From contig JALVVN010000007.1 in the NCBI GenBank assembly GCA_027023405.1, positions 82,307 through 146,306 of the forward strand: a stretch of 64,000 nt of DNA, read 5' to 3'. This DNA comes from Campylobacterales bacterium. GTDB taxonomy: Bacteria; Campylobacterota; Campylobacteria; Campylobacterales; QNZT01. This document shows positions 1-64,000 of this stretch, piece by piece; the first letter of the stretch is position 1; each line of letters begins with the position of its first letter. The notes below the pieces were generated by a model, which was not told the origin of the DNA, did not search any database, and saw only the letters and a list, made by a program, of their open reading frames with translations. Made by a program: the position numbers and the translations under genes.

Positions 1-126
1 AAATTCAGGAATCCTCTCCATATCCACCGCATAAAGCACCTGCACGCGATGCCCCATATCTTTGAGACAAACATAGACGGCTTGGGAGAGGGAGTTGAAA
101 GTAGTGCAGAGTAGGAGGATAGTCAT
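1..126 (-). CDS. hypX: Hydrogenase maturation factor HypX/HoxX, N-terminal part (runs off the window)
   Basis: The first 42 codons read MTILLLCTTFNSLSQAVYV and continue in frame to base 1. This matches the start of HypX/HoxX, whose N-terminal domain resembles a formyl-THF transferase and whose C-terminal domain resembles an enoyl-CoA hydratase. HypX makes the CO ligand of the NiFe(CN)2CO centre under aerobic conditions in O2-exposed hydrogenase producers. Its start codon overlaps the stop of the upstream small gene as ATGA, so it is the last visible gene of the nickel permease-hypBCDE operon. The rest lies outside the window, so the enoyl-CoA hydratase half cannot be checked. The call depends on the short N-terminal motif and on context. 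Confidence 0.72.
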   Translation of the reverse strand, partial: MTILLLCTTFNSLSQAVYVCLKDMGHRVQVLYAVDMERIPEF

Positions 127-362
127 CGCTTCCCTTCAAGACCGAATAAAAACTTCCATTTTGTTTTTCTCTTATACTTTATCGAGAAAAGTTCGTTTGT
201 AGAGAATACAAATACCACTCTATAAAGCCATATCCGCACATAAAGAGCTACAATTTTCGGAGGAACAATAAACTTTTGAATGCGATGCTCTCTTCTACCC
301 TTTTCAATTTCCGTTGAAAAAAAAGTCTCGTTGCCAAATCCTATTTCTGAGAATATTTTCAT
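123..362 (-). CDS. Small DUF3977-like protein between hypE and hypX
   Basis: This is a 79-residue reading frame beginning MKIFSEIGFGNETFF. The track's longer 103-residue version would run into hypE, so the internal ATG at 362 is preferred, 11 bases after the hypE stop. The stop TGA overlaps the hypX start (ATGA), which argues for a translated, coupled gene. An early EIGFGN..F..TE motif, a central aromatic YVRIWLYRVV strand and a basic C-terminus ending in LFGLEGKR resemble my recollection of the DUF3977 family of about 80-residue proteins. That family has no assigned function. There is no signal peptide or membrane segment, and no clear Shine-Dalgarno sequence, so translation may depend on coupling. 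Family assignment is tentative; existence of the gene is better supported. Confidence 0.6.
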   Translation of the reverse strand: MKIFSEIGFGNETFFSTEIEKGRREHRIQKFIVPPKIVALYVRIWLYRVVFVFSTNELFSIKYKRKTKWKFLFGLEGKR

Positions 363-373
363 ACCGATTAATA

Positions 374-1369
374 TTAGCAAATCCGCGGTAATAACTCCCC
401 TGTCGGCAGATCCAAAAAGCGTTTTGTACCCCATGTGGAGTTGAGGATCACCCGTCCGGGGTGTGCAGTGGTGACTTTCCCGATGATTTGAGCGCTTTGG
501 TGACTTTTTCGCATCACTTCCAGCGCCTTGTGGGCATCTTTTTGGGGGAGTGCTAGCACAAAAGTTCCCTCATTTGCCAGCATCGTCGCCTCAAATCCCA
601 ACAGTTCGCAAATACCCTGCACCTGCTCCCGCACCGGTATCTTCTCCTCCTCTATCTCGATACAGATATCCGATGCACTCGCCCACTCATTGAGTACCGC
701 TGCTACACCGCCCCGTGTCGCATCTCGCATCGCTACGATCTCCACACCCGCATCGATGAGCGCCTCTACTTCCGGATAGAGAGATTTGCAGTCGGTCTCT
801 AGTGAACTCTCCAAGGCGATCCCCTCTCGCGTCGCAAAGATCGTCGCACCGTGCGCCCCCACATCTCGACTCACGATGATCGCCGTCTCCTCTTTGAGGT
901 TGTGCGATGAGATCCCCTCATAGATCACCTCTCCGATACCGGTTGTATTGATAAAGATTTGATCGACACTCCCTTTGGGTACCACTTTTGTATCACCGCT
1001 GACGATAAGCGCGCCGTTGAGCTCTAGCTCCTTTTTCATGCTCCGCACAATCTTCTCAAGCTCTCTTGTACCAAACCCCTCCTCGATGATCACCGAACAG
1101 GTGAGAAATCTCGGTTTTGCGCCCATCATCGCCAGATCGTTGCAGGTACCGCATACCGCCAGTTTACCGATATCTCCACCGGGGAAAAAGATTGGTGAAA
1201 CGGTGAAACTATCGGTGGTCATTGCACTCTTAGCGCCTAGTTCCAACACTGCCGCATCTTCACTTTGCTCCAGTAGATCATTTTTAAAGTGCTTATAAAA
1301 TATCTTGCGAATGAGCTCTTGATTTTCCGCTCCGCCGTTGCCGTGGGCGATGGTGATAGTCTTATTCAT
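374..1369 (-). CDS. hypE: Hydrogenase maturation protein HypE (carbamoyl dehydratase)
   Basis: HypE uses ATP to dehydrate the thiocarbamate that HypF places on its C-terminal cysteine, giving the thiocyanate that supplies CN ligands to the active-site iron. The 331-residue protein has the PurM/AIR-synthase-like fold signature, the N-terminal HGNGG motif, a SRDVGAHG segment, and the conserved PRIC C-terminus with the acceptor cysteine as last residue. The track start is 11 codons too early; the ATG at 1369 overlaps the hypD stop by 4 bases (ATGA) and begins MNKTITIAHGNGG as in the family. It acts in the cytoplasm with HypF, HypC and HypD. Confidence 0.95.
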   Translation of the reverse strand: MNKTITIAHGNGGAENQELIRKIFYKHFKNDLLEQSEDAAVLELGAKSAMTTDSFTVSPIFFPGGDIGKLAVCGTCNDLAMMGAKPRFLTCSVIIEEGFGTRELEKIVRSMKKELELNGALIVSGDTKVVPKGSVDQIFINTTGIGEVIYEGISSHNLKEETAIIVSRDVGAHGATIFATREGIALESSLETDCKSLYPEVEALIDAGVEIVAMRDATRGGVAAVLNEWASASDICIEIEEEKIPVREQVQGICELLGFEATMLANEGTFVLALPQKDAHKALEVMRKSHQSAQIIGKVTTAHPGRVILNSTWGTKRFLDLPTGELLPRIC

Positions 1370-2508
1370 AGTAGATTTCCATATTTGTAGTACGCCGCGC
1401 AAGCACCCTCGCTACTCACCATGCAGGAGCCCACCGGTGAGGTCGGCTTGCAGGCGGTACCGAAGATCGTACACTCGGTCGGCTTGGCGATACCTCGCAG
1501 GATATCCCCGCAGATGCAGAGCTTGTGATCCTCGATCTCTTTGATAGGCAAGATATCCCGATACGCCACCTCCGCATCATACGCACTAAATGTCGATTTG
1601 AGTTTGAGACCACTTTGAGGGATATTTCCCAATCCGCGCCACTTAAAGAGATCGACCTTATCAAAATAGTGCGCTATGAGTTTCTGTGCGTTGAGATTTC
1701 CCTCATGCGTCACGACCCGCTTGTACTGAATCTCCAGATCACACCGTCTCTCGACAAACTGCTTGAGTATCATACTAATCCCCTCCATCACATCCACCGG
1801 CTCAAATCCGCTCACCACCACCGGTCGTCCGTAATCCCTGGGAAACTCCTCATAGATCTTACTTCCCGCGATGACACTCACATGACTCGGTCCCAAAAAA
1901 GCGTCGATGCGGTTATTGTAACTATCGACATGCACATCTCTACTGTCGATCAACTCCTTCATCACTTCGGGAACGGTAACATGGTTGATGTGGAAAAGGA
2001 TGTTAGGGATCTCTTGTTTGATCACTTGATCGAGCAAGACGGCGGTCATCGGCGTCGTCGTCTCAAAACCGATCGCAAAGAAAATCACCTTTTTATCCCG
2101 ATTCTCCTGCGCGATCTTCAAACACTCCATCGGCGAATAGACAAAGCGCACATCCGCACCCCTACTCCGCGCATCCTGCAACGATCCGTGCGAACCAGGT
2201 ACTTTGATCATATCGCCCAGCGTCACAAGGATCACACCCTCTTGCATCGCCAAGATATAGGCATGATCAATCCGCTCTTTGGGCATGATGCAGACAGGAC
2301 AACCCGGTCCATGGATAAACTGAATATTTTCAGGCATAAGTTGCGGTAAACCATACTTCATAATGGTATGCGTATGTCCGCCACACACCTCCATGATATT
2401 GATAGTGCGATCGAGTTTTGAGGCATCTTCGGCGATCATCTTTGCGTAGGCTTTGATAGTCTCGCCGTCGCGAAAATCATCATAGAGATTTTTGAGCTCA
2501 AGCGCCAT
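1366..2508 (-). CDS. hypD: Hydrogenase maturation protein HypD (Fe(CN)2CO scaffold)
   Basis: HypD carries a [4Fe-4S] cluster and with HypC forms the scaffold on which the Fe(CN)2CO unit is built. The 380-residue protein contains the family motifs CGGHTHTIMKYG, GPGCPVC near residue 70, and the C-terminal cysteine set LCICGDILRG, ECTIFGTAC and GSCMVSSEGACAAYY. It overlaps the end of hypC by 11 bases and the start of hypE by 4 bases, so the three are probably translationally coupled. Length and motifs are typical and nothing is missing. Confidence 0.96.
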   Translation of the reverse strand: MALELKNLYDDFRDGETIKAYAKMIAEDASKLDRTINIMEVCGGHTHTIMKYGLPQLMPENIQFIHGPGCPVCIMPKERIDHAYILAMQEGVILVTLGDMIKVPGSHGSLQDARSRGADVRFVYSPMECLKIAQENRDKKVIFFAIGFETTTPMTAVLLDQVIKQEIPNILFHINHVTVPEVMKELIDSRDVHVDSYNNRIDAFLGPSHVSVIAGSKIYEEFPRDYGRPVVVSGFEPVDVMEGISMILKQFVERRCDLEIQYKRVVTHEGNLNAQKLIAHYFDKVDLFKWRGLGNIPQSGLKLKSTFSAYDAEVAYRDILPIKEIEDHKLCICGDILRGIAKPTECTIFGTACKPTSPVGSCMVSSEGACAAYYKYGNLL

Positions 2509-2797
2509 CTAATCCCCGATTTTCGCAGTTCTCATCATCCAAGATCGCCTGCCGACGCTCCTCCTCATCCATCACTTCGAGTATCTCTTTATAGGTCTCG
2601 ATCGACTTGAGTGCTTCGGCTTCATCGATCTTATTCATCACAAAGCCGATATGAAGCAGGACATAATCTCCCACCTGCACCTCATCATCGCCCATCATCA
2701 TCAAGTTTGCCTCTCGTTGCACACCCATCGTATCGACTTTGCAGAGAGTCTTATCTTCGCTGATCTCGACCACTTTACTTGGAATAGAGAGACACAT
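2498..2797 (-). CDS. hypC: Hydrogenase maturation chaperone HypC
   Basis: HypC is the small chaperone that works with HypD in iron-centre assembly and delivers it to the hydrogenase large subunit. The 99-residue protein starts MCLSIPSKVV, with the essential cysteine exposed at position 2 once the start Met is removed, followed by the OB-fold core with GDYVLLHIGFVMNKID. The C-terminus is somewhat longer than usual and acidic (MDEEERRQAILDDENCENRGLD), overlapping hypD. The stop of hypB and the start of hypC share a base (TAATG). Confidence 0.94.
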   Translation of the reverse strand: MCLSIPSKVVEISEDKTLCKVDTMGVQREANLMMMGDDEVQVGDYVLLHIGFVMNKIDEAEALKSIETYKEILEVMDEEERRQAILDDENCENRGLDGA

Positions 2798-3561
2798 TAG
2801 CGCATCCCCTTCTTAAACTTGATCCAATCCGCGACGCGTTTGATACTCTCGATATCATTGATATTGACTTCGAGGATATCGACATTGGGTTTGATCTTGC
2901 GCGCTTGGGCTTTTTCCGCTTCGATATCGTACTTGAAGTAAGGCAAGAGATCGGTTTTGGTAATGAGTACCAGATCTGCTTGGCGAAACATCACCGGATA
3001 TTTGGCGATCTTATCTTCACCTTCGGGAACAGAGACAAGAACGATATTTAGATGCGTACCGACATCATAACTGGCAGGGCAGACAAGGTTTCCGACATTT
3101 TCGACAAAGAGCACATCGATCTCATCGAGCGGAATATGATGTAGCCCTTTATGCACCATAAAGGCATCCAAATGGCAGGCACTACCCGTCTGTATCTGCT
3201 CTGCGGGAATGCCTTTGGCACTGAGCCGATCGGCATCTTTGTTTGTCTCCAAATCTCCCTCAACCACACCAAATCGAAAATCCGCCACATCCGCCAAATA
3301 CTCTAGTAGCGTCGTCTTACCGCTTCCGGGACTGCTCATGAGATTGATCCCCAGCACGCCCGCTCTATCAAGATGAGCGCGATTGTGCCCCGCTTCATGA
3401 TCATTTTTATCTAAGATCTTTTGAATAACCGAGATCGTCTTGGTATCGTTGAGCTGTGGATTGTGATGCAAATGCTCATGCGCCTTTTGGTGATCGTGAC
3501 TATGATCATGATCGTGTGAATGCCCCTCTCCTGTGATGGAACAACCGCAATCTTTACACAT
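2797..3561 (-). CDS. hypB: Hydrogenase nickel incorporation GTPase HypB
   Basis: HypB is a GTPase that delivers nickel to the large-subunit precursor together with HypA. Residues 2-7 (CKDCGC) give the high-affinity CxxCGC metal site, followed by a histidine-rich stretch of alternating HDH and HSHDH units (about residues 13-35) that probably stores nickel. The SIMIBI-class P-loop is SSPGSGKTTLLEY, switch residues follow in VVEGDLETNKD, and the second metal site GSACHLDAF near residue 127 is intact. Specificity motif ITKTDLLPY is present. It sits 15 bases downstream of the nickel permease. A hypA partner is not visible in the window. Confidence 0.96.
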   Translation of the reverse strand: MCKDCGCSITGEGHSHDHDHSHDHQKAHEHLHHNPQLNDTKTISVIQKILDKNDHEAGHNRAHLDRAGVLGINLMSSPGSGKTTLLEYLADVADFRFGVVEGDLETNKDADRLSAKGIPAEQIQTGSACHLDAFMVHKGLHHIPLDEIDVLFVENVGNLVCPASYDVGTHLNIVLVSVPEGEDKIAKYPVMFRQADLVLITKTDLLPYFKYDIEAEKAQARKIKPNVDILEVNINDIESIKRVADWIKFKKGMR

Positions 3562-3576
3562 ACTAATTCTCCTCCC

Positions 3577-4215
3577 CTATCCTAATAATATATTTGTACC
3601 CACTACCAGTGAGATAAGCCCCGCAACGGCAAAAGTTCGCCTGACATTTTGAATATTGTCCAAGAGGTGCTCGTTGATGTAGAGTATCACAAAACCAAAT
3701 GTCAAAAAGATCAACATCACACCCGCCGTAAACGCACCGACCATACTCAGATCGACATGCCCGCCATGCACCGCACCCAGCGTCACCAACATCCCGCGCA
3801 CTCCGCCGATCCCCATCAAAAGCCCCATCGTAAAGGATGAAGCGCTATCGACATTATCATGCGTATGCGCCTTGCCAAACCAGATATGCACATGCTCCAC
3901 ACCCTCATGCAAGTGCTTTGAGAGGTGAATACGATCGGCAAAAACCATATAGAGCAGATAGACTCCCATCCCGATGATCACCGAAGCACTGATGAGATCC
4001 CCATACGCCAAAATCTCAGGAGAGATCTCCACGCGCTCCAAAATCTTCGCAAAGACAAAGAGACTCAACCCATGCCCGATCGCAAAAAGCATCGTAATCA
4101 ACAAAGTCTTTCGCTTCTCCTTACCGATCGAAAAGTCAGCGATCGCCGTCAAATGATCCGGACCAAACGCATGCAAAATACCATACCAAAAAATCACCGT
4201 AAGTGAAAGTTCCAT
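3577..4215 (-). CDS. Nickel/cobalt permease-like membrane protein (first gene of the hyp operon)
   Basis: The protein has about six hydrophobic helices and the HAFGPDH sequence in the first helix, which fits the Hx4DH nickel-binding signature of NiCoT/UreH-type permeases. A second His-rich loop (HEGVEHVHIWFGKAHTHDN, near residue 115) is typical of nickel and cobalt exporters or importers of this superfamily. Its place directly before hypB argues for nickel uptake for the hydrogenases. The start is set at the ATG at 4215 (MELSLTVIFW) because GGAGAGGAG lies at the right distance. The track start at 4239 lies inside the operator palindrome and would add eight residues with no ribosome site. Direction of transport is inferred from context. 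Confidence 0.78.
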   Translation of the reverse strand: MELSLTVIFWYGILHAFGPDHLTAIADFSIGKEKRKTLLITMLFAIGHGLSLFVFAKILERVEISPEILAYGDLISASVIIGMGVYLLYMVFADRIHLSKHLHEGVEHVHIWFGKAHTHDNVDSASSFTMGLLMGIGGVRGMLVTLGAVHGGHVDLSMVGAFTAGVMLIFLTFGFVILYINEHLLDNIQNVRRTFAVAGLISLVVGTNILLG

Positions 4216-4224
4216 CTCCTCTCC

Positions 4225-4247
4225 TGAATAATCATTCATTCATTATA
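4225..4247 (-). promoter_or_regulatory. Promoter -10 box and 14-bp palindromic operator of the nickel permease/hyp operon
   Basis: Reading the minus strand, a TATAAT box (4247-4242) is followed after three bases by TGAATGATTATTCA (4238-4225), an inverted repeat TGAAT-N4-ATTCA that would cover the transcription start. An identical 14-mer stands in the same place at the hydA promoter. The position is that of a repressor site; the TetR gene at 17691-18299 is the likely binder, by inference. Confidence 0.75.
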
Positions 4248-4274
4248 CAATTTTTATCATTTAAGTTCGACTAT

Positions 4275-4514
4275 TCAATCAAGCTCTCTTATCAATTCAT
4301 CCATTGAAGTTTCAAAGTCATAGGTGGGCATTTTCCCACTCTTAATATCATCTCTAATCTGTTGCAGTTTTTTCTGTCGTTCATAAAAATAGGGATCGAT
4401 CTCAAGATTTTTATCTCTTTTTACAACCACATGCTCTTTTACACTATCAATCATTTTCATAAACTCAGCCATGAAGTCATCTTGTACTTCGATCGTAACT
4501 ATTTGTATAGTCAA
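4275..4514 (-). CDS. Orphan antitoxin-like protein
   Basis: This 79-residue acidic protein ends YDFETSMDELIRELD and contains the DKNLEIDPYFYERQKKL segment seen in small RelB/Phd-like antitoxins common in this phylum. The N-terminal beta-strand MTIQIVTIEV suits DNA binding or dimerisation. The start is a TTG at 4514 directly abutting AGGAG; an alternative initiation two codons on cannot be excluded. No toxin gene follows: the next co-directional gene is the nickel permease. It lies beside the relic of hypF, in AT-rich DNA, and may be a leftover of a larger insertion. Confidence 0.6.
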   Translation of the reverse strand: MTIQIVTIEVQDDFMAEFMKMIDSVKEHVVVKRDKNLEIDPYFYERQKKLQQIRDDIKSGKMPTYDFETSMDELIRELD

Positions 4515-4577
4515 CTCCTATTGCATTTTTCTTATACGATTATATCAACAAATTTTCCATTTTTTATCCAACTCATT

Positions 4578-4634
4578 TTATATCGCCCCCGCAACCTGCC
4601 CCAGTGCAACTCTCCCGTCATTGGACGGTATCTC
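4578..4634 (-). pseudogene. hypF: Relic of a hypF 3' end
   Basis: On the minus strand these 57 bases translate as EIPSNDGRVALGQVAGAI followed by a stop. This is the C-terminus of HypF; the intact gene 0.5 kb away ends EIPPNDGGIALGQVAG. The DNA is similar with several substitutions and the homology stops abruptly at both sides, so it is not a gene but the scar of a second, diverged hypF copy. Confidence 0.8.
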
Positions 4635-4685
4635 AAAGTTCTTTTAAGGTCAAGGCTTTACTTTTAACTTTAAAACTCGAAAATT

Positions 4686-4714
4686 TTGACAATAATTATT
4701 GACTCTGATATAAT
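4686..4714 (+). promoter_or_regulatory. Perfect-consensus sigma-70 promoter, likely leaderless
   Basis: TTGACA (4686-4691), a 17-base spacer and TATAAT (4709-4714) form an exact consensus promoter. The next ATG is only six bases beyond the -10 box, so the predicted transcript starts at or next to the start codon of the 86-residue gene. Confidence 0.8.
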
Positions 4715-4720
4715 GGCTCT

Positions 4721-4981
4721 ATGAGTAAAAAAGATAGTTTACAAAAAGAGTTTGAGCGTCTCATGGAAAAGTTGAGATTTATACATAACTTGCTTATAGC
4801 ACTATTCTCTGGGTTGGGTGGTATCATATTTGGTCTTGCAATTGAGCGGGTACCGGCAACTGTTAAAGTATATACTATTTTATCTGCTATTATAGTTTTG
4901 ATTGTATTCTTTTTTACACTTAAAAACAGCATTTTAAAAGAACAAGAGTTGATCATAAAGAAATTGGAAAAGGAAGAGTGA
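4721..4981 (+). CDS. Small two-helix membrane protein, unknown function
   Basis: I do not recognise a function for this 86-residue protein. It has a charged N-terminal amphipathic helix (MSKKDSLQKEFERLMEKL), two hydrophobic helices (about residues 22-42 and 49-69) and a Lys/Glu-rich tail (EQELIIKKLEKEE). It is the only plus-strand unit in the first 14.7 kb, has its own strong promoter and no ribosome-binding site, and overlaps the start of a 37-residue membrane peptide (TGATG). Both lie between the hypF relic and the intact hypF, so they appear to have arrived with the inserted segment. Confidence 0.65.
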   Translation: MSKKDSLQKEFERLMEKLRFIHNLLIALFSGLGGIIFGLAIERVPATVKVYTILSAIIVLIVFFFTLKNSILKEQELIIKKLEKEE

Positions 4982-5094
4982 TGGTAGTTGAAAATATTCT
5001 TTTTGCATTGTTGATCATTGTATTTATAGGTTTTGGTGTTGTTTTATTGATCGAAGAGAGAAGAAACTTTAAAAGGTTAAAAGATAGTTATTGA
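4981..5094 (+). CDS. 37-residue single-pass membrane peptide
   Basis: This frame is too short for the track: ATG at 4981 overlaps the stop of the preceding gene (TGATG) and codes for MVVENILFALLIIVFIGFG and a basic tail RRNFKRLKDSY, then TGA. One transmembrane helix with a positive C-terminal end is clear. Translational coupling to the 86-residue membrane protein suggests the two work together. No family was recognised. Confidence 0.55.
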   Translation: MVVENILFALLIIVFIGFGVVLLIEERRNFKRLKDSY

Positions 5095-5156
5095 CATTTA
5101 TAAAATTTAGAGTCTTTGGATGTTCAGGGGTTTACTTTTAAGTATTGCACGGGGAG

Positions 5157-7334
5157 TTAGATTTTAGATAGCACCCCCGCAACCTGCCCCAGCGCAATGC
5201 CCCCGTCATTGGGCGGTATCTCATTGGGGATGAGCGCATCGGGAAATCTCTCCAGAAGCAGTTCCAGCAAAACACGATTTTGAAAGACACCGCCGCTCAG
5301 TACGAGAGGTAGATCATAGGGGCGTGTGATCTGCACTACGATCTCGACAAGTGTATTGAAAAACTTTGAAACAGCGACACGAGAATCGCCCTCCTGCACA
5401 ATCGCGTCAATCATCGGCAGAATATCGATCACCCCCTCCTCTACCAAAAAGGGATAGTATTCCATGATCGTAGGATCATAAAGCTCCTCCATTAGCATGC
5501 CACTCTCCCCCTCAAAGCTCATCACTTGAATCACATCCGTCAGCGAAGCTACCGCGTCGAAGATGCGTCCGCATGAGGAGCTAAGCGGTGCGTTGAGACC
5601 CTTTTGCCAAGCAAGGTAGAGTGTTTTGAGTTGCGTCTGTGAAAAACTCTCCACCGTAGGATGCGACAGACCCAATGCCTCTTCACCGTAGAGATCAAAG
5701 AGCAGGCTAAGCGCTACTCTTCTGGGCTCCTTGATCGCTTTGGCTCCGCCAAGTAGCTTAAAGTAGCCAAAATGCGCCACTCTCTCAAACCCCTCATCAT
5801 CCGCTACCAAAAACTCCCCACCCCAAAGATTGCCGTCATCTCCATATCCCGTTCCGTCAAAGGCTACACCGATCACTTTTCCACTCACACCCCTCTCAGC
5901 CATGACCGCTAAGATATGAGCATAGTGGTGCTGTATCTGCTTTATTGTGGAGAAAGTGGCTTTGGCATATTTGGTCGATTCATAGTTTGGATGTTTGTCA
6001 CACACAACGAGATCGGGGCTAAAGTCATAGACCCGTCGCAGGGTTTGGATATTTTTCTCAAAATAGCTTAGCGACTCAAGGCTCTCCAGATCACCGATAT
6101 GCGGAGAGAGGATCACCTCTTTGTCAAAGCCGATCGCGACGGTACTCTTTTGGTTGGCACCGAGTGCGAGTACCTTTTGAGGAAGCGGTTTTGGAAGCTT
6201 GATAGAGACCGGTGCATATCCTCTGGCACGGCGGATCATCACCATCTCACCCCTGACAACCATCGCTACACTATCGTCACATCCGTTTACAATCGGGCGA
6301 TCATGATCCAAGATAGCATCATAGACCCCATGCAGTTTTTCCAAACTCTCCCGTGTTGTGGCGATCGGCTCATCACTGAGATTGGCACTGGTTGCCACGA
6401 TCGGCTTTTGTAACTTCTCTAGCAACAAAATATGCAACGGTGTATAGGCAAGAAAGAGTCCGATCTTCGATATCCTCGGCGCCACAAGAGCGGGCAATCT
6501 TCCCTTTGATCGCACAAGCACGATAGGACGCTCTTTGGAGCACAGAAGCGCCTCCTCTTTTGCATCGATCTGCGCCAACTCCCTTGCCGACGCTATATCA
6601 CGCACCATCACCGCAAAAGGCTTGGCGGGGCGCCGTTTGCGATCGCGTAACCTTCTTAGCGCCTCCTCATCGGTCGCATCACACACAAGATGGTACCCAC
6701 CCACCCCTTTGATAGCGAGAATCTCTCCCGACTGAAGTCGCTTTAGCGCTTCATCGATCGAGATATTGAGCTTCGGACCGCACGCATGACATCCGATAGG
6801 CTGTGCGTGATAGCGACGATTGGTCGGATCGTGATACTCTTTTTTGCACGCTTGACACATCTTAAATTTACGCATTGATGTATTGTGACGATCATAGGGT
6901 AGCTTTTCGATGATCGAGTAGCGCACACCGCAATCGGTACAGGTGATAAAGGGATGCAAATAGCGGCGATTTTGGGGGTCGAAGAGCTCTCTTTCACACG
7001 CCTTGCAGATCGAGATATCCGGAGGAATCAGCGCCGAAGCAGTCGCTACTTCCTCACTCTCCACGATCGAAAAGCGATCAAACTCCCGCTCTTCACACAC
7101 ACAAATCTCCAAACTATCGATTTGCGCCAAAGGCGGTAGATCACGCGTGATTGAATCGCGAAACCGCTCAATCTTTTCTTCTGTCGCATTGACGACAATC
7201 GCCACACCCGCCGAATCATTACACACCTCGCCCTTAAGATCATATTGTTGAGCAAGACGATAGATAAAGGGACGAAAACCGACACCTTGCACGGTACCGC
7301 TGATGCGGATGAGATAGGTATGAATTTTGTTCAT
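5157..7334 (-). CDS. hypF: Carbamoyltransferase HypF
   Basis: HypF transfers the carbamoyl group from carbamoyl phosphate to HypE, the first step in making the CN ligands. The 725-residue protein shows all domains in order: acylphosphatase-like domain with VQGVGFRPF (about 15-23), two zinc fingers of the Cx2C-x18-Cx2C type (CKACEREL to CTDCG and CQACKKEY to CHACG, about 110-185), a YrdC/Sua5-like domain (about 195-380) and a Kae1-like C-terminal domain with the metal-binding HHYAH and the GTGYGDDG loop. It ends LPLVLSGGVFQN and IPPNDGGIALGQVAG as expected. It lies 10 bases after a toxin gene, separated from the other hyp genes, and is bracketed by hypF relics. Confidence 0.96.
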   Translation of the reverse strand: MNKIHTYLIRISGTVQGVGFRPFIYRLAQQYDLKGEVCNDSAGVAIVVNATEEKIERFRDSITRDLPPLAQIDSLEICVCEEREFDRFSIVESEEVATASALIPPDISICKACERELFDPQNRRYLHPFITCTDCGVRYSIIEKLPYDRHNTSMRKFKMCQACKKEYHDPTNRRYHAQPIGCHACGPKLNISIDEALKRLQSGEILAIKGVGGYHLVCDATDEEALRRLRDRKRRPAKPFAVMVRDIASARELAQIDAKEEALLCSKERPIVLVRSKGRLPALVAPRISKIGLFLAYTPLHILLLEKLQKPIVATSANLSDEPIATTRESLEKLHGVYDAILDHDRPIVNGCDDSVAMVVRGEMVMIRRARGYAPVSIKLPKPLPQKVLALGANQKSTVAIGFDKEVILSPHIGDLESLESLSYFEKNIQTLRRVYDFSPDLVVCDKHPNYESTKYAKATFSTIKQIQHHYAHILAVMAERGVSGKVIGVAFDGTGYGDDGNLWGGEFLVADDEGFERVAHFGYFKLLGGAKAIKEPRRVALSLLFDLYGEEALGLSHPTVESFSQTQLKTLYLAWQKGLNAPLSSSCGRIFDAVASLTDVIQVMSFEGESGMLMEELYDPTIMEYYPFLVEEGVIDILPMIDAIVQEGDSRVAVSKFFNTLVEIVVQITRPYDLPLVLSGGVFQNRVLLELLLERFPDALIPNEIPPNDGGIALGQVAGVLSKI

Positions 7335-7343
7335 AACAGAAAT

Positions 7344-7652
7344 CTATATTCTGTTGTTTAATTGTTTGACATGATGTAAAGGGTTGGCTCGTAAATCTAA
7401 AACCGCATACACAAGCACCCTACTATCTTCGATATCATAGTAGATAGCGTATGGAAACCGTTTTGCCAGCATACGATAAAAACCATACTGCTTTTTATGA
7501 ATTCCTGCAAAAAATGTCAATGATTCTATATCTGTCAAAAGTGAACTCATAAAATATTTGCCTAGATTCATTGTCTGCCTTTCATAAAATTTTTTGGCAG
7601 TAAACAAGTCTTCATATCCAAAAGATAAAATCTCAATTGAGTAATTTCTCAT
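7344..7652 (-). CDS. RelE/ParE-family toxin
   Basis: The 102-residue protein has the RelE/ParE fold pattern: an N-terminal strand (YSIEILSFG), two helices, and the C-terminal beta hairpin YGFYRMLAKRFPYAIYYD followed by VLVYAVLDLRANP. This arrangement is typical of the chromosomal ParE/RelE toxins paired with PF09720-type antitoxins. The start overlaps the antitoxin stop by 4 bases (ATGA). Whether it cleaves mRNA or poisons gyrase cannot be told from the sequence. The stop is 10 bases before hypF, so hypF may be co-transcribed with it. Confidence 0.82.
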   Translation of the reverse strand: MRNYSIEILSFGYEDLFTAKKFYERQTMNLGKYFMSSLLTDIESLTFFAGIHKKQYGFYRMLAKRFPYAIYYDIEDSRVLVYAVLDLRANPLHHVKQLNNRI

Positions 7653-7852
7653 CCTAGCTTTTGCTTCACTTCATCTATTGTGTAGCATTCAACCTTACCT
7701 TCAGAAAATAGCTTTTTACGCTCTTTTAAAATATCTTGATGCCAGGAGGGTGAATCGGCTTCAGATACTTCCACTTTTAAACTATCCCAAAGTTGCTCCA
7801 TAAGTTGTACTTTTTCTCCCAATGACAACTGCTCTATATCTATTAATGACAT
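7649..7852 (-). CDS. Addiction-module antitoxin (PF09720-like)
   Basis: This 67-residue protein carries LSLGEKVQLMEQLWDSL, the hallmark of the putative addiction module component family, followed by SPSWHQDILKERKKLFSEGK and a C-terminal toxin-binding helix. It precedes the toxin with a 4-base overlap, the usual order. A GGAG ribosome site precedes the ATG. It probably represses its own promoter, which contains a TATAG-N6-CTATA inverted repeat next to the -10 box. Confidence 0.85.
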   Translation of the reverse strand: MSLIDIEQLSLGEKVQLMEQLWDSLKVEVSEADSPSWHQDILKERKKLFSEGKVECYTIDEVKQKLG

Positions 7853-7872
7853 CAGTTCTCCTTTTCTGTAAA

Positions 7873-7890
7873 ATTATAGCATATCCTATA
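7873..7890 (-). promoter_or_regulatory. Toxin-antitoxin promoter with inverted repeat
   Basis: On the minus strand TATAAT (7878-7873) lies about 20 bases before the antitoxin start. The plus strand reads TATAGCATATCCTATA (7875-7890), an inverted repeat overlapping the -10 box that could be the antitoxin operator. Confidence 0.5.
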
Positions 7891-7936
7891 ATCTATTTGT
7901 TATATCCAAAGGCACCTCACCCATAAGATGAAATTT

Positions 7937-8044
7937 TTAAGCAAGACGATAGATAAAGGGACGAAAACCGACACCTTGAACGGTACCGGTAATGCGGATG
8001 AGAAAATCTTTGATATATAGCGTATCATCTCGTTTTTTAGACAT
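7937..8044 (-). pseudogene. Chimeric relic: 5' end of hepT fused to 5' part of hypF
   Basis: Starting at the ATG at 8044, which overlaps the mntA stop by 8 bases, the frame reads [13 protein letters not shown], a typical start of a HepT/DUF86 (HEPN) protein. It then switches to [17 protein letters not shown], which is the HypF acylphosphatase N-terminus, and stops after 35 residues. The hypF part is nearly identical in DNA to codons 8-28 of the intact hypF. The frame is kept across the joint. Neither parent protein is functional here; it is a recombination scar. Confidence 0.82.
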
Positions 8045-8327
8045 GGATAATCTCTTTTTCTATATACTCTTTTATCGGTTCTTTGAGATTACTTTCAATT
8101 CCTAGTTCTACCTTTTTATGCAGGTTATCTTCCAAAAAATGCAACAATCCAAAGTAGTTATCAACTCTATTTTGGCTATCTAACTCTACAGCTATATCGA
8201 TATCAGATCCATCACGATTTTCAGCTCTCGCATAGCTTCCAAAGAGTCCTATCTTTTGCACCCCATATTTTACTTTCATGAACTCTTTGTGTGAGGATAA
8301 AAAATCGATAATCTCTTCTCTTGTCAT
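8037..8327 (-). CDS. MntA-like minimal nucleotidyltransferase
   Basis: The 96-residue protein has the minimal nucleotidyltransferase signature [19 protein letters not shown] (GSx10DxD) at about residues 27-46. In MntA/HepT modules the nucleotidyltransferase is the antitoxin that AMPylates the HEPN RNase HepT. Here the partner is destroyed after 13 codons, so the antitoxin is left alone. It has its own TATAAT box (8360-8355, minus strand) and a GGAGA ribosome site, and begins 38 bases after the hydE stop. Confidence 0.8.
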
Positions 8328-8365
8328 AAAGCATCTCCATCAATCAGTTTCCCTATTATACCACA

Positions 8366-10285
8366 TCACAAAAACTGCGCCCCATACACACTACTCTCCC
8401 TCCCAATCGGATAGTTTTTATTGAGGATCGGTTTTTGGAGTGCGAGGTTTCTCTGAATTCTGCCCCAGAGCGATTGGTTGGCGAAGGCTCTTCCGCTAAG
8501 CGTAAGTGTCTGGGTTTTGGTTTTGCCCAGTAACTGTGTAGCGATATCGGCGATATAATCTCCAAAACTCTCAAAGATACTATAGCAGAGAATCGGCTGC
8601 TGGGCACCGCTGAGTTTGTAGCTCATCAGTGAAGCCAAAAAGGCGTAATCATTAAAGCGATTGTCGGTCACTTTTGTATCGATCTGCATACCGCCCTTAC
8701 CCAAAAAGCTAAGCGCACTCTCCGATATCCCCTCAAAACTCTCATCCTCCAGCTCCAAGAGAATCGCCGTTACCCGAAAGAGATCGACCTCACCGCTCAA
8801 GTGATCGATACGCGCATACAGATCGGGAAATTTTGCGCGAAAATTCTCGACCAAGCGATCCGAACCCTCACGAAGTTCCCGAATATGTGCGAAAAGATTA
8901 TCCGCTTCAAAGGCTCTTGGAGGCACGACATCGATCACTGACTTTTTGTTATAGTAGAGGAAGTGGAGACGATCATCAAAATGGACTCCAATCGCCCCCT
9001 CCCCCAACTTCTCATGCTCCGCCAAAACACTAAGCATCGACGCTTCGGCTACGCTAAACGAAACGGCATCTTTTACCCTACTCCGCTCTCCTTGCGCGAC
9101 ATAGACCTCTTTGGCGGGAATCTGCGCAAAGAGCTCCGCACGATCAATGATCTTACCCATATCTGTATCCGCACAGACCAAGCCGGATGCGATACTCACA
9201 CGATCGCGCTTACCTCCCTGCACCGCTTTAGGAAAGATTGTTCGCTCACCGTCAATCAAAAGAAAAGTATCTTGATTGATAAAGAGTCGAAAATCCTTCT
9301 GTGGTGTAATAGGCAAATCAAAATCGACCAAAAAATCCCCCTCTTCGCCCTCTTCACACGCTTCATAGACGATATACTCCAATCCCGCATTGATGAGCTC
9401 TCTGGCTAAGAGCATACTCATCCCCTCATCGGGGTATTTCGTCCAGACACTGCTACCGAAATGCGATTTGGCTTCATCGCTCTTAGTCGCGATGCGAAGC
9501 AGAGGGCGCTCGATCGATAGCAGGGCGTTAAACTCCTGAACGACCAACATCAAATGTCGATTGAGCGCATTGACATCGGCGATAAAGAGAATCGCTTTGG
9601 GGTTAACCTTGCCTTCGGGTTTGTAAAATTTTCGATATCCGTGCAAGGTTTTCATGACGACGCTTTTGCCTTTGGCGATCGCCCTCGCACTCACTTCAAA
9701 AAGCTGGCGATAAGTACCTTTGTCATTGGCATATCGTTCACTCTTTTTATCGACCATGCGCAGGGCAACCCCGCAATCGATACATGAGATGAGCGGATAG
9801 GATTTTCGTAGCGGATTCATCTGCATCTCCTTCTTGCACGCTTCACACGGCACCAAAAACTTCATCACACTATTTGCACGAGAAAGGGGGTGCTGTGTCA
9901 AAAAGGCGTGATGCGCACCGCAAGCATTACAGGAGGTAAAGGGGTAGTAGTAACGACGACTAGAGACATCAAACATCTCCTTTTGACAACTCGGACACAA
10001 AGAGAGATCAAGAGGGAGATCATCGATCGCAATCGCTTTGATCTGAGGCTTCTCTTCACTCACAAAGTGACGACTCCCTTTGAGATAGATCGAAGCGGGT
10101 AGCGTCTCTTCGACCTGCTTCAAAAACGATTCTAATTTTGGCTCATCCTTTTGGGAGATCAGCACGATCTTCTCTTTCTCAAAGCCGATCTCCAGATCGA
10201 TATCACTCGCATCGATCAACGCTTTGATGAGTGCATAGAGATAACTTTTATTACTACGAAAGTTTAGTTCAACGATAAAGTACAT
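8366..10285 (-). CDS. hydE: HypF-related hydrogenase accessory protein (HydE-like)
   Basis: This 639-residue protein occupies the hydE position after hydD. It shares with HypF the paired zinc fingers (CPSCQKEMFDVSSRRYYYP to CNACG, and CEACKKEM to CIDCG, about residues 97-170) and a following YrdC-like region. It lacks the acylphosphatase VQGVGFR motif at the N-terminus and the HHYAH metal site at the C-terminus. The C-terminal half keeps a Kae1-like outline (LLGKTKTQTLTLSGRAFAN). It is therefore a full-length but catalytically reduced HypF paralog, not a fragment. Related genes at the end of hyd operons of Wolinella and Helicobacter are called hydE, with no defined reaction known to me. A role in assembly of this specific hydrogenase is inferred. 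Confidence 0.72.
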   Translation of the reverse strand: MYFIVELNFRSNKSYLYALIKALIDASDIDLEIGFEKEKIVLISQKDEPKLESFLKQVEETLPASIYLKGSRHFVSEEKPQIKAIAIDDLPLDLSLCPSCQKEMFDVSSRRYYYPFTSCNACGAHHAFLTQHPLSRANSVMKFLVPCEACKKEMQMNPLRKSYPLISCIDCGVALRMVDKKSERYANDKGTYRQLFEVSARAIAKGKSVVMKTLHGYRKFYKPEGKVNPKAILFIADVNALNRHLMLVVQEFNALLSIERPLLRIATKSDEAKSHFGSSVWTKYPDEGMSMLLARELINAGLEYIVYEACEEGEEGDFLVDFDLPITPQKDFRLFINQDTFLLIDGERTIFPKAVQGGKRDRVSIASGLVCADTDMGKIIDRAELFAQIPAKEVYVAQGERSRVKDAVSFSVAEASMLSVLAEHEKLGEGAIGVHFDDRLHFLYYNKKSVIDVVPPRAFEADNLFAHIRELREGSDRLVENFRAKFPDLYARIDHLSGEVDLFRVTAILLELEDESFEGISESALSFLGKGGMQIDTKVTDNRFNDYAFLASLMSYKLSGAQQPILCYSIFESFGDYIADIATQLLGKTKTQTLTLSGRAFANQSLWGRIQRNLALQKPILNKNYPIGRESSVYGAQFL

Positions 10286-10297
10286 AGAAGCCTCTTT

Positions 10298-10849
10298 TTA
10301 GTGATAGAATGATTGTTGCGGATTTGCGTAATGTTCGATAACCGTATCGAGCGAAACGGGGGAAGATGTCTGCTGAAGTTCGATGTGATGTCGGCGCAAT
10401 ACCGCTAAAGCCTTCTCAACCATGGATGCGAATGATTTTCGAACGATCGGCGTCACATTTGTCTCAACCGGTACAATATCCCCCGGATGCATCGCAACAA
10501 TCTCGATCTCTGCCATCTCATCATCATCCAAGATCGAGCAGATCTCCAGCATCTGTGCTACTTCCACCTCATTGGCGCTTTGGCGGATACTCCCCTGCTC
10601 CAAGAGTTCAGCTTTGCAGAAGTGAAAAATCTCACCGCTTTTACCCTCGGAAGTCGTACTCAAAATGAGAATCAAATCATACTCCCTAAAGAGCGTCATC
10701 AATCCAAATCCAAGCGCACCGCCGTCGATAATATCTACACCAAAGGGTATATGGTAGTTTCGCTTAAGGTATTCAGCGGCAAAAACACCCAAACCGTCAT
10801 CGCAAAACATAATGTTCCCGATGCCAATGATCGCGCACCGCTTCATCAT
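10298..10849 (-). CDS. hydD: Hydrogenase maturation endopeptidase HydD (HyaD/HybD family)
   Basis: This protease removes the C-terminal peptide of the large subunit after nickel insertion. The 183-residue protein begins CAIIGIGNIMFCDDGLGVFAAEYL, with the two nickel-sensing acidic residues of the family (the Asp of DDG and the Asp of DIIDGG). The third ligand is likely a His in MHPGDIVP. It starts directly after the cytochrome b stop (TAAATGATG), so one of two adjacent ATGs is used. Its substrate should be HydB, which retains a 20-residue extension after its last ligand motif; the second large subunit in the window has no such extension. Confidence 0.9.
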   Translation of the reverse strand: MMKRCAIIGIGNIMFCDDGLGVFAAEYLKRNYHIPFGVDIIDGGALGFGLMTLFREYDLILILSTTSEGKSGEIFHFCKAELLEQGSIRQSANEVEVAQMLEICSILDDDEMAEIEIVAMHPGDIVPVETNVTPIVRKSFASMVEKALAVLRRHHIELQQTSSPVSLDTVIEHYANPQQSFYH

Positions 10850-11584
10850 TTAATTCTTGTCTCTGGGTACAAATTTATTACCGCCGAATGCGATCGAGAT
10901 ATCACCCTCTTGCCAAAAAATCGTTCTCCACACTTGGTAGTAGATATGAAACACTACCCAAACAATAATAACCCACATCAGCATATGATGCACAATTCTC
11001 ACATCCATTATCGATGCTACCGGTCCACCTCCTAACACTGAATGTGTCGCAGGTATCGTCCAATCCGTCACCAAGTGCAACATCCACGGCCACCATCTCC
11101 CGATACTGCTCTCTCCCGATTCCAAACCATGCACATAAAGCTGAAGTCCTGTAAAAAGCATCAATGCCAACAGGATATGGAAGATCGTAAAATAAACCGT
11201 ATTGAAGCTATCGCTATGCGACGAATCAAAACTCTTTTTACGATTAAAGGTGAGTAGATTGACCAGTACAGCAAAAAACTCTTTGATATTGGTAGGCGTG
11301 GGCAAAAGCTTGAGGATCGGCTTCTCAAATCTCGAAAAGAAGAAGAGATACGCCACGATGATCGAAGTCACATCGAAAATAATCGCAACGATAAAGTGCC
11401 CCCATCGATTCCACGCCATCACATACTTATCGACTGCCGATTCGGCGATGAGTGTCTGATAATAGGGCTCAGCGATATAGAACCCCGTAATAATCGCCAC
11501 CACCATTGAAATGGCATTGACCCAGTGGATGATCCGCATCGCACCGGTCATTCGCTTGACATTTTTATAGGCTATCTGTTTCAT
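10850..11584 (-). CDS. hydC: Hydrogenase cytochrome b subunit HydC
   Basis: HydC anchors the hydrogenase to the inner membrane and passes electrons from the small subunit to menaquinone. The 244-residue protein has four to five membrane helices and the histidines expected to bind two b haems: RIIHWVNAIS in helix 1, WGHFIVAIIFD, TIFHILLALM, and VRIVHHMLMWVIIVWVVFHIY near the C-terminus. It follows hydB by 9 bases with the order hydABC typical of Wolinella-type enzymes. Confidence 0.93.
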   Translation of the reverse strand: MKQIAYKNVKRMTGAMRIIHWVNAISMVVAIITGFYIAEPYYQTLIAESAVDKYVMAWNRWGHFIVAIIFDVTSIIVAYLFFFSRFEKPILKLLPTPTNIKEFFAVLVNLLTFNRKKSFDSSHSDSFNTVYFTIFHILLALMLFTGLQLYVHGLESGESSIGRWWPWMLHLVTDWTIPATHSVLGGGPVASIMDVRIVHHMLMWVIIVWVVFHIYYQVWRTIFWQEGDISIAFGGNKFVPRDKN

Positions 11585-11593
11585 TTTGGCTCC

Positions 11594-13501
11594 TTAGAAG
11601 GTGCAAGTCGGATCGACTTTATAGACGGCTAACTCTTTGCCTTTGGTGTCGAGTACATGCACGGCACAGGCGATACAGGGATCAAAGCTATGGATTGTTC
11701 GAATAATCTCCAATGGCTCCTCCGGATTGGCAACTTTTGTACCGATGAGACTCGCTTCATAGGCACCCAACTGTCCTTTATGATCTCGTGGTCCTGCATT
11801 CCAAGTCGATGGAACTACTGCCTGATAGTTGATGATCCTTCCATCTTTGATTCTGACCCAGTGTCCCAACGCACCTCGTGGTGCTTCGGCAAGTCCCGCT
11901 CCTTTTGAATCCGCCGCAACTTCATCAAAATCAAACTCCGTCCAAGTCGAGAGATCACCGCTTGCAGCATTTTTCGCCAGCTCATCGACCCACTCCATCA
12001 TAACATCGCCCATCAACTCTGTTTCGATAGCCCTCGCCGCGGTTCGACCGACAGTCGAGAAGAGTACCGTGATAGGTAAGCCTGATCGCTTGAGGAAATT
12101 TCCGACATACTTTTTGATTCGCTCATCGCCCTTTACATAACCGACTACCATTCGCGCAAGTGGCCCCACTTCGACAGGCTTACCGTCATAGCGAGGAGAT
12201 TTGATCCATGAATACTTCTCATCTGTTTTGAGATAGGCATATCCATCCTCTCTCTTCTCAAGACCGGTATAGTGCGGTACCGTTTGCCCCTCATAGGGAT
12301 GAAGCGGTTTATCGCCCTCATACCATGAGTGTGTCACATCCTCCGTGATCTTTGAGGGATCGAGTTCATAAGCTTTGGAGATATCACCATCTAGGACAAG
12401 ACCTGAAGGAAAGAGATTTTTAGCTTTATAAAAACCGCTATCATCCAATTTAAAATCTCCGTAACTCATATAGCTCAACAATCCTCCGCCGGTTCCACCG
12501 ACACCTTTATAAGTCGCATCTTTATCCGTCGCCTCTTTGGCATAGGCGGTTCCCGCCATATAAACATCCGGAAGATAAGCACCTTTGACAAACTCCACAC
12601 CATCTTTGAGGAGTTGCTTAAAGAGAGCAATTCTTGCCGGGTTTTGGATATCCTGCACACATGTCACGCCACCCACGACGATCGATTGCGGATGCGGATT
12701 TTTTCCGCCGAAGATCGCTTGCATCTTTGCCAAATCTCTTTGGATGTCAAGCGCTTTGAGATAGTGCGCGACACCGATGAGATTTTGTTCAGGGGTGAGC
12801 TGATAGTGTTTATTCCCCCAATATCCGTTACCGAAAATTCCCAATCTTCCCTGCTTTGCAAACTTCACAACACGATCTTGCACCGCTTTAAAGTCCGCCT
12901 CTGCAGAGATATAGGGTTTATGTCCCGCGACTTCTGCCCATTTGACCGCCTCTTGGGCAGTTTTGGCAGGATCGGCTTTGGTAGCAGAAAGTACATCGAC
13001 AAAGTCGAGTGCGTGTAGATGATAAAAGTGCACCAAGTGATCATGCACATAGAGCGCTCCTTGGATCAAGTTTCTCACAAGTCGCGCATTTTTAGGGATC
13101 GTAATCTTAAAGGCATCCTCTACCGCTTCGATACTTCGCTGATAGTGCGTACCGGTACAGACACCGCAAATTCGCATCGCTAAAAGCCCGGCATCTCTAG
13201 GGTCTCTTCCCTTCAAGATCGTCTCGATGCCTCTAAACATCGTAGAGGAGCTGTAAGCATCTACGATCTTATTGTTCTCATCAATGATCGCTTCGATTCG
13301 CAAATGCCCCTCGATTCGCGTAATAGGATCGACAATGATATGTTTTTTACCACCCTTTGAGCTACCCTTTTTCTCACTATTTTCATTACTCTGTGTCGCT
13401 TTAATTTCACTCTCTTTTGTCTTGCTCCCACTCTCTTGACTCTTTGCCGTTGCATTGATATCGCTTTTCATCGCCTCTTGTGTCGTATTGTTCTCACTCA
13501 T
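11594..13501 (-). CDS. hydB: [NiFe] hydrogenase large subunit HydB, with N-terminal extension
   Basis: The large subunit holds the NiFe(CN)2CO site for H2 oxidation in the periplasm. Both ligand motifs are intact: RICGVCTGTH (L1, about residues 110-119) and DPCIACAVH (L2) near the C-terminus. A 20-residue tail ending DPTCTF follows the last His and should be removed by HydD. Residues 1-52 are unusual: a Ser/Lys/Glu/Asn-rich low-complexity stretch before the normal start IVDPITRIEGH. The subunit lacks its own signal and should be co-exported with HydA. The gene begins one base after the hydA stop. Confidence 0.96.
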   Translation of the reverse strand: MSENNTTQEAMKSDINATAKSQESGSKTKESEIKATQSNENSEKKGSSKGGKKHIIVDPITRIEGHLRIEAIIDENNKIVDAYSSSTMFRGIETILKGRDPRDAGLLAMRICGVCTGTHYQRSIEAVEDAFKITIPKNARLVRNLIQGALYVHDHLVHFYHLHALDFVDVLSATKADPAKTAQEAVKWAEVAGHKPYISAEADFKAVQDRVVKFAKQGRLGIFGNGYWGNKHYQLTPEQNLIGVAHYLKALDIQRDLAKMQAIFGGKNPHPQSIVVGGVTCVQDIQNPARIALFKQLLKDGVEFVKGAYLPDVYMAGTAYAKEATDKDATYKGVGGTGGGLLSYMSYGDFKLDDSGFYKAKNLFPSGLVLDGDISKAYELDPSKITEDVTHSWYEGDKPLHPYEGQTVPHYTGLEKREDGYAYLKTDEKYSWIKSPRYDGKPVEVGPLARMVVGYVKGDERIKKYVGNFLKRSGLPITVLFSTVGRTAARAIETELMGDVMMEWVDELAKNAASGDLSTWTEFDFDEVAADSKGAGLAEAPRGALGHWVRIKDGRIINYQAVVPSTWNAGPRDHKGQLGAYEASLIGTKVANPEEPLEIIRTIHSFDPCIACAVHVLDTKGKELAVYKVDPTCTF

Positions 13502-13502
13502 C

Positions 13503-14744
13503 TTACGCCTCCTCTTCTACTTTACTCTTTTTGCCAAATATTGCACTTCCCGCCGCATGCAGTCCGATACCGATACCCGCAGCCGTCAACAATCCTAAAC
13601 CAAACTCATCCACCGTCTTCTCGACACCGCCCGTAGGCGCTTTGATATTGGCATTTGCCATCGGTCGCTCATAGGCATATTTATCCCAAAAGTCTGGTTC
13701 AGAACAGCCGATACACCCACGACCGACACCCACCGGCCAGTTAACTCCTTCGTTATAACGGATAATCGAGCAGTTGTTGAAAGTCATTGGTCCTTTACAA
13801 CCCATCTTATAGAGGCAGAAGTTATTTTTCGCACCCTCATCGCCCCACTCTTCGACAAATTCGCCCGCATCAAAATGCGCGCGTCGCTCACAGTTGTCAT
13901 GAATACGATACCCAAACGCAAACTTCGGTCTTAGGAGTGAATCGAGCTCTGGCACTTGACCTGTCAAGACATAGTGGAGAATCACACCGACCATATTGGA
14001 AGGATTTGCGGGACAAGCGGGAATATTGATGATAGGCTTTCCTTTGACCATATCCATCACACCCACCGCATCGGTAGGGTTAGGAGCTGCAGCAGGCACA
14101 CCGCCGAATGTCGCACAACTTCCTACCGCCACCACCGCAGCAGCATCTTTGGAGAGTCGTAATAGATGATCTTGAAAAGTCTCCGCTTTCGCACCGATAG
14201 TACCGTAATGACCGTCAATACCTCGTGGAACAGAACCCTCTACAAAAAGTAGATATTTCCCTTTAAAAGTCTCAATCGCATCCTCAAGCTGCTTCTCCGC
14301 CTGATGACCTGACGGTGCCATCAAGGTTTCGTGAAACTCCAAGGAGATAATATCAAGCACAATCTCGTCGATCTTAGGTCCGTCACTTCGCAAAAGCGCC
14401 TCCGAGTTACCCGCACAATCCTGAAGCTCGATCCATACCACCGGCACACGGTTCATCAACTCCGCCGCTTCAGCGACAAGCGGGGTAAATGACGCCGGCA
14501 ACATCAGCATCGCCGTCGTAGCGGAAGCCCACTTTAAAAAATCTCGACGATCGAACCCCTCATCAAAAATCGCATTTTTAAAATCGATACGATTGCTTAC
14601 CGGAGGTAGCGCTCTCAAAGCATCCAATCTCGCTCGACACTTCTCAAAAAGCGCCTCATAGTACGCTTCACCTCTATTTGTCTCAACTTTTGCACTCTGG
14701 GAAGTGAAAAGCCTCTTTACCGACTCGATCCGCTTATCGCTCAT
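13503..14744 (-). CDS. hydA: [NiFe] hydrogenase small subunit HydA, Tat-exported
   Basis: HydA carries the electron-transfer Fe-S clusters. The 413-residue protein has a Tat signal with a long n-region (twin-arginine DRRDFLKWAS at about 65-74, then a hydrophobic stretch), the distal cluster pattern HDNCERRAHFD plus FCLYKMGC, the medial-cluster Cys of NNC and GCIGCSEPDFWD, and a C-terminal membrane helix (GLGLLTAAGIGIGLHAAG). The proximal-cluster motif is DCAGNSEALL, so the second Cys of the usual CxxC is Asn. The last proximal Cys lies in ACPANPSN instead of GCPP. Strong GGAG ribosome site. First gene of hydABCDE, preceded by a -10 box and the palindromic operator. Confidence 0.95.
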   Translation of the reverse strand: MSDKRIESVKRLFTSQSAKVETNRGEAYYEALFEKCRARLDALRALPPVSNRIDFKNAIFDEGFDRRDFLKWASATTAMLMLPASFTPLVAEAAELMNRVPVVWIELQDCAGNSEALLRSDGPKIDEIVLDIISLEFHETLMAPSGHQAEKQLEDAIETFKGKYLLFVEGSVPRGIDGHYGTIGAKAETFQDHLLRLSKDAAAVVAVGSCATFGGVPAAAPNPTDAVGVMDMVKGKPIINIPACPANPSNMVGVILHYVLTGQVPELDSLLRPKFAFGYRIHDNCERRAHFDAGEFVEEWGDEGAKNNFCLYKMGCKGPMTFNNCSIIRYNEGVNWPVGVGRGCIGCSEPDFWDKYAYERPMANANIKAPTGGVEKTVDEFGLGLLTAAGIGIGLHAAGSAIFGKKSKVEEEA

Positions 14745-14761
14745 ACCGTCTCCTTTATAAA

Positions 14762-14783
14762 TGAATAATCATTCAGTATTGTA
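14762..14783 (-). promoter_or_regulatory. hydA promoter -10 box and 14-bp palindromic operator
   Basis: On the minus strand TACAAT (14783-14778) is followed after two bases by TGAATGATTATTCA (14775-14762). The palindrome TGAAT-N4-ATTCA is identical over all 14 bases to the one at the nickel permease promoter. It covers the expected transcription start, a position suited to repression. Confidence 0.75.
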
Positions 14784-14880
14784 GGGTAGTTATACTTAGA
14801 TCGGGGTTAAATTTTAGAGAGTAATATAAATGATAGTTATAATTAGGAGTGAATTTATCTGAATATACTACCTAAAATCA

Positions 14881-14921
14881 ATTCAATTCACATTCAATTC
14901 ATATTGAGTTGTTAGTATAAG
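14881..14921 (+). promoter_or_regulatory. Two 11-bp direct repeats and -10 box upstream of the Spy-like gene
   Basis: ATTCAATTCAC (14881-14891) and ATTCAATTCAT (14892-14902) are tandem 11-mers, one helical turn apart. They replace the -35 region of a promoter with -10 box TATAAG (14916-14921). This layout resembles binding sites of OmpR/PhoB-family response regulators. The regulator is unknown. Confidence 0.5.
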
Positions 14922-14951
14922 ATTCCATAAAAATTAAATTAAGGATAATTT

Positions 14952-15494
14952 ATGATAACAAAAAAGATACTAACTATCGCAGGAGCCGCACTCCTTCTAA
15001 GCGCAAACGCAATCGCAGATGCCAACTTAAAGAAAAATCCGGACAATGTCAAAAAAATACAGCAAGCTGCCGGAGAGAAAAGTCCCTACTATCGCACAAA
15101 AAAAGAGGCTTTTCCAAAAGACTACTTCCTCGTAAGTCAAAACCTCCCGTTTTTGGTCGGTGTTGCGCTTTTTCACCCCAACAGTGACACACTTAAACTC
15201 GATAAAAAACAGCTCGAAGCAATCGTAGAGATCAAGAAAACAACCGTGCCCGTCTCTGTAAAAATGGCAAAAGAGATTAAGGCGATGGAGTTAAAATTGG
15301 CAAAAGCGATCTTGGAGGAGAAAAAAGATCCCAAAAGCCTCTATGAATTGGTCGATAAAATTTCTAAAGCACGCACGGATCTTACCAAAGCACATCTAAA
15401 TTGCATCCATAAAATCCAAAACATTCTCTCAGATGCGCAGTATAAGGTACTATTAAAACTAGCTGCGACACCTGCCAACCCTAGCACAAAATAG
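14952..15494 (+). CDS. Periplasmic Spy/CpxP-like protein
   Basis: The 180-residue precursor has a signal peptide (MITKKILTIAGAALLLSANAIADA) and a mature all-helical protein rich in Lys and Ala. The C-terminal LSDAQYKVLLKLA resembles the LTxxQ motif of Spy/CpxP/ZraP proteins, and the central LDKKQLEAIVEIKK is a second such unit. Members bind misfolded envelope proteins or metals. It is transcribed divergently from hydA with an AAGGA ribosome site, and shares a 207-base intergenic region with it. The upstream 11-bp repeats suggest control by a two-component system. The function as chaperone or metal sensor is inferred from the family. Confidence 0.62.
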   Translation: MITKKILTIAGAALLLSANAIADANLKKNPDNVKKIQQAAGEKSPYYRTKKEAFPKDYFLVSQNLPFLVGVALFHPNSDTLKLDKKQLEAIVEIKKTTVPVSVKMAKEIKAMELKLAKAILEEKKDPKSLYELVDKISKARTDLTKAHLNCIHKIQNILSDAQYKVLLKLAATPANPSTK

Positions 15495-15502
15495 TGCTGG
15501 GG
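15479..15502 (+). terminator. Hairpin at the end of the Spy-like gene
   Basis: CCCTAGCAC and GTGCTGGGG pair over nine bases (one G-T wobble) around a six-base loop containing the stop codon region. There is no strong T run after it, so termination is only possible. Confidence 0.35.
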
Positions 15503-15555
15503 CTTACATCATTGCACACTAACAAATCTTCACTAGCATTAAACACAAACGCACT

Positions 15556-16833
15556 TTAATGTGTCGTACACACCGAACAGACATCAAATGTCTTAAAAAT
15601 AAACTCCGCCAACGCTCTATCATCTGTACCGATCATCGCCTGCTGTGAGACTCCAGGCATTTCGCGTGTACCTTGGCTGAGATTCCACTGAGTCGGGGTA
15701 ATGATCTGCCATTTTTGAATTTGCCCCTCTTGGAGCTTCACACGATGGATGAGCGATCCGCGTGCCGCTTCCACCGCGCCGACTCCCTCGGCGCTCGCTC
15801 TTTTGATACTTTGCGGCGGTTCGATCCATGAGGGTTGGCGCAAATCGATTTGAGAGAGGAGAAGGAGTGAGTGGTGCAGGAGCTGAATCGTTTCGCAACT
15901 TCGTGCGAGAATACGACTAAAGAGACTATCGCCGTAGCGCCTGTGGGCATCTTTGATGAGCGGTGTCTTGAGGAGCATCGCACGGCTGAGCGGTCCTACT
16001 TCATAATACTTCTGTTTGTAGGTGACATTTTGCGCAAGAGAGTCACTGTTTGGCGACACTTCAACAAAGCGCTCCGAGATGTGGGGCTGAATACGCGTCT
16101 TGATTGACTTACCCCGCTGAAAGTAGCGACTCTCACCAAAGACGATAAAGCGATCAAAACTCCTCCCCTCACTCTGCCACCCCTTTTCCAAAAGGAGGTT
16201 GAGCAGTTGGGGCAGATCGCCCTGATGCGAGAGAAGCGTCTGCGTCTTTTCACACCCAAGCAGTCGGGTTGTATCCGCTACTACCATATGTTTTTCGAAA
16301 AAGGCGATCACCTCCTTAAGGAGATTTCGCACCGAGAGGATCTCGATAGAGGTCGGTTCAGAGGTGATACCGCCCACAATAGCATAGGAGTTGTGCGGAT
16401 ACTGCCCCGCCAGATATGCGATTGCCTGTGAGATGAGACGGGAAACCTCAGAAGCAAATAATACTTTTTGATCTAGCTTCAGTTGTGGTAACAGTGTCAA
16501 ATAGAACCATTTGAAGTGGTTTTGAATCAGCTCCAGATTGAGTGTCAGCTCACGGATAATCGAAGCTTTGGGGCTAATCTCCAACCCTTCGATGCAACTC
16601 TCCAGCGCCTTGACGGTTGCGATCAAGTGCGCATGTCCACAAATACCGCATACTCGGGGATTGATCACCAGCGCATCTTCAGCCGGTCGCCCCTCTAAAA
16701 TCTGTTCGATCCCCCGTTGTGAACCAAAGAGGATATCGACAAACTCGATTCGCTCCTGATCAAAATGAAACTTTAGCGTCGCTTCACCCTCGATCTTTTC
16801 GATCAACTTCGCAACCGTAATCTTTCTACTCAT
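15556..16833 (-). CDS. Large subunit of a group-2-like soluble [NiFe] hydrogenase
   Basis: The 425-residue protein has the first ligand motif RVCGICGHAH (about residues 59-68) and the last one DVCSVCTTH, but the protein ends exactly at this His. No C-terminal peptide remains, so no maturation protease should be needed; this is a property known from regulatory (HoxC/HupV-type) hydrogenases. The DPC proline is Val. The start is moved to the ATG at 16833 (MSRKITVAKLIEKIEGE), overlapping the small-subunit stop by 8 bases. No signal peptide. Cytoplasmic H2 sensing or H2-dependent reduction (for example group 2d, reported in Campylobacterota) are both possible. Confidence 0.85.
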   Translation of the reverse strand: MSRKITVAKLIEKIEGEATLKFHFDQERIEFVDILFGSQRGIEQILEGRPAEDALVINPRVCGICGHAHLIATVKALESCIEGLEISPKASIIRELTLNLELIQNHFKWFYLTLLPQLKLDQKVLFASEVSRLISQAIAYLAGQYPHNSYAIVGGITSEPTSIEILSVRNLLKEVIAFFEKHMVVADTTRLLGCEKTQTLLSHQGDLPQLLNLLLEKGWQSEGRSFDRFIVFGESRYFQRGKSIKTRIQPHISERFVEVSPNSDSLAQNVTYKQKYYEVGPLSRAMLLKTPLIKDAHRRYGDSLFSRILARSCETIQLLHHSLLLLSQIDLRQPSWIEPPQSIKRASAEGVGAVEAARGSLIHRVKLQEGQIQKWQIITPTQWNLSQGTREMPGVSQQAMIGTDDRALAEFIFKTFDVCSVCTTH

Positions 16834-17704
16834 CAAACAACCTCTTTTCAAGTCGCCTAATCTTAAACGCTTTGGTCACACCCGAGAGCGTCAGATAGGC
16901 GCGCTTGGGTACATCCAAAGGGAGATACTGAGGGATGCCCATATTTTTTTTGGTGGTATAGAAGTTTCGGCGTGGAAATGTGGGCTCGGTACATCCGTGG
17001 CACGGCTCTCCCGATCGTGTCTTGGAGTTTACGCCGTTCCAGAGAATCTTATTACAACTGCCGCGGGTATAGGGCGCTTGACAGCCGTGATCATAAAACA
17101 TACACCCCTCTTTTTCACCGAAGCGATGGTTATCGACCTTATACTCAAAATACTCATTTCGCGTGCAACCGTTATGCACCGTCCACGCAAAAAATGAGCT
17201 TGGTCGATGAAATGTATCAAGAGGAATCTTCAGCTTCTCTTTGATCATATAGAGCGTATCCGCCAAGAGATCGGGGTGCACCGGACAACCGGAGAGGCTC
17301 ACCACTTTGTCGGCATAAGCTTCAAATCTCCCACTTCTCTCCTCTTGCCTGAAGAGCAAACCGCCGGCACCGTAACCGGGACTTTCGCGAAAGATACCGC
17401 CAAATGTCGCACAAGTGCCGAGTGTGACGATCTTTTTTACCCGTGGGGCGTAGCGCATCAAAATCTCCACAAAGGGATAACCGCCACGCGAAAAATGCTC
17501 AGAAATAGCCCCCTCGATGATCAAGATATCGGTCTCGATATATCTAGCGCAAACCTCCTCCAGAGTATAAGGTGTCTCGATCGCAGGATGGTGTACAAAG
17601 CAAAACTCCTCCAAAAAGCGCTCCATCGAAGCGTAGTTGAGAAACGAGTGTGTGTTACCGTTGCAAGTGAGTCCTTGGATCCAAAGTAGTTTACACTTGG
17701 TCAT
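16826..17704 (-). CDS. Small subunit of a group-2-like soluble [NiFe] hydrogenase
   Basis: The protein starts MTKCKLLWIQGLTCNGNTHSFL without a Tat signal and has no C-terminal membrane helix, so it is cytoplasmic. Fe-S motifs: TCNGN (Asn in place of the second proximal Cys, as known for cyanobacterial HupS), GTCATFGG, SGCPVHPD, then HNGCTRNEYFE, GCMFYDHGC and CHGCTEPTFPRR for the distal and medial clusters. The track start at 17743 is too early; the ATG at 17704 overlaps tetR by 14 bases. Together with the next gene it forms a heterodimeric hydrogenase. No PAS sensor kinase is encoded nearby, which weakens a pure H2-sensing role. Confidence 0.86.
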   Translation of the reverse strand: MTKCKLLWIQGLTCNGNTHSFLNYASMERFLEEFCFVHHPAIETPYTLEEVCARYIETDILIIEGAISEHFSRGGYPFVEILMRYAPRVKKIVTLGTCATFGGIFRESPGYGAGGLLFRQEERSGRFEAYADKVVSLSGCPVHPDLLADTLYMIKEKLKIPLDTFHRPSSFFAWTVHNGCTRNEYFEYKVDNHRFGEKEGCMFYDHGCQAPYTRGSCNKILWNGVNSKTRSGEPCHGCTEPTFPRRNFYTTKKNMGIPQYLPLDVPKRAYLTLSGVTKAFKIRRLEKRLFDE

Positions 17705-18299
17705 TTTTGAGCGCCTGATAGATATTTCGCGAAATATCATCAATATAGTAGGTCAATTCCTCAGGCAAAATCTCCTCTCCGTGAAGAAAAACCATACCTC
17801 CCAAATATCCCATAAAGAGTCCAAATGCCGAAAAGAAGTCTTGATCGCGCAACTCCCCCTTCCTGACACCCTCTTCAAAGAAGATCATGATCTCTGTGAT
17901 AAAGTCACTCACGCAGATCATCCCCTCACACCCCTCTTTAAAGACTTCACGATTTGCCAAATAAACACGCAGGAAATACTCGATCATCTCCGGTCGATCC
18001 TTGGCGGTGTGAAAGTAGATAGTGACTATTTTATGAATCTTCTCTGCTGATGAAATATCTTCATTATTGATTTTTTGAAGCTCTTTTCCCAAATAGGAGG
18101 AGATATATTTGATGATCTCTTGCGCGAGCATATCTTTGGATTTGAAGTAGTTGTAGAGATTTCCCACACTCATACCGATCGCCTTTGCGATATCGGGGAT
18201 CGTCGTAGTGTAAAACCCCTCTTTGGAGAAGAGTTTGAGCGCTTGGAGCATGATCGCCTCTCGCTTTTGCTCTCCTTTGAGTTTTGAAAACTTTGACAT
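17691..18299 (-). CDS. TetR-family transcriptional regulator
   Basis: The 202-residue protein has a TetR DNA-binding domain at residues 12-58: the helix-turn-helix TTIPDIAKAIGMSVGNLYNYFKSK is textbook. The C-terminal all-helical ligand domain is not assignable to a specific effector. The gene lies 3 bases after dctM and overlaps the small hydrogenase subunit, so it is co-transcribed with the TRAP transporter and the second hydrogenase. It is the only TetR protein in the window and the best candidate to bind TGAATAATCATTCA at the hydA and nickel permease/hyp promoters. That pairing is inference. The same 14-mer is not present before dctP. Confidence 0.9.
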   Translation of the reverse strand: MSKFSKLKGEQKREAIMLQALKLFSKEGFYTTTIPDIAKAIGMSVGNLYNYFKSKDMLAQEIIKYISSYLGKELQKINNEDISSAEKIHKIVTIYFHTAKDRPEMIEYFLRVYLANREVFKEGCEGMICVSDFITEIMIFFEEGVRKGELRDQDFFSAFGLFMGYLGGMVFLHGEEILPEELTYYIDDISRNIYQALKNDQV

Positions 18300-18302
18300 A
18301 CC

Positions 18303-19634
18303 CTACCCTCCAAATCCGTAAAATTTCGGAAAGATCACTACTGAAGCCAAGATCAGCATCTGAATCACGATAAAAGGGACCACGCCTCTGTAAATATCGG
18401 TCGTCTTGACGCTCGCGGGTGCCACCCCTTTGAGGTAAAAGAGACTAAAGCCGAAGGGTGGTGTGAGAAAGGAGCTTTGGAGATTGAGCGCGATGAGGAT
18501 CGCAAACCAGAGCGGATCGATCCCGATATCCTGCGCAATAGGAAGCAGGATCGGCACAACGATATAAGAGATCTCGATAAAGTCGATAAAAAACCCCAAA
18601 AACATAATAATCGCCATCGAAAGCAGGATAAATCCCCACTTCTCACCCGGTAGATGCATCATAAACTCCGAAACGATATCATCCGCACCGCTATAAACAA
18701 AGACCATCGAAAATGCCGTCGCCCCCACCAAAATAGCAAAGATCATCGCCGTCGTTTTGACGGTCTGCAAACTCGCATCTTTGACCAGCTTAAAGTCTAA
18801 CTTTCGATACATCAGTGCCAACAGAAGCGATCCGAGTGCGCCAAGTGAAGCCGATTCGGTCGGTGTCGCAATCCCCGCAAAGATCGATCCCAAGACCAAA
18901 ACGATCAAGAGCAACGGCGGAATAATTGAGAGCAATAACCCCTTGATATCTCCTTTTGTTCGTTGTGTCTGCATTGCCGGCGCCACATCCTTATCCAAAA
19001 AAGCGACAATCAAAATATAAATGATATACGCCCCTACCAGCATCAAGCCGGGCATCAACGCTTTGGCAAAGAGATCGCCCACCGGTAGCGAAAAGACATC
19101 TGCTAGTACAATCAATACAATCGAAGGAGGGATAATCTGCCCCAGCGTTCCCGCTGCACAAATTGTCCCGCTACTGAGACTCTTTTTGTAGCCGTTTTCC
19201 AGCATCACAGGCAAGGAGATCACACCCATCGCTACGACCGAAGCCCCCACGACACCCGTCGATGCCGCCAAAAGCGCCCCGATCAGCACCGTCGAGACCG
19301 CCAAACCGCCCCGAACCTTTCCAAAGAGCGTTCCCATAGAGCTGAGCATCCGATTTGCCAGCTCCGATTTTTGAAGTACAATTCCCATAAAGATAAAGAG
19401 TGGTACCGCCATCAAAATTTTATTGGTCATGATGGAGTAGATACGAAAGGGCATCATCGAAAACATCGACAAAAACTCATCGTAAAAATCCGCCAATACA
19501 CCACCGTCTGGCATCACCTCAAACCACGCTGCTATCGCACCAAAGAGGATCGAGACCGCACCGAAACTAAAGGCGACAGGGTAGCCTATCACCAGCATCA
19601 AAAGTGCCGCACCAAACATATAGATACCAATCAT
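18303..19634 (-). CDS. dctM: TRAP transporter large membrane subunit DctM
   Basis: This 443-residue protein has about 12 hydrophobic helices and the DctM features: an early GYPVAFSFG segment, PLFIFMGIVLQ, and the IIPPSIVLIVLADVF and FLTPPFGFSLFYLKGVAP signatures of the DctM/ion-transporter superfamily. It is the Na+-driven channel of a TRAP transporter for organic acids. It overlaps dctQ by 4 bases and is followed after 3 bases by tetR. Length is normal. Confidence 0.93.
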   Translation of the reverse strand: MIGIYMFGAALLMLVIGYPVAFSFGAVSILFGAIAAWFEVMPDGGVLADFYDEFLSMFSMMPFRIYSIMTNKILMAVPLFIFMGIVLQKSELANRMLSSMGTLFGKVRGGLAVSTVLIGALLAASTGVVGASVVAMGVISLPVMLENGYKKSLSSGTICAAGTLGQIIPPSIVLIVLADVFSLPVGDLFAKALMPGLMLVGAYIIYILIVAFLDKDVAPAMQTQRTKGDIKGLLLSIIPPLLLIVLVLGSIFAGIATPTESASLGALGSLLLALMYRKLDFKLVKDASLQTVKTTAMIFAILVGATAFSMVFVYSGADDIVSEFMMHLPGEKWGFILLSMAIIMFLGFFIDFIEISYIVVPILLPIAQDIGIDPLWFAILIALNLQSSFLTPPFGFSLFYLKGVAPASVKTTDIYRGVVPFIVIQMLILASVVIFPKFYGFGG

Positions 19635-20167
19635 AATATCTCCTCCTCTTCCGCTAATACAGAGGGATTAAGCACCCCTCTCAAAACGGCAATCTGACGC
19701 AAAATATAGGCAAAGGCACTAAAGATGAGAAAGAGAAACGAGATCGGGATCATCGCTTTGATAATCCAGCGATGGGTCAATCCTCCCGGATCGTCACTAA
19801 TCTCATGACTCGTATAGGCATCCATCACAAACTCATACGATCCGTAGATCACCAAAATCGCCAAAGGAATGAGAAAGAGAATGGTACCGATGATATTGAT
19901 CCACGCCTTGGTCTTGGGCGAGAAGCGCTCATAGAGAAAATCGACCCGCACATGCGCATCATCCTTGAGCGCCACTCCCACACCAAAGAGCATCATCACT
20001 CCAAAGATATGCCACTCCATCTCCTGCATCGCGATTGAAGAGTCGTGAAAGATATAACGCATCGCCACATCATAAGCGACATTGAAAATAAGCAGGATCA
20101 TCAGCACCGCCGTCACATATCCGACCCAATCGATCACTCGCTCCATTGCGCGTAGTAGCTTTAGCAT
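19631..20167 (-). CDS. dctQ: TRAP transporter small membrane subunit DctQ
   Basis: The 178-residue protein has four membrane helices with the family pattern: VIDWVGYVTAVLMILLIFNVAYDVAMRYIF at the start and EMEWHIFGVMMLFGVGVALKDDAHVRVDFLYERF in the middle. The mid-protein DDAHVRVD segment is the conserved DctQ motif. The C-terminus is cytoplasmic and acidic. It lies 6 bases after dctP and overlaps dctM by 4 bases. Confidence 0.92.
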   Translation of the reverse strand: MLKLLRAMERVIDWVGYVTAVLMILLIFNVAYDVAMRYIFHDSSIAMQEMEWHIFGVMMLFGVGVALKDDAHVRVDFLYERFSPKTKAWINIIGTILFLIPLAILVIYGSYEFVMDAYTSHEISDDPGGLTHRWIIKAMIPISFLFLIFSAFAYILRQIAVLRGVLNPSVLAEEEEIL

Positions 20168-20173
20168 TATCCC

Positions 20174-21235
20174 CTACTTCTTTAACAGATTGAGATAGCT
20201 TCCCTGCATCATCTGCGACCACGCCCGCGCTTTTTTCATATAGGAGAAGTAATCGTCATGAATCTCTTTAAATTTCGGGTTCTTTTTGGCATACGCCGCA
20301 TAGACTTCATCGCTTGCTTTTTTGAGTGCCTCAATGACCGGTTTGGGAAAGGTTTCGACTTTGATCTTGGGATACTCTTTTTTCATCTTCTCCCACGCAT
20401 CGACACTCATCGCGAAGTTTTGGATATACATATCGAATGTTGCCGCTTTCATCGCAGTCACTAGCATCGCTTTGAAGTTGTCAGGAAGCTTTTTCCATGC
20501 GCGTTTATTGATCAAAAACTGCATCTCACTTCCGGGTTCATGCCAACCGGTATAGTAGTAAGGCGCCACCTTGTGAAATCCCATCTTGATATCCATACCA
20601 GGTCCTACCCACTCGAGTGCATCGATCGCACCGCGATCCAGAGAGGTGTAGAGCTCACCGGCAGGGATATTGACCACATTCACGCCCAATTTCGCCATCA
20701 CTTCACCCGCAAGACCTGGAATACGCATCTTCAGCCCCTTGAGATCGGCGACACTCTTGATCTCTTTTCGAAACCATCCACCCATCTGATTTCCGGTATT
20801 TCCTCCCGGGAAGCTTAAGACTTTGAACTTGTCATACACCTCTTTCATATACTTCATACCGTTTCCGTAGTAGAACCACGCATACTGCTCACTCGGTGTC
20901 ATTCCAAACGGCACACTCGTAAACCAAACGGTATTGATATCTTTACCCTTCCAGTAGTAGGAGGAGCTGTGCCCCATCTGATACTGACCACCTTTGACCA
21001 TATCCAAGATCCCCAGCGGTGCTTTATGCTTCTCTTTGCCCTGAACTTTGATGATGAACTTTCCTTTGCTCATCTCTTTGACCATCTCCGCAACCTTCAT
21101 CGGCGGGGTGATGAGCGGTGTCAATGTCGAAGGCCAAGTCGCCGCCAAACGCCACTTCACCTTTTTCGCACTCAAGGGAGAGATTAGCACTGAAACTGTT
21201 AGACCTAGCAACAAAAACTTCTTCATAGAACCCAT
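20174..21235 (-). CDS. dctP: TRAP transporter periplasmic binding protein DctP (2-oxoacid/TakP-like)
   Basis: The 353-residue precursor has a signal peptide (MKKFLLLGLTVSVLISPLSA) and mature motifs WRLAATWPSTLTP, GGNTGNQMGGWFRKEI and ALEWVGPGMDIKMGFH. The GNTGxQMGGWFRKEI stretch contains the conserved carboxylate-binding Arg and matches my memory of the TakP-like subgroup that binds 2-oxoacids or other monocarboxylates. The substrate is thus probably an organic acid, not C4-dicarboxylates in the strict sense. A GGAG ribosome site precedes the ATG at 21235. First gene of a six-gene operon ending with the second hydrogenase. Confidence 0.9.
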   Translation of the reverse strand: MGSMKKFLLLGLTVSVLISPLSAKKVKWRLAATWPSTLTPLITPPMKVAEMVKEMSKGKFIIKVQGKEKHKAPLGILDMVKGGQYQMGHSSSYYWKGKDINTVWFTSVPFGMTPSEQYAWFYYGNGMKYMKEVYDKFKVLSFPGGNTGNQMGGWFRKEIKSVADLKGLKMRIPGLAGEVMAKLGVNVVNIPAGELYTSLDRGAIDALEWVGPGMDIKMGFHKVAPYYYTGWHEPGSEMQFLINKRAWKKLPDNFKAMLVTAMKAATFDMYIQNFAMSVDAWEKMKKEYPKIKVETFPKPVIEALKKASDEVYAAYAKKNPKFKEIHDDYFSYMKKARAWSQMMQGSYLNLLKK

Positions 21236-21521
21236 TTTATGAAACTCCTAATATTTGTATAGATTCTTGATTGTAGCTTAGATCGGCTTATGAGCGTATC
21301 TAAGAAAAAAGTGTGTAAATTCGTAACACTTAAAGAAAATATAAAATATATTCAAATTTTAATATTTAATTAAATAATTTGAATTTATGAATTATTAAAT
21401 TAAATATATTTCATTTTAAATCTAGTACAATACTTTTAAAACCCTATTTTTTGATAATTTAAGCTCGTTTATATATATTTATATGCTAATATTAATCAAA
21501 AATCTTAACTTGGAATAGTAA
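21236..21521 (+). other. AT-rich divergent intergenic region between dctP and the CotH gene
   Basis: No gene is visible. A minus-strand TACAAT box lies about 45 bases before dctP. Further on is a very AT-rich block with the inverted repeat AATAATT-N10-AATTATT and a GTGT-N9-ACAC inverted repeat near 21320. None matches the TGAATAATCATTCA operator. Confidence 0.5.
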
Positions 21522-24302
21522 ATGAAAAAACTCAATTATGTTTTAGTTTTACTCTTTTTGAGTAGCTACGCTTACGCATTGGAATTAAGCGAAGTACTTG
21601 TTGCAAATACACATACCAATCTAGATCCCCAATATAATGAATTTTCTAGCTGGATTGAACTCTACAATGAGAGCGCGCAAACGGTTCATGTCGGCGGATA
21701 CTATTTAAGCGATGACAGCAACAATCCAAAAAAATGGAAAATTCCCGGGAATCCCTCCATCGGAGCACATCGTTATCTACTCATTTGGGCTGACGGTAAA
21801 AATAGCGGTTTACATACCAACTTCAAACTCAAAACTTCAGGAGAGAGTATTGTTCTCTCAGATAATGATGGTAACATCATAGAGAGCGTCGATTATCCCG
21901 AGCAAAAGAGTGACATCTCTTTTGGTGTTCAAAACGGTCAAATCAATTATATGTACCCCACACCAAACGCAAAGAATGGACAATCCTATCCCGATTTAAT
22001 CCTCTCAAAAAAACCGAAATTTTCACTTGATAGTGGATTTTACAACGGTTCTCAAACAGTTGAACTCACACAAAAAAACGGAGCGACGATCTATTACACA
22101 ACCGATGGTTCAATTCCGACAAAACAGTCGCATAAATATACTGATCCAATCATTATCAATAAAACAACTCTCATTCGTGCGAGAGCCTATGAAGATGGAA
22201 AATTCCCTAGTGGCATCAAAAATCGAACCTATTTAATCGATGAAGATATCTCTTTGCCGGTTATGTCCATCGCTATCAATCAGGAGTATCTTGATGATGA
22301 CAAGATCGGCATCTATAAAAATTACAAAGAGGATTGGATGCGTCCTGGAAGTGTCGAGTATATTAAAGATGGAAAATCACAATTTTCTGCAAATGTCGGC
22401 ATTCGAATCAATGGCAATCGAAGCAGAAGAAAACCTCAAAAATCTTTGGCATTTTATGCAAAGAGTAAGTATGGTACCAAATCGATAGATTATCCACTCT
22501 TCCAATATAAGCCGTTTATCAAAAAAGTGAAGAGTTTTGTATTGAGAAATGCAGGTAATGATTGGGAGTATAGTCATATGCGTGACGGCTTATTTCACAC
22601 TCTAGTAAAAGATACTATGGATATCGACTACCTCTCATATCAACCAGTGATTGCCTTTATTAACGGTCAATATTGGGGAATTCTAAATCTTCGTGAAAAA
22701 CCGAATGAAGATTATATCGAAGCAAATCACGGTGTTGATGCTCACAATATCGATCTCCTAGCCTTCCATAAAATCGAAATTAAATCGGGTGATGATAAGG
22801 ATTATAGACAACTTTTATCCTACCTAGATACGCACCCTCTGACAAATAGCAATAATTATCAATATGTTAAAAGTCAAGTGGATATTGATGAACTCATCAA
22901 TTATGAAATCACCGAAATCTATATTGGAAATACCGATTGGCCAGGTGGGAATATCAAATACTGGAAGGAAAAATCTCCAAAGGGAAAATGGAGATGGATA
23001 CTTTATGATACAGATTTTGGATTTGGTTATATGGAGAGAGACGATGTTACAAAGGATACCTTTGAATACGCTTTAAAAACTGATAAAACGACAACAAAAA
23101 TCTTTAGAAAACTCCTTGAAAACAGTGATTTCAAAAATAGATTTATATCACGATTCTTTACCCATTTAAACAGCACATTTAGACCTGATAGAGTCATTGA
23201 CATTATGGAAAAATTAAAGGACAAAATCGCACCGGAAATGCCTCGACATAACGATTTTTGGAAACATTACCAATCTTGGATGGGACCGGGACTCGATAAT
23301 GAGGTCAATAAAATGGAAGATTATGCCAAAAAGAGAAACGCTATCGTACGATCGCAATTAAAACAGCGTTTTGGCTTAGGCAATGATCTTCAACTCTCAA
23401 TCAACAAATCTCCACATGGAATCGTCAAAATAGACGGCGTAGCTTTAGAAAACAATTACACAGGTACATATTTTGAAAATGCAACTGTCGCACTAGAAGC
23501 CAAAGCGGATGCCGGATACCAATTTGTAAAATGGAGCGACGGTAGCACTGCCAAACAACGAGAGGTGACCTTAGTTCACAATCTCAAACTCTCTCCTATT
23601 TTTGAGAAGAAGCAAGCAGAACAAGCTCCCAAAATCGTTATCACCCAAATCAACTACAAATCCGCTAAAGATTTTGATGTGGGAGATTGGGTAGAGATTT
23701 ACAATAATGACACAAAAGATATCGATCTCTCCGGCTTCATCCTTAAAGATGCTCAAGATACCTCCCCTTTTGTATTCCCAAACGGCACTATTTTAAAACA
23801 AGGAGCGTCTCTCATTATCACACATAAAAAATCTGATTTCCAAGCACTCTACCCTTCAGTCAAAAATGTGATCGGCGACTTCTCATTTGGATTGGGCACA
23901 GAGGACTCCGTCAGACTCTTTAACACCAATCAAACGCTTGTGGATAGTGTCACTTACGACAAATCATGGCCCGATGCCAAAGGTAACGGCAAAACACTTA
24001 GTTTAAAAGACCCGAATAGTGACAACGCAAAAGCTGAAAATTGGATAGCTTCCGAGAATCACGGCACACCCGGTGAAGGAGATAGTAACGCACCCAATCC
24101 ACCTTCTAATTTAGTTTTGACACCGCTCTCCTTCTCCTCCGTCAGAGTTCAGTGGAAAGATAACTCCGATGATGAAATAGGTTTTAAGATCTTTCGAGAC
24201 GGCGTCTTGATTGATACAACAGCATCGAATGCCACCTCCTTTGTTGATACCGGCTTAAAAGCTCAAACCACCTATACTTATACGGTTAAAGCAACCAAAT
24301 AG
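21522..24302 (+). CDS. Secreted CotH-domain protein with two lamin-tail domains and Fn3
   Basis: The 926-residue protein starts with a signal peptide (MKKLNYVLVLLFLSSYAYA). Domains in order: lamin-tail domain (about 20-140: ASWIELYNESAQTVHVGGYYLSD-like), a chitobiase-type C-terminal beta domain (about 165-235: GATIYYTTDGSIPT), a CotH kinase domain (about 245-600, with MRDGLFHTLVKD and WRWILYDTDFGFGY), a bacterial B-repeat (GYQFVKWSDGS, about 655-690), a second lamin-tail domain (about 705-840) and a C-terminal Fn3 domain (about 860-926). CotH proteins are atypical kinases that phosphorylate surface proteins in spores; related secreted bacterial proteins are often cell-surface or cellulosome-associated. 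The substrate here is unknown. Base composition looks more AT-rich than its neighbours. Confidence 0.83.
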   Translation: MKKLNYVLVLLFLSSYAYALELSEVLVANTHTNLDPQYNEFSSWIELYNESAQTVHVGGYYLSDDSNNPKKWKIPGNPSIGAHRYLLIWADGKNSGLHTNFKLKTSGESIVLSDNDGNIIESVDYPEQKSDISFGVQNGQINYMYPTPNAKNGQSYPDLILSKKPKFSLDSGFYNGSQTVELTQKNGATIYYTTDGSIPTKQSHKYTDPIIINKTTLIRARAYEDGKFPSGIKNRTYLIDEDISLPVMSIAINQEYLDDDKIGIYKNYKEDWMRPGSVEYIKDGKSQFSANVGIRINGNRSRRKPQKSLAFYAKSKYGTKSIDYPLFQYKPFIKKVKSFVLRNAGNDWEYSHMRDGLFHTLVKDTMDIDYLSYQPVIAFINGQYWGILNLREKPNEDYIEANHGVDAHNIDLLAFHKIEIKSGDDKDYRQLLSYLDTHPLTNSNNYQYVKSQVDIDELINYEITEIYIGNTDWPGGNIKYWKEKSPKGKWRWILYDTDFGFGYMERDDVTKDTFEYALKTDKTTTKIFRKLLENSDFKNRFISRFFTHLNSTFRPDRVIDIMEKLKDKIAPEMPRHNDFWKHYQSWMGPGLDNEVNKMEDYAKKRNAIVRSQLKQRFGLGNDLQLSINKSPHGIVKIDGVALENNYTGTYFENATVALEAKADAGYQFVKWSDGSTAKQREVTLVHNLKLSPIFEKKQAEQAPKIVITQINYKSAKDFDVGDWVEIYNNDTKDIDLSGFILKDAQDTSPFVFPNGTILKQGASLIITHKKSDFQALYPSVKNVIGDFSFGLGTEDSVRLFNTNQTLVDSVTYDKSWPDAKGNGKTLSLKDPNSDNAKAENWIASENHGTPGEGDSNAPNPPSNLVLTPLSFSSVRVQWKDNSDDEIGFKIFRDGVLIDTTASNATSFVDTGLKAQTTYTYTVKATK

Positions 24303-24308
24303 TACTTT

Positions 24309-24341
24309 AGGAGCACACCCCTGTGCTCCTTTACTCTTTTT
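24309..24341 (+). terminator. Rho-independent terminator after the CotH gene
   Basis: AGGAGCACA-CCCC-TGTGCTCCT forms a perfect 9-bp stem starting 7 bases after the stop, followed by TTACTCTTTTT. The promoter of the next gene begins directly after it. Confidence 0.85.
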
Positions 24342-24344
24342 GTG

Positions 24345-24350
24345 TATAAT
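24345..24350 (+). promoter_or_regulatory. -10 box of the RND gene, six bases before ATG
   Basis: TATAAT is followed by ACCTCC and ATG. The start site should fall at the start codon, giving a leaderless mRNA. No -35 consensus is visible because the region is occupied by the terminator. Confidence 0.6.
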
Positions 24351-24356
24351 ACCTCC

Positions 24357-27300
24357 ATGTTTGATAGAATCATCGCCTTTTTTGCACACAATAGCCGTAT
24401 CAACTACTTTCTCTTTGTACTCACATTTCTCGTCGGCATTTGGGCCTATCAAAAGACTCCCAAAGAGATCTTCCCCTCATTCGCTCTTGATATGATCTCG
24501 ATCAACGGCGCTTATGCGGGCAGTTCAATCGATATGCTCGATAAGATGGCGGTGAGCAAGATCGAAGATGCCGTCAAAGGGATCGACGGAATCAAATCGA
24601 TGACAACCGTCATCAATCCGGGACGATTCAATATCATTTTAGAGTTGGAAAAGCGAGTCGATAAGTATGCTACCAGTGATCTGGTCAAAGATGCCATCGC
24701 GCGTTCGAGTCAAAATCTACCTAGCGATATGAACACCCCTACCGTTAATGTTTTAGAGATAGAAAAGGAGCTTCTGAGTATCGCCGTCGCTTCCAAAACA
24801 CTGAATCATGAAGCGCTCCTCGATCGTGCCAAAAAACTCAAAGATGAGATTATGACCATCCCCAATATCTCCGGCGTCAATATCTACGGCGATTCGGATC
24901 GTTACTGGGATATCGTCATCGATAGTAAAAAGATTGCCGCACTCGGGCTCAATACCGACGCCGTCATCCAAGCTATCTCCAAACTCTCCTACATCTATCC
25001 AATCGGCAAACTCGAAGATCGTAAAAAGGGTTTCTACTACCTCTCCACCTACAACGGTCCCAAAAAAGTTGAGCAGATGCTTCAGAGCCGTCTCCATATC
25101 CAAAATAAAGTACTCACACTCAAAGATATCGCCCAAGCCAAGAAACGCTACATCGACGCTTCCACACTCTTTATGCTCCAAGATAAGGATGCAATCGATC
25201 TGAGCATCAAACAGAGCCCCAAAGGCAATGCTATCACCCTCGCCAAAAAACTTGCCGTTCTTGTCCAAAAGGTACAAAAAGAGGATCCCGAAGCTATCTA
25301 CAAAATCCACAACGATCGATCCATTATTATCAAAGATCGGCTCAATATCATCATCTCCAATATCCTCTTCGGGATTCTGCTCATCACCCTCTTAATGACG
25401 CTGCTTATCAACTTTCGCCTAGCCTTTATCATCGCGATCGGTATTCCGACCGCCTTTGTAATGGGTGTCTACATCCTCTATGTGATGGGCTACTCGATCA
25501 ATATGATTTCACTTGTAGGTGTACTCATCGCCCTGGGGATCATTGTAGATGACGCAATCGTCGTGAGTGAAAATATCCAACAATATATCGAAAAGGGTTA
25601 TCCCGCCAAAGAGGCGGCGATTTTGGGCGCCAAAGAGATGGCAAAGCCTGTGACGATCGCCTCCCTGACAACGGTCTTTGCTCTCTTGCCGATGCTGATG
25701 ATGAGCGGTGTCATGGGATTGGTGATCCGCCTGATTCCTATCACGATTACCGTCTTGATCCTCACTTCGTTGATCGAAGCATTTATCTTTTTGCCGATAC
25801 ACGCTTCACACACACTCAGTCCCAATGCCAAAGTACGCTCATGGAGTCGTGCCAATGCGATGTATAGCAAGTTGATCCACTTGGCGATTCGTTACAAAAA
25901 GAGCTTTTTAACCATTTTTGTCATTATTGTCCCTCTCTTGACACTCTTGGCACTCAAAAGCAGTAAGTTTCAAATGTTTCCCAACTTCGATGCCTCCACT
26001 CTCACCCTCACGCTCAAACTCTCTCCAAATCATGATGTCAAAGATACCCAAAAGGTACTCGAAACAATCGAGCAGAAGCTCAATGCCAAAAAAGATGACT
26101 TCTCTATTAAGCTCATCGGTAGCGTCGCAGGCTATCGTCGCAACAGCCTAGGTGTAGTAGAGCGCTACCCCTATGTCGGGATGATGGTCATCGAACTACA
26201 CAAACTCAACCCCCAAAACTTTGTCGATCGTTTCATCACCCCCTACCTCAGCTTCTATTATGACAAAAGCGATCGCATCCGTACACAAAAATCACACCAA
26301 ATCGCCCAAAAATTACGAGCATTTATCCAAAAAGAGCATTTTAAAGAGCAGTTTCATCTCCATGAGATTGATATCGGTGAAGTGAAAGCGGGTGACGGTA
26401 AATCGGATCTGAAGATTGGTCTGCAAAGCAACAATGAGCAGAAGGTGATCCAAGCCATCACGAAAATTGAGTCCAAACTACACACACTCAAAGGGGTCAC
26501 AAGCGTAAGTGACTCCATCAACTTCGGTATCGATGAGATCAAACTCAAACCCAATGCTTATGGAGAATCACTCGGCATTACAGAACGAGACCTAGGACAA
26601 CTCTTAGCGGGAAGCTATCTGGAAAATCGTCTCTCACTCGCCTTTGATACCCATGAACTGCTCGAAATTCGCGTCCACGACAAGTACAAAGATTCACTCC
26701 AAGATCTCAAAGATTTTCGCATCACCACACCGAGCGGTGATCGTGTCACGCTCAGTAGCGTCTGCGACTTTGTCGTGCGTAAAAACTTTGAAAAGGTGAT
26801 CAAGGATTTCGGTGTCAAAAACTTCTACATTTACGCCAATGTGGACGGCAAACAGATCACCGCCTCCGAAGCACTGCAAAAACTCCAACCTCAACTCGAT
26901 GCTGTTCGAAAATCGGGTATCAAGATTAATCTCAAAGGAGAAAGCGAAAAACGAAAAGATTTACGCAGTGATATGATCGCCGCAAGCGCTTTGGCGATGA
27001 TGCTCATCACTCTCTCCCTACTCTATCTCTTCAACTCTTTTCGAGAGAGTATGATGCTCCTCTCCGTTATCCCCTTCTCAATACTCGGTGTACTAATCGG
27101 GCATATGCTTTTGGGGCTCAACCTCTCTATGCCTTCGATTATCGGTATCCTCGGTCTAAGTGGCATCGTGATCAATGACGGTATTATCATGATTATGACA
27201 CTAAAGGCGGCAAAAAGCCAAGAGGAGATCTATCAACTTGCTGCCAAACGACTCCGCCCTATTGTCCTCACCTCAATTACGACCCTGATCGGTTTGATGA

Positions 27301-27455
27301 CACTGATCTTTTTTCCGACGGGACAGGCGGCTATTTTTCAACCCATGGCAGTCGCTTTGGGATTTGGGTTGGCGTGGGGAACGATCCTTAATCTTCTCTA
27401 TCTACCGGCTCTTTATGCCGTGATCAATGCAAAGAAAATAAGAAAAAAGCTTTAA
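24357..27455 (+). CDS. RND-family efflux transporter (AcrB/MexB-like)
   Basis: This 1032-residue inner-membrane pump uses the proton gradient to export substrates. It has the typical repeat of two halves: helix 1 followed by a porter domain, then six helices with GVLIALGIIVDDAIVVSENIQ in helix 4 (the Asp pair of the proton relay) and EAFIFLPIHASH, and the second half with GLSGIVINDGIIMI and SITTLIGLMTLIFF. The ATG at 24357 (MFDRIIAFFAHNSRIN) is preferred to the upstream GTG. No membrane fusion protein is adjacent; the TolC-like gene at 34.8 kb could serve as outer channel. The branch resembles heavy-metal or multidrug efflux, but the substrate cannot be told. Confidence 0.9.
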   Translation: MFDRIIAFFAHNSRINYFLFVLTFLVGIWAYQKTPKEIFPSFALDMISINGAYAGSSIDMLDKMAVSKIEDAVKGIDGIKSMTTVINPGRFNIILELEKRVDKYATSDLVKDAIARSSQNLPSDMNTPTVNVLEIEKELLSIAVASKTLNHEALLDRAKKLKDEIMTIPNISGVNIYGDSDRYWDIVIDSKKIAALGLNTDAVIQAISKLSYIYPIGKLEDRKKGFYYLSTYNGPKKVEQMLQSRLHIQNKVLTLKDIAQAKKRYIDASTLFMLQDKDAIDLSIKQSPKGNAITLAKKLAVLVQKVQKEDPEAIYKIHNDRSIIIKDRLNIIISNILFGILLITLLMTLLINFRLAFIIAIGIPTAFVMGVYILYVMGYSINMISLVGVLIALGIIVDDAIVVSENIQQYIEKGYPAKEAAILGAKEMAKPVTIASLTTVFALLPMLMMSGVMGLVIRLIPITITVLILTSLIEAFIFLPIHASHTLSPNAKVRSWSRANAMYSKLIHLAIRYKKSFLTIFVIIVPLLTLLALKSSKFQMFPNFDASTLTLTLKLSPNHDVKDTQKVLETIEQKLNAKKDDFSIKLIGSVAGYRRNSLGVVERYPYVGMMVIELHKLNPQNFVDRFITPYLSFYYDKSDRIRTQKSHQIAQKLRAFIQKEHFKEQFHLHEIDIGEVKAGDGKSDLKIGLQSNNEQKVIQAITKIESKLHTLKGVTSVSDSINFGIDEIKLKPNAYGESLGITERDLGQLLAGSYLENRLSLAFDTHELLEIRVHDKYKDSLQDLKDFRITTPSGDRVTLSSVCDFVVRKNFEKVIKDFGVKNFYIYANVDGKQITASEALQKLQPQLDAVRKSGIKINLKGESEKRKDLRSDMIAASALAMMLITLSLLYLFNSFRESMMLLSVIPFSILGVLIGHMLLGLNLSMPSIIGILGLSGIVINDGIIMIMTLKAAKSQEEIYQLAAKRLRPIVLTSITTLIGLMTLIFFPTGQAAIFQPMAVALGFGLAWGTILNLLYLPALYAVINAKKIRKKL

Positions 27456-27481
27456 AGCTTCAAAAACTTTAAAACTTTTTT
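27443..27481 (+). terminator. AT-rich hairpin terminator overlapping the RND stop codon
   Basis: AAAAAAGCTTTAAAG (27443-27457) and CTTTAAAACTTTTTT (27467-27481) pair with one mismatch. The stem ends in a T run, as in an intrinsic terminator, and includes the stop codon of the RND gene. Confidence 0.65.
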
Positions 27482-27483
27482 GT

Positions 27484-27489
27484 TAAAAT
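27484..27489 (+). promoter_or_regulatory. -10 box six bases before the start of the 189-residue gene
   Basis: TAAAAT, GATTGT, ATG: same spacing as at four other genes in the window. It follows directly on the upstream terminator. Confidence 0.5.
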
Positions 27490-27495
27490 GATTGT

Positions 27496-28065
27496 ATGAA
27501 ACTACTAATTCCTTTAACTATTTTAGTCATATCCTATATTATCTACTATCTCTTTTATGAACCTCAACAGTTAAAAAAGGGTGATTTTGTCGAGGTAGAG
27601 GATATCACGCCACTTCAAAAGCCCACCACATACAAAAACCCTTATAAAAAGCAAAATCAATATGCACCCTATATCCCTCCTGTTACCCAAGAACCGACAC
27701 CTATCGTTCCACCGTCCATCAAGCAGGTTGAACCGGAGAAAAAAGTCATTCAAAAAGATTATCTCACCCTTGAAGATCTTAAGAGAAAAACCCCGACAAC
27801 ACCCAAAGAGCCAATGGCAAAACCCTTCAATTATGAAATATTTTTACAAGTCAAAAAACTTTTACAACAATCAAGCAATACCTACTACTCCAAGCACTCA
27901 ATCGTACTGAACTCCTACATCAGCTCAATTCTTCCGACGCAAGAGTCAAGAGAGAAGTTCAAAGCACTCTTGATGAGCGATTTTGGACTCGATAATCAGA
28001 CTATTGAAGAGCAGTTTCTCAAAAACCGTACCGTTTGGGATTGGGTGACTTTTCTTGCACCCTAG
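27496..28065 (+). CDS. Membrane-anchored Pro-rich protein of unknown function
   Basis: The 189-residue protein has one N-terminal membrane helix (MKLLIPLTILVISYIIYYLF), a Pro/Lys-rich linker of about 80 residues (PYIPPVTQEPTPIVPPSIK) and a small helical C-terminal domain (about 110-189) ending TVWDWVTFLAP. I do not recognise the domain. The layout of anchor, periplasm-spanning Pro-rich linker and end domain suggests a periplasmic tether. There is no ribosome-binding site; the gene appears leaderless. Its end overlaps the convergent NlpC/P60 gene by 4 bases. Confidence 0.7.
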   Translation: MKLLIPLTILVISYIIYYLFYEPQQLKKGDFVEVEDITPLQKPTTYKNPYKKQNQYAPYIPPVTQEPTPIVPPSIKQVEPEKKVIQKDYLTLEDLKRKTPTTPKEPMAKPFNYEIFLQVKKLLQQSSNTYYSKHSIVLNSYISSILPTQESREKFKALLMSDFGLDNQTIEEQFLKNRTVWDWVTFLAP

Positions 28066-28550
28066 TCAATATGTCTCCCCCAGCGAAATGCGCGTCTATA
28101 AAATCCATGGTTGAGATTGGATATCGTGACACAATGGTGCCTGCCGCTACTCGCGTGAATAAATTTTCCATCGCCTAGATAGATACCGCTATGGTTAATA
28201 TGCCCACGATGCGCCGTATCGAAAAAGAGCAAATCCCCTTTTTGCAACTCCTCTCTTCCTACTAATCGTCCTACTTTTGCCTGATCGCGTGCCATACGAG
28301 GCAATTTGATACCAAGCGCCTTACGATAGACATACTGGACAAACCCGGAGCAGTCAAACCCTCCCGGGCGATCTCCTCCATATATATAGCAGGTACCGAG
28401 TTGCGCTCTGGCAATCTCATTGATGCGTCCAAATTTTCCTCCATATGCTACATGTGTCACTCGATGCTGTGCAGATGGTGGTGGTGTAAAGATACACCCT
28501 TGTATAGCAAGCACACTACCCACCAACAAAAGTGTCGTCTTTTTTTTCAT
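28062..28550 (-). CDS. NlpC/P60 peptidoglycan hydrolase lipoprotein
   Basis: The 162-residue precursor has a lipobox (VLAIQGC, Cys at 19) and a NlpC/P60 catalytic domain with the Cys-His-His triad: FDCSGFVQYVY (nucleophile), GHINHSGIYLGDG (His) and KFIHASSG. Family members cut the gamma-D-Glu-mDAP bond of stem peptides. It should sit on the inner or outer membrane facing the periplasm. AAGGA ribosome site at 8 bases. Confidence 0.9.
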   Translation of the reverse strand: MKKKTTLLLVGSVLAIQGCIFTPPPSAQHRVTHVAYGGKFGRINEIARAQLGTCYIYGGDRPGGFDCSGFVQYVYRKALGIKLPRMARDQAKVGRLVGREELQKGDLLFFDTAHRGHINHSGIYLGDGKFIHASSGRHHCVTISNLNHGFYRRAFRWGRHID

Positions 28551-28631
28551 AAAATCGTTTCCTTACATTCGTTTGGTCATTAAATTGTTACAAAAATATG
28601 CTTTATTTACAAACTCATAACAAAAAAACTC

Positions 28632-28637
28632 TATAAT
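28632..28637 (+). promoter_or_regulatory. -10 box of the lipoprotein gene
   Basis: TATAAT stands about 68 bases before the ATG at 28705, giving a leader of about 60 bases; no clear -35 box. Confidence 0.5.
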
Positions 28638-28704
28638 AGTGTGATAGCGTATCGATGTGCCGATACTAACTAACAAGAATACTATCAAAAAGGGTTTATA
28701 TATT

Positions 28705-29283
28705 ATGAAAAAACAATTCATTGCTTCAGCAATTCTCCTTGTCACACTCATCGGATGCGGAAGTAGTCCAACGACTAGAACCGATGCGGGAAGCGGTGTC
28801 GGAGGGACAGATACACATGATTACAAATCCGGAACCTATAATTTATGGAGTTATATGACACCGGCTTCAAATCATACCAATACCTATACACTCCTCAACA
28901 ATGGCAAACAGAGCAAATACCAAACTACTTATAGTGTCAAACGAAATCGCGTTGTTGAGAGTAGCTCCTACGCCTCAGATGAAAAAACTATTTATGAAAA
29001 GCTCAATGATACCATCCGTGTCAAATTTGAAAAAAATGGTCAGCCTAACGGCATGTATGAACTCAAACTTACCGTTAACGAAGGTGATCGCATCACCGTC
29101 AGAGACTCAACCTGTAAACTCTACAAACACTACAATAGTATCGATCTAAATAATCGTCACTTTAACGATGTCTTAGAGATCCGTTGCGACGGTAAACCGG
29201 GATACTACCAAAAAGGAGTCGGTGAAATTGCACAAACAAGTAGCACCAATCCTAAACAAGCTGTGAGGGTTTTAGCAAACTAA
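28705..29283 (+). CDS. Small lipoprotein of unknown function
   Basis: The start is the ATG at 28705 (MKKQFIASAILLVTLIGCGSS), with AAAGGG upstream; the track start is 16 codons too early. A lipobox LIGC places the lipid-modified Cys at residue 18. The mature protein of about 175 residues is beta-rich with many Tyr and Asn residues (YNLWSYMTPASNHTNTY) and two Cys (TCKLYKHY, IRCDGKPGYYQKG) that could form a disulphide. No family recognised. It resembles short lipoproteins with repeated beta-strands often found in this phylum. Confidence 0.72.
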   Translation: MKKQFIASAILLVTLIGCGSSPTTRTDAGSGVGGTDTHDYKSGTYNLWSYMTPASNHTNTYTLLNNGKQSKYQTTYSVKRNRVVESSSYASDEKTIYEKLNDTIRVKFEKNGQPNGMYELKLTVNEGDRITVRDSTCKLYKHYNSIDLNNRHFNDVLEIRCDGKPGYYQKGVGEIAQTSSTNPKQAVRVLAN

Positions 29284-29304
29284 CCCTCCTCCCTCGATTT
29301 TTCT
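29265..29304 (+). terminator. Probable terminator of the lipoprotein gene
   Basis: GAGGGTT-N10-AACCCTC forms a 7-bp stem across the stop codon and is followed after several bases by ATTTTTCT. Moderate support. Confidence 0.45.
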
Positions 29305-29447
29305 CCTTCATCTTCATCTTTTGTATAAAAATTTATTTCTTTTTGTCGATATATGAACATATAACTTTTCTTTTTATAGAAAGTTTTACTTTAAAATTGA
29401 GTAATTTGAACTAAAAAAAGAAAAAAATAAATTATTGGAAGCTTAAG

Positions 29448-31361
29448 ATGAATGTCCTCAAACAGAACAATAACATTTACGACGATCTAAAGTCACTGTT
29501 ACGGCTCTCGATTGCCGGAATTTTTATTGTAGCAAGTCTCAACTATCTCTTTGATACACTGTTTACCAACTTAGAGAAACAGACCGAAAATCGACAACTG
29601 GAGATCAATATCCTTAAAAAGGTCAAACAGGATACACTCGAAGCGCGTTACGACTTTAGCAAACTTTCATCCTTCTTGCCGGAAAATCTTTTTCAATACT
29701 ATCAGACGCAAGCGCTTGAAAAGATACAAATTTCGGATCAAGATATTCAGACACTCAAATTTGGCGGTAAGATTCGCCTGGGATATTATGATAGCGCACA
29801 CCAATACACAGTCTCGCCCGATACAACCAACCTACCGATCCTCTCTGAAGATTTACTCTACCCTACCCTTCAACAGAGTATTCAAACACTCAAAGAGGCA
29901 GTACAAAAACGCAATCACAGCACCCATGACCTACGCAAAATCCAAGAATCCATCGAAGCAGAGATCAACCGTGTTTCACGCTTGCTCAACAGTCGTATTG
30001 AAAAGGTTGATCGTACACTCAATATCTCCAGAGGAAAGCTGATTGAGATTACCAATGAGATTCACTACAAAAAACTCCTCTACTTTTATCTACAAATCTT
30101 TACCTATCTCTTTATCATTTTCTCTTTGATTATGATTAGTAAACCCATCAGCCGACATATCATCCAAACCAACCAAGAGCTTGAAGAGATGAACAAAGAG
30201 GCAAAAAAGATGGCGGTTCGCGCCAAACAAGCCAGCAAATCAAAGTCGGAGTTTCTCGCCAATATGTCACACGAAATTCGCACACCGCTCAATGCTATTT
30301 TAGGTTTTATCGATCTACTCAAAGAGAAGGAGACAGATAGCGAAAAGATACAGTACATCAAAACGATCCAAAGCTCAAGTGTAGCGCTTTTGGGCATCAT
30401 TAACGATATCCTAGACTTCTCCAAAATCGAAAGTGGCAATCTTGAGATCGATAAAATCGACTTCAATGTCCATGACGAGTTTCAAACACTGGTCGAACTC
30501 TTCAAATCGAAAGCCTCTGAAAAAAGTATCTCTTTGGTACTTAATATGGATCCCCACATGCCTTCAGCGCTCCATAGTGATCCGCTTCGTATTAAACAAG
30601 TCATGGCAAATCTCATCTCAAATGCATTGAAGTTTACACCACGAAACGGGAAGGTCGTACTCAATATCCGCTACGATAACCAACACCAAAAACTCCTTGT
30701 AAGTATTAGTGATAATGGTATCGGAATTCCAGAAGAGAAACAAAAGCATATCTTCAAACCTTTCTCTCAAGCTGAGAGTTCAACCACACGAAAATATGGG
30801 GGAACCGGACTGGGGCTTACCATCTCATCAAGACTTGTTTCTATGCTCGGCGGTACACTCAAACTCAAAAGCAAAGAGGGAGAGGGAAGTACCTTTAGTT
30901 TTGAAGTGGATGCAAAAGTGGGAGAATACAAATCAGAACTTAGAGAAAAAGCGGTCGATCTCAGTGAAGCAAAAGGGAGTAAAATTCTCTTGGTCGAAGA
31001 CAATAAAGCCAATCAAATGTTTATGTCTCTTATTTTGAAAAAGTTCGGCTTCGAGTATGAGATAGCCAATGATGGACTTGAGGCGATTAAAGCGTTTGAA
31101 AACCATCACTATGATCTGATTTTAATGGATGAAAATATGCCTAATTTGAATGGTATAGAGGCAACAAAAACGATTTTGAAACTGGAAAAAGAGCGCGGAC
31201 TCACCCATACACCTATTGTCGCTCTTACTGCCAACGCACTCAAGGGAGATAGAGAGAAGTTTATCGAAGCCGGTATGGATGAATATCTTACCAAACCTGT
31301 TTCCAAGGAGAAGCTTGCCAAAGTGTTTGAACAATTTTTACTTAATCAGGAGACGGCATGA
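29448..31361 (+). CDS. Membrane hybrid sensor histidine kinase
   Basis: The 637-residue protein has two membrane helices (about 19-38 and 213-233) enclosing a mostly helical periplasmic domain of about 170 residues that resembles no domain I can name. A coiled-coil linker leads to the HisKA box SEFLANMSHEIRTPLNAI (His near 276), the HATPase domain with N, G1 (DNGIGIPEEKQ) and G2 (GGTGLGL) boxes, and a C-terminal receiver domain (about 515-633) with the acceptor Asp in LILMDENMP. The next gene is an Hpt protein overlapping by 4 bases, then a REC-EAL protein, so this is the first step of a phosphorelay. GGAAG ribosome site. Confidence 0.92.
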   Translation: MNVLKQNNNIYDDLKSLLRLSIAGIFIVASLNYLFDTLFTNLEKQTENRQLEINILKKVKQDTLEARYDFSKLSSFLPENLFQYYQTQALEKIQISDQDIQTLKFGGKIRLGYYDSAHQYTVSPDTTNLPILSEDLLYPTLQQSIQTLKEAVQKRNHSTHDLRKIQESIEAEINRVSRLLNSRIEKVDRTLNISRGKLIEITNEIHYKKLLYFYLQIFTYLFIIFSLIMISKPISRHIIQTNQELEEMNKEAKKMAVRAKQASKSKSEFLANMSHEIRTPLNAILGFIDLLKEKETDSEKIQYIKTIQSSSVALLGIINDILDFSKIESGNLEIDKIDFNVHDEFQTLVELFKSKASEKSISLVLNMDPHMPSALHSDPLRIKQVMANLISNALKFTPRNGKVVLNIRYDNQHQKLLVSISDNGIGIPEEKQKHIFKPFSQAESSTTRKYGGTGLGLTISSRLVSMLGGTLKLKSKEGEGSTFSFEVDAKVGEYKSELREKAVDLSEAKGSKILLVEDNKANQMFMSLILKKFGFEYEIANDGLEAIKAFENHHYDLILMDENMPNLNGIEATKTILKLEKERGLTHTPIVALTANALKGDREKFIEAGMDEYLTKPVSKEKLAKVFEQFLLNQETA

Positions 31362-31693
31362 GAGGCGAAATCGATATTGAAATATTGAGTCAAAAATTAG
31401 GATTTGAAACAGAAGATGTCATGATGTTACTTGAACTTTTTACTGAAGCATCACAAAGCTCTCTTGCACAAATTGAGGATGCGATTGAAGCAAATGACTA
31501 TGAAACCATCGCTAAAGAGGCACACTCTATCAAAGGGAGTTCAGCAAATTTGGCACTTGCCGATATAGTAGATATTGCTAGAGAACTTGAGATGTATGCC
31601 CAAAGACATAAAGAGAATCAAGTACGAGCACTGTTTCAAGATTTAGAAGCAATGGTTGAAAAAGTTATAGAATCAGGATTTTGTTATGCCTAA
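31358..31693 (+). CDS. Histidine phosphotransfer (Hpt) protein
   Basis: The 111-residue protein is a single Hpt four-helix bundle with the phosphorylatable His in EAHSIKGSSANLAL (about residue 50). It would pass phosphate from the receiver domain of the hybrid kinase upstream to the receiver domain of the protein downstream. ATGA overlap with the kinase and 8-base overlap with the next gene support strict co-production. Confidence 0.92.
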   Translation: MRGEIDIEILSQKLGFETEDVMMLLELFTEASQSSLAQIEDAIEANDYETIAKEAHSIKGSSANLALADIVDIARELEMYAQRHKENQVRALFQDLEAMVEKVIESGFCYA

Positions 31694-33338
31694 AAAAGAA
31701 CATACGATTTTAATTGTCGATGATGTCAGCGTCAACCGTATGACCATCAAGCTTTCACTCCGTGAGGATCATTATACCTTTTTAGAAGCGGATAACGGGG
31801 AGGAGGCGATAGCACTTGCACTTGAGCATCATCCCGATGTGATTTTGATGGATGCGATGATGCCTGTGATGGATGGCTTTGAAGCGACCAAGCGCATTCG
31901 AGAAATTGAAGAGATTTGGCGTATTCCTATTTTGATGATCACAGCCTTAGAGGCAAAAGATGACAAGATTAAGGCACTCCAATGCGGTGTCAGCGACTTT
32001 ATCTCCAAGCCTTTCGACAAAACGGAATTGCAAGCGCGATGCCGATCCTATGTTCAAATATCTACACTCAACAGTCGCTATACACTCGCCACACAAAATC
32101 CCATCACTCATCTTCCAAATAAACTAGCACTTCAACAAGAGATCGATCTCTATTTTGAAAATCGAGGGCTCTATCTAATAAAAATCGATAACTTTAATGA
32201 GATTGAAAACTTCTATGGTAATCAAATTGTACCGGCGATCGAAAACAACTTTATTGAAATGCTCAGAGAACATTTTCAGATTCAATCACTCAAAATATAC
32301 CATATCGGAAGTGGGAAATATGGACTCTTAATTGATAATACTCATCATATTACACAAGAGAAGATAGATGGATATGCACTCGATTTTATCGAAAAGATCA
32401 AACACAATGAGATGAAAGCTGGCTCTAATCGTCTCAACCTAAGTCTCACCATCAGCTTTGCGTCACACTCTCCCACACTTTATGAAGATGCCAATGAGGT
32501 ACTCACCCATGCCTTGATCAACAAAAAAGAGTATCTTGTTGCTTCACAAGTGATTAAAACACTTCGAGAGTCACTTAAAATGAACCTTGAAATGCTTGAC
32601 ATGATCAAATACGCACTCAAGCATGATGGTTTTGTACCTCATTTCCAACCTATCTTTGATAATAAAACAAAGACAATTTATAAATATGAGACACTCATTC
32701 GAATGAAAGATAACGAAGGAAATCTTGTCTATCCCGGCCCCTACCTTATGGATGTCGCTAAAAAGGGAAGACTCTACCCACAAGTGACAAAACTCATTAT
32801 GAATCATGTTGTGGATATGATACGCACACATCATAAAGAGTTTTCGATCAATCTCTCTTCGCTAGATATTGAAAACCCTCAAATGGGCGCCTTTTTACTT
32901 GATTTAATCAAAAAAAATAGTGACATTACCCAATACCTAATCTTTGAACTTTTAGAGGATAAGGATACGGAAGATTACAGTGTAGTGAAGCAATTCATAG
33001 ACATTGCAAAGGGCTACGGTGCGCAAATCGCCATTGACGATTTTGGTAGCGGATACTCCAATTTTATGCGTATTTTAGAGTTTGAACCCGATATTATCAA
33101 GATCGACGGTTCACTTATTCAAGATATCGCGACAAACAAATATGCACGAAATACTGTTGAGATGATCAAAGTATTTGCCGATCGCATCGGAGCCAAAACG
33201 GTAGCTGAATATGTCGAAAATGAGGAGATCTACAATATCATTAATGAGATTGGAATTGATTACTCCCAAGGATATTATATTGCAAAAGCAACCGTAGATC
33301 TTTTAGATGAAAAAAGATTTGAGGAAGTATCAGTCTAA
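31686..33338 (+). CDS. Response regulator with REC, degenerate GGDEF and EAL domains (c-di-GMP phosphodiesterase)
   Basis: The 550-residue protein has a receiver domain (1-125; acceptor Asp in VILMDAMMP), a GGDEF-like domain (about 135-290) whose signature is changed to GSGKYG, so it is not a cyclase, and an EAL domain (about 310-545). The EAL motifs for metal and c-di-GMP binding look complete: ETLIRM in place of EAL, INLSSLDIENP, FELLEDKD, AIDDFGSGYSNF, IKIDGSLI and YSQGYYIAKA. It should hydrolyse c-di-GMP under control of the phosphorelay. It is the output of the three-gene operon. Confidence 0.9.
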   Translation: MPKKEHTILIVDDVSVNRMTIKLSLREDHYTFLEADNGEEAIALALEHHPDVILMDAMMPVMDGFEATKRIREIEEIWRIPILMITALEAKDDKIKALQCGVSDFISKPFDKTELQARCRSYVQISTLNSRYTLATQNPITHLPNKLALQQEIDLYFENRGLYLIKIDNFNEIENFYGNQIVPAIENNFIEMLREHFQIQSLKIYHIGSGKYGLLIDNTHHITQEKIDGYALDFIEKIKHNEMKAGSNRLNLSLTISFASHSPTLYEDANEVLTHALINKKEYLVASQVIKTLRESLKMNLEMLDMIKYALKHDGFVPHFQPIFDNKTKTIYKYETLIRMKDNEGNLVYPGPYLMDVAKKGRLYPQVTKLIMNHVVDMIRTHHKEFSINLSSLDIENPQMGAFLLDLIKKNSDITQYLIFELLEDKDTEDYSVVKQFIDIAKGYGAQIAIDDFGSGYSNFMRILEFEPDIIKIDGSLIQDIATNKYARNTVEMIKVFADRIGAKTVAEYVENEEIYNIINEIGIDYSQGYYIAKATVDLLDEKRFEEVSV

Positions 33339-33355
33339 TTTAAGAGAAAATATCA

Positions 33356-33361
33356 TAGAAT
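33356..33361 (+). promoter_or_regulatory. -10-like box six bases before the haem-binding-domain gene
   Basis: TAGAAT, AGACCT, ATG. Same spacing as other suspected leaderless starts. The gene lies 29 bases after the EAL gene and could also be read from that operon. Confidence 0.4.
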
Positions 33362-33367
33362 AGACCT

Positions 33368-33802
33368 ATGAAAAAGTTATTATTATTTCTTATGGTTATT
33401 TTAGTTGCAATACAGTTTATCCCCTTTAATGTTCCGGCGGATATACCTGATAAAGAGGGGGAGGCGTTAAAAGCGCCGCAAGAAGTAGAGGCGATCTTGA
33501 AACGCTCTTGCTATGACTGCCACTCCAATCACACGCGCTTTCCATGGTACAGTTCTATTGCTCCGGCTTCATTCTTTACAAAGATGCATGTCAAAGAGGG
33601 TCGAGAACATTTAAACTTTTCCAGATGGAACAGTTACGATGATGAGAAAAAACTTAAATACCTGCAAAAGATTCCAAAAGCGATCAAGAGCAAAATGCCA
33701 CTTCCTAGCTATCTACTCATTCATAAAGATGCAAAATTGAGCGAGGATGACAAAAAGGTTCTTAGCAACTGGGCGAGTGAAGCCGCTTTCGACATGGAAT
33801 AA
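33368..33802 (+). CDS. Haem-binding-domain periplasmic protein (PF14376-like)
   Basis: The 144-residue protein has an N-terminal signal/anchor (MKKLLLFLMVILVAIQFIPF) and a single CYDCHSNHTRFPWYSS motif (CxxCH, about residues 53-57), typical of the haem-binding domain family in which one c-type haem is attached. WYSSIAPASFFTKMHVKEGR and the helical C-terminus fit the family. It may carry electrons or sense redox state; no partner gene is adjacent. Followed by a convergent-gene hairpin. Confidence 0.85.
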   Translation: MKKLLLFLMVILVAIQFIPFNVPADIPDKEGEALKAPQEVEAILKRSCYDCHSNHTRFPWYSSIAPASFFTKMHVKEGREHLNFSRWNSYDDEKKLKYLQKIPKAIKSKMPLPSYLLIHKDAKLSEDDKKVLSNWASEAAFDME

Positions 33803-33820
33803 GCTCCTTAACGGAGCTTA
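33800..33820. terminator. Bidirectional hairpin between convergent genes
   Basis: TAAGCTCC-TTAAC-GGAGCTTA is a perfect 8-bp stem that includes both convergent stop codons. T runs are short on both sides (CTCTTTCG on the plus strand), so efficiency is uncertain. Confidence 0.55.
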
Positions 33821-34846
33821 GCTCTTTCGAAAGATCACCCCTTTAAATCGCTCCCCCATAAAGGCGGGATCGATCAAAACCTTCAATCGATTCATCTCCG
33901 CATTGTAGGTATCTTCACTGCTGTTTTTATGCAACATCTCCAAGAGCTCAATCACACCAAAATGCACCAACATTGACATCTGCGTACGATATGCTTCACA
34001 CGCTACTCCCGCCTCCTCAAAAGCATCGATAAGATGGGTAAAGTGTACATCATAGGTGATATCACTCTTTTTATAAAGCTCTTGAAGCGTCACCCCCTTG
34101 GGTTTCTCCTCCTCATCTGTTACAAACGGCGTCAATGAGAAGAAGGGATAGGTATGGTGTTTATGATAGATACGAATCGAATAATCGACCCGCGCCTCCT
34201 TCTCTCCATAGTCAAAGGTTACAAACTCAAAGCGACCGATCTGCTCTGCCAACAGAGAGGCAAACGCCTCATACCCTACCCCTACTTCACCCTTTTGGAG
34301 TCCATAGCGTTTGACGATCTGAGCGGTTTTCTCATCCTGCTTATCAAAAGTGAGCCGATCACCCTCGATATAGAGCATCTCCTCCCCTCGAATCACTTCA
34401 CAGGCAAAAGCATCAAAGAGTTCATTGGCTACAATAAAGGCACTCTCCAGTTGCACCTGCGCAAATGAGGAGTAGTGTCGTAGCGAGATCACATCCCCAA
34501 ACGCCTCTTTGAAATAGCGCTTTTGCGCTTCAACATTCTCTTTTTGGGGCTCGATAATCACAAACGAGAGCGTTTCGAGCAATTGGGGTCGAAGGGTATA
34601 GATAAATTGAATCATATCGGCAAGCATATATCCCTGATGCGCCCCTATCTCCACAACAGTTGTCTCTTTAGGTAAAAATCCCTCATCAATCACCGCTATC
34701 AAGCGCTTGGCGATACTTCCCCCGAAAAAGATACTCGAACTCACCGCCGTATAGAAGTCACCACCCTTTCCAATGGTGCGAAACTTGGCGTAGTAGCCAT
34801 CCTCATCATAGAGCCACTGTTGCATATAGTCACTAAATTTCATCAT
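33818..34846 (-). CDS. SAM-dependent methyltransferase of the MidA/NDUFAF7 family
   Basis: The 342-residue protein matches the COG1565/DUF185 family: IGKGGDFYTAVSSSIFFGGSIAK at the start, the SAM site VVEIGAHQGYMLADM (about 62-76), FVIIEPQKENVEAQKRYF, and the family segment IVANELFDAFACEV. The mitochondrial relative methylates an arginine of complex I subunit NDUFS2; bacterial substrates are not established. It overlaps the TolC-like gene by 14 bases in an argD-tolC-midA operon. Confidence 0.87.
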   Translation of the reverse strand: MMKFSDYMQQWLYDEDGYYAKFRTIGKGGDFYTAVSSSIFFGGSIAKRLIAVIDEGFLPKETTVVEIGAHQGYMLADMIQFIYTLRPQLLETLSFVIIEPQKENVEAQKRYFKEAFGDVISLRHYSSFAQVQLESAFIVANELFDAFACEVIRGEEMLYIEGDRLTFDKQDEKTAQIVKRYGLQKGEVGVGYEAFASLLAEQIGRFEFVTFDYGEKEARVDYSIRIYHKHHTYPFFSLTPFVTDEEEKPKGVTLQELYKKSDITYDVHFTHLIDAFEEAGVACEAYRTQMSMLVHFGVIELLEMLHKNSSEDTYNAEMNRLKVLIDPAFMGERFKGVIFRKS

Positions 34847-36020
34847 TCATCTTTGTATAGAGTTCTAGGTAGAGCAGTGCTCTTTGTTTATCCAATATCT
34901 GCATCTCAATCTTTTTCGAAGCAAATGAATTTCTTAAATTGGCAAGATCAAGCTTTGTCTTTTCACCTGCCTTGAGTCCGTCACGCGTAACGCGGATCAA
35001 ACGGCGATAGGTCTTTAACTCTCTGCGAAGGATACTCTCTTTTTTATTCAAAAGATCAAGCTTGGATTGAAAGAGTGAAAAGTATTGCTTAAGCGCACGG
35101 CGTTTATTGGCAACCTCAATCTTCGCTTTGATATATTTGAGTTTATCGATTTCGATTTTGCGAAAGGTATTGATATCGAGTAGAGGCATCGAAATACGCA
35201 CACCGTAACTCTTATAGCTATTTTTTTGCTGTTTATACATCTTGAAATCATCTTTTCGATTGCTATACTCGCCAAAAAGCGAAACAGTAGGGAGAAAACT
35301 TGAAACGGTAATGTTTTTCAACTCCCTCTGCACCTCTTTTTGGTGTTGAAGCTGTTGGAGTTCAAGGTTTTTGGCGATAAACTCCTTTTGCGTGATCGTA
35401 CGAAAGTGCGGAAGTGAAATCTCTCTATACGGTCGATCGCTTAGTGTCCGAAAAGTGCTCAAAAACTGCTCCTTTTGCGTCAGTAAATCGACTTTGCGCC
35501 CCTCCAGTCCACTGAGTGACAACACCGCCCGATCGACAAAAGAGCTATCGAGTAAACCCGCCCTAAACTGCTCCTCTTTTCGCTTCACATCAATCTTCGC
35601 ACTCTTGATATCATAGGAGAGTTTTTCCAACTCTAGATCAACCTTCTGAAGATTAAGCAGACTCTCATAGAGCGTTCCGATTCGCTTCTGATCACCCAAT
35701 TTTCGCGCGACATCTTTAAAGGCGCGATTTGCCTTCGCATACTCTATCGCAAAGTAGATTCCACCGCTTTTAAAGATAGGCTGATCGAGCGACACACGAA
35801 AGTAGCGACTCGAACTCCAAAAACCGAATTGGTTATTTTTGGAGTAGCTGTAACTCGCTACAAGCGGTTTGATCCAGCTATATTTGAGATTTGTCGAAGC
35901 TTTGTCGTCGATCTGCGCTTGCACCTCCATCTCCTGCTGATAGAGGTGGTTCAAGTCACTTTTTTCGGCAAGGAGCGTCGCACTAAGACAAAGCAACAAA
36001 AACGCGGTTGATCTTCTCAA
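34833..36020 (-). CDS. TolC-like outer-membrane efflux protein
   Basis: The protein has a signal peptide and two long helical repeats of the outer-membrane efflux family, with beta-strand segments KYSWIKPLVASYSYSKN and SFLPTVSLFGEYSNRKDD and coiled-coil stretches. It would form the exit duct for an RND or ABC pump. I chose a TTG start at 36020: it follows GGAGG at a 6-base spacing and gives a clean 18-residue signal (LRRSTAFLLLCLSATLLA). The track start is a GTG at 36044, deeper inside argD. Overlaps argD by 38 bases and midA by 14. The lone RND pump 9 kb away has no own outer channel. Confidence 0.8.
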   Translation of the reverse strand: MRRSTAFLLLCLSATLLAEKSDLNHLYQQEMEVQAQIDDKASTNLKYSWIKPLVASYSYSKNNQFGFWSSSRYFRVSLDQPIFKSGGIYFAIEYAKANRAFKDVARKLGDQKRIGTLYESLLNLQKVDLELEKLSYDIKSAKIDVKRKEEQFRAGLLDSSFVDRAVLSLSGLEGRKVDLLTQKEQFLSTFRTLSDRPYREISLPHFRTITQKEFIAKNLELQQLQHQKEVQRELKNITVSSFLPTVSLFGEYSNRKDDFKMYKQQKNSYKSYGVRISMPLLDINTFRKIEIDKLKYIKAKIEVANKRRALKQYFSLFQSKLDLLNKKESILRRELKTYRRLIRVTRDGLKAGEKTKLDLANLRNSFASKKIEMQILDKQRALLYLELYTKMNDEI

Positions 36021-37164
36021 ACCCTTCCTCCATCTCCGCATCACTAATGGTTAGCGGTGGTAAAAAGCGCAGTGTATTTCGCCCCGCCTTGAGTACCAAC
36101 ACCCCCGCCTCAAATGCACGATCTACGATACGACTCAGCATATCGGCATCACAGATACGAAGCCCCAGCATCAAACCGATACCGACACGCTTTTGAATAA
36201 GTTGGGGATAATCCTCCGCCAATCTGTCGAGCTTGGCTTGAAAAGCGTTGATGCGCTTCTCCAGTGCCCCGCTCTGCTCCTCACCCTCCAAAATCGCCAA
36301 CACCTCCAGCGACGCCCGTGTCACCAAGTAGTTACCGCCGTAGGTCGATCCGTGATCACCGGGACTAAAGATATCTTTGAGGCGTGTCATCACCGCACCG
36401 ATCGGCACCCCGCCACCAAGCCCCTTGGCACTGGTAATGATATCGGGAGAGATCTCGTAGAGATTGGAGGCGAAGCAACGACCCGTACGATAGATCCCCG
36501 TCTGCACCTCATCGACGATGAGCAAAATATCTCGCGCTTTGAGCACCCTCTCAAGCGCTTGCACCTGCGCCTTTTGCATCGGTTCAACGCCCCCCTCACC
36601 CTGTACCAATTCTATCATCACGGCAACGGTTTTCTCATCCAAAAGCGATTCGATCTCATTGATACTCTCAGCATAAACAAAACCGTCAGGAAAAGGTCCA
36701 AAATAGTTGTGCATCTTCTCTTGACCGGTAGCTTTAAGCGTCGAAATCGTACGCCCATGAAAAGAGTTTTTGAGTGTGATGATCTTATATCGCTTGATCT
36801 CACCGTTCTCTTCGCCGTATTTTCGCGCAATCTTAATCGCCCCCTCATTCGCCTCGGCTCCCGAATTGGCAAAAAAGGTACGCATATCGTATCCGCTCAA
36901 CTCCGCCAACCGTTTTGCCAATTTAGCCTGAGGTTCGATCAGATAGAGATTGGAGATATGGGTAATTCGTGAAATTTGATCACAGATAGCACCATTGACC
37001 CGATCGTTGCTATGCCCTACACTCACCACACCGATACCGGAGGTAAAATCGATATACTCTTTCCCCTCACTATCGTAGATCCGCGCCCCTTTGGCACGCA
37101 CAAAATTAACATAGTTTCGTCCGTAAGTCGGCAATACAAACGCTTTATCTATCGCTTCAAACAC
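35983..37164 (-). CDS. argD: Acetylornithine aminotransferase ArgD
   Basis: ArgD transfers the amino group between glutamate and N-acetylglutamate semialdehyde in arginine synthesis and often serves in lysine synthesis. The 393-residue protein is a class III aminotransferase: GIGVVSVGHSND, FFANSGAEANEGAIKIARKYG, ELVQGEGGVEP, VDEVQTGIYRTG and the PLP lysine in TSAKGLGGGVPIGAVM (about residue 240). GTG start with AAGGA upstream. First gene of an operon with the TolC-like and MidA genes. Confidence 0.93.
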   Translation of the reverse strand: MFEAIDKAFVLPTYGRNYVNFVRAKGARIYDSEGKEYIDFTSGIGVVSVGHSNDRVNGAICDQISRITHISNLYLIEPQAKLAKRLAELSGYDMRTFFANSGAEANEGAIKIARKYGEENGEIKRYKIITLKNSFHGRTISTLKATGQEKMHNYFGPFPDGFVYAESINEIESLLDEKTVAVMIELVQGEGGVEPMQKAQVQALERVLKARDILLIVDEVQTGIYRTGRCFASNLYEISPDIITSAKGLGGGVPIGAVMTRLKDIFSPGDHGSTYGGNYLVTRASLEVLAILEGEEQSGALEKRINAFQAKLDRLAEDYPQLIQKRVGIGLMLGLRICDADMLSRIVDRAFEAGVLVLKAGRNTLRFLPPLTISDAEMEEGFEKINRVFVALS

Positions 37165-37247
37165 TCTTTATCCTTATCTAAAACTTAATTCACTGTAATT
37201 TTCATACAAGTTTATCTCTATTTTTATTAATAAGTGATATAGTATGG

Positions 37248-37253
37248 TAAAAT
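37248..37253 (+). promoter_or_regulatory. -10 box of the XpaC-TelA operon
   Basis: TAAAAT lies 20 bases before the ATG of the 31-residue peptide, with an AAGGGAGAAGAG ribosome site between. Confidence 0.55.
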
Positions 37254-37273
37254 ACACGAACAAGGGAGAAGAG

Positions 37274-37369
37274 ATGCAAAAGAGAAAAACAGAATCGCTC
37301 TTGGGATTATTACTACTCTTTCTCAGTGTCGGATTAGTCAGTTTTCAAGCACTCTTTCATCTTCTCTAA
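37274..37369 (+). CDS. 31-residue membrane peptide leading the XpaC-TelA operon
   Basis: Too short for the track. The frame reads MQKRKTESLLGLLLLFLSVG and ends FQALFHLL, one hydrophobic helix after a basic N-terminus. It has a strong ribosome site (AAGGGAGAAGAG), a promoter, and the next gene starts 9 bases after its stop with GGGAG. It could be a small membrane partner of the envelope system or a leader peptide. Confidence 0.6.
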   Translation: MQKRKTESLLGLLLLFLSVGLVSFQALFHLL

Positions 37370-37378
37370 AGGGAGCCT

Positions 37379-38218
37379 ATGTCAAAAGTCAAACGCTACA
37401 ATCCTGATAAACAGACAATCACACCGCTTACCGGATTGCTTCTCTATCTACTACCTACACCGTTGCTCTTTGCGATTATCTTCTCATTTTTTAGTGCAAA
37501 CGGTGTTGGCGTGATCAAGTATGCCGTCGCCTACGCCCTCTTTCTCTTTGCCGCATCAATCGCTAAAAAGGGATTTGCATTTGAACGGCGCTATCGCAAC
37601 AGTGCTTTAGCGAAAGCGCCTCGTTTCCCTTACAAAACGGCGGGCGCGATTTTTTTGGCAGGGGCTACCTTTTACACTTCACTCTTTTGTACGAGCAACT
37701 CACTCTTGATGAGTCTGGTCGCGGGTGCTAGTGCCCTCATCGGTTTCTACCTCTTTTACGGTTTTGATCCACGAAAAGATAAGGTGGGAAATCTACGAGT
37801 GGGTGTACGAGCCGAAGATGTGATCGCCATCACCGATGATGCCAAAAAGCGAATCAAAGCACTACAAGAGTTCAAAAAGGATGTCCCCTCCAAAGCGACA
37901 CGAAACCATTTGGATGAGATTATCCAATCGACCGAAGAGATCATCCACAATATCGAAACCGATCCCAACGATCTCGACAAAGCGCGAAAGTTTTTCAAGA
38001 TCTATCTCGATCGAACCTATAAGATAAGTGATGAATTTGTCACCCATATCAAGAAAAAGAATCTTACTGAGGAGATTCAAAAAAATTACGACAATCTGCT
38101 CATCGCACTCAAAAAGACCATCGTTGAGCAGAAAGAGAAGCTTGAGAGTGAAGATCTCACCGCACTCGATATCCAGATAGAGGCATTGACAAAACAACTA
38201 AATCAAGAAGGAGTATGA
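37379..38218 (+). CDS. XpaC-like membrane protein
   Basis: The 279-residue protein has four hydrophobic helices in the first 130 residues (for example LTGLLLYLLPTPLLFAIIFSF) followed by a helical cytoplasmic domain with repeated acidic and basic stretches (DDAKKRIKALQEFKKDV). This is the layout of the XpaC (5-bromo-4-chloroindolyl phosphate hydrolysis) family, which is nearly always next to telA. The name comes from an old screening phenotype; the protein is more likely a membrane partner of TelA in stress resistance. Confidence 0.78.
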   Translation: MSKVKRYNPDKQTITPLTGLLLYLLPTPLLFAIIFSFFSANGVGVIKYAVAYALFLFAASIAKKGFAFERRYRNSALAKAPRFPYKTAGAIFLAGATFYTSLFCTSNSLLMSLVAGASALIGFYLFYGFDPRKDKVGNLRVGVRAEDVIAITDDAKKRIKALQEFKKDVPSKATRNHLDEIIQSTEEIIHNIETDPNDLDKARKFFKIYLDRTYKISDEFVTHIKKKNLTEEIQKNYDNLLIALKKTIVEQKEKLESEDLTALDIQIEALTKQLNQEGV

Positions 38219-38220
38219 CT

Positions 38221-39381
38221 ATGGATAAACAGTATCAAACAAACCAAGAAAGCATCGCCAAAGAGGCAAGCAAACTCAAAGAGGAGACCAAAGCGGTCTT
38301 TGAAAAAGTGAGTGATGACCTCACCAAAGATCTCATCGTCTATGATGATGCACCCAGTGATGAAAAAGCAAAAATCGAAGAATTGACAAAAGAGATCAAA
38401 GATGATGATCCGCGAACCGTCCTCTTCTTTGGCTCCAAAGCCCAAGAGAAGATTAATACCGTCTCAGACAGTATGCTTGAGGGGGTAAAGAATAAGGATA
38501 TTGGAACAAGCGGGGAAGCGCTTAATCGTCTTGTCACTGTTATCAAAGGATTTGATGTCGATGAACTCAATCCCAATGCAAAACAGGGATTTTTCGCCAA
38601 ACTATTCGGTTTTGCTTCACCGGCTGTAAAATTTTTGGGTAAATATGAGGAGGTTAAAAGTCAAATCGATCGCATTACCGACGAATTAGAGTCTCACAAA
38701 ACCCAACTTCTCACCGACATCACGGCACTCGATCGTCTCTATGATGTTAATTTGGAGTACTTTAATGATCTCGAACTCTATATCGCCGCAGGTGTCAAAA
38801 AACTTAAAGAGTTTGATGAAGAGATCATCCCCAAACTCAAAGCACAAGCCCAAGAGAGCGATAAAATGACTAAAACACTTAACCTTCAAGATGTCATCAC
38901 CACTCGTAACGATCTAGAGCGTCGTATCCACGATTTGCGCCTTACTCGACAAGTGGCAATGCAAGCGCTTCCAAGCATCCGAATGGTGCAGGAAAATGAC
39001 AAAAACCTCGTCGCCAAAATCGACTCTACACTTGTCAATACTGTACCGCTTTGGAAAAACCAACTCGCCCAGACGATCACTATCTATCGTAGCGGTGAAG
39101 CGGCGAAATCGGTCAAAAATGCTACCGATCTTACCAATGAACTACTCGAGGAGAATGCCAAAAACCTCAAAGCCGCCAACAAAGCGATCCGAGAAGAGGT
39201 GGAGCGCGGTGTCTATGATATTGAAACCATTAAAAAAGCCAACAATACGCTCATCGAAGCAATCAATGAGAGTTTAGAGATTACCCAAAAAGGGAAGATC
39301 GCCAGAGAGAAGGCACAAAAAGAGCTTGAACTCCTTGAAAGTCAACTCAAACAGAGCCTTGTCAAAGCGGCTTCAAACTAA
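38221..39381 (+). CDS. telA: TelA-family toxic anion resistance protein
   Basis: The protein of about 386 residues is almost entirely alpha-helical. Family features include LNPNAKQGFFAKLFGFASPAVKFLGKYEEVKSQID, the central ALDRLYDVNLEYFNDLELYIAAG and the C-terminal KAANKAIREEVERGVYDIETIKKANNTLIEAINESL. TelA proteins were named for tellurite resistance and belong to Ter-type stress systems. The ATG at 38221 is chosen because AAGGAG lies 7 bases upstream; the ATG at 38215 overlaps the xpaC stop. Confidence 0.88.
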   Translation: MDKQYQTNQESIAKEASKLKEETKAVFEKVSDDLTKDLIVYDDAPSDEKAKIEELTKEIKDDDPRTVLFFGSKAQEKINTVSDSMLEGVKNKDIGTSGEALNRLVTVIKGFDVDELNPNAKQGFFAKLFGFASPAVKFLGKYEEVKSQIDRITDELESHKTQLLTDITALDRLYDVNLEYFNDLELYIAAGVKKLKEFDEEIIPKLKAQAQESDKMTKTLNLQDVITTRNDLERRIHDLRLTRQVAMQALPSIRMVQENDKNLVAKIDSTLVNTVPLWKNQLAQTITIYRSGEAAKSVKNATDLTNELLEENAKNLKAANKAIREEVERGVYDIETIKKANNTLIEAINESLEITQKGKIAREKAQKELELLESQLKQSLVKAASN

Positions 39382-39399
39382 GCATATAGAGGAGAAACG

Positions 39400-40482
39400 A
39401 TGGGATTTTGGGATAAGATATTTGGAGAGTTTATCGATGTTATCGACTGGATCGATGAGAGCAACGACACGATGGTCTATCGCTTTGAGCGATACAACAA
39501 TGAGATCAAATACGGCGCCAAACTCACCGTTCGGGAATCTCAAGCCGCCGTCTTTGTCAATGAGGGAGAGATTGCCGATGTGTTGGGACCGGGTATCTAT
39601 GAACTAGAGACCAAAAACCTTCCGATCCTCACGACACTGCAACACTGGGATCACGGCTTTAACTCCCCTTTCAAAGCGGAGATCTACTTTGTCAATCTTC
39701 GCAAATTTACCGATCTTAAATGGGGTACGAAAAACCCGATTATCATCCGCGATAAAGAGTTTGGTGTCGTAAGACTTCGTGCGTTTGGTACCTATGAGAT
39801 GCGTATCAGCGACCCGGCACTCTTTCTCAAAGATATTGTCGGCACCAACGGCAACTTCAATGTCGAAGATATCAGCAATCAACTACGAAATATCATCGTC
39901 TCTCGCTTCTCCAATATCGTTGCCGATTCAGGTATTCCTGTCCTGGATCTCGCTAGTCGCTACGATCAACTCAGCGAATATATCACCCAAAAACTTGCAA
40001 AAGAGTTTGAAAACTACGGTATCGAACTCACCAAATTCCTCATCGAAAATATCTCCGTACCACCTGCGGTCGAAGAGGCGATTGATAAGCGAAGTAGTAT
40101 GGGCGTTGTAGCTGATTTGGGCAAATATCTCGAATTTCAAACCGCTGAGTCGATGACTCAAGGAGGCGAAGGCAATATGGCGAGTATGGGTGCCGGTATG
40201 GGAATCGGTATGGCGATGGCGGATAAGATGAGTGAGCGCTTTCAAAAGAGTAAAGATCACGGTTATATCCCCGATCCGTTTGAGAAAATGTACTACTATG
40301 CTAACGGTAAAGAGCCTATCGGACCGCTTAATATTGATGAAGTGGGTGATCTCATTAAAGAGAGAAAGATCACTTCTGACACACTGATGTGGTCAAGCGG
40401 TATGGAAAATTGGCAGAAAGCCAGTCGCTTTGATGAGTTGGAGTCGCTCTTTAACCTGCTCACACCACCGCCTCTCTCTTAA
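39400..40482 (+). CDS. SPFH-domain protein with C-terminal GYF_2 domain (YdjI-like)
   Basis: The 360-residue protein begins MGFWDKIFGEFIDVIDWIDES and has an SPFH/band-7 domain (about 25-245) of the virion-core/YdjI branch: VRESQAAVFVNEGEIADVLGPGIY, PIIIRDKEFGVVRLRAFGTYEM. A Gly/Met-rich linker is followed by a GYF_2 domain (WYYANGKEPIGP-type; here YYYANGKEPIGPLNIDEV and MWSSGMENWQKA). YdjI of Bacillus acts with a zinc-ribbon membrane protein and PspA in membrane stress. Here the zinc-ribbon gene follows 5 bases later. Confidence 0.87.
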   Translation: MGFWDKIFGEFIDVIDWIDESNDTMVYRFERYNNEIKYGAKLTVRESQAAVFVNEGEIADVLGPGIYELETKNLPILTTLQHWDHGFNSPFKAEIYFVNLRKFTDLKWGTKNPIIIRDKEFGVVRLRAFGTYEMRISDPALFLKDIVGTNGNFNVEDISNQLRNIIVSRFSNIVADSGIPVLDLASRYDQLSEYITQKLAKEFENYGIELTKFLIENISVPPAVEEAIDKRSSMGVVADLGKYLEFQTAESMTQGGEGNMASMGAGMGIGMAMADKMSERFQKSKDHGYIPDPFEKMYYYANGKEPIGPLNIDEVGDLIKERKITSDTLMWSSGMENWQKASRFDELESLFNLLTPPPLS

Positions 40483-40487
40483 AAGCG

Positions 40488-41678
40488 ATGGAGCAAAAAC
40501 CTAAAATCAAAGAGCAGTCGCTCTTTACCCAAAGGCGCTTCCCCTGTAAAGCGTGCGGTGCAAACCTCATCTTTTGCGCCGATGTCGATGCACTCAAATG
40601 CTCCTACTGCGGTGCAATCAACCAGATTAAACCCCCGCCGCTTCCCATTCGGGAGCTCGATCTCAAAAATGCCCTACAACAGATTGACTCCAAACCGTGG
40701 CATATTGAAGAGAAGCGCAATTTCAAGTGTCCCTCCTGTGCAGCAAGCTTCAAAGTTGACGACTACATTCGAAGTACCCGTTGCCCCTACTGCAACACAC
40801 CGATCGTCACCAATGCCGATATCTTTATGCCTCTCGCACCAAAATCGCTTCTGCCGTTTGATATCAACCAAAAGGAGGCAAAAGAGATCTTCAAAAAGTG
40901 GGTCGGTTCTCTCTGGCTTGCTCCCTCCAGCCTCAAACGCATCTACGATACCGACTCTACACTCAAGGGAATCTACCTTCCCTACTGGACCTATGATAGT
41001 AAAACGCATACCCAATATATGGGAAGACGGGGTATTGTCTATTATGATCGTGTCACACGACGCGTCTATATCGACGGAAGAGAGGAGTTGGTCGAGGATG
41101 TTGTGGAGCGGATCGAGTGGACACCGGTGAGCGGTGAAGTTTATGATGACTTTGACGATGTGCTCATCGGTGCCACTAAAACCATTCCTCGAAAACTCGC
41201 CGACGCACTGGAGCCGTGGGATTTGGAGCATTTGGTTCCCTTTGATCCGCGCTATCTAAGCGGTTTTGAGAGTGAAACCTATCAAGTCGCACTGGATGAG
41301 GGGTTTGACTATGCCAAAGAGGTGATGCGCTACCAAATCCAAAACCATGTGCGCCACGATATCGGCGGAGATCGTCAAGTCATAGAGGATATGCGTGTCT
41401 ATCATCGCGATAGCACCTTCAAATATATTCTACTACCTATTTGGACGGCACACTTTGAGCATAGCGGGAAATCCTATCGATTTGCCATCAACGCAAGAAA
41501 CGGCAAGATCGTCGGTGAACGCCCCTATTCCAAACTCAAAATCTTTTTTCTTGTGCTTGCCGTTCTTGCCATTGTCGGAGCATTTTTCTATTTCGGCTCT
41601 CAAGATCAGGTTGGCACTTCCACTATGCCACATATCCAAGTCCAACCTCACGGCACAATTATTCATCTAAGGTTCTAA
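40488..41678 (+). CDS. Zinc-ribbon membrane protein (YdjG-like)
   Basis: The 396-residue protein has two zinc ribbons at the N-terminus (CKACGANL to CSYCG, about 21-41, and CPSCAASF to CPYCN, about 79-100), a long middle region with YLPYWTYDSKTHTQYMG and LPIWTAHFEHSGKSYRFAIN, and one C-terminal membrane helix (IFFLVLAVLAIVGAFFYFG). This matches zinc-ribbon proteins found next to YdjI-type SPFH proteins, thought to act as membrane scaffolds. Cysteine pairs are complete. Confidence 0.78.
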   Translation: MEQKPKIKEQSLFTQRRFPCKACGANLIFCADVDALKCSYCGAINQIKPPPLPIRELDLKNALQQIDSKPWHIEEKRNFKCPSCAASFKVDDYIRSTRCPYCNTPIVTNADIFMPLAPKSLLPFDINQKEAKEIFKKWVGSLWLAPSSLKRIYDTDSTLKGIYLPYWTYDSKTHTQYMGRRGIVYYDRVTRRVYIDGREELVEDVVERIEWTPVSGEVYDDFDDVLIGATKTIPRKLADALEPWDLEHLVPFDPRYLSGFESETYQVALDEGFDYAKEVMRYQIQNHVRHDIGGDRQVIEDMRVYHRDSTFKYILLPIWTAHFEHSGKSYRFAINARNGKIVGERPYSKLKIFFLVLAVLAIVGAFFYFGSQDQVGTSTMPHIQVQPHGTIIHLRF

Positions 41679-42815
41679 ATGACAATACACCGGCACTATC
41701 TCTTCTCCCAACCCCATCAGCCTTTCTTCTCCCTCTCAGTCATCAATGCCCTCATCTTTATGGTGCTTTTTGCACTCAGTTACAACGGTACGATCTCCAC
41801 AGCGATCTCGCCTATCGATCTGCACACTTACAGCTTTGTCTATCTGATTTTTACCCCTGCTTTTTTGGGCTTTTTACTCACCACCTATCCCCGTTTTTCC
41901 CAAATGCCCGCTATCTTACAAAAAGATTACCTCATTATCTTTTATCCACTGCTTTTTGCATCGATCCTTTACATCCTAAGCGCTCTTTTTCTCCCCGCTC
42001 TCACACTTCTTACCAAGATAGCGATACTCTTTGCCCAGCTCTACACCGCTAAACTCTTCTTAAACCTTTTTCGCAACTCTCCCTTACCCGATCAGCATGA
42101 CACCTTTTGGATTCTTGTTGCGTGGATCAGCAGTATCGTCACCAATCTCATCGCCCTTATCGCGCCAATTTACTTCCCCAAGTTTGCCCTTTATCTATAC
42201 CTTATCTTCATGGGACTCAGCGTTGCGCAGAGAATGGTGCCCTTTTTTAGCCACAGGATGGTAGAACGCGATCAAACACTACTTAGAGATATCTATCTCC
42301 TCTTTCTCATCGGGGTCATTTTGAATAGTTTTGACTTTGGAAAATGGATAGCACCAATCACTTTCTTGTTAGCAGGCGTTCGATTGGTGCACCGTTTTAT
42401 GGCATGGAAACTCCCTTTTCCAAAAGAGGAGCCGCTTATTTGGATCTTACAAATCGCACTCTACTGGCTCGCACTTGGATTGATCCTCGGAAGTATCGCG
42501 CAGTTTGCCTCACTTTTGCTCGGTAGCTCTCTCCTTGCACTACCGATCCATCTGCTTGCACTTGGATTTTTAACGACGATCTTGATTGGATTTGGCACCC
42601 GTGTCACTCTCGGACACTCCGGCAATTTAATGCAGATCGATAAAAGCACCAAAATTCTCTTCTATCTCACACAGATCTTACTCTACTTTCGCATCCTCTA
42701 TTCGCTCATGCCAAACCTCATGCTCTTTAATATCAGCACCTTTGTGTGGTTGCTCCTCTTTGGATGGTGGGGTCTGAAATATTTGCCGGTGCTCCTCTTT
42801 GGCAAAAGGCTCTAA
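41679..42815 (+). CDS. nnrS: NnrS family membrane protein
   Basis: The 378-residue protein has about 12 membrane helices and NnrS-typical segments: HPFFSL-like start (HYLFSQPHQPFFSLSV), GFLLTTYPRFSQ, GLSVAQRMVPFFSHRM and LLALGFLTTILIGFGTRVTLGHSG. NnrS is a haem- and copper-containing protein involved in protection from nitric oxide and nitrosative stress. It starts directly after the stop of the zinc-ribbon gene. The last 138 bases overlap, in antisense, the coding end of the TupA-like gene. Confidence 0.88.
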   Translation: MTIHRHYLFSQPHQPFFSLSVINALIFMVLFALSYNGTISTAISPIDLHTYSFVYLIFTPAFLGFLLTTYPRFSQMPAILQKDYLIIFYPLLFASILYILSALFLPALTLLTKIAILFAQLYTAKLFLNLFRNSPLPDQHDTFWILVAWISSIVTNLIALIAPIYFPKFALYLYLIFMGLSVAQRMVPFFSHRMVERDQTLLRDIYLLFLIGVILNSFDFGKWIAPITFLLAGVRLVHRFMAWKLPFPKEEPLIWILQIALYWLALGLILGSIAQFASLLLGSSLLALPIHLLALGFLTTILIGFGTRVTLGHSGNLMQIDKSTKILFYLTQILLYFRILYSLMPNLMLFNISTFVWLLLFGWWGLKYLPVLLFGKRL

Positions 42816-43760
42816 ATCTGATGTCGCCGTATATGGCGCCGGTTGATAATCCAAATCGATCCATGACCCCATCTTTAGAGCCCACTCATGTGAGTTAAAT
42901 CTCTCCCATCCACTCCCATGAAAAAAGGTCATCTCGCCAAAGATCAACTGATCTCGAAAAATATACCAATCCACCCGCACATGTACAAATGGCCTGGCTA
43001 AAATTTCTGTCAATTTCAACATCTCATCCAACTGCTTCGGCTTAGGAGGATTCAACTCACTTGAGGGATACTCGATCTCGAGATCGATACGCTCCCATTC
43101 AGGCGTATAAAAGTTTCGTTTATGCTCACCAAAACGATCCATATCCACCTGTATCATCTTCACCTCTGAGCCGAAACAAAAGAGCTTATAGTCATATAAT
43201 CCCTCTTTCCCACCGTCCATATAACGCTCTACAATAATACGAGGTTTCAGTTTGGCATAGACCCACTCTTTGGTTCGATGTGCATAATTGATATGCATAT
43301 TACAAAAGATGGATTGCAGTTGCTTATACGCCACCTCATCAAATTGACGCTTATCCTCAATCACCAATACTGAACCGGAATCATGTGTCGCTTTGATCAC
43401 GCACTGATTAGGTAACGACGCAAAATCAAAAGCTTGCGCATCATCATAAACAGTAATTAATTCATTTAAATATTTTGTGCCTATCTTCTCTTTGATATAG
43501 GAACGCACCGCATATTTATCAGAACAGAGTCGTGCAAGTTCACTGTCACCATACACTTTAAGATATTGTAATTTTTCATTATATGTTTTTGGTTCTTTGA
43601 TATTAAGTGGTTTATGAAATTTTTTGTACCACATATAACGAAGCCAAAACTTCGTAGGTATCAATGCATACAGCACACTTCTTGTCTGCCTATAGAGACA
43701 TTTAAATCCTACATAATACTTTTGAAACAGAGATGGATAAAAACTTCCATAATACGACAT
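42678..43760 (-). CDS. TupA-like ATP-grasp protein, C-terminus overlapping nnrS
   Basis: This 360-residue protein fits the TupA-like ATP-grasp family found in polysaccharide and teichuronopeptide synthesis: KEPKTYNEKLQYLKVYG, LCSDKYAVRSYIKEKIG, CVIKATHDSGSV, PRIIVERYM and HVRVDWYIF-IFGEMTFFHGSGW (ATP-grasp Mg site), ending the domain near LDYQPAPY. About 45 further residues (from TATSDLEPF on) are encoded antisense to the 3' end of nnrS and are probably read-through after loss of an original stop. AAGGA ribosome site. Isolated gene, AT-rich, likely acquired. Confidence 0.85.
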   Translation of the reverse strand: MSYYGSFYPSLFQKYYVGFKCLYRQTRSVLYALIPTKFWLRYMWYKKFHKPLNIKEPKTYNEKLQYLKVYGDSELARLCSDKYAVRSYIKEKIGTKYLNELITVYDDAQAFDFASLPNQCVIKATHDSGSVLVIEDKRQFDEVAYKQLQSIFCNMHINYAHRTKEWVYAKLKPRIIVERYMDGGKEGLYDYKLFCFGSEVKMIQVDMDRFGEHKRNFYTPEWERIDLEIEYPSSELNPPKPKQLDEMLKLTEILARPFVHVRVDWYIFRDQLIFGEMTFFHGSGWERFNSHEWALKMGSWIDLDYQPAPYTATSDLEPFAKEEHRQIFQTPPSKEEQPHKGADIKEHEVWHERIEDAKVE

Positions 43761-43827
43761 AAAATTCCTTGTTAATTAAATTATTTGAATAATACCTTAT
43801 TGATCCTAATAACAAATCGGCATACGC

Positions 43828-43833
43828 TATAAT
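43828..43833 (+). promoter_or_regulatory. -10 box of the DUF455 gene
   Basis: TATAAT 27 bases before the ATG at 43861; AAGGA ribosome site between. Confidence 0.55.
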
Positions 43834-43860
43834 TAATAAATAGCATTTCTAAGGAAATTC

Positions 43861-44679
43861 ATGAAACAACAAAACTTTTATCTATTGATTGAAAATATTC
43901 TCACGACGCCTCAACCCGATCAAAAAATAGAAAAATTTCAATCGATGTACAAAAACTACAAATGTGATAAACTCTCGTTTGAAAGTAAGCATTCCATACA
44001 AATCTTTCAAACTCCCTCCTTTGAAGCGATCTGCAAAGTCAAGCCCGCCACATCGATGCCAAAGCGAACCGCTCTCACCACCCCCAAAGGACAAGCCAAT
44101 CTACTGCATGCCATCGCCCATATCGAATATAGTGCAATCGATCTGGCACTCGATCACTGCTATCGTTTTCGTGATCTTCCACGCGAATACTACAGTGATT
44201 GGCTCAAAGTAGCCGAAGATGAGATACGACACTTTCAAATGCTTCACTCACTTTTGGAGGAGTTAGGTTATCGATACGGCGATTTTAGTGTGCATCGCTT
44301 TTTGTTTGATGTCTCTCAAAAGACGCTGACACTTGTCGAGCGCATGGCGGTAATCCCCCGCTACCTCGAAGCCGCCGGTCTCGATTCCAATCCTCAAATC
44401 ATCGAGAAACTGCGTCGCATCGATGATCCCCTTTGCGAAAAGATTATCGATGCGCTTGAGATCATCTTAGAGGAGGAGGTCGATCATGTCCACAAAGGGG
44501 ATCGCTGGTTTCGCTACGCATGCCAAAAAGAGGGTATCGATCCCGACACCTACTTCGATCTCGTTGAAGCGGTGCTCCCCGGTGCCAAACGCCCCAAACC
44601 CTTTGTCAATGTTAAAGCACGAAAACGCGCCGGATTTAGCTGTGTGGAACTCAAACAGCTTGGTAGCGAGGAGTGCTAG
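43861..44679 (+). CDS. DUF455 ferritin-like protein
   Basis: The 272-residue protein has the DUF455 core: LLHAIAHIEYSAIDLALDHCYRF, WLKVAEDEIRHFQMLHSLLEELG and LEEEVDHVHKGDRWFRYAC. The Glu and ExxH residues in four helices form a ferritin-like di-iron site related to MiaE. The biological substrate is not known. It is preceded by a promoter and followed by gph after 45 bases with a new promoter between. Confidence 0.85.
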   Translation: MKQQNFYLLIENILTTPQPDQKIEKFQSMYKNYKCDKLSFESKHSIQIFQTPSFEAICKVKPATSMPKRTALTTPKGQANLLHAIAHIEYSAIDLALDHCYRFRDLPREYYSDWLKVAEDEIRHFQMLHSLLEELGYRYGDFSVHRFLFDVSQKTLTLVERMAVIPRYLEAAGLDSNPQIIEKLRRIDDPLCEKIIDALEIILEEEVDHVHKGDRWFRYACQKEGIDPDTYFDLVEAVLPGAKRPKPFVNVKARKRAGFSCVELKQLGSEEC

Positions 44680-44695
44680 ATTAATCTTTTTAGAA

Positions 44696-44701
44696 TATAA
44701 T
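44696..44701 (+). promoter_or_regulatory. -10 box of gph
   Basis: TATAAT followed by a T run and AGAGGAGAA ribosome site before the TTG start at 44725. Confidence 0.5.
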
Positions 44702-44724
44702 TCTTTTTTTTAGAGGAGAAATAT

Positions 44725-45396
44725 TTGCAATTAAAAAACAAACAGGTGATCTTCTTCGATCTTGACGGTACGCTCATCGATTCTCTGCCCGATCTTGCTA
44801 CCTCACTCAATGCCACGCTGACACACTTTGGCTTTGAGCCCTTTGCAATCGAGACGATTCGCTCGTGGATCGGAGGCGGTGCGATTCTGCTTGTGCAGAG
44901 GGCTTTTGAGCGAGCGACAAATCGTGCGATCGATCCCGATCTTCAAGCCCAAGCCCTCTCCTTTTTTCTTCAACACTATGAAAAACACCATTTACGCGCG
45001 ACCACGCTCTATCCACACTGTCACTCTACGCTTGAGGCACTCAAAGAGCACTACACACTCGGACTCATCACCAACAAGCCCGTGCGTTTTGTGCCCTCGA
45101 TCTTAGAGACACTTCAGATTGATCGCTACTTCAGTATCGTGCTCGGTGGTGATTCGTTAGAGGAGAAGAAACCCCATCCACTCCCTCTATGCCACGCCAT
45201 CAAAACGCTTCACACAAGTGCGGAAAAATCTCTGATGATCGGCGACACCCCCAACGATCTCCTCTGCGCCCGTTCAGCTGGTGTTGACGCTATCGCCATC
45301 ACTCACGGTTATGCGACACACGAGATGCTTTGCGCGCACAATCCCGACTATCTTGTCGAAAATTTAAAACAATTACAAGAAAGGTTATGCCCATGA
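44725..45396 (+). CDS. gph: Phosphoglycolate phosphatase-like HAD hydrolase
   Basis: The 223-residue protein has all four HAD motifs: FFDLDGTLIDSL (nucleophile Asp), LITNKP, EEKKPHP (Lys) and MIGDTPNDLLCARSAG. The cap region and length fit Gph/PGP-type enzymes, which salvage phosphoglycolate; a glycolate oxidase GlcD gene lies 6 kb downstream. TTG start after AGGAG. It ends in a 4-base overlap with the flavoprotein gene. Confidence 0.85.
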   Translation: MQLKNKQVIFFDLDGTLIDSLPDLATSLNATLTHFGFEPFAIETIRSWIGGGAILLVQRAFERATNRAIDPDLQAQALSFFLQHYEKHHLRATTLYPHCHSTLEALKEHYTLGLITNKPVRFVPSILETLQIDRYFSIVLGGDSLEEKKPHPLPLCHAIKTLHTSAEKSLMIGDTPNDLLCARSAGVDAIAITHGYATHEMLCAHNPDYLVENLKQLQERLCP

Positions 45397-46799
45397 GTTC
45401 TACGATACAAAAGATTGCTATCATCGGAGGAGGTGTTGCCGGTGCATCCACAGCGCTGATACTAGCACGATACGGATACGATGTCACACTCTATGAAGCA
45501 CGCGACTCACTCGTGAGCGGCCCACCCTTTTGTCATCTGCATGCCGGAGGAAATCTCTATCCCGATATCTCGGATGAACAGTGCCTTGATCTACTCAAAC
45601 AATCGATCGACTTTGCCAAACTCTACCCCTTTATCGTCGATTACCGCCCGACACTCATCGCCCTTCCCGACACTTGTGAGCGATCGGTTAGCGATCTACT
45701 CCCTCGCCTCAAACGGCTTCAATCACGCTACCGTGAACTGATCGAAGCCGATCCCGCTAATGCACTACTGGGCGATCCCAAACACTATTTTCGTCTCTAT
45801 GATCGTAAGAGATTAGAAGCCCTCTCCGCACTCCCCACACCCGACCAACCTCACACCTTTGATGAGTGGCTCATCGCTCCTGCAAAAATGCTTGATCTTG
45901 ACAAACTCCAACTGCCACTTATTTTAGTGCAAGAGTATGGGCTCAACCTCTTTTTGCTCGCATCGGCTCTCGAACTCTCACTCAAACAATTTCCTAATCT
46001 CGCACTCCATCTCAAGACCCGTGCCAAAGAGGTCAAACAAGAAGATGGTTCATGGTCACTCACAAGCGACGATGGAGTCGCACACTACGACTACCTCATC
46101 AATGCTTGTGGTTATCAAACCGGTGAGATCGACGATATGATCGGTATCAAAGATAGGCGACTTGTCGAATTTAAAGCCGCGTATGTCACCCAATGCCCAG
46201 AGCTAACCGCCTTCCCGGAGATCATCTTTCACGGCAAGCGGGGCACCCCGCAGGGAATGGGACAATTTACCCCCTACCCCCAAGGACACTTTCAACTCCA
46301 CGGCATGACCAAGGAGATCACCCTCTTTGAAGAGGGACTCGCCCAAAGCAGTAGCACCAGTGCCCAACCCCGACTCAAACCGCATCTCCTACACAAACTT
46401 AATCGTGGTTGGCGGTGGAAAACCGTCGAAGAAAGAAGCAAGAGAGCCATCTCTCATCTTGCCCGTTTTATCCCGGCATTTCAATCTGCAAAACCTGCCG
46501 CAAAACCGCTCTACGGTGCCCAGCAAATCCCCGGAGACAATCCTGATCTTAGGGTGGCGGAAGTGAGCTTTCCTACCGATAACTATGCGCGTTGCGAAAT
46601 CGTCAAAGTTTCATCGGTATTAGATATGATCAAAGCGATTCTTGCTGATCTTGGAGTGGAGCAAAGTGATTTGTTAAAACCTTTGAAGGTTGATGAAAAA
46701 GAGGTAGAAGCCTATGCAAAAGAGATAGCACAACAGCGCGGTTATCCCCCACAGATGGCATCTCTCCTTATTCCAAAACAACTACAGTGCAAAGAGTAA
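45393..46799 (+). CDS. DAO-family FAD-dependent oxidoreductase
   Basis: The start is taken as the ATG at 45393 (MSSTIQKIAIIGGGVAGAS), which overlaps the gph stop as ATGA and has AGAAAGG upstream; the track start lies inside gph. The GGGVAGASTALILARYGYDVTLYE segment binds FAD, and the C-terminal part (YGAQQIPGDNPDLRVAEVSF) follows the DAO outline. No substrate-specific motif is recognised, and there is no membrane segment. About 468 residues. The link with gph is operonic only. Confidence 0.78.
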   Translation: MSSTIQKIAIIGGGVAGASTALILARYGYDVTLYEARDSLVSGPPFCHLHAGGNLYPDISDEQCLDLLKQSIDFAKLYPFIVDYRPTLIALPDTCERSVSDLLPRLKRLQSRYRELIEADPANALLGDPKHYFRLYDRKRLEALSALPTPDQPHTFDEWLIAPAKMLDLDKLQLPLILVQEYGLNLFLLASALELSLKQFPNLALHLKTRAKEVKQEDGSWSLTSDDGVAHYDYLINACGYQTGEIDDMIGIKDRRLVEFKAAYVTQCPELTAFPEIIFHGKRGTPQGMGQFTPYPQGHFQLHGMTKEITLFEEGLAQSSSTSAQPRLKPHLLHKLNRGWRWKTVEERSKRAISHLARFIPAFQSAKPAAKPLYGAQQIPGDNPDLRVAEVSFPTDNYARCEIVKVSSVLDMIKAILADLGVEQSDLLKPLKVDEKEVEAYAKEIAQQRGYPPQMASLLIPKQLQCKE

Positions 46800-47249
46800 T
46801 AGATACACCACCCATCCCGTTATGAGTGTCAAGACAAGATCGACAAAGAGAATCCGCCCCCATAACGCATGATGAAAATGCTCAAAAGGTTGGGGATAGC
46901 GTAGTGATGACTTGAGCACCAACCACACCCAGATAAAGAAGGTACTTAACGCCAAAAAGAGATGCGCACCAAACACCCAAGCAAGTATCGCACTCCCCCA
47001 ATAGTTACTCTGATGCACCCGAGTCGTTACATCGCCCAAGCGAATATCAACCTCTAACACCATCACTACAACGGTCATCAAAAGCAGTAGCAATATCTGT
47101 AAATTTTTATGCCATACAATTTTACCTTTAGAAACAAATGCAATCGCAAACATCATGCCTAGCGGTATCAACCCCGAAGCAATCATAATTGTATCGATGA
47201 GGAGATCCGCGCGTGTCCCTAAAAACCCCTCTGCTATCATCTTGAGCAC
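46782..47249 (-). CDS. DUF420-like membrane protein
   Basis: The 155-residue protein has four membrane helices. The pattern of a His after helix 2 (KIVWHKNLQILLLLLM), a polar HQSNYWGSAILAWVFGAHLFLA, and FEHFHHALWGRILFVDL resembles DUF420 proteins, some of which help cytochrome oxidase maturation (CtaM). The conserved His residues could bind haem or copper. It overlaps the Nudix gene by 13 bases, and its end overlaps the convergent flavoprotein gene by 18 bases. Confidence 0.55.
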   Translation of the reverse strand: MLKMIAEGFLGTRADLLIDTIMIASGLIPLGMMFAIAFVSKGKIVWHKNLQILLLLLMTVVVMVLEVDIRLGDVTTRVHQSNYWGSAILAWVFGAHLFLALSTFFIWVWLVLKSSLRYPQPFEHFHHALWGRILFVDLVLTLITGWVVYLLLFAL

Positions 47250-47815
47250 TGCTTATCGAAAAACCACATAAACGCAAAAAGCAAGCCTGGCGTCTTGATC
47301 TTGGACTCATCATACATAAAGTCACGCGCTTGAGAAAGGGGTAGATAGATCACTTCGATCTGTTCATCATCGATCCCACCCCCTTCACTCACCTGCATCG
47401 ATGCATCTACTTCGGCATAAAAAAGTGTCTGGCGTCCACCGGCAAAACCCACAGCAGCGTTATATGCGGTAATGCGTTTAATCACATTGAGCGTAACCTC
47501 ATACCCACACTCTTCTAAAATCTCCTCTTTGGCGATCTGCTCTAAAGACTTCTGCTTATCAACCAATCCGGCACACAGCTCATAAGTAAGCCCATCATTT
47601 TTATACTTCAAATAGATAGCGGGACGAAACTGTTTGACCAAGACAAAGGCATCACGATCACGATGATAGAGGAGTATCGCCACGCTGTCAAAGGTCTCTG
47701 CCACTTCCCAATCTCTAAGCACTCCATTGTGCCGAAATGTCATCAACTGCGGTTTGATATATTGGGGGTTTGTAAGGGGTTCGAGTTTAAGTATCTCTAT
47801 TTTATCAGTAGCCAT
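47237..47815 (-). CDS. Nudix hydrolase, ADP-/UDP-sugar pyrophosphatase-like
   Basis: The 192-residue protein has a Nudix box AGLVDKQKSLEQIAKEEILEECGYEV, with the metal-binding EEILEE core and an initial Lys where Arg is usual. The N-terminal part (FRHNGVLRDWEVAETFDSVAILLYHRDRDAFVLVKQFRPA) resembles NUDT14/ADP-ribose pyrophosphatases. It probably hydrolyses nucleotide sugars. It overlaps mgtE by 19 bases. Confidence 0.85.
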   Translation of the reverse strand: MATDKIEILKLEPLTNPQYIKPQLMTFRHNGVLRDWEVAETFDSVAILLYHRDRDAFVLVKQFRPAIYLKYKNDGLTYELCAGLVDKQKSLEQIAKEEILEECGYEVTLNVIKRITAYNAAVGFAGGRQTLFYAEVDASMQVSEGGGIDDEQIEVIYLPLSQARDFMYDESKIKTPGLLFAFMWFFDKQCSR

Positions 47816-49170
47816 TTTGCCAATCCTAAAAAACTAAAAAAACCGAGCACATCGGTGACGGTCGTCAAAATCACTGTGCTTCCCACCGCCGGATCGATAT
47901 TGAGTCGTTTCAAGATCAGTGGAATCACAGCACCAAAAAAACCTGCTGCCAACAGATTGATAATCATCGCCAATCCAATCACTACACCCAGCATCGGCTT
48001 GTGAAACCAGAGTGATGCAATCAGCCCCAAAATCAGCGCAAAGAGCAATCCATTAAGCACCGACATCAATATCTCCCGCTTAATCGCCTCTTTGGAGTTA
48101 TTGAGTTCTATGTCCCCTAGTGCCAATTTCCGCACCGTAACGGTGAGTGTCTGCGTACCGGCATTGCCCCCCATCGATGCGACAATCGGCATCAACACCG
48201 CCAATGCGACATAGGCTTGGATCGTATCATCAAAGAGTTGGATCACCGCCGATGCCAATATAGCAGTCAAAAGATTGATAAAGAGCCACCATGCCCTCTT
48301 TTTACCGGCGACGAAAAAATCTTCGTCCTCCTCCGCTTCATCATCGACTCCGGCGAGGTTATAGATCTGCTCTGTCGCACTCTCTTGGATGACATCATAG
48401 ATATCGTCGGAGGTGATTCGCCCTGTCAACTCTCCATGATAATTGACTACCGGTACAACCGCCAAATCGTGTTCTTTGAAGAATTTTGCTACCTCTTTAA
48501 TATCATCATCATCTTTGACATAAAGGCTCTTGTATTGCTCCTCTTTCCCCTCTAAAAATTCTCGATAGGTTTGACTAAAATCGGCAATGATCAAATCCTC
48601 AAAAGGAATCGTAAACATCAAGTTGTTGTAACTGCCGACCACAAAAACATTGTGCGTATCATCCAACTCTTCACTCTCTTTGAGCGCTTTAAGTCTTTGA
48701 ATAGAGGAGGCGATGCTCTCATCCAACTTCGCACTAAAGAGCTCTGTTTGCATATAAGCACCTGCCTGAGACTCATCATAGCGCTTGAGCTTTTTGATCT
48801 CCTCCTGATCCTCTTCATCCATCGAGGAGAGGATTTGATCCGCTTTCTCTTTATCAATATCCTCGATATCTTGGAGTAGATCGGTCGCATCATCACTATC
48901 GAGCTCTTCGATCACCTCGACCAAATCCTGCTTCGGAAGCTCCTCGATGATATCTTTGAGGTGCTTTTCCGGAAGTTCCAGAGCGATATCTCCCAAGCAA
49001 TCATTTGGAATCTTTTGAAGATACTCATGAAACTTCTCCTCATCACTCGCATAGATTTGCTTGAGTGCTTTGGCAATATCTGTCGCTGAACAACTGGAAG
49101 CTTGGGGATCTTCGACATAGGAATCAAGCAGTTCTATTTGCGTACTCAAATCTTTCTCTTTAGACATCAT
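47797..49170 (-). CDS. mgtE: Magnesium transporter MgtE
   Basis: The 457-residue protein has the MgtE N domain (helical repeats, ELPEKHLKDIIEELPKQDLVEVIEELDSDDATDLLQ), two CBS domains (about 140-260; the second with VVPVVNYHGELTGRITSDDIYDV) and a five-helix pore domain with PIVASMGGNAGTQTLTVTVRKLALGD, the Mg2+-binding signature. The CBS-N module closes the pore when Mg2+ is high. It overlaps the upstream peptidase gene by 4 bases. Confidence 0.95.
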   Translation of the reverse strand: MMSKEKDLSTQIELLDSYVEDPQASSCSATDIAKALKQIYASDEEKFHEYLQKIPNDCLGDIALELPEKHLKDIIEELPKQDLVEVIEELDSDDATDLLQDIEDIDKEKADQILSSMDEEDQEEIKKLKRYDESQAGAYMQTELFSAKLDESIASSIQRLKALKESEELDDTHNVFVVGSYNNLMFTIPFEDLIIADFSQTYREFLEGKEEQYKSLYVKDDDDIKEVAKFFKEHDLAVVPVVNYHGELTGRITSDDIYDVIQESATEQIYNLAGVDDEAEEDEDFFVAGKKRAWWLFINLLTAILASAVIQLFDDTIQAYVALAVLMPIVASMGGNAGTQTLTVTVRKLALGDIELNNSKEAIKREILMSVLNGLLFALILGLIASLWFHKPMLGVVIGLAMIINLLAAGFFGAVIPLILKRLNIDPAVGSTVILTTVTDVLGFFSFLGLAKWLLIK

Positions 49171-50375
49171 ACCCCTCCTTTGTCTGAACTATCAGAGATA
49201 TTACGATCTTCAATCGTCTCGAGCGAAACTTGATCTTTCTCCCTTTTGTTTTGAGATTGTAGCAGATTTTTAATCTTTTGGAGATAGATTTTCACACTTT
49301 GTAAAAAAGCGCGTCGTTTTTCTCCTCTTAAGCCACCTTGAAAAGTGATCTGCAAGGCTGGATTGATCCATCTACCGTTTCGACTCAAGCCAAAATGCAG
49401 ATGCGGTCCCGTACTCATACCTGTATTTCCTGAAAGGGCAATCAATTCACCGGTTTTTACCTGTTTGCCCACATGCGTTTTAAAACGACTCAAATGGGCA
49501 TAAAAAGTTTTATATCCTCCCGGATGGCGAATGATCACTACATTTCCATACCCGCCCTTTTTACCGGCAAAGATCACCTTACCGTTATAGGCCGCTTTGA
49601 TAGGCGTACCGACTGGCGTTGCATAATCGATCCCGTGATGCGCGCGATAGCGATGCAAAATAGGATGCCATCGTTTATTGGTAAAGACAGAAGAAATATG
49701 ATTGTAATGACAAGGTACAATAAAAGAGGATTTTTTTGCGTTTTTACCGTTTTGATCATAATAACGCCCATCCAGTGCCAAAAAGCGATAATAGGGTTTA
49801 CCACGCACTTCTATCATAGCCGCTTCGATAATCGGATCACCAAAGGGTTTACCCAATCGCATCTTCTCATCATAAAGCACCACCAAGTGATCTCCTTTGC
49901 GAATCTTGCGAAAATCGATCACCTTTTTAAAGAGCTGCTCCACCTCAATCGCCACATCAAAATTACCACATCGTTTTGTAATATCTTTGGAGGGAATCCC
50001 CGCAAACGCCATTACCAAATGTTTGCGAATTGTTTTGTAAATGATGGGAATCACCTCAAATTGATACTTACCGCTCAAATCTCGTGAAATATGAAGTTGT
50101 AACTCTTCAGAAAGTGGCAAAAGTACCTGTAAAACCTGTCCATTTTCATCTCGGACGATATAGTAAGTTGTCGCCATACGAATATCCATCAAGAGCTTCT
50201 CATCTTCAGGATCAAGCTTGTAGTAGAGTTTGAGTGGCATCTTGTTTTGATGTAAAAAGGAGAGAAAAGTCTCCCCTGCTCTCCACACCTGCTCCTGTAC
50301 AATGTGCCCTTTGAGTGTATACGCCTGTAAAAGATAAGGAGTGAGTAAAATTATCCATAGTAACTGTCGAATCAC
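49167..50375 (-). CDS. csd3: M23 peptidoglycan endopeptidase, Csd3/Pgp3-like
   Basis: The 402-residue protein has a signal peptide (MIRQLLWIILLTPYLLQAYT), a long N-terminal region that in Csd3 (HdpA) includes an inhibitory domain covering the active site, and a C-terminal LytM/M23 domain with zinc ligands in HHGIDYATPVGTPI, FYAHLS and HLHFGLS. Length equals that of H. pylori Csd3 as I recall it (403). Csd3/Pgp3 trims peptide crosslinks and pentapeptides and determines helical cell shape. GTG start with GGGAAG. First gene of the overlapping csd3-mgtE-nudix-DUF420 operon. Confidence 0.8.
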   Translation of the reverse strand: MIRQLLWIILLTPYLLQAYTLKGHIVQEQVWRAGETFLSFLHQNKMPLKLYYKLDPEDEKLLMDIRMATTYYIVRDENGQVLQVLLPLSEELQLHISRDLSGKYQFEVIPIIYKTIRKHLVMAFAGIPSKDITKRCGNFDVAIEVEQLFKKVIDFRKIRKGDHLVVLYDEKMRLGKPFGDPIIEAAMIEVRGKPYYRFLALDGRYYDQNGKNAKKSSFIVPCHYNHISSVFTNKRWHPILHRYRAHHGIDYATPVGTPIKAAYNGKVIFAGKKGGYGNVVIIRHPGGYKTFYAHLSRFKTHVGKQVKTGELIALSGNTGMSTGPHLHFGLSRNGRWINPALQITFQGGLRGEKRRAFLQSVKIYLQKIKNLLQSQNKREKDQVSLETIEDRNISDSSDKGGV

Positions 50376-50392
50376 GCGTCGCTTCCCTTATA

Positions 50393-50423
50393 AGGGCACA
50401 TCTAAAAACCCTAGATGTGCCCT
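50393..50423. repeat. Perfect 12-bp inverted repeat in a divergent intergenic region
   Basis: AGGGCACATCTA (50393-50404) and TAGATGTGCCCT (50412-50423) are exact reverse complements around AAAACCC. No T run follows on either strand and both flanking genes point away, so it is not a terminator. A related half copy CTAGAGGTGCCCTA is found at 57195-57208. Confidence 0.7.
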
Positions 50424-50467
50424 AAAATCAATCGCCAAAGTATACTAAAAGTAAATAAAGATTGTTG

Positions 50468-50473
50468 TATAAT
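50468..50473 (+). promoter_or_regulatory. -10 box of the PgbA-N-domain gene
   Basis: TATAAT 30 bases before the ATG at 50504. Confidence 0.5.
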
Positions 50474-50503
50474 CACTCTAAAAACATCAAAGGTAATACT
50501 AAA

Positions 50504-51217
50504 ATGTTCAAAAAGATACTGATACTCTTTACAATCGCAGTGCACGCACTTTATGCAGGCTCTGCCATTACGACCCATATAGAAAAGTTCAATAAAGGTT
50601 ACGCCGTTGTCACTGCCCCCAAAGCACTTCCTATAGGCGTCAGTGGCATTGTTCTACGCAATTTTGACAATACCCACGAGGCAATCATCGCCAATGCCCT
50701 TGTCGTACAGGCAGCCGGTTCACATCTCGCACTCAAACTCACGCCCTACCGTGATCTCCAACAAGATGTGCTACCCACTTACAATATCGCACCCAAAGTC
50801 GGTGATCGTGTCGTTCTGCAACATCACTACTCCCGTATTCTTCCAATCGTACCAGATAAGGCAAGTTTCGATGCACTCGTTTCCCGATACCCCAATCTTA
50901 CTTGGGTACACCCTGACCTCTATGCATCGGCACTAGAGAGCTCCTTTCATTCTAAACCCAATCGTGAAAATCTCCAAGCAGAGTGCAGAGACGACAGTAT
51001 CGGACTGCTTCTGTTTCAAATCAATGATAAAGATTACTTTGTCGATTGTAAAAGCTTTCATGTGATCGATACGCAACCTGCAACACCCGCCACCACCTTT
51101 CTCACCCCGTTTTACAATCGTCTAGGCAAGATTAAGGGGCGTTTTATGGGGCTCTTTGGAGGCGGTACGATCACAGATTTCAATCGCTACTATTCACAAC
51201 TGCTCTTTCAAAAGTAG
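50504..51217 (+). CDS. Secreted protein with plasminogen-binding-protein (PgbA) N-terminal domain
   Basis: The start is the ATG at 50504 (MFKKILILFTIAVHALYAGSA), a clear signal peptide; the track start is 14 codons early. The mature part, with GVSGIVLRNFDNTHEAIIANALV and VGDRVVLQHHYSRILPIVPD, resembles the PGBA_N domain shared by H. pylori PgbA and many environmental Campylobacterota, where the name is only historical. A Cys pair (AECRDD, YFVDCKSF) may form a disulphide. The C-terminal coiled-coil of PgbA is missing. The environmental function is unknown. Confidence 0.7.
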   Translation: MFKKILILFTIAVHALYAGSAITTHIEKFNKGYAVVTAPKALPIGVSGIVLRNFDNTHEAIIANALVVQAAGSHLALKLTPYRDLQQDVLPTYNIAPKVGDRVVLQHHYSRILPIVPDKASFDALVSRYPNLTWVHPDLYASALESSFHSKPNRENLQAECRDDSIGLLLFQINDKDYFVDCKSFHVIDTQPATPATTFLTPFYNRLGKIKGRFMGLFGGGTITDFNRYYSQLLFQK

Positions 51218-51223
51218 GCTAAG

Positions 51224-52606
51224 ATGTTAGAAAAAAGAGATAAAAAAGCGTTTGAACAAATTGTCGGTGCTGAGAATATCTACGATGATAAAGCACACAT
51301 GCTCGCCTATGCCTACGATGCAACCAGAGAACACTATGAACCCGATGCGGTGATCTTCCCTAGAAACGAAGCCGATGTGAGTGCTATTTTGAGTTACTGC
51401 AACACACACGGCATCGTCATCACGCCTCGCGGTGCGGGTAGTGGATTTACCGGTGGGGCACTCCCCAAAAACGGCGGTATCATCTTGGCGTTTGAGAAAC
51501 ATATGAACAAAATTCTCGAAATCGATCTTGAAAATATGCTTGCCGTCGTACAACCCGCTGTGGTCAATATGGATCTTCAAAAGGCGGTCGAAGCCAAAGG
51601 GCTCTTCTATCCGCCCGATCCCGCCAGTGAACAGTATTCGACGATCGGCGGAAATGTCAGTGAAAATGCGGGCGGTATGCGCGCGGCGAAATACGGCATC
51701 ACCAAGGATTTTGTCATGGCACTCCGCGCGGTTAGAGCCAACGGCGATATCATCCGTGCGGGTAAGCGCACCATCAAGGATGTGGCAGGTTACAATATTG
51801 CCGGTATTTTGACGGCGAGTGAGGGGACATTGGCGGTCATCACCGAAATCACGCTCAAACTCCTCCCTAAACCCAAATTTGCCGCCTCCTATATGGCGAT
51901 CTTTCCCAATGTCGAAGCGGCGATGAATGCGGTCTTTAAGTCACTCGCAAGCGGTGCCAATCCTGTTGCGATGGAGTTTTTGGATGCGCTCTCGGTGAGA
52001 GCTATCAAAGAGAAACTCGGTGTAGAGCTCCCTGAAGATGCAGGTGCGCTCCTCATCGGCGATGTGGACGGCAATGTCAAGGAGGAGATCGATTTTCAAC
52101 TCCAAACACTCCAAGACTCTTTTGCGCAAAACGGTTGTAGCGCCTTTGAAGTCGCGACCCAAAGCGACGATCGAGCAAAGATTTGGTACGCGCGACGCAA
52201 TGTCTCGCAATGTGTCACCATCTACGGCTCAAAAAAGCTCAATGAAGATATCTCTGTCCCTCGAAGCAAACTCCCCCAAGCACTCAACGAAATTTATAAA
52301 ATAGGCGCAAAGTACGGCTTTAGCGTCCCCTGTTTCGGTCATGCGGGTGACGGTAATATCCATGTCAATGTGATGGTGGACGGCTCCAAAGAGGAGGAGC
52401 TACATAAGGGGCACCAAGCGATCGAAGAGATCTTCCAGCTCGTCGTCGATATGGGCGGAACACTGAGTGGTGAACACGGGATCGGGCTCTCCAAAGCCCC
52501 CTTTATGGATATCGCCTTCACCCCGCAAGAGCGAAAACTCTTTGAGGATATCAAACGGGCTTTTGATCCTAACAATATCCTCAATCCCGGCAAGATGGGG
52601 CTCTAG
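51224..52606 (+). CDS. glcD: Glycolate/D-lactate oxidase FAD subunit GlcD-like
   Basis: The 460-residue protein is an FAD-binding oxidase of the GlcD/D-2-hydroxyacid dehydrogenase type: PRNEADVSAILSYCNTHGI, TPRGAGSGFTGGALPKNGG, STIGGNVSENAGGMRAAKYGITKDFV (FAD site), and the C-terminal CFGHAGDGNIHVNVM and SGEHGIGLSKAPFM with the metal-binding His residues. It oxidises 2-hydroxyacids such as glycolate or lactate. GlcE and GlcF are not adjacent. It follows the PgbA-like gene by 6 bases. Confidence 0.88.
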   Translation: MLEKRDKKAFEQIVGAENIYDDKAHMLAYAYDATREHYEPDAVIFPRNEADVSAILSYCNTHGIVITPRGAGSGFTGGALPKNGGIILAFEKHMNKILEIDLENMLAVVQPAVVNMDLQKAVEAKGLFYPPDPASEQYSTIGGNVSENAGGMRAAKYGITKDFVMALRAVRANGDIIRAGKRTIKDVAGYNIAGILTASEGTLAVITEITLKLLPKPKFAASYMAIFPNVEAAMNAVFKSLASGANPVAMEFLDALSVRAIKEKLGVELPEDAGALLIGDVDGNVKEEIDFQLQTLQDSFAQNGCSAFEVATQSDDRAKIWYARRNVSQCVTIYGSKKLNEDISVPRSKLPQALNEIYKIGAKYGFSVPCFGHAGDGNIHVNVMVDGSKEEELHKGHQAIEEIFQLVVDMGGTLSGEHGIGLSKAPFMDIAFTPQERKLFEDIKRAFDPNNILNPGKMGL

Positions 52607-52609
52607 CCC

Positions 52610-53398
52610 TTGCGATCACGATTAAAAAGTCTTAAGCGCTTTTTTCTCGATCACGATCTGCTCCACTACGCCTCTAGTCTCAGTTTTCATACCATTCTCG
52701 CGCTGATCCCGATTCTACTCATCTCGCTCTTTATCTTCTCACAACTCCCCCTCTTCAATGAGAGTATCACATCGATCAAATCCTTCATCTTCTCCTCCAT
52801 TATGCCGGTACACGCGGAGAAGTTTAGTCGTTATCTCGATACCTTTATGGCAAACACCAAAGAGTTGGGACTGTTGGGTGTGGCTTTTGTCCTCTATGTC
52901 TCCATTATGTTTTTTGATGATTATGAGTATGTGGTCAATAAAATCTTTCACAAAGCACCACGAAAATTTTTCCACTCAATCTCCATTTATCTAACAATCA
53001 CACTCCTTGTCCCTATCGGTCTTGCGATCAGCCTCTTTCTCTCATTTAAAGCAAACCTTCTTCTTCATAGTTACGCCTATACCAAAGATATCAATATCCT
53101 TACACTCAGCTCCTACCTCATCGCGTGGCTTCTCTTTTTCATGCTTTATAAAATCTCCGCCAACACGACCATCCACACCAAAAGTGCCCTCACCGCCTCT
53201 CTCGTCGCTTCCGCCGTCTGGTTCGCTTCCAAAGGGCTCTTCTTCTACTATGTCACCTACAACAAAACTTACAGCACCATCTACGGCTCTTTCTCGATCG
53301 TGATGTTTTTTGTGATCTGGATCTACCTCTCGTGGATCATCTTCCTCTACGGTATCAAACTCTGCGCACTTTTAGAGCGAAAACGACAAAAGCAGTAG
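52610..53398 (+). CDS. YihY/BrkB-family inner-membrane protein
   Basis: The 262-residue protein has six membrane helices and the family pattern DLLHYASSLSFHTILALIPILLI at the start and IYGSFSIVMFFVIWIYLSWIIFLYGIKL at the end. It was once annotated as RNase BN, which is not correct for this family. TTG start 3 bases after glcD. Tail-to-tail overlap of 27 bases with comEC. Confidence 0.87.
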   Translation: MRSRLKSLKRFFLDHDLLHYASSLSFHTILALIPILLISLFIFSQLPLFNESITSIKSFIFSSIMPVHAEKFSRYLDTFMANTKELGLLGVAFVLYVSIMFFDDYEYVVNKIFHKAPRKFFHSISIYLTITLLVPIGLAISLFLSFKANLLLHSYAYTKDINILTLSSYLIAWLLFFMLYKISANTTIHTKSALTASLVASAVWFASKGLFFYYVTYNKTYSTIYGSFSIVMFFVIWIYLSWIIFLYGIKLCALLERKRQKQ

Positions 53399-54652
53399 TC
53401 GCACCCAAAACCCCAACCCCGTCAGGATCAGCATCCCAAATGCCCAGCGCCAAAAGATCGAAGCAATCATTAGCGCGACATAGATCGCCAAAAACCACAA
53501 CGGCGTGTGATACTCGAAGGTCGGCATCTCAACTGCGAGTAACTTCAGCATCACACCATCGAGCAAATCGCCCATGCCCAGCAGGTGCAACACCCACACC
53601 AGCGGGTAGAAGATCGCAAACAACAGTGAGAGGATCGGTGAGAGAAGTTGAGAGACACTAAATCGCGCAAAGATAAAGTGAACGATCGGATGCATCATTA
53701 CATAGACCCAAAAGTTGATCCCCAATGCAATCTGCCACTTTTTCAACCCATCAAAATAGTGCAAAAATAGATAGATAAAGAAGATCCCACTCACCGAAAA
53801 CCAAAATGCCACACTCCAAAAGAGTGAGATATCCATCGCAATCAAAAAGAGTACACTCACCGCCAAGACCTCAAAACTGACGATTTTGAAGTGACGCGTA
53901 TAGAGGAAAAATCCAAAGATCAGCATCGTCAGTGATCGCACGATCGAAGGGGTCATCCCGATCAAGATCGCGTATCCGCTCAAGGCGAGCATGATCGTCA
54001 CACCCAGATCAAAGGTCCGGTTTCGGTAGGGAAAGTAGCGATCTTGAAAAAAGTGATAGATCGGTGTGAGTATCAACAGTAAAAGACCATACAAAAAGCC
54101 CAAATGATACCCTGATATGGCGATGAGGTGGCTAATTCCAAGCCCTGCAATGTGCTCCCGTAAATCTTTAGAAATAGGCTTTGCCAAAAAGAGCGCACCG
54201 TAGAGTTCACGCATCCACCTGTTCGTGTGCTGTTTGGCGATCCACTCCTTAATCTGCGATGAGATCGAGGGGCGCTCGGGAAGCAAAAAGAGATCAAACG
54301 ACGGCGCGAAAAACCCGCGCATATAGTCCCAAAAGGTGATCTTGGAGGTGATGATCCCAATCTCCATCCGTCTTCCGCGCAAATCTCTCAAATCCTCAAA
54401 GCGCGTCGTCACAAAGCGATACCCCTCATCACTCTTGAGGCGCAATACAAAATAGGGTTTGCCCCGTTTGCTCGTTTTGGGGTATTGATTGAGTACCGTG
54501 ACGATGGTGTGGTGAAATTTTGAAGCGGTCAATTCCCGATAGGATCGATAGGAGAGGTAGAGTTGAAAGAGCGCTAAACTGACAAAGATGCTCACAAAGC
54601 TCATCCACTCTCGACGAGACTCAAAGAGCTTGAGCCGTTCGACCTTATTCAT
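53372..54652 (-). CDS. comEC: ComEC/Rec2-type DNA uptake channel protein
   Basis: The 426-residue protein has the competence domain of ComEC: LYGALFLAKPISKDLREHIAGLGISHLIAISGYHLGFLYG and MTPSIVRSLTMLIFGF, with about 8 membrane helices. It lacks the C-terminal beta-lactamase-like domain of longer ComEC proteins, as is common in this phylum. It should carry single-stranded DNA across the inner membrane. It starts 3 bases after dnaB. Confidence 0.87.
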   Translation of the reverse strand: MNKVERLKLFESRREWMSFVSIFVSLALFQLYLSYRSYRELTASKFHHTIVTVLNQYPKTSKRGKPYFVLRLKSDEGYRFVTTRFEDLRDLRGRRMEIGIITSKITFWDYMRGFFAPSFDLFLLPERPSISSQIKEWIAKQHTNRWMRELYGALFLAKPISKDLREHIAGLGISHLIAISGYHLGFLYGLLLLILTPIYHFFQDRYFPYRNRTFDLGVTIMLALSGYAILIGMTPSIVRSLTMLIFGFFLYTRHFKIVSFEVLAVSVLFLIAMDISLFWSVAFWFSVSGIFFIYLFLHYFDGLKKWQIALGINFWVYVMMHPIVHFIFARFSVSQLLSPILSLLFAIFYPLVWVLHLLGMGDLLDGVMLKLLAVEMPTFEYHTPLWFLAIYVALMIASIFWRWAFGMLILTGLGFWVRLLLLSFSL

Positions 54653-54655
54653 CTG

Positions 54656-56086
54656 TTAAATGTCGGGAATATCGATCGTCGAGTGACTTGCATCGTAGTC
54701 AGCACTCTCATAGACGATCTCCATGCCTCCTTTTCTACTCTCTACAAACCGGGTAAAATCCTTTTGGAAGATGAGATCAGCTTTACCGATAGGACCGTTT
54801 CTGTTTTTGCCGATAATGATCTCCGCATCCTCCTCTTTGCGCTCTTTAAATTCACTCTTGTACTCGACACCCTCTGCTTTGGCACGCTTCTCTTTCTCCG
54901 CCTCTTCACGCATTCGATAGACATCGTCACGATAGACAAAGAGGATCATATCGGCATCCTGCTCGATCGACCCCGACTCCCGAATATCACTCAACATCGG
55001 TCGCTTATCATTTCGACTCTCAAGCCCACGATTGAGCTGTGAGAGCGCGATGATGGGTATCTCCAACTCTCTTGCAAGCAGCTTCAATCCTCTGGATATC
55101 TCACTCACCTCAAGGTGCCGATCTTTAGAACTGCTACCATTCATAAGCTGAAGATAGTCGATCACACAAAGCGAGATCTCTTGGTGTTGCGACTTGAGTT
55201 TGCGCAGTTTGGAACGGAGTTGATGGATATTAAGCATACCGTCATCATCGACAAAGAGCTTCTGTTTTGCCATCTCATCACTCGCACTCGTCAATCGGCT
55301 CCACTGATCATCATCGAGATCACCTACGCGAAGCTTTTGAAGCGGGATGGAAGTCTTGGCACTTAGCATCCGTAGCATCAGCTGCTCCGCCGGCATCTCC
55401 AGCGAAAAGATCGCCACACCCAAGCCGTCATCCAAAATATTTTGCGCGAGATTGAGTGTAAATGCGGTCTTTCCCATCGCCGGTCGCGCCGCAATGATAA
55501 TGAGATCACCTTTTCCAAATCCCGCCGTCAAGTCATTGATCTGCCCAAAGCCGGTATCGACTCCGACCACCCCTTTGTTGCCCCGTTTTTTGAGCTCATG
55601 AATATAAGCGATGGTCGATTCGACCATTTCGGGGGAGTCTCGAAACTCTTTGGTATCATTATCCATCGAAATTTCATAGAGCTTCTTCTGTACCAGATCC
55701 AGTACATCCTCACTCGGCAAATCCTGCTCGATCGCCACACTCTTGATCTCGCTTGTGAGGGTTATGAGCTCCCGCTTGATCGAGCGCTCCTTGATCTCTT
55801 TGAGGTAGGCTTGAGTGTTTGTGATAGGATTGGTGACGAGGACTTCTGAAAAGCTCTCTTCGTTGTAGCGCTCCTGACGCACCAACTCCTGCTTCAAAAA
55901 CTCCTCATCAATCGGACTTCCCTCCTGCTCTAGCTTGATCATCGCTTCAAAGATCGCTTGATGATCGGGCAGATAGAAATCAGAGGGTTTTAACACTGCC
56001 ACAATATCCTCAAAGATAGAGGGTTCAAAGATGATCGAGCTTAAAACGGCGCGTTCGATATTGATATTGTGTAGGGCGTTACTCAT
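54656..56086 (-). CDS. dnaB: Replicative DNA helicase DnaB
   Basis: The 476-residue protein has the DnaB N-terminal domain (NIERAVLSSIIFEPS), linker, and RecA-like ATPase core: Walker A IIAARPAMGKTAFTLNLA, IFSLEMPAEQLMLRML, Walker B SLCVIDYLQLM, ALSQLNRGLESR, and SGSIEQDADMILFVYRDDVY. It is the hexameric helicase at the fork. It begins right after the ispG stop. Confidence 0.97.
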   Translation of the reverse strand: MSNALHNINIERAVLSSIIFEPSIFEDIVAVLKPSDFYLPDHQAIFEAMIKLEQEGSPIDEEFLKQELVRQERYNEESFSEVLVTNPITNTQAYLKEIKERSIKRELITLTSEIKSVAIEQDLPSEDVLDLVQKKLYEISMDNDTKEFRDSPEMVESTIAYIHELKKRGNKGVVGVDTGFGQINDLTAGFGKGDLIIIAARPAMGKTAFTLNLAQNILDDGLGVAIFSLEMPAEQLMLRMLSAKTSIPLQKLRVGDLDDDQWSRLTSASDEMAKQKLFVDDDGMLNIHQLRSKLRKLKSQHQEISLCVIDYLQLMNGSSSKDRHLEVSEISRGLKLLARELEIPIIALSQLNRGLESRNDKRPMLSDIRESGSIEQDADMILFVYRDDVYRMREEAEKEKRAKAEGVEYKSEFKERKEEDAEIIIGKNRNGPIGKADLIFQKDFTRFVESRKGGMEIVYESADYDASHSTIDIPDI

Positions 56087-57151
56087 CTAACTATCACTCT
56101 CTTTCGCCGCCGCTTCAACCTCTTGTAAAAAGCGCTCCACAAGATTTTTCTCATCCAGCTTTGCCACCACTTCACCCTTTCGCATGATCAGACCGCTCCC
56201 TTTGCCGTAGGCGATCGCCACATCCGCCCCCTTTGCCTCTCCGATGGCATTGACGACGCACCCCATTACTGAGACATTGAGTGGCGCTTTGATGTGCTTT
56301 GTCGCCTCCTCCACCTCTGCCACCGCCTTGACAAGATCGGCTTCGATGCGTCCGCAGGTCGGGCAGGAGATGATATTGAGCCCCTCTTGACTCGCCCCCG
56401 CATCTTTAAGGATCGCGCGCCCTACTTCGATCTCCTTCTCCAACTCACCGGTGATCGACACCCGCATTGTATCGCCGATCCCCTCTAGCAGAAGTGTACC
56501 GAGTCCGATACTCGACTTGATCGTCGCGTGAAAGAGCGTCCCCGCTTCGGTCACACCCAGATGAAAAGGATACTCTACAAGCGGACGAAGCGTACGATAC
56601 GCCTCAACCGTTCGCTGTACATCACTCGCCTTGAGAGAGATTTTGATATCGGTAAAGTCGAGATCTTCGAGATATTTGATATTGTAAAGCGCCGATTCGA
56701 CCATCCCTTTGGCACTCTGTCCATACTTTTTTTCAAACTGATCTTCGAGCGAACCGCAATTGACCCCGATCCGCACGGGAAGATTTCGCTCTTTACACGC
56801 TTTGACGATCTCTTTGATACGGCTCTTTTCTCCAATATTTCCGGGATTAAACCGGATACAATCGACCCACTTCGCCGCCTCTAGTGCCAAGCGATAGTTG
56901 AAGTGAATATCCGCAACAATCGGAAGCGAACTCTGCTCCTTGATCGCCTTGAGCGCCAAGGCATCCTCCATCTCCGGCACTGCCACACGGACGATATCTG
57001 CACCGGCAAAATGGAGCCGTTTGATCTGCTCAAGCGTCGCCTCTACATCACGGGTTTTGGTAAAGGTCATCGACTGTACTGAGATCGGCGCATCACCGCC
57101 GACAGCGACATCGCCTACAAAAATCTGTTTGGTTGGGTATCGTTTTATCAT
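56087..57151 (-). CDS. ispG: 4-hydroxy-3-methylbut-2-enyl diphosphate synthase IspG (GcpE)
   Basis: IspG carries out the sixth step of the MEP isoprenoid pathway using a [4Fe-4S] cluster. The 354-residue protein shows [47 protein letters not shown], and the cluster ligands in [14 protein letters not shown] and [17 protein letters not shown]. No ribosome site; TATAAT lies six bases upstream of the ATG, so the transcript is probably leaderless. It heads the ispG-dnaB-comEC operon. Confidence 0.96.
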
Positions 57152-57157
57152 AGTGGG

Positions 57158-57163
57158 ATTATA
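57158..57163 (-). promoter_or_regulatory. -10 box of ispG, six bases before ATG
   Basis: On the minus strand TATAAT, CCCACT, ATG. Same layout as at the RND and 86-residue genes; no Shine-Dalgarno. Confidence 0.65.
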
Positions 57164-57225
57164 GCTAGATTAGATAAAAAAGAGTTCTGAAGCACTAGAG
57201 GTGCCCTAGAATATTTTACGGGAAA

Positions 57226-58542
57226 TTACGAAGCATTATCCGCAATTAAAAAATCTAACACATTTACTATCTCAATTTCACACCCGTTATACTCAACAAC
57301 TTCAGAGTTATCAAAAGTAATAAGTAGGGCTCTTATCTCCCCTCTTAGCTCTCTCTCAGCTTCAGAAAATACCCTTAATTCCCTATGCCGTGTCTCTTTA
57401 TTTTCAAGCGTTGCAGAGACTTGTATCAGTTCAATACGATTCTCCTCTTGTACAAAAAAATCTACCTCTCTACCTTTTTCTGTTTTGTAATAGAAGATCT
57501 CTTTGCCTCTTCTTTTTAACTCCAAAAAAACGATATTTTCCAGATTAGCTCCGACTTTTCGGGAGATATTAAACGAAACAACATTTGAAAAACCTGTATC
57601 TATGGCATAAAATTTTTGAGGATTGGCAATCTGTTTTTTTAATGAGTAGTCAAACTTCGGTATGCTCAAAACTATATAGGAATTTTTAAGATACTCAACA
57701 TAATCTCGTATGGTATCAAAGGAACTTGAAAAGTTATTTTTTAGCTTATTGTAGGCGTTGATAGTCGCATTGTGAGAGAGTAAAAAGAGAGCCAAATCAT
57801 TCAGCACTTGATAGTTTTTTAACTGATATCTTGCCACGATATCTTTGAGCAATATTGAATCATAGTAACTCTTTATCGTCTCTATTTTTAAAGCTTCATC
57901 CTCTTGTAGCACTATTTTTGGAAAGCCTCCATACTTTATGTAGTTGTTCAACTGCTGTTGTAGAAGTATTTTATTGTGTAAGCGTTGAGCTTTGGAATTA
58001 ACGCAGATACCGTTAAAAGTTAAGTATTCATTAAAAGAGAGAGGGAAAACCTCTATATCCAAATATCTACCGCTTAAAGCTGTACCAAATTCGGCACTTA
58101 AAAGATGTGAGTTTGAACCTGTCACATAGAGACGATTATGATACAACTCATACTCTTTGCGCACCCACTGTTCCCATCCGGATACATTTTGTACTTCATC
58201 GAGCATAATGACCAAATCACCTGTAGGTTTAATGTACTCCAAATATATATTTTTTATATCCTCTAACAGCGTTTGTGTTTCAAACATTCTAAAACGCTGA
58301 TCTTCAAAATTGACAAAGAGTATATTATGTACATCTATACCTTCTGCAACAAGTCTCTTTATCTCATTAATTAAGAGTGTAGATTTTCCGCTTCGTCTTA
58401 CTCCCTTAATGACGATTACTTCTCCGGACTTAGACTTTTTAGCTATTTCTGCTTCATAGCGTTCTCTTGCATGTGTGTGAGGTAGAGGTTTAAACCAAAA
58501 GTTCCAATCACTTATAATTTCAAATATTTTATCTTTATTCAT
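57226..58542 (-). CDS. AAA ATPase with DUF4143 domain
   Basis: The 438-residue protein has an AAA domain (about 20-190) with Walker A VRRSGKSTLLINEI, Walker B DLVIMLDEVQNV, an arginine region LYVTGSNSHLLS, and a C-terminal DUF4143 nuclease-like domain (about 230-430; VGANLENIVFLELKRRGKEIFYYKTEKGREVDFFV). These proteins occur widely and are thought to take part in DNA processing or defence. More AT-rich than its neighbours and probably mobile. A TATAAT and a palindrome stand just upstream. Confidence 0.87.
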   Translation of the reverse strand: MNKDKIFEIISDWNFWFKPLPHTHARERYEAEIAKKSKSGEVIVIKGVRRSGKSTLLINEIKRLVAEGIDVHNILFVNFEDQRFRMFETQTLLEDIKNIYLEYIKPTGDLVIMLDEVQNVSGWEQWVRKEYELYHNRLYVTGSNSHLLSAEFGTALSGRYLDIEVFPLSFNEYLTFNGICVNSKAQRLHNKILLQQQLNNYIKYGGFPKIVLQEDEALKIETIKSYYDSILLKDIVARYQLKNYQVLNDLALFLLSHNATINAYNKLKNNFSSSFDTIRDYVEYLKNSYIVLSIPKFDYSLKKQIANPQKFYAIDTGFSNVVSFNISRKVGANLENIVFLELKRRGKEIFYYKTEKGREVDFFVQEENRIELIQVSATLENKETRHRELRVFSEAERELRGEIRALLITFDNSEVVEYNGCEIEIVNVLDFLIADNAS

Positions 58543-58552
58543 CTCTCATCTT

Positions 58553-58575
58553 GTCAGTTTACTGACTGAATTATA
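58553..58575 (-). promoter_or_regulatory. AAA ATPase promoter with GTCAG palindrome
   Basis: On the minus strand TATAAT (58575-58570) is followed four bases later by GTCAGTAAACTGAC (58566-58553), an inverted repeat with 5-bp arms that covers the expected start site. It may be an autoregulatory site. Confidence 0.6.
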
Positions 58576-58610
58576 ATAAAATCACCCTTTATAACGACTA
58601 ATTTCAAAAT

Positions 58611-60416
58611 TTAACTAAAATTTACCGGATCAATATCGATCTCACATACTTGACATTGACATCGTCTCGCTGCTTCTAAGAGCGGTTTGCGTTTGTGGGA
58701 TCGTAGAAGAACGACAAAGCGGAATTTGCCGGCAATTCTAGCGATGGGTGCCTCTCCTGCTCCGATCACTTCAACATCTTTGTGCGCTTCACAGCAGTTT
58801 CCAACCTCCAAAAGCATATCTTTAGCTTTGAGTTGATCTTTGTGTGAGATGAGAATGCGCATCAGGTAGGTGAAGGGAGGATAGAGATCTCGGCGCATCT
58901 GTAGATCCTCTCGGATAAATCGCTCATAATCCTCCAGATAGGGCTCGAAAAAATCGTGGTTTTTGCTCTGAATCACCACACGCCCCTCACCGCTTCGCCC
59001 ACTTCTGCCCGCGATCTGAAGCAGGAGACTCACCGCCCGCTCCCTTGCACGAAAATCGGGCTGACTCAAAAGGGTATCGATCCCAAGCACCACGGCAAGA
59101 TCGACATTGAGATAGTTGTGCCCCTTTGAGAGCATCTGCGTACCGACAAGGATATCGATCTGATGATCGTTAAAGGCTTTGATGCGGGCATTGAGCTGGC
59201 GTTGGCTCTTGATCTCATCGCGATCAAACTTTTCGATACTCGCCTTGGGGAAGTGCTCTTGGAGCTCTTTGAGTACTTGCGCTGTGCCGATTCGTTGCGT
59301 TCGCATCGCTGATGCACTACATTTGGGACAGAGTTGCGGAATCGGTTCGACGAAGTGGCAGTAGTGGCACATCAGGGCACGGCGATCCAGATGCAGACTC
59401 ATCCCCACACTACAGTAGGGACACTCCACAAAGGCACCGCAGTCACGGCACTGGAGATATTTAAAGTTCGCCCGCGTGGGGACAAAGACGATCACTTGGC
59501 GCTTGGCATCAAGCGACTGGGTGATCTGCGTCAAAATCGTCTCACTCAACCCCTCCGAACTATCAAAGAGAAACTGTTTTTGACTCGTATGATAGGTGCC
59601 TTTGAGACGAAAGTGCGGGTATTTGTGGTAGCTCGTCACCGAAGGGGTCGCACTTCCGAGTAGTACCTGCGCACCCAATGCTTTTCCCATATAGATAGCT
59701 AGATCTCTTGCATGGTAGCGCGGTCTCTGCGCCGATTTGTAACTGTCATCATGCTCCTCATCTACGACAATGAGCCCCAATTTGGGCATCGTCACAAAGA
59801 GCGCCGATCGTGCACCGGCGAGGATGCGGATCGTGCCCTCAGAGATCCCCTCCAAAATATCCCGCTTCTTTTTGGGGGTGATCTTGGAGTGCCAAATAGC
59901 AACGCTATCGCCAAAGTGAGAGGTGAGGCGCTTGGACATTTGAGGTGTGAGGGAGATTTCAGGTAACAAAAAGATCGCCCGTTTACCAGCATTGAGCGTC
60001 TGTTCAAACCACTTCATATAGATCTCACTCTTACCGCTTCCCGTGTCACCAAAGAGAAGTGAAACGGGGTGAGACTTGGCAAACGCCAACGCCTCCTCCT
60101 GCGCAGGGCTGAGTTGAATATCCACCGCACACGAAAACGCCCGCTCCTCTTGAGGAGAGATCAGATGAAAAAGCGCCGCCGATTCGCCGATCTCGCAAGA
60201 GTAGTATTGGGAGATAAAGGAGAGGATCTGGAGGTAGACGGAATCAAATCGCTTGGTTTCAACCTCATCGATCTCCAGACACTTAAAGTCGGGCTTATCA
60301 ACCGCTTCGATCACCACTCCCCGAACGCTCCGTCGTTGCAACTTACACGACACAATCGTGCCGTTTTCGATCTGATGAGGGCTTTGGTAGGTCAAAGGAG
60401 AGAGGTTTTGCGCCAA
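58611..60416 (-). CDS. priA: Primosomal protein N' (replication restart helicase PriA)
   Basis: PriA reloads the replisome at stalled forks. The protein has the 3' DNA-binding domain at the start, the helicase core (GDTGSGKSEIYMKWF Walker A, VDEEHDDSYKSAQRPRYHARD), four Cys pairs for zinc (CRDCGAFVECPYC, CHYCHFVEPIPQLCPKC) and motifs V-VI (GTQMLSKGHNYLNVDLA, QIAGRSGRSGEG). The track start is a TTG without ribosome site. The frame continues upstream as YYYRVAV, typical of PriA N-termini, from an ATC at 60440 preceded by GGGAGGAG. The true start may be this rare codon. Confidence 0.93.
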   Translation of the reverse strand: MAQNLSPLTYQSPHQIENGTIVSCKLQRRSVRGVVIEAVDKPDFKCLEIDEVETKRFDSVYLQILSFISQYYSCEIGESAALFHLISPQEERAFSCAVDIQLSPAQEEALAFAKSHPVSLLFGDTGSGKSEIYMKWFEQTLNAGKRAIFLLPEISLTPQMSKRLTSHFGDSVAIWHSKITPKKKRDILEGISEGTIRILAGARSALFVTMPKLGLIVVDEEHDDSYKSAQRPRYHARDLAIYMGKALGAQVLLGSATPSVTSYHKYPHFRLKGTYHTSQKQFLFDSSEGLSETILTQITQSLDAKRQVIVFVPTRANFKYLQCRDCGAFVECPYCSVGMSLHLDRRALMCHYCHFVEPIPQLCPKCSASAMRTQRIGTAQVLKELQEHFPKASIEKFDRDEIKSQRQLNARIKAFNDHQIDILVGTQMLSKGHNYLNVDLAVVLGIDTLLSQPDFRARERAVSLLLQIAGRSGRSGEGRVVIQSKNHDFFEPYLEDYERFIREDLQMRRDLYPPFTYLMRILISHKDQLKAKDMLLEVGNCCEAHKDVEVIGAGEAPIARIAGKFRFVVLLRSHKRKPLLEAARRCQCQVCEIDIDPVNFS

Positions 60417-60479
60417 AACGGCGACACGATAGTAGTAGATAGCGCTCCTCCCAATGTAACATTGAGAATATTATAGAGA

Positions 60480-60956
60480 CTATTCGGTTAAACTTTTACA
60501 ATACTCTTGCACTTTTGCATTAGCATCAGTGTGAGTACAATCAAAAACACCTCTACTGTAAGTAAAATTAATATCTGTCTTTAGTGCTCTAAAAGTGTAG
60601 GTATCAACGGCAACTTTACGCCAATTCCCATCACTAGTTTGAGAGTAGATCGGATAATCAAGCAACTTTTTACTCGGATCACTGTTATTGCTGTCATAAT
60701 CGAAAAGCGGATCACCGTCATTTGATGTCGCGGTAGAGAGCGCATCCAAATGTATCGGATTGCCCCCTTTGCCCGTCATCATATTTTTGCTCCGAAGCAG
60801 TGAGATTGCCGATCGGATCGATGCGACTTGCGATCGCCCCTTGGTCAAGATCGCATCATCTCGCGTCACTGCCATCTTTGAGACAGCGATCGAGGAGAGT
60901 ATCCCCAATACAACGATCACCATTACCAACTCTATCATTGTGAATGCTTTTTTCAT
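60480..60956 (-). CDS. Pseudopilin/type IV pilin-like protein 1
   Basis: The 158-residue protein has a class III signal with the N-methylation motif KKAFTMIELVMVIVVLGIL and Glu at +5, then TRDDA, a segment shared with the two neighbouring genes. The mature domain has a Cys pair (GVFDCTHTDANAKVQEYC) likely forming the D-loop disulphide. It would be cleaved by a prepilin peptidase and act in a type II secretion or competence pseudopilus. Same strand as two paralogs. Confidence 0.87.
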   Translation of the reverse strand: MKKAFTMIELVMVIVVLGILSSIAVSKMAVTRDDAILTKGRSQVASIRSAISLLRSKNMMTGKGGNPIHLDALSTATSNDGDPLFDYDSNNSDPSKKLLDYPIYSQTSDGNWRKVAVDTYTFRALKTDINFTYSRGVFDCTHTDANAKVQEYCKSLTE

Positions 60957-60967
60957 TCTGTGCTCCT

Positions 60968-61417
60968 CTATTTTGTATAGATATGGCTTCCACCTATCTC
61001 ATATTTTTTGATAGTATTATCAAGTTGCGAAATCAGTGCATCACAATAATCTGAACCATCACTATGTTTTGCAATTGTAATCGTCCCATTACTATCATCT
61101 ACGCTTACCTTTAGACATATTTTTGTCCGTGCCGAATTTGCAATATAGGCAGGCGTAGTCAAAAAATTTCCAATATATGTTGCGCCTGAACTATCAACAA
61201 GATTTTCATGTGTCATTTTGCTTACATTTTTTTCAAATGCCCCATGTGCTGTATAGTATGATGAAAGCTCTGCGATGAGATTAGTAACACTTTTTTGTTT
61301 AATTACAATCTCTGCATCATCTCTAGTTGCTGAGAGTTTCGGAATCGCCACTAATGCTAAAATACCCAGGACAACAATCACAAAAACAAGTTCTATCATT
61401 GTAAATGCATTTTTCAT
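60968..61417 (-). CDS. Pseudopilin/type IV pilin-like protein 2
   Basis: The 149-residue protein starts MKNAFTMIELVFVIVVLGIL and shares ATRDDAEIV with its neighbours. Conserved YYTAHGAFEKNVSKMTHENL and the C-terminal SDYCDALISQLDNTIKKYEIGG are shared with pseudopilin 3, so the two are close paralogs. Its end is 11 bases from the start of pseudopilin 1, suggesting joint transcription. Confidence 0.87.
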   Translation of the reverse strand: MKNAFTMIELVFVIVVLGILALVAIPKLSATRDDAEIVIKQKSVTNLIAELSSYYTAHGAFEKNVSKMTHENLVDSSGATYIGNFLTTPAYIANSARTKICLKVSVDDSNGTITIAKHSDGSDYCDALISQLDNTIKKYEIGGSHIYTK

Positions 61418-61480
61418 GATAACCCCAAAACTTCTTTACTATTTACTTTTAAATAGATATTATTACACTTAATAGCCATT

Positions 61481-61514
61481 TAAAAATAAACCTGGAGCTA
61501 AATATTAACTCCAG
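61481..61514 (-). terminator. Rho-independent terminator after pseudopilin 3
   Basis: On the minus strand CTGGAG-N11-CTCCAG (61514-61492), with inner TTA/TAA pairs extending the stem, is followed by GTTTATTTTTA. It separates pseudopilin 3 from the other two. Confidence 0.75.
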
Positions 61515-61543
61515 ATTATATAATTATGCTTTTCAAAGACAAC

Positions 61544-62026
61544 TTAGTAGATAGAAGAACCACCAAAAGAGTACTCTCTCAACATTTTGTTTTGACTAAG
61601 TGCATTCGCTAAACCTTTGCAGTAAATACTCTTGTCAGCATCAGAATCTTTACTTATTGTCACAGTACCATTAACATCATTGAATGTTACATCAAGACAT
61701 TTAACCGCTCTTTTTTTATCAAAATAATAAGCTTTAGCAATTTTACCTTTAAGTGGTAAATTCTCCGCAGGTGTATTAGTCGTATCATCTGTATAGCTTG
61801 TATACAAAGAAACATTTGTCATTTTGGATACATTGTTATCCATATTCCCTCTTGATGTATAATACGAACCAATATCCTGTACCAATGATGAAACTTCACT
61901 TGTTGCCTTTGCAATCTGCGCATCATCTCTTGTCGCCGCCAATTTTGGAATCGCTACCGATGCCAAAATACCTAAAATAACAATCACGAATACCAACTCG
62001 ATCATAGTAAAACCACTTCTTTTCAT
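61544..62026 (-). CDS. Pseudopilin/type IV pilin-like protein 3
   Basis: The 160-residue protein starts MKRSGFTMIELVFVIVILGIL, with the processing site after Gly and Glu at +5. It shares ATRDDAQIAKA, YYTSRGNMDNNVSKMTNVSL and the SIYCKGLANAL region with pseudopilin 2. GGAG ribosome site. Followed by its own terminator, so it is probably produced at a different level from the other two. Confidence 0.88.
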   Translation of the reverse strand: MKRSGFTMIELVFVIVILGILASVAIPKLAATRDDAQIAKATSEVSSLVQDIGSYYTSRGNMDNNVSKMTNVSLYTSYTDDTTNTPAENLPLKGKIAKAYYFDKKRAVKCLDVTFNDVNGTVTISKDSDADKSIYCKGLANALSQNKMLREYSFGGSSIY

Positions 62027-62206
62027 AAAAGAACTCCTTCAAAAAATTAAATTTTCCCGACTCTTTTGACTTGGTCGTTGTACCTAAATCGGAGCGGTTC
62101 AATAAAACTTTAGAAAAATTATTATTTTTTGTATAAGAAGGTGTAAGAGAAGTGTTATATTATTAATGAAAAGTATTTTTTGTTACAAAGAGCCTCTATT
62201 TTGTGC

Positions 62207-62212
62207 TATAAT
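62207..62212 (+). promoter_or_regulatory. -10 box of ppk
   Basis: TATAAT 23 bases before the GTG start; GAGGAGG ribosome site between. No -35 consensus but a T-rich upstream region. Confidence 0.6.
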
Positions 62213-62235
62213 AAATCAAAAAGTGAGGAGGCTTT

Positions 62236-64000
62236 GTGTCCGCAGATCTGAGTAATCCGGCATTTTATACCAACCGTGAGCTCTCATGGCTCAAATTCAA
62301 CTCCCGCGTCCTCGCCCAAAGCGCGAAACCGACCAATCCGCTTTTGGAGAAGTTAAAGTTTATCGCTATCTACTCAACCAATCTTGATGAGTTTTATATG
62401 ATCCGCGTTGCGGGGCTCAAGCAACTCTACTCCGCGCGTATCACCTCCTCCGGGATTGATGAGATGAGTCCGCTCGATCAGCTCAAAGCGATCACCGCCT
62501 ATCTACACAACGAGAAAAAGGAGTTAGAGGAGCGCTACAAGGCGATCGTCTCTGATCTCAAAGATGAGGGGCTAATCATCACCGACTATCGTGATCTAGA
62601 TGCCGATCTTCGTGCGAGTGCGGATGATTTTTTCATCCAAAATATCCTGCCCGTGATCATTCCGATCGCCGTGGATGCGACACACCCCTTTCCACCACTC
62701 AACAACCTCTCCCTCTCACTCGCCGTAACACTCGTAGATGAGCAGGCGGATACCGACGCGATGGAGGAGAACAGTACCAAATACGCCATGATCCGCATTC
62801 CGCGATTGCTTCAGCGCTTTATCCCCGTCGATGAGCAGACCTATATCCCGATCGAGTCACTTGTTATTGAGCATATCGGCGATATCTTTCCCGGCTACAA
62901 AGTCACCTCCTACGCCACCTTTCGCGTCACAAGAAATGCCGATATCGTCATCGAAGAGGAGGAGGCGGATGACTTTATGGAGATTCTTGAACAGGGATTG
63001 AGACTGCGTAAAAAGGGGGCCTTTGTACGGCTTGAGATCGATCAGAACGCAAGTGAGGAGATCATTGAGTTTCTTCGAAGCCACATCAAGATCTATGAGG
63101 AGGATATCTTTACCTATACGATCCCGCTCAATCTCGGCGCATTGTGGGATATCGTCAACAACAAAAAGTTTTCACATCTTGCACTTCCAACCAATATCCC
63201 GAAGATTCTCGCCCCTTTTGATAAGAGTGAGTCGATCTTCAAGATTATCGATCGTGAAGATGTGATGGTCTTGCACCCCTATGAGAGCTTCGAACCGGTC
63301 GTGCGCTTCATCCAAGAGGCGGCAAAAGATCCTAAAGTCCTCTCGATCCGCATGACGCTTTATCGTATCGGTAAAAACTCCCCGATCGTCCAAGCCCTCA
63401 TCGATGCGGCAAACAACGGCAAGCAAGTCACCGCAATGGTTGAACTCAAAGCGCGTTTCGATGAGGAGAATAATCTCATCTGGGCAAAGGCACTCGAAGA
63501 GGCAGGCGCACATGTGATCTACGGTATCCCCGGCTTCAAAGTCCACGCCAAGATCACCCAAGTAATCCGCCAATCCCGTGGAAAGCTCAAGATCTATCAG
63601 CACTACTCGACTGGAAACTACAACGGCACCACCGCCAAGATCTATACCGATGTCGGACTCTTTACCGCCAATGAGGCTTTTCGCGCCGACTCGATCACCT
63701 TTTTTCATATCCTCACCGGATTTTCCAAGAACAAAAAGCTAAGCCACCTCAAGATGTCCCCTTTTCAAATCAAAGAGACGCTTTTGACCCTCATCAAAAA
63801 TGAAATGAAAGAGGGGAAAAAAGGGCATATCATAGCCAAAATGAACTCACTTGTCGATAAGGATGTCATCAAAGCACTCTACCGTGCTTCACAAGCCGGT
63901 GTCAAGATTGAACTCATTATACGAGGTATCTGTTGCCTTAAGCCCGGCATCAAAGGGGTAAGTGACACTATACGCGTCACATCGATTGTCGGAAAATATC
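62236..64000 (+). CDS. ppk: Polyphosphate kinase Ppk1, C-terminus beyond the window
   Basis: This gene is missing from the track because it starts with GTG and has no stop in the window. The frame begins [23 protein letters not shown] and stays open for 588 codons. Ppk1 motifs: [62 protein letters not shown] with the phosphorylated His, and [22 protein letters not shown]. It ends in [16 protein letters not shown]. Ppk1 makes polyphosphate from ATP as an energy and stress store. About 100 residues are missing at the end. Confidence 0.95.

Follow-up and report, generated by a model that had tools for sequence, protein, structure and literature searches.

What is the very short reading frame that stands in front of xpaC in this Campylobacterales operon, and to which of its neighbours does it belong? 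XpaC and TelA are widespread and misleadingly named proteins, and a constant, uncurated third component offers a concrete handle on them by pointing to the part of XpaC that has a partner. The frame opens a series of six genes arranged head to tail on the + strand (37274-42815) of the window, the 64,000-nucleotide stretch of contig analysed here. They encode the small membrane protein (hereafter the microprotein), XpaC, TelA, an SPFH-GYF protein, a double-zinc-ribbon (ZnR) membrane protein and NnrS, and all six frames listed in the initial annotation were recovered in place.

The microprotein gene (37274..37369) has an ATG start preceded by AAGGGAGAAGAG, a good Shine-Dalgarno sequence, and encodes 31 residues, MQKRKTESLLGLLLLFLSVGLVSFQALFHLL, with a single transmembrane segment at residues 9-27. 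Its stop codon is separated by 9 nucleotides from the start of xpaC (37379..38218), which encodes a long-form protein scoring 78.1 bits against PF10112 (E=1.2e-21), above the gathering score of 29.8. The start of telA (38215..39381) overlaps the end of xpaC by 4 nucleotides and its soluble product of 388 residues scores 361.5 bits against PF05816 (E=5e-108; gathering score 30). The next gene (39400..40482) encodes a protein with no transmembrane segment, in which an SPFH domain (Band_7_1, PF13421, 344.6 bits, E=2.5e-103) is followed by a C-terminal GYF_2 domain (PF14237, E=1.1e-14) and not by a zinc ribbon. The ZnR protein (40488..41678) has a YdjG-like architecture, with CxxC pairs seen by eye near residues 20-42 and 81-102 and one C-terminal transmembrane helix (352-370); its Pfam match is weak and below threshold. 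The ATG of nnrS (41679..42815) directly abuts the ZnR stop codon, as had been noted initially, and its product scores 172.1 bits against PF05940 (E=3e-50; gathering score 28). No TPM domain of the YdjH type was found with Pfam among the six proteins. A divergent class-III aminotransferase gene lies 5' of the operon and a convergent TupA-like ATP-grasp gene, on the - strand, lies 3' of it; the 3' ends of the latter and of nnrS overlap by 138 bp (42678-42815), which is unusually long for convergent genes. A scan for promoters and terminators gave signals no better than those in shuffled sequence.

TelA orthologues with more than 50% identity are present in 17 of 397 Campylobacterota genomes, the window genome included; the nearest relatives of that genome with a name are Sulfurospirillum and further Campylobacterales MAGs. 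A small ORF with one predicted helix precedes xpaC in all 16 Campylobacterota loci with readable upstream DNA (the window and its congener among them), ending anywhere from 11 nucleotides inside xpaC to 14 nucleotides before its start. The 16 peptides are of two types, one of about 31 residues (KKFLGFFFLLFSAGFVSWYPLIYLLK) and one of 22-24 (KLFGFLFIVYAIGWSIVVSF), and when they are aligned Gly11 is invariant while a second glycine nine residues on, Gly20, is found in most. A profile HMM trained on these 16 peptides alone was run against 10,246 six-frame small ORFs from loci L054-L137, a set gathered by a separate TelA scan and from plasmid records. Every match ranked 1-49 stands immediately upstream of xpaC, and not until rank 50 (E=0.38) does one fall elsewhere. 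Of the 49, two or three are from training genomes or are near-identical to them, leaving at least 46 that are new. For Gammaproteobacteria an even sample was taken among 369 genomes belonging to the same class as Cocleimonas, a few of which are also in the L054-L133 records. Here the profile was clear in 24 of 25 confirmed XpaC loci, with true matches at 14.8 bits or more against 8.8 for the best stray, and at the 25th a peptide abutting the xpaC ATG, MNPVLRSLGWLLLAAVIFIPSCIAIFN, was found by eye. When whole genomes were searched every match below E=1e-3 adjoined xpaC, and genomes lacking xpaC gave no match below E=0.02.

Long-form XpaC was accompanied by the microprotein in 16/16, 70/70, 12/12 and 2/2 cases in four partly overlapping locus sets, the threshold used for the wider tally having a random (false-positive) rate of 1.8%. 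The microprotein is found directly before xpaC in more than 100 bacterial loci, counted over sets that overlap in part. Across Campylobacterota, Gammaproteobacteria and Desulfobacterota it precedes almost all full-length XpaC whose upstream DNA can be read. In Alphaproteobacteria one long-form XpaC, that of Pseudorhodobacter turbinis, has no microprotein; its place is taken by another kind of small ORF, some 69 residues long and with two hydrophobic segments (L137, approximately 3676-3880). Two other alphaproteobacterial matches are weak. The microprotein is under purifying selection, with a pN/pS of 0.23 over close pairs, and each of the 18 independent pairs has a value below 1. The evidence that the 31-residue ORF is a real gene is strong, and the suggestion in the initial annotation that the tiny membrane peptide before xpaC would be conserved in relatives is borne out far beyond chance, by the profile ranks, the whole-genome search and pN/pS alike.

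Members of the family are mostly about 22-45 residues long, although taking the first start codon makes some Chromatiaceae forms longer. The window microprotein fits the definition that we propose: a single transmembrane helix, the pattern G-x8-G and a position directly upstream of long-form xpaC. A search of Pfam and NCBIfam with 28 diverse members returned no family, the few weak matches being isolated and each confined to an individual member, the solved structures in the PDB gave no match, and no paper dealing with the microprotein together with TelA was found. One member, of 47 residues on a Thiodictyon plasmid, is annotated, as a 'hypothetical protein'. Since many members have just 22-32 codons most are probably unannotated.

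It is xpaC that the microprotein accompanies, and not telA, SPFH or nnrS: it is kept with xpaC where telA or the SPFH and ZnR genes lie elsewhere or are missing. In Halochromatium, Thiohalocapsa and Lamprocystis telA is apart from xpaC and the microprotein is beside xpaC, while the Thiodictyon plasmid has xpaC with no adjoining telA and retains the microprotein. Thiocapsa roseopersicina has two xpaC genes with one microprotein each. Several Campylobacterota and many gammaproteobacterial loci have no downstream SPFH or ZnR gene and still keep it. The evolutionary distances of the microprotein correlate with those of the transmembrane part of XpaC (r 0.73), its cytosolic part (0.69) and TelA (0.57), correlations that partly reflect shared ancestry; the correlation with TelA falls to a partial value of 0.21 given the XpaC transmembrane part. 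At two gammaproteobacterial loci (L172 and L173) a short microprotein of the Campylobacterota type stands with Campylobacterota-like XpaC and TelA, a pattern that suggests, from sequence likeness, horizontal transfer of the unit, as would be expected if the genes moved together.

Three natural exceptions, on which the argument for the transmembrane domain wholly depends, point to the part of XpaC concerned. Two short-form XpaC proteins of Desulfobacterota have two transmembrane helices, starting directly with the pair and having no extra N-terminal helices, and neither is accompanied by a microprotein. In Methylotuvimicrobium buryatense 5G a fusion of NfeD1b, the NfeD membrane domain and the XpaC cytosolic domain (L147:1468-3231) also has none, whereas the full-length XpaC of the same genome has one. 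A link between the microprotein and the XpaC membrane domain would explain this split between long and short forms. SPFH proteins are known to have NfeD as a membrane partner (PMC2636767), and the fusion in addition links the XpaC cytosolic domain, independently, to a known class of SPFH partners. The two short-form xpaC genes (L212 and L213) are themselves preceded by a gene with a vWA-like product carrying a TDGKSN motif, which suggests a different XpaC context. Other Campylobacterota have distant homologues of TelA (L051-L053) with no match to XpaC next to them, and these were not considered further.

The stop codon of the microprotein and the start codon of xpaC overlap or abut in most loci, with spacings of -4 and -1 nucleotides the commonest. 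This is what would be seen if the ORF acted only in cis, its translation delivering ribosomes to the xpaC start as a coupling or attenuation leader and the peptide itself being without function. Coupling, however, needs no particular amino acids, yet the low pN/pS stands beside an invariant Gly11, a nearly invariant Gly20 and a constant topology across phyla. The microprotein also has no stall motif or codon run, and short-form xpaC, which must be translated as well, does without it. We therefore consider a purely cis-acting role unlikely. The initial annotation had called the peptide a 'leader'; as a conserved gene in front of xpaC it stands, but the regulatory sense of the word does not, the amino-acid sequence being what is conserved.

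A second possibility is that the microprotein is a tiny lipoprotein, with its hydrophobic stretch serving as signal peptide and the following cysteine lipidated. A lipobox-like motif (e.g. LVSC-Q or LATC-Q) does occur in 17 of 75 members, many of them with longer hydrophilic tails. In most members, that of the window included, the position is on the other hand taken by Trp, Leu, Ile, Val or Phe, most end almost at the helix, and conserved glycines within the helix are not a feature of signal peptides. With only 17 of 75 members fitting, a universal lipoprotein reading was rejected, and for the family it seems quite improbable, though it could hold for some Chromatiaceae, Methylococcaceae and Competibacteraceae. 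The N-terminal side of the helix is more positive in 37 of 47 microproteins and never less so, from which an N-in orientation is predicted.

Turning to the genes downstream, SPFH directly follows telA in 40 of 63 testable loci by the automated count, to which L054, L055, L057 and L071 (TelA fragment end) are added to give at least 44 of 63. As the initial annotation had proposed, XpaC, TelA, SPFH and ZnR make up one conserved operon, in at least this number of testable TelA loci. It had named loss of the peptide or of the gene order in related genomes as the finding that would tell against it, and the opposite is seen for the series from the peptide through xpaC, telA and SPFH to ZnR, the nnrS end being where conservation fails. 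The gene nnrS closes the operon in the window genome, its congener and one close Sulfurospirillum MAG. An integrated complex for nitrosative stress and membrane protection that includes NnrS, as put forward initially, would fit the abutting nnrS and ZnR genes of the window and the close placing of the two in these relatives. The adjacency is, however, confined to three loci of one lineage, with only one of the 63 loci that could be tested in the wider set showing it, and a sister genus of the same family carries nnrS elsewhere, with no TelA match or operon. Such a complex is very unlikely, and as a general rule the integration through NnrS was rejected; nnrS is best treated as a lineage-specific neighbour, a local passenger whose link to the operon is incidental. 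Two plasmids show other arrangements. In Vibrio coralliilyticus (L134) SPFH-GYF and its downstream partner occur without XpaC or TelA, near genes for a TIR-domain protein and a TRAFs-binding protein, and in Paracoccus ferrooxidans (L135) a DUF2927 gene stands between telA and SPFH-ZnR in the operon and may encode a further component in Alphaproteobacteria.

PADLOC returned no match for XpaC, TelA, SPFH or ZnR, and a reading of the operon as a defence system was dropped. The shortness, hydrophobicity and constant neighbour of the microprotein might bring to mind a small toxin-like or pore-forming peptide against which XpaC gives immunity. This is extremely unlikely given the PADLOC result, the slow evolution of the microprotein, its invariable position upstream of a stress gene and the lack of any antisense or antitoxin gene.

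We consider it probable that the microprotein is a single-pass inner-membrane subunit of long-form XpaC, within a PspA-independent scaffold beneath the membrane and with nnrS as a passenger. The AlphaFold2 model of XpaC has approximately four N-terminal transmembrane helices and a cytosolic helical bundle (mean pLDDT 88), and that of TelA is made of very long helices (pLDDT 70.6). The microprotein helix, with its two conserved glycines, would pack against the extra N-terminal helices of XpaC, and translational coupling would ensure that it is produced in step with XpaC. The scaffold would consist of the cytosolic bundle of XpaC and of TelA, which is soluble, joined at loci that have them by the SPFH-GYF ring protein and the zinc-ribbon anchor, and it may stabilise the inner membrane under envelope stress. 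It would do without PspA the job of the sigma-W operons xpaC-yaaN and pspA-ydjGHI of Bacillus subtilis. PspA (PF04012), the mark of a phage-shock (PSP) system, is absent from 18 of 18 Campylobacterota genomes with the operon, hence our proposal of a PspA-independent version. In Foldseek searches the XpaC model had no confident match to a solved structure and the TelA model none below E=0.01, with no PspA among its top matches; sequence searches of solved structures gave nothing informative for XpaC, TelA or ZnR. As Foldseek lends no support and the pLDDT of the TelA model is about 70, we do not claim TelA as a PspA- or ESCRT-III-like protein. More tentatively, and with considerable doubt, the microprotein could be the subunit that senses stress or acts as a gate in an envelope-repair machine that is widespread, independent of PspA and built with XpaC-TelA, SPFH-GYF and ZnR, the 'toxic anion resistance' of TelA then being a side effect of membrane protection.

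Small single-pass subunits of membrane complexes are well known in bacteria, among them CydX, KdpF and AcrZ. The microprotein resembles them in size, in its single helix and in its constant neighbour gene, and differs in matching no sequence family or PDB entry and in that its partner is a proposed one. The XpaC, TelA, SPFH and ZnR families are already known; what is new is the microprotein and how strictly it goes with long-form XpaC. It is a small gene whose removal is easily tested, and it gives the XpaC/TelA stress genes a constant small partner.

Among the closest known systems is xpaC-yaaN(telA) of B. subtilis and Listeria (lmo1966-lmo1967), where XpaC is followed by TelA as in the window. 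This unit is linked to envelope stress and induced by antimicrobial peptides, and TelA mutants are more sensitive to nisin and tellurite (PMC3498285, PMC12791056). Descriptions of it list two genes and include no microprotein, SPFH or ZnR, all three of which are present in the window operon. SPFH-NfeD operons likewise pair an SPFH scaffold with a multi-pass partner, but in the window that partner is XpaC, with no protease or NfeD domain. In pspA-ydjGHI an SPFH protein and a double-zinc-ribbon single-pass protein, to which ZnR is likened by architecture, form a membrane-stress complex (PMC8581546, PMC11237479), and in B. subtilis the SPFH protein YdjI and the membrane proteins YdjG and YdjH recruit PspA (PMC8581546). 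The window operon lacks PspA and the TPM protein YdjH and has XpaC and TelA in their place, its SPFH protein ends in GYF and not in a zinc ribbon, and the microprotein is added. The initial annotation was right to assign the XpaC/TelA and YdjI/YdjG pairs to different systems, as xpaC-yaaN and pspA-ydjGHI are separate operons in B. subtilis, both within the sigma-W regulon (PMC3498285). The window operon unites these two modules in one transcription unit.
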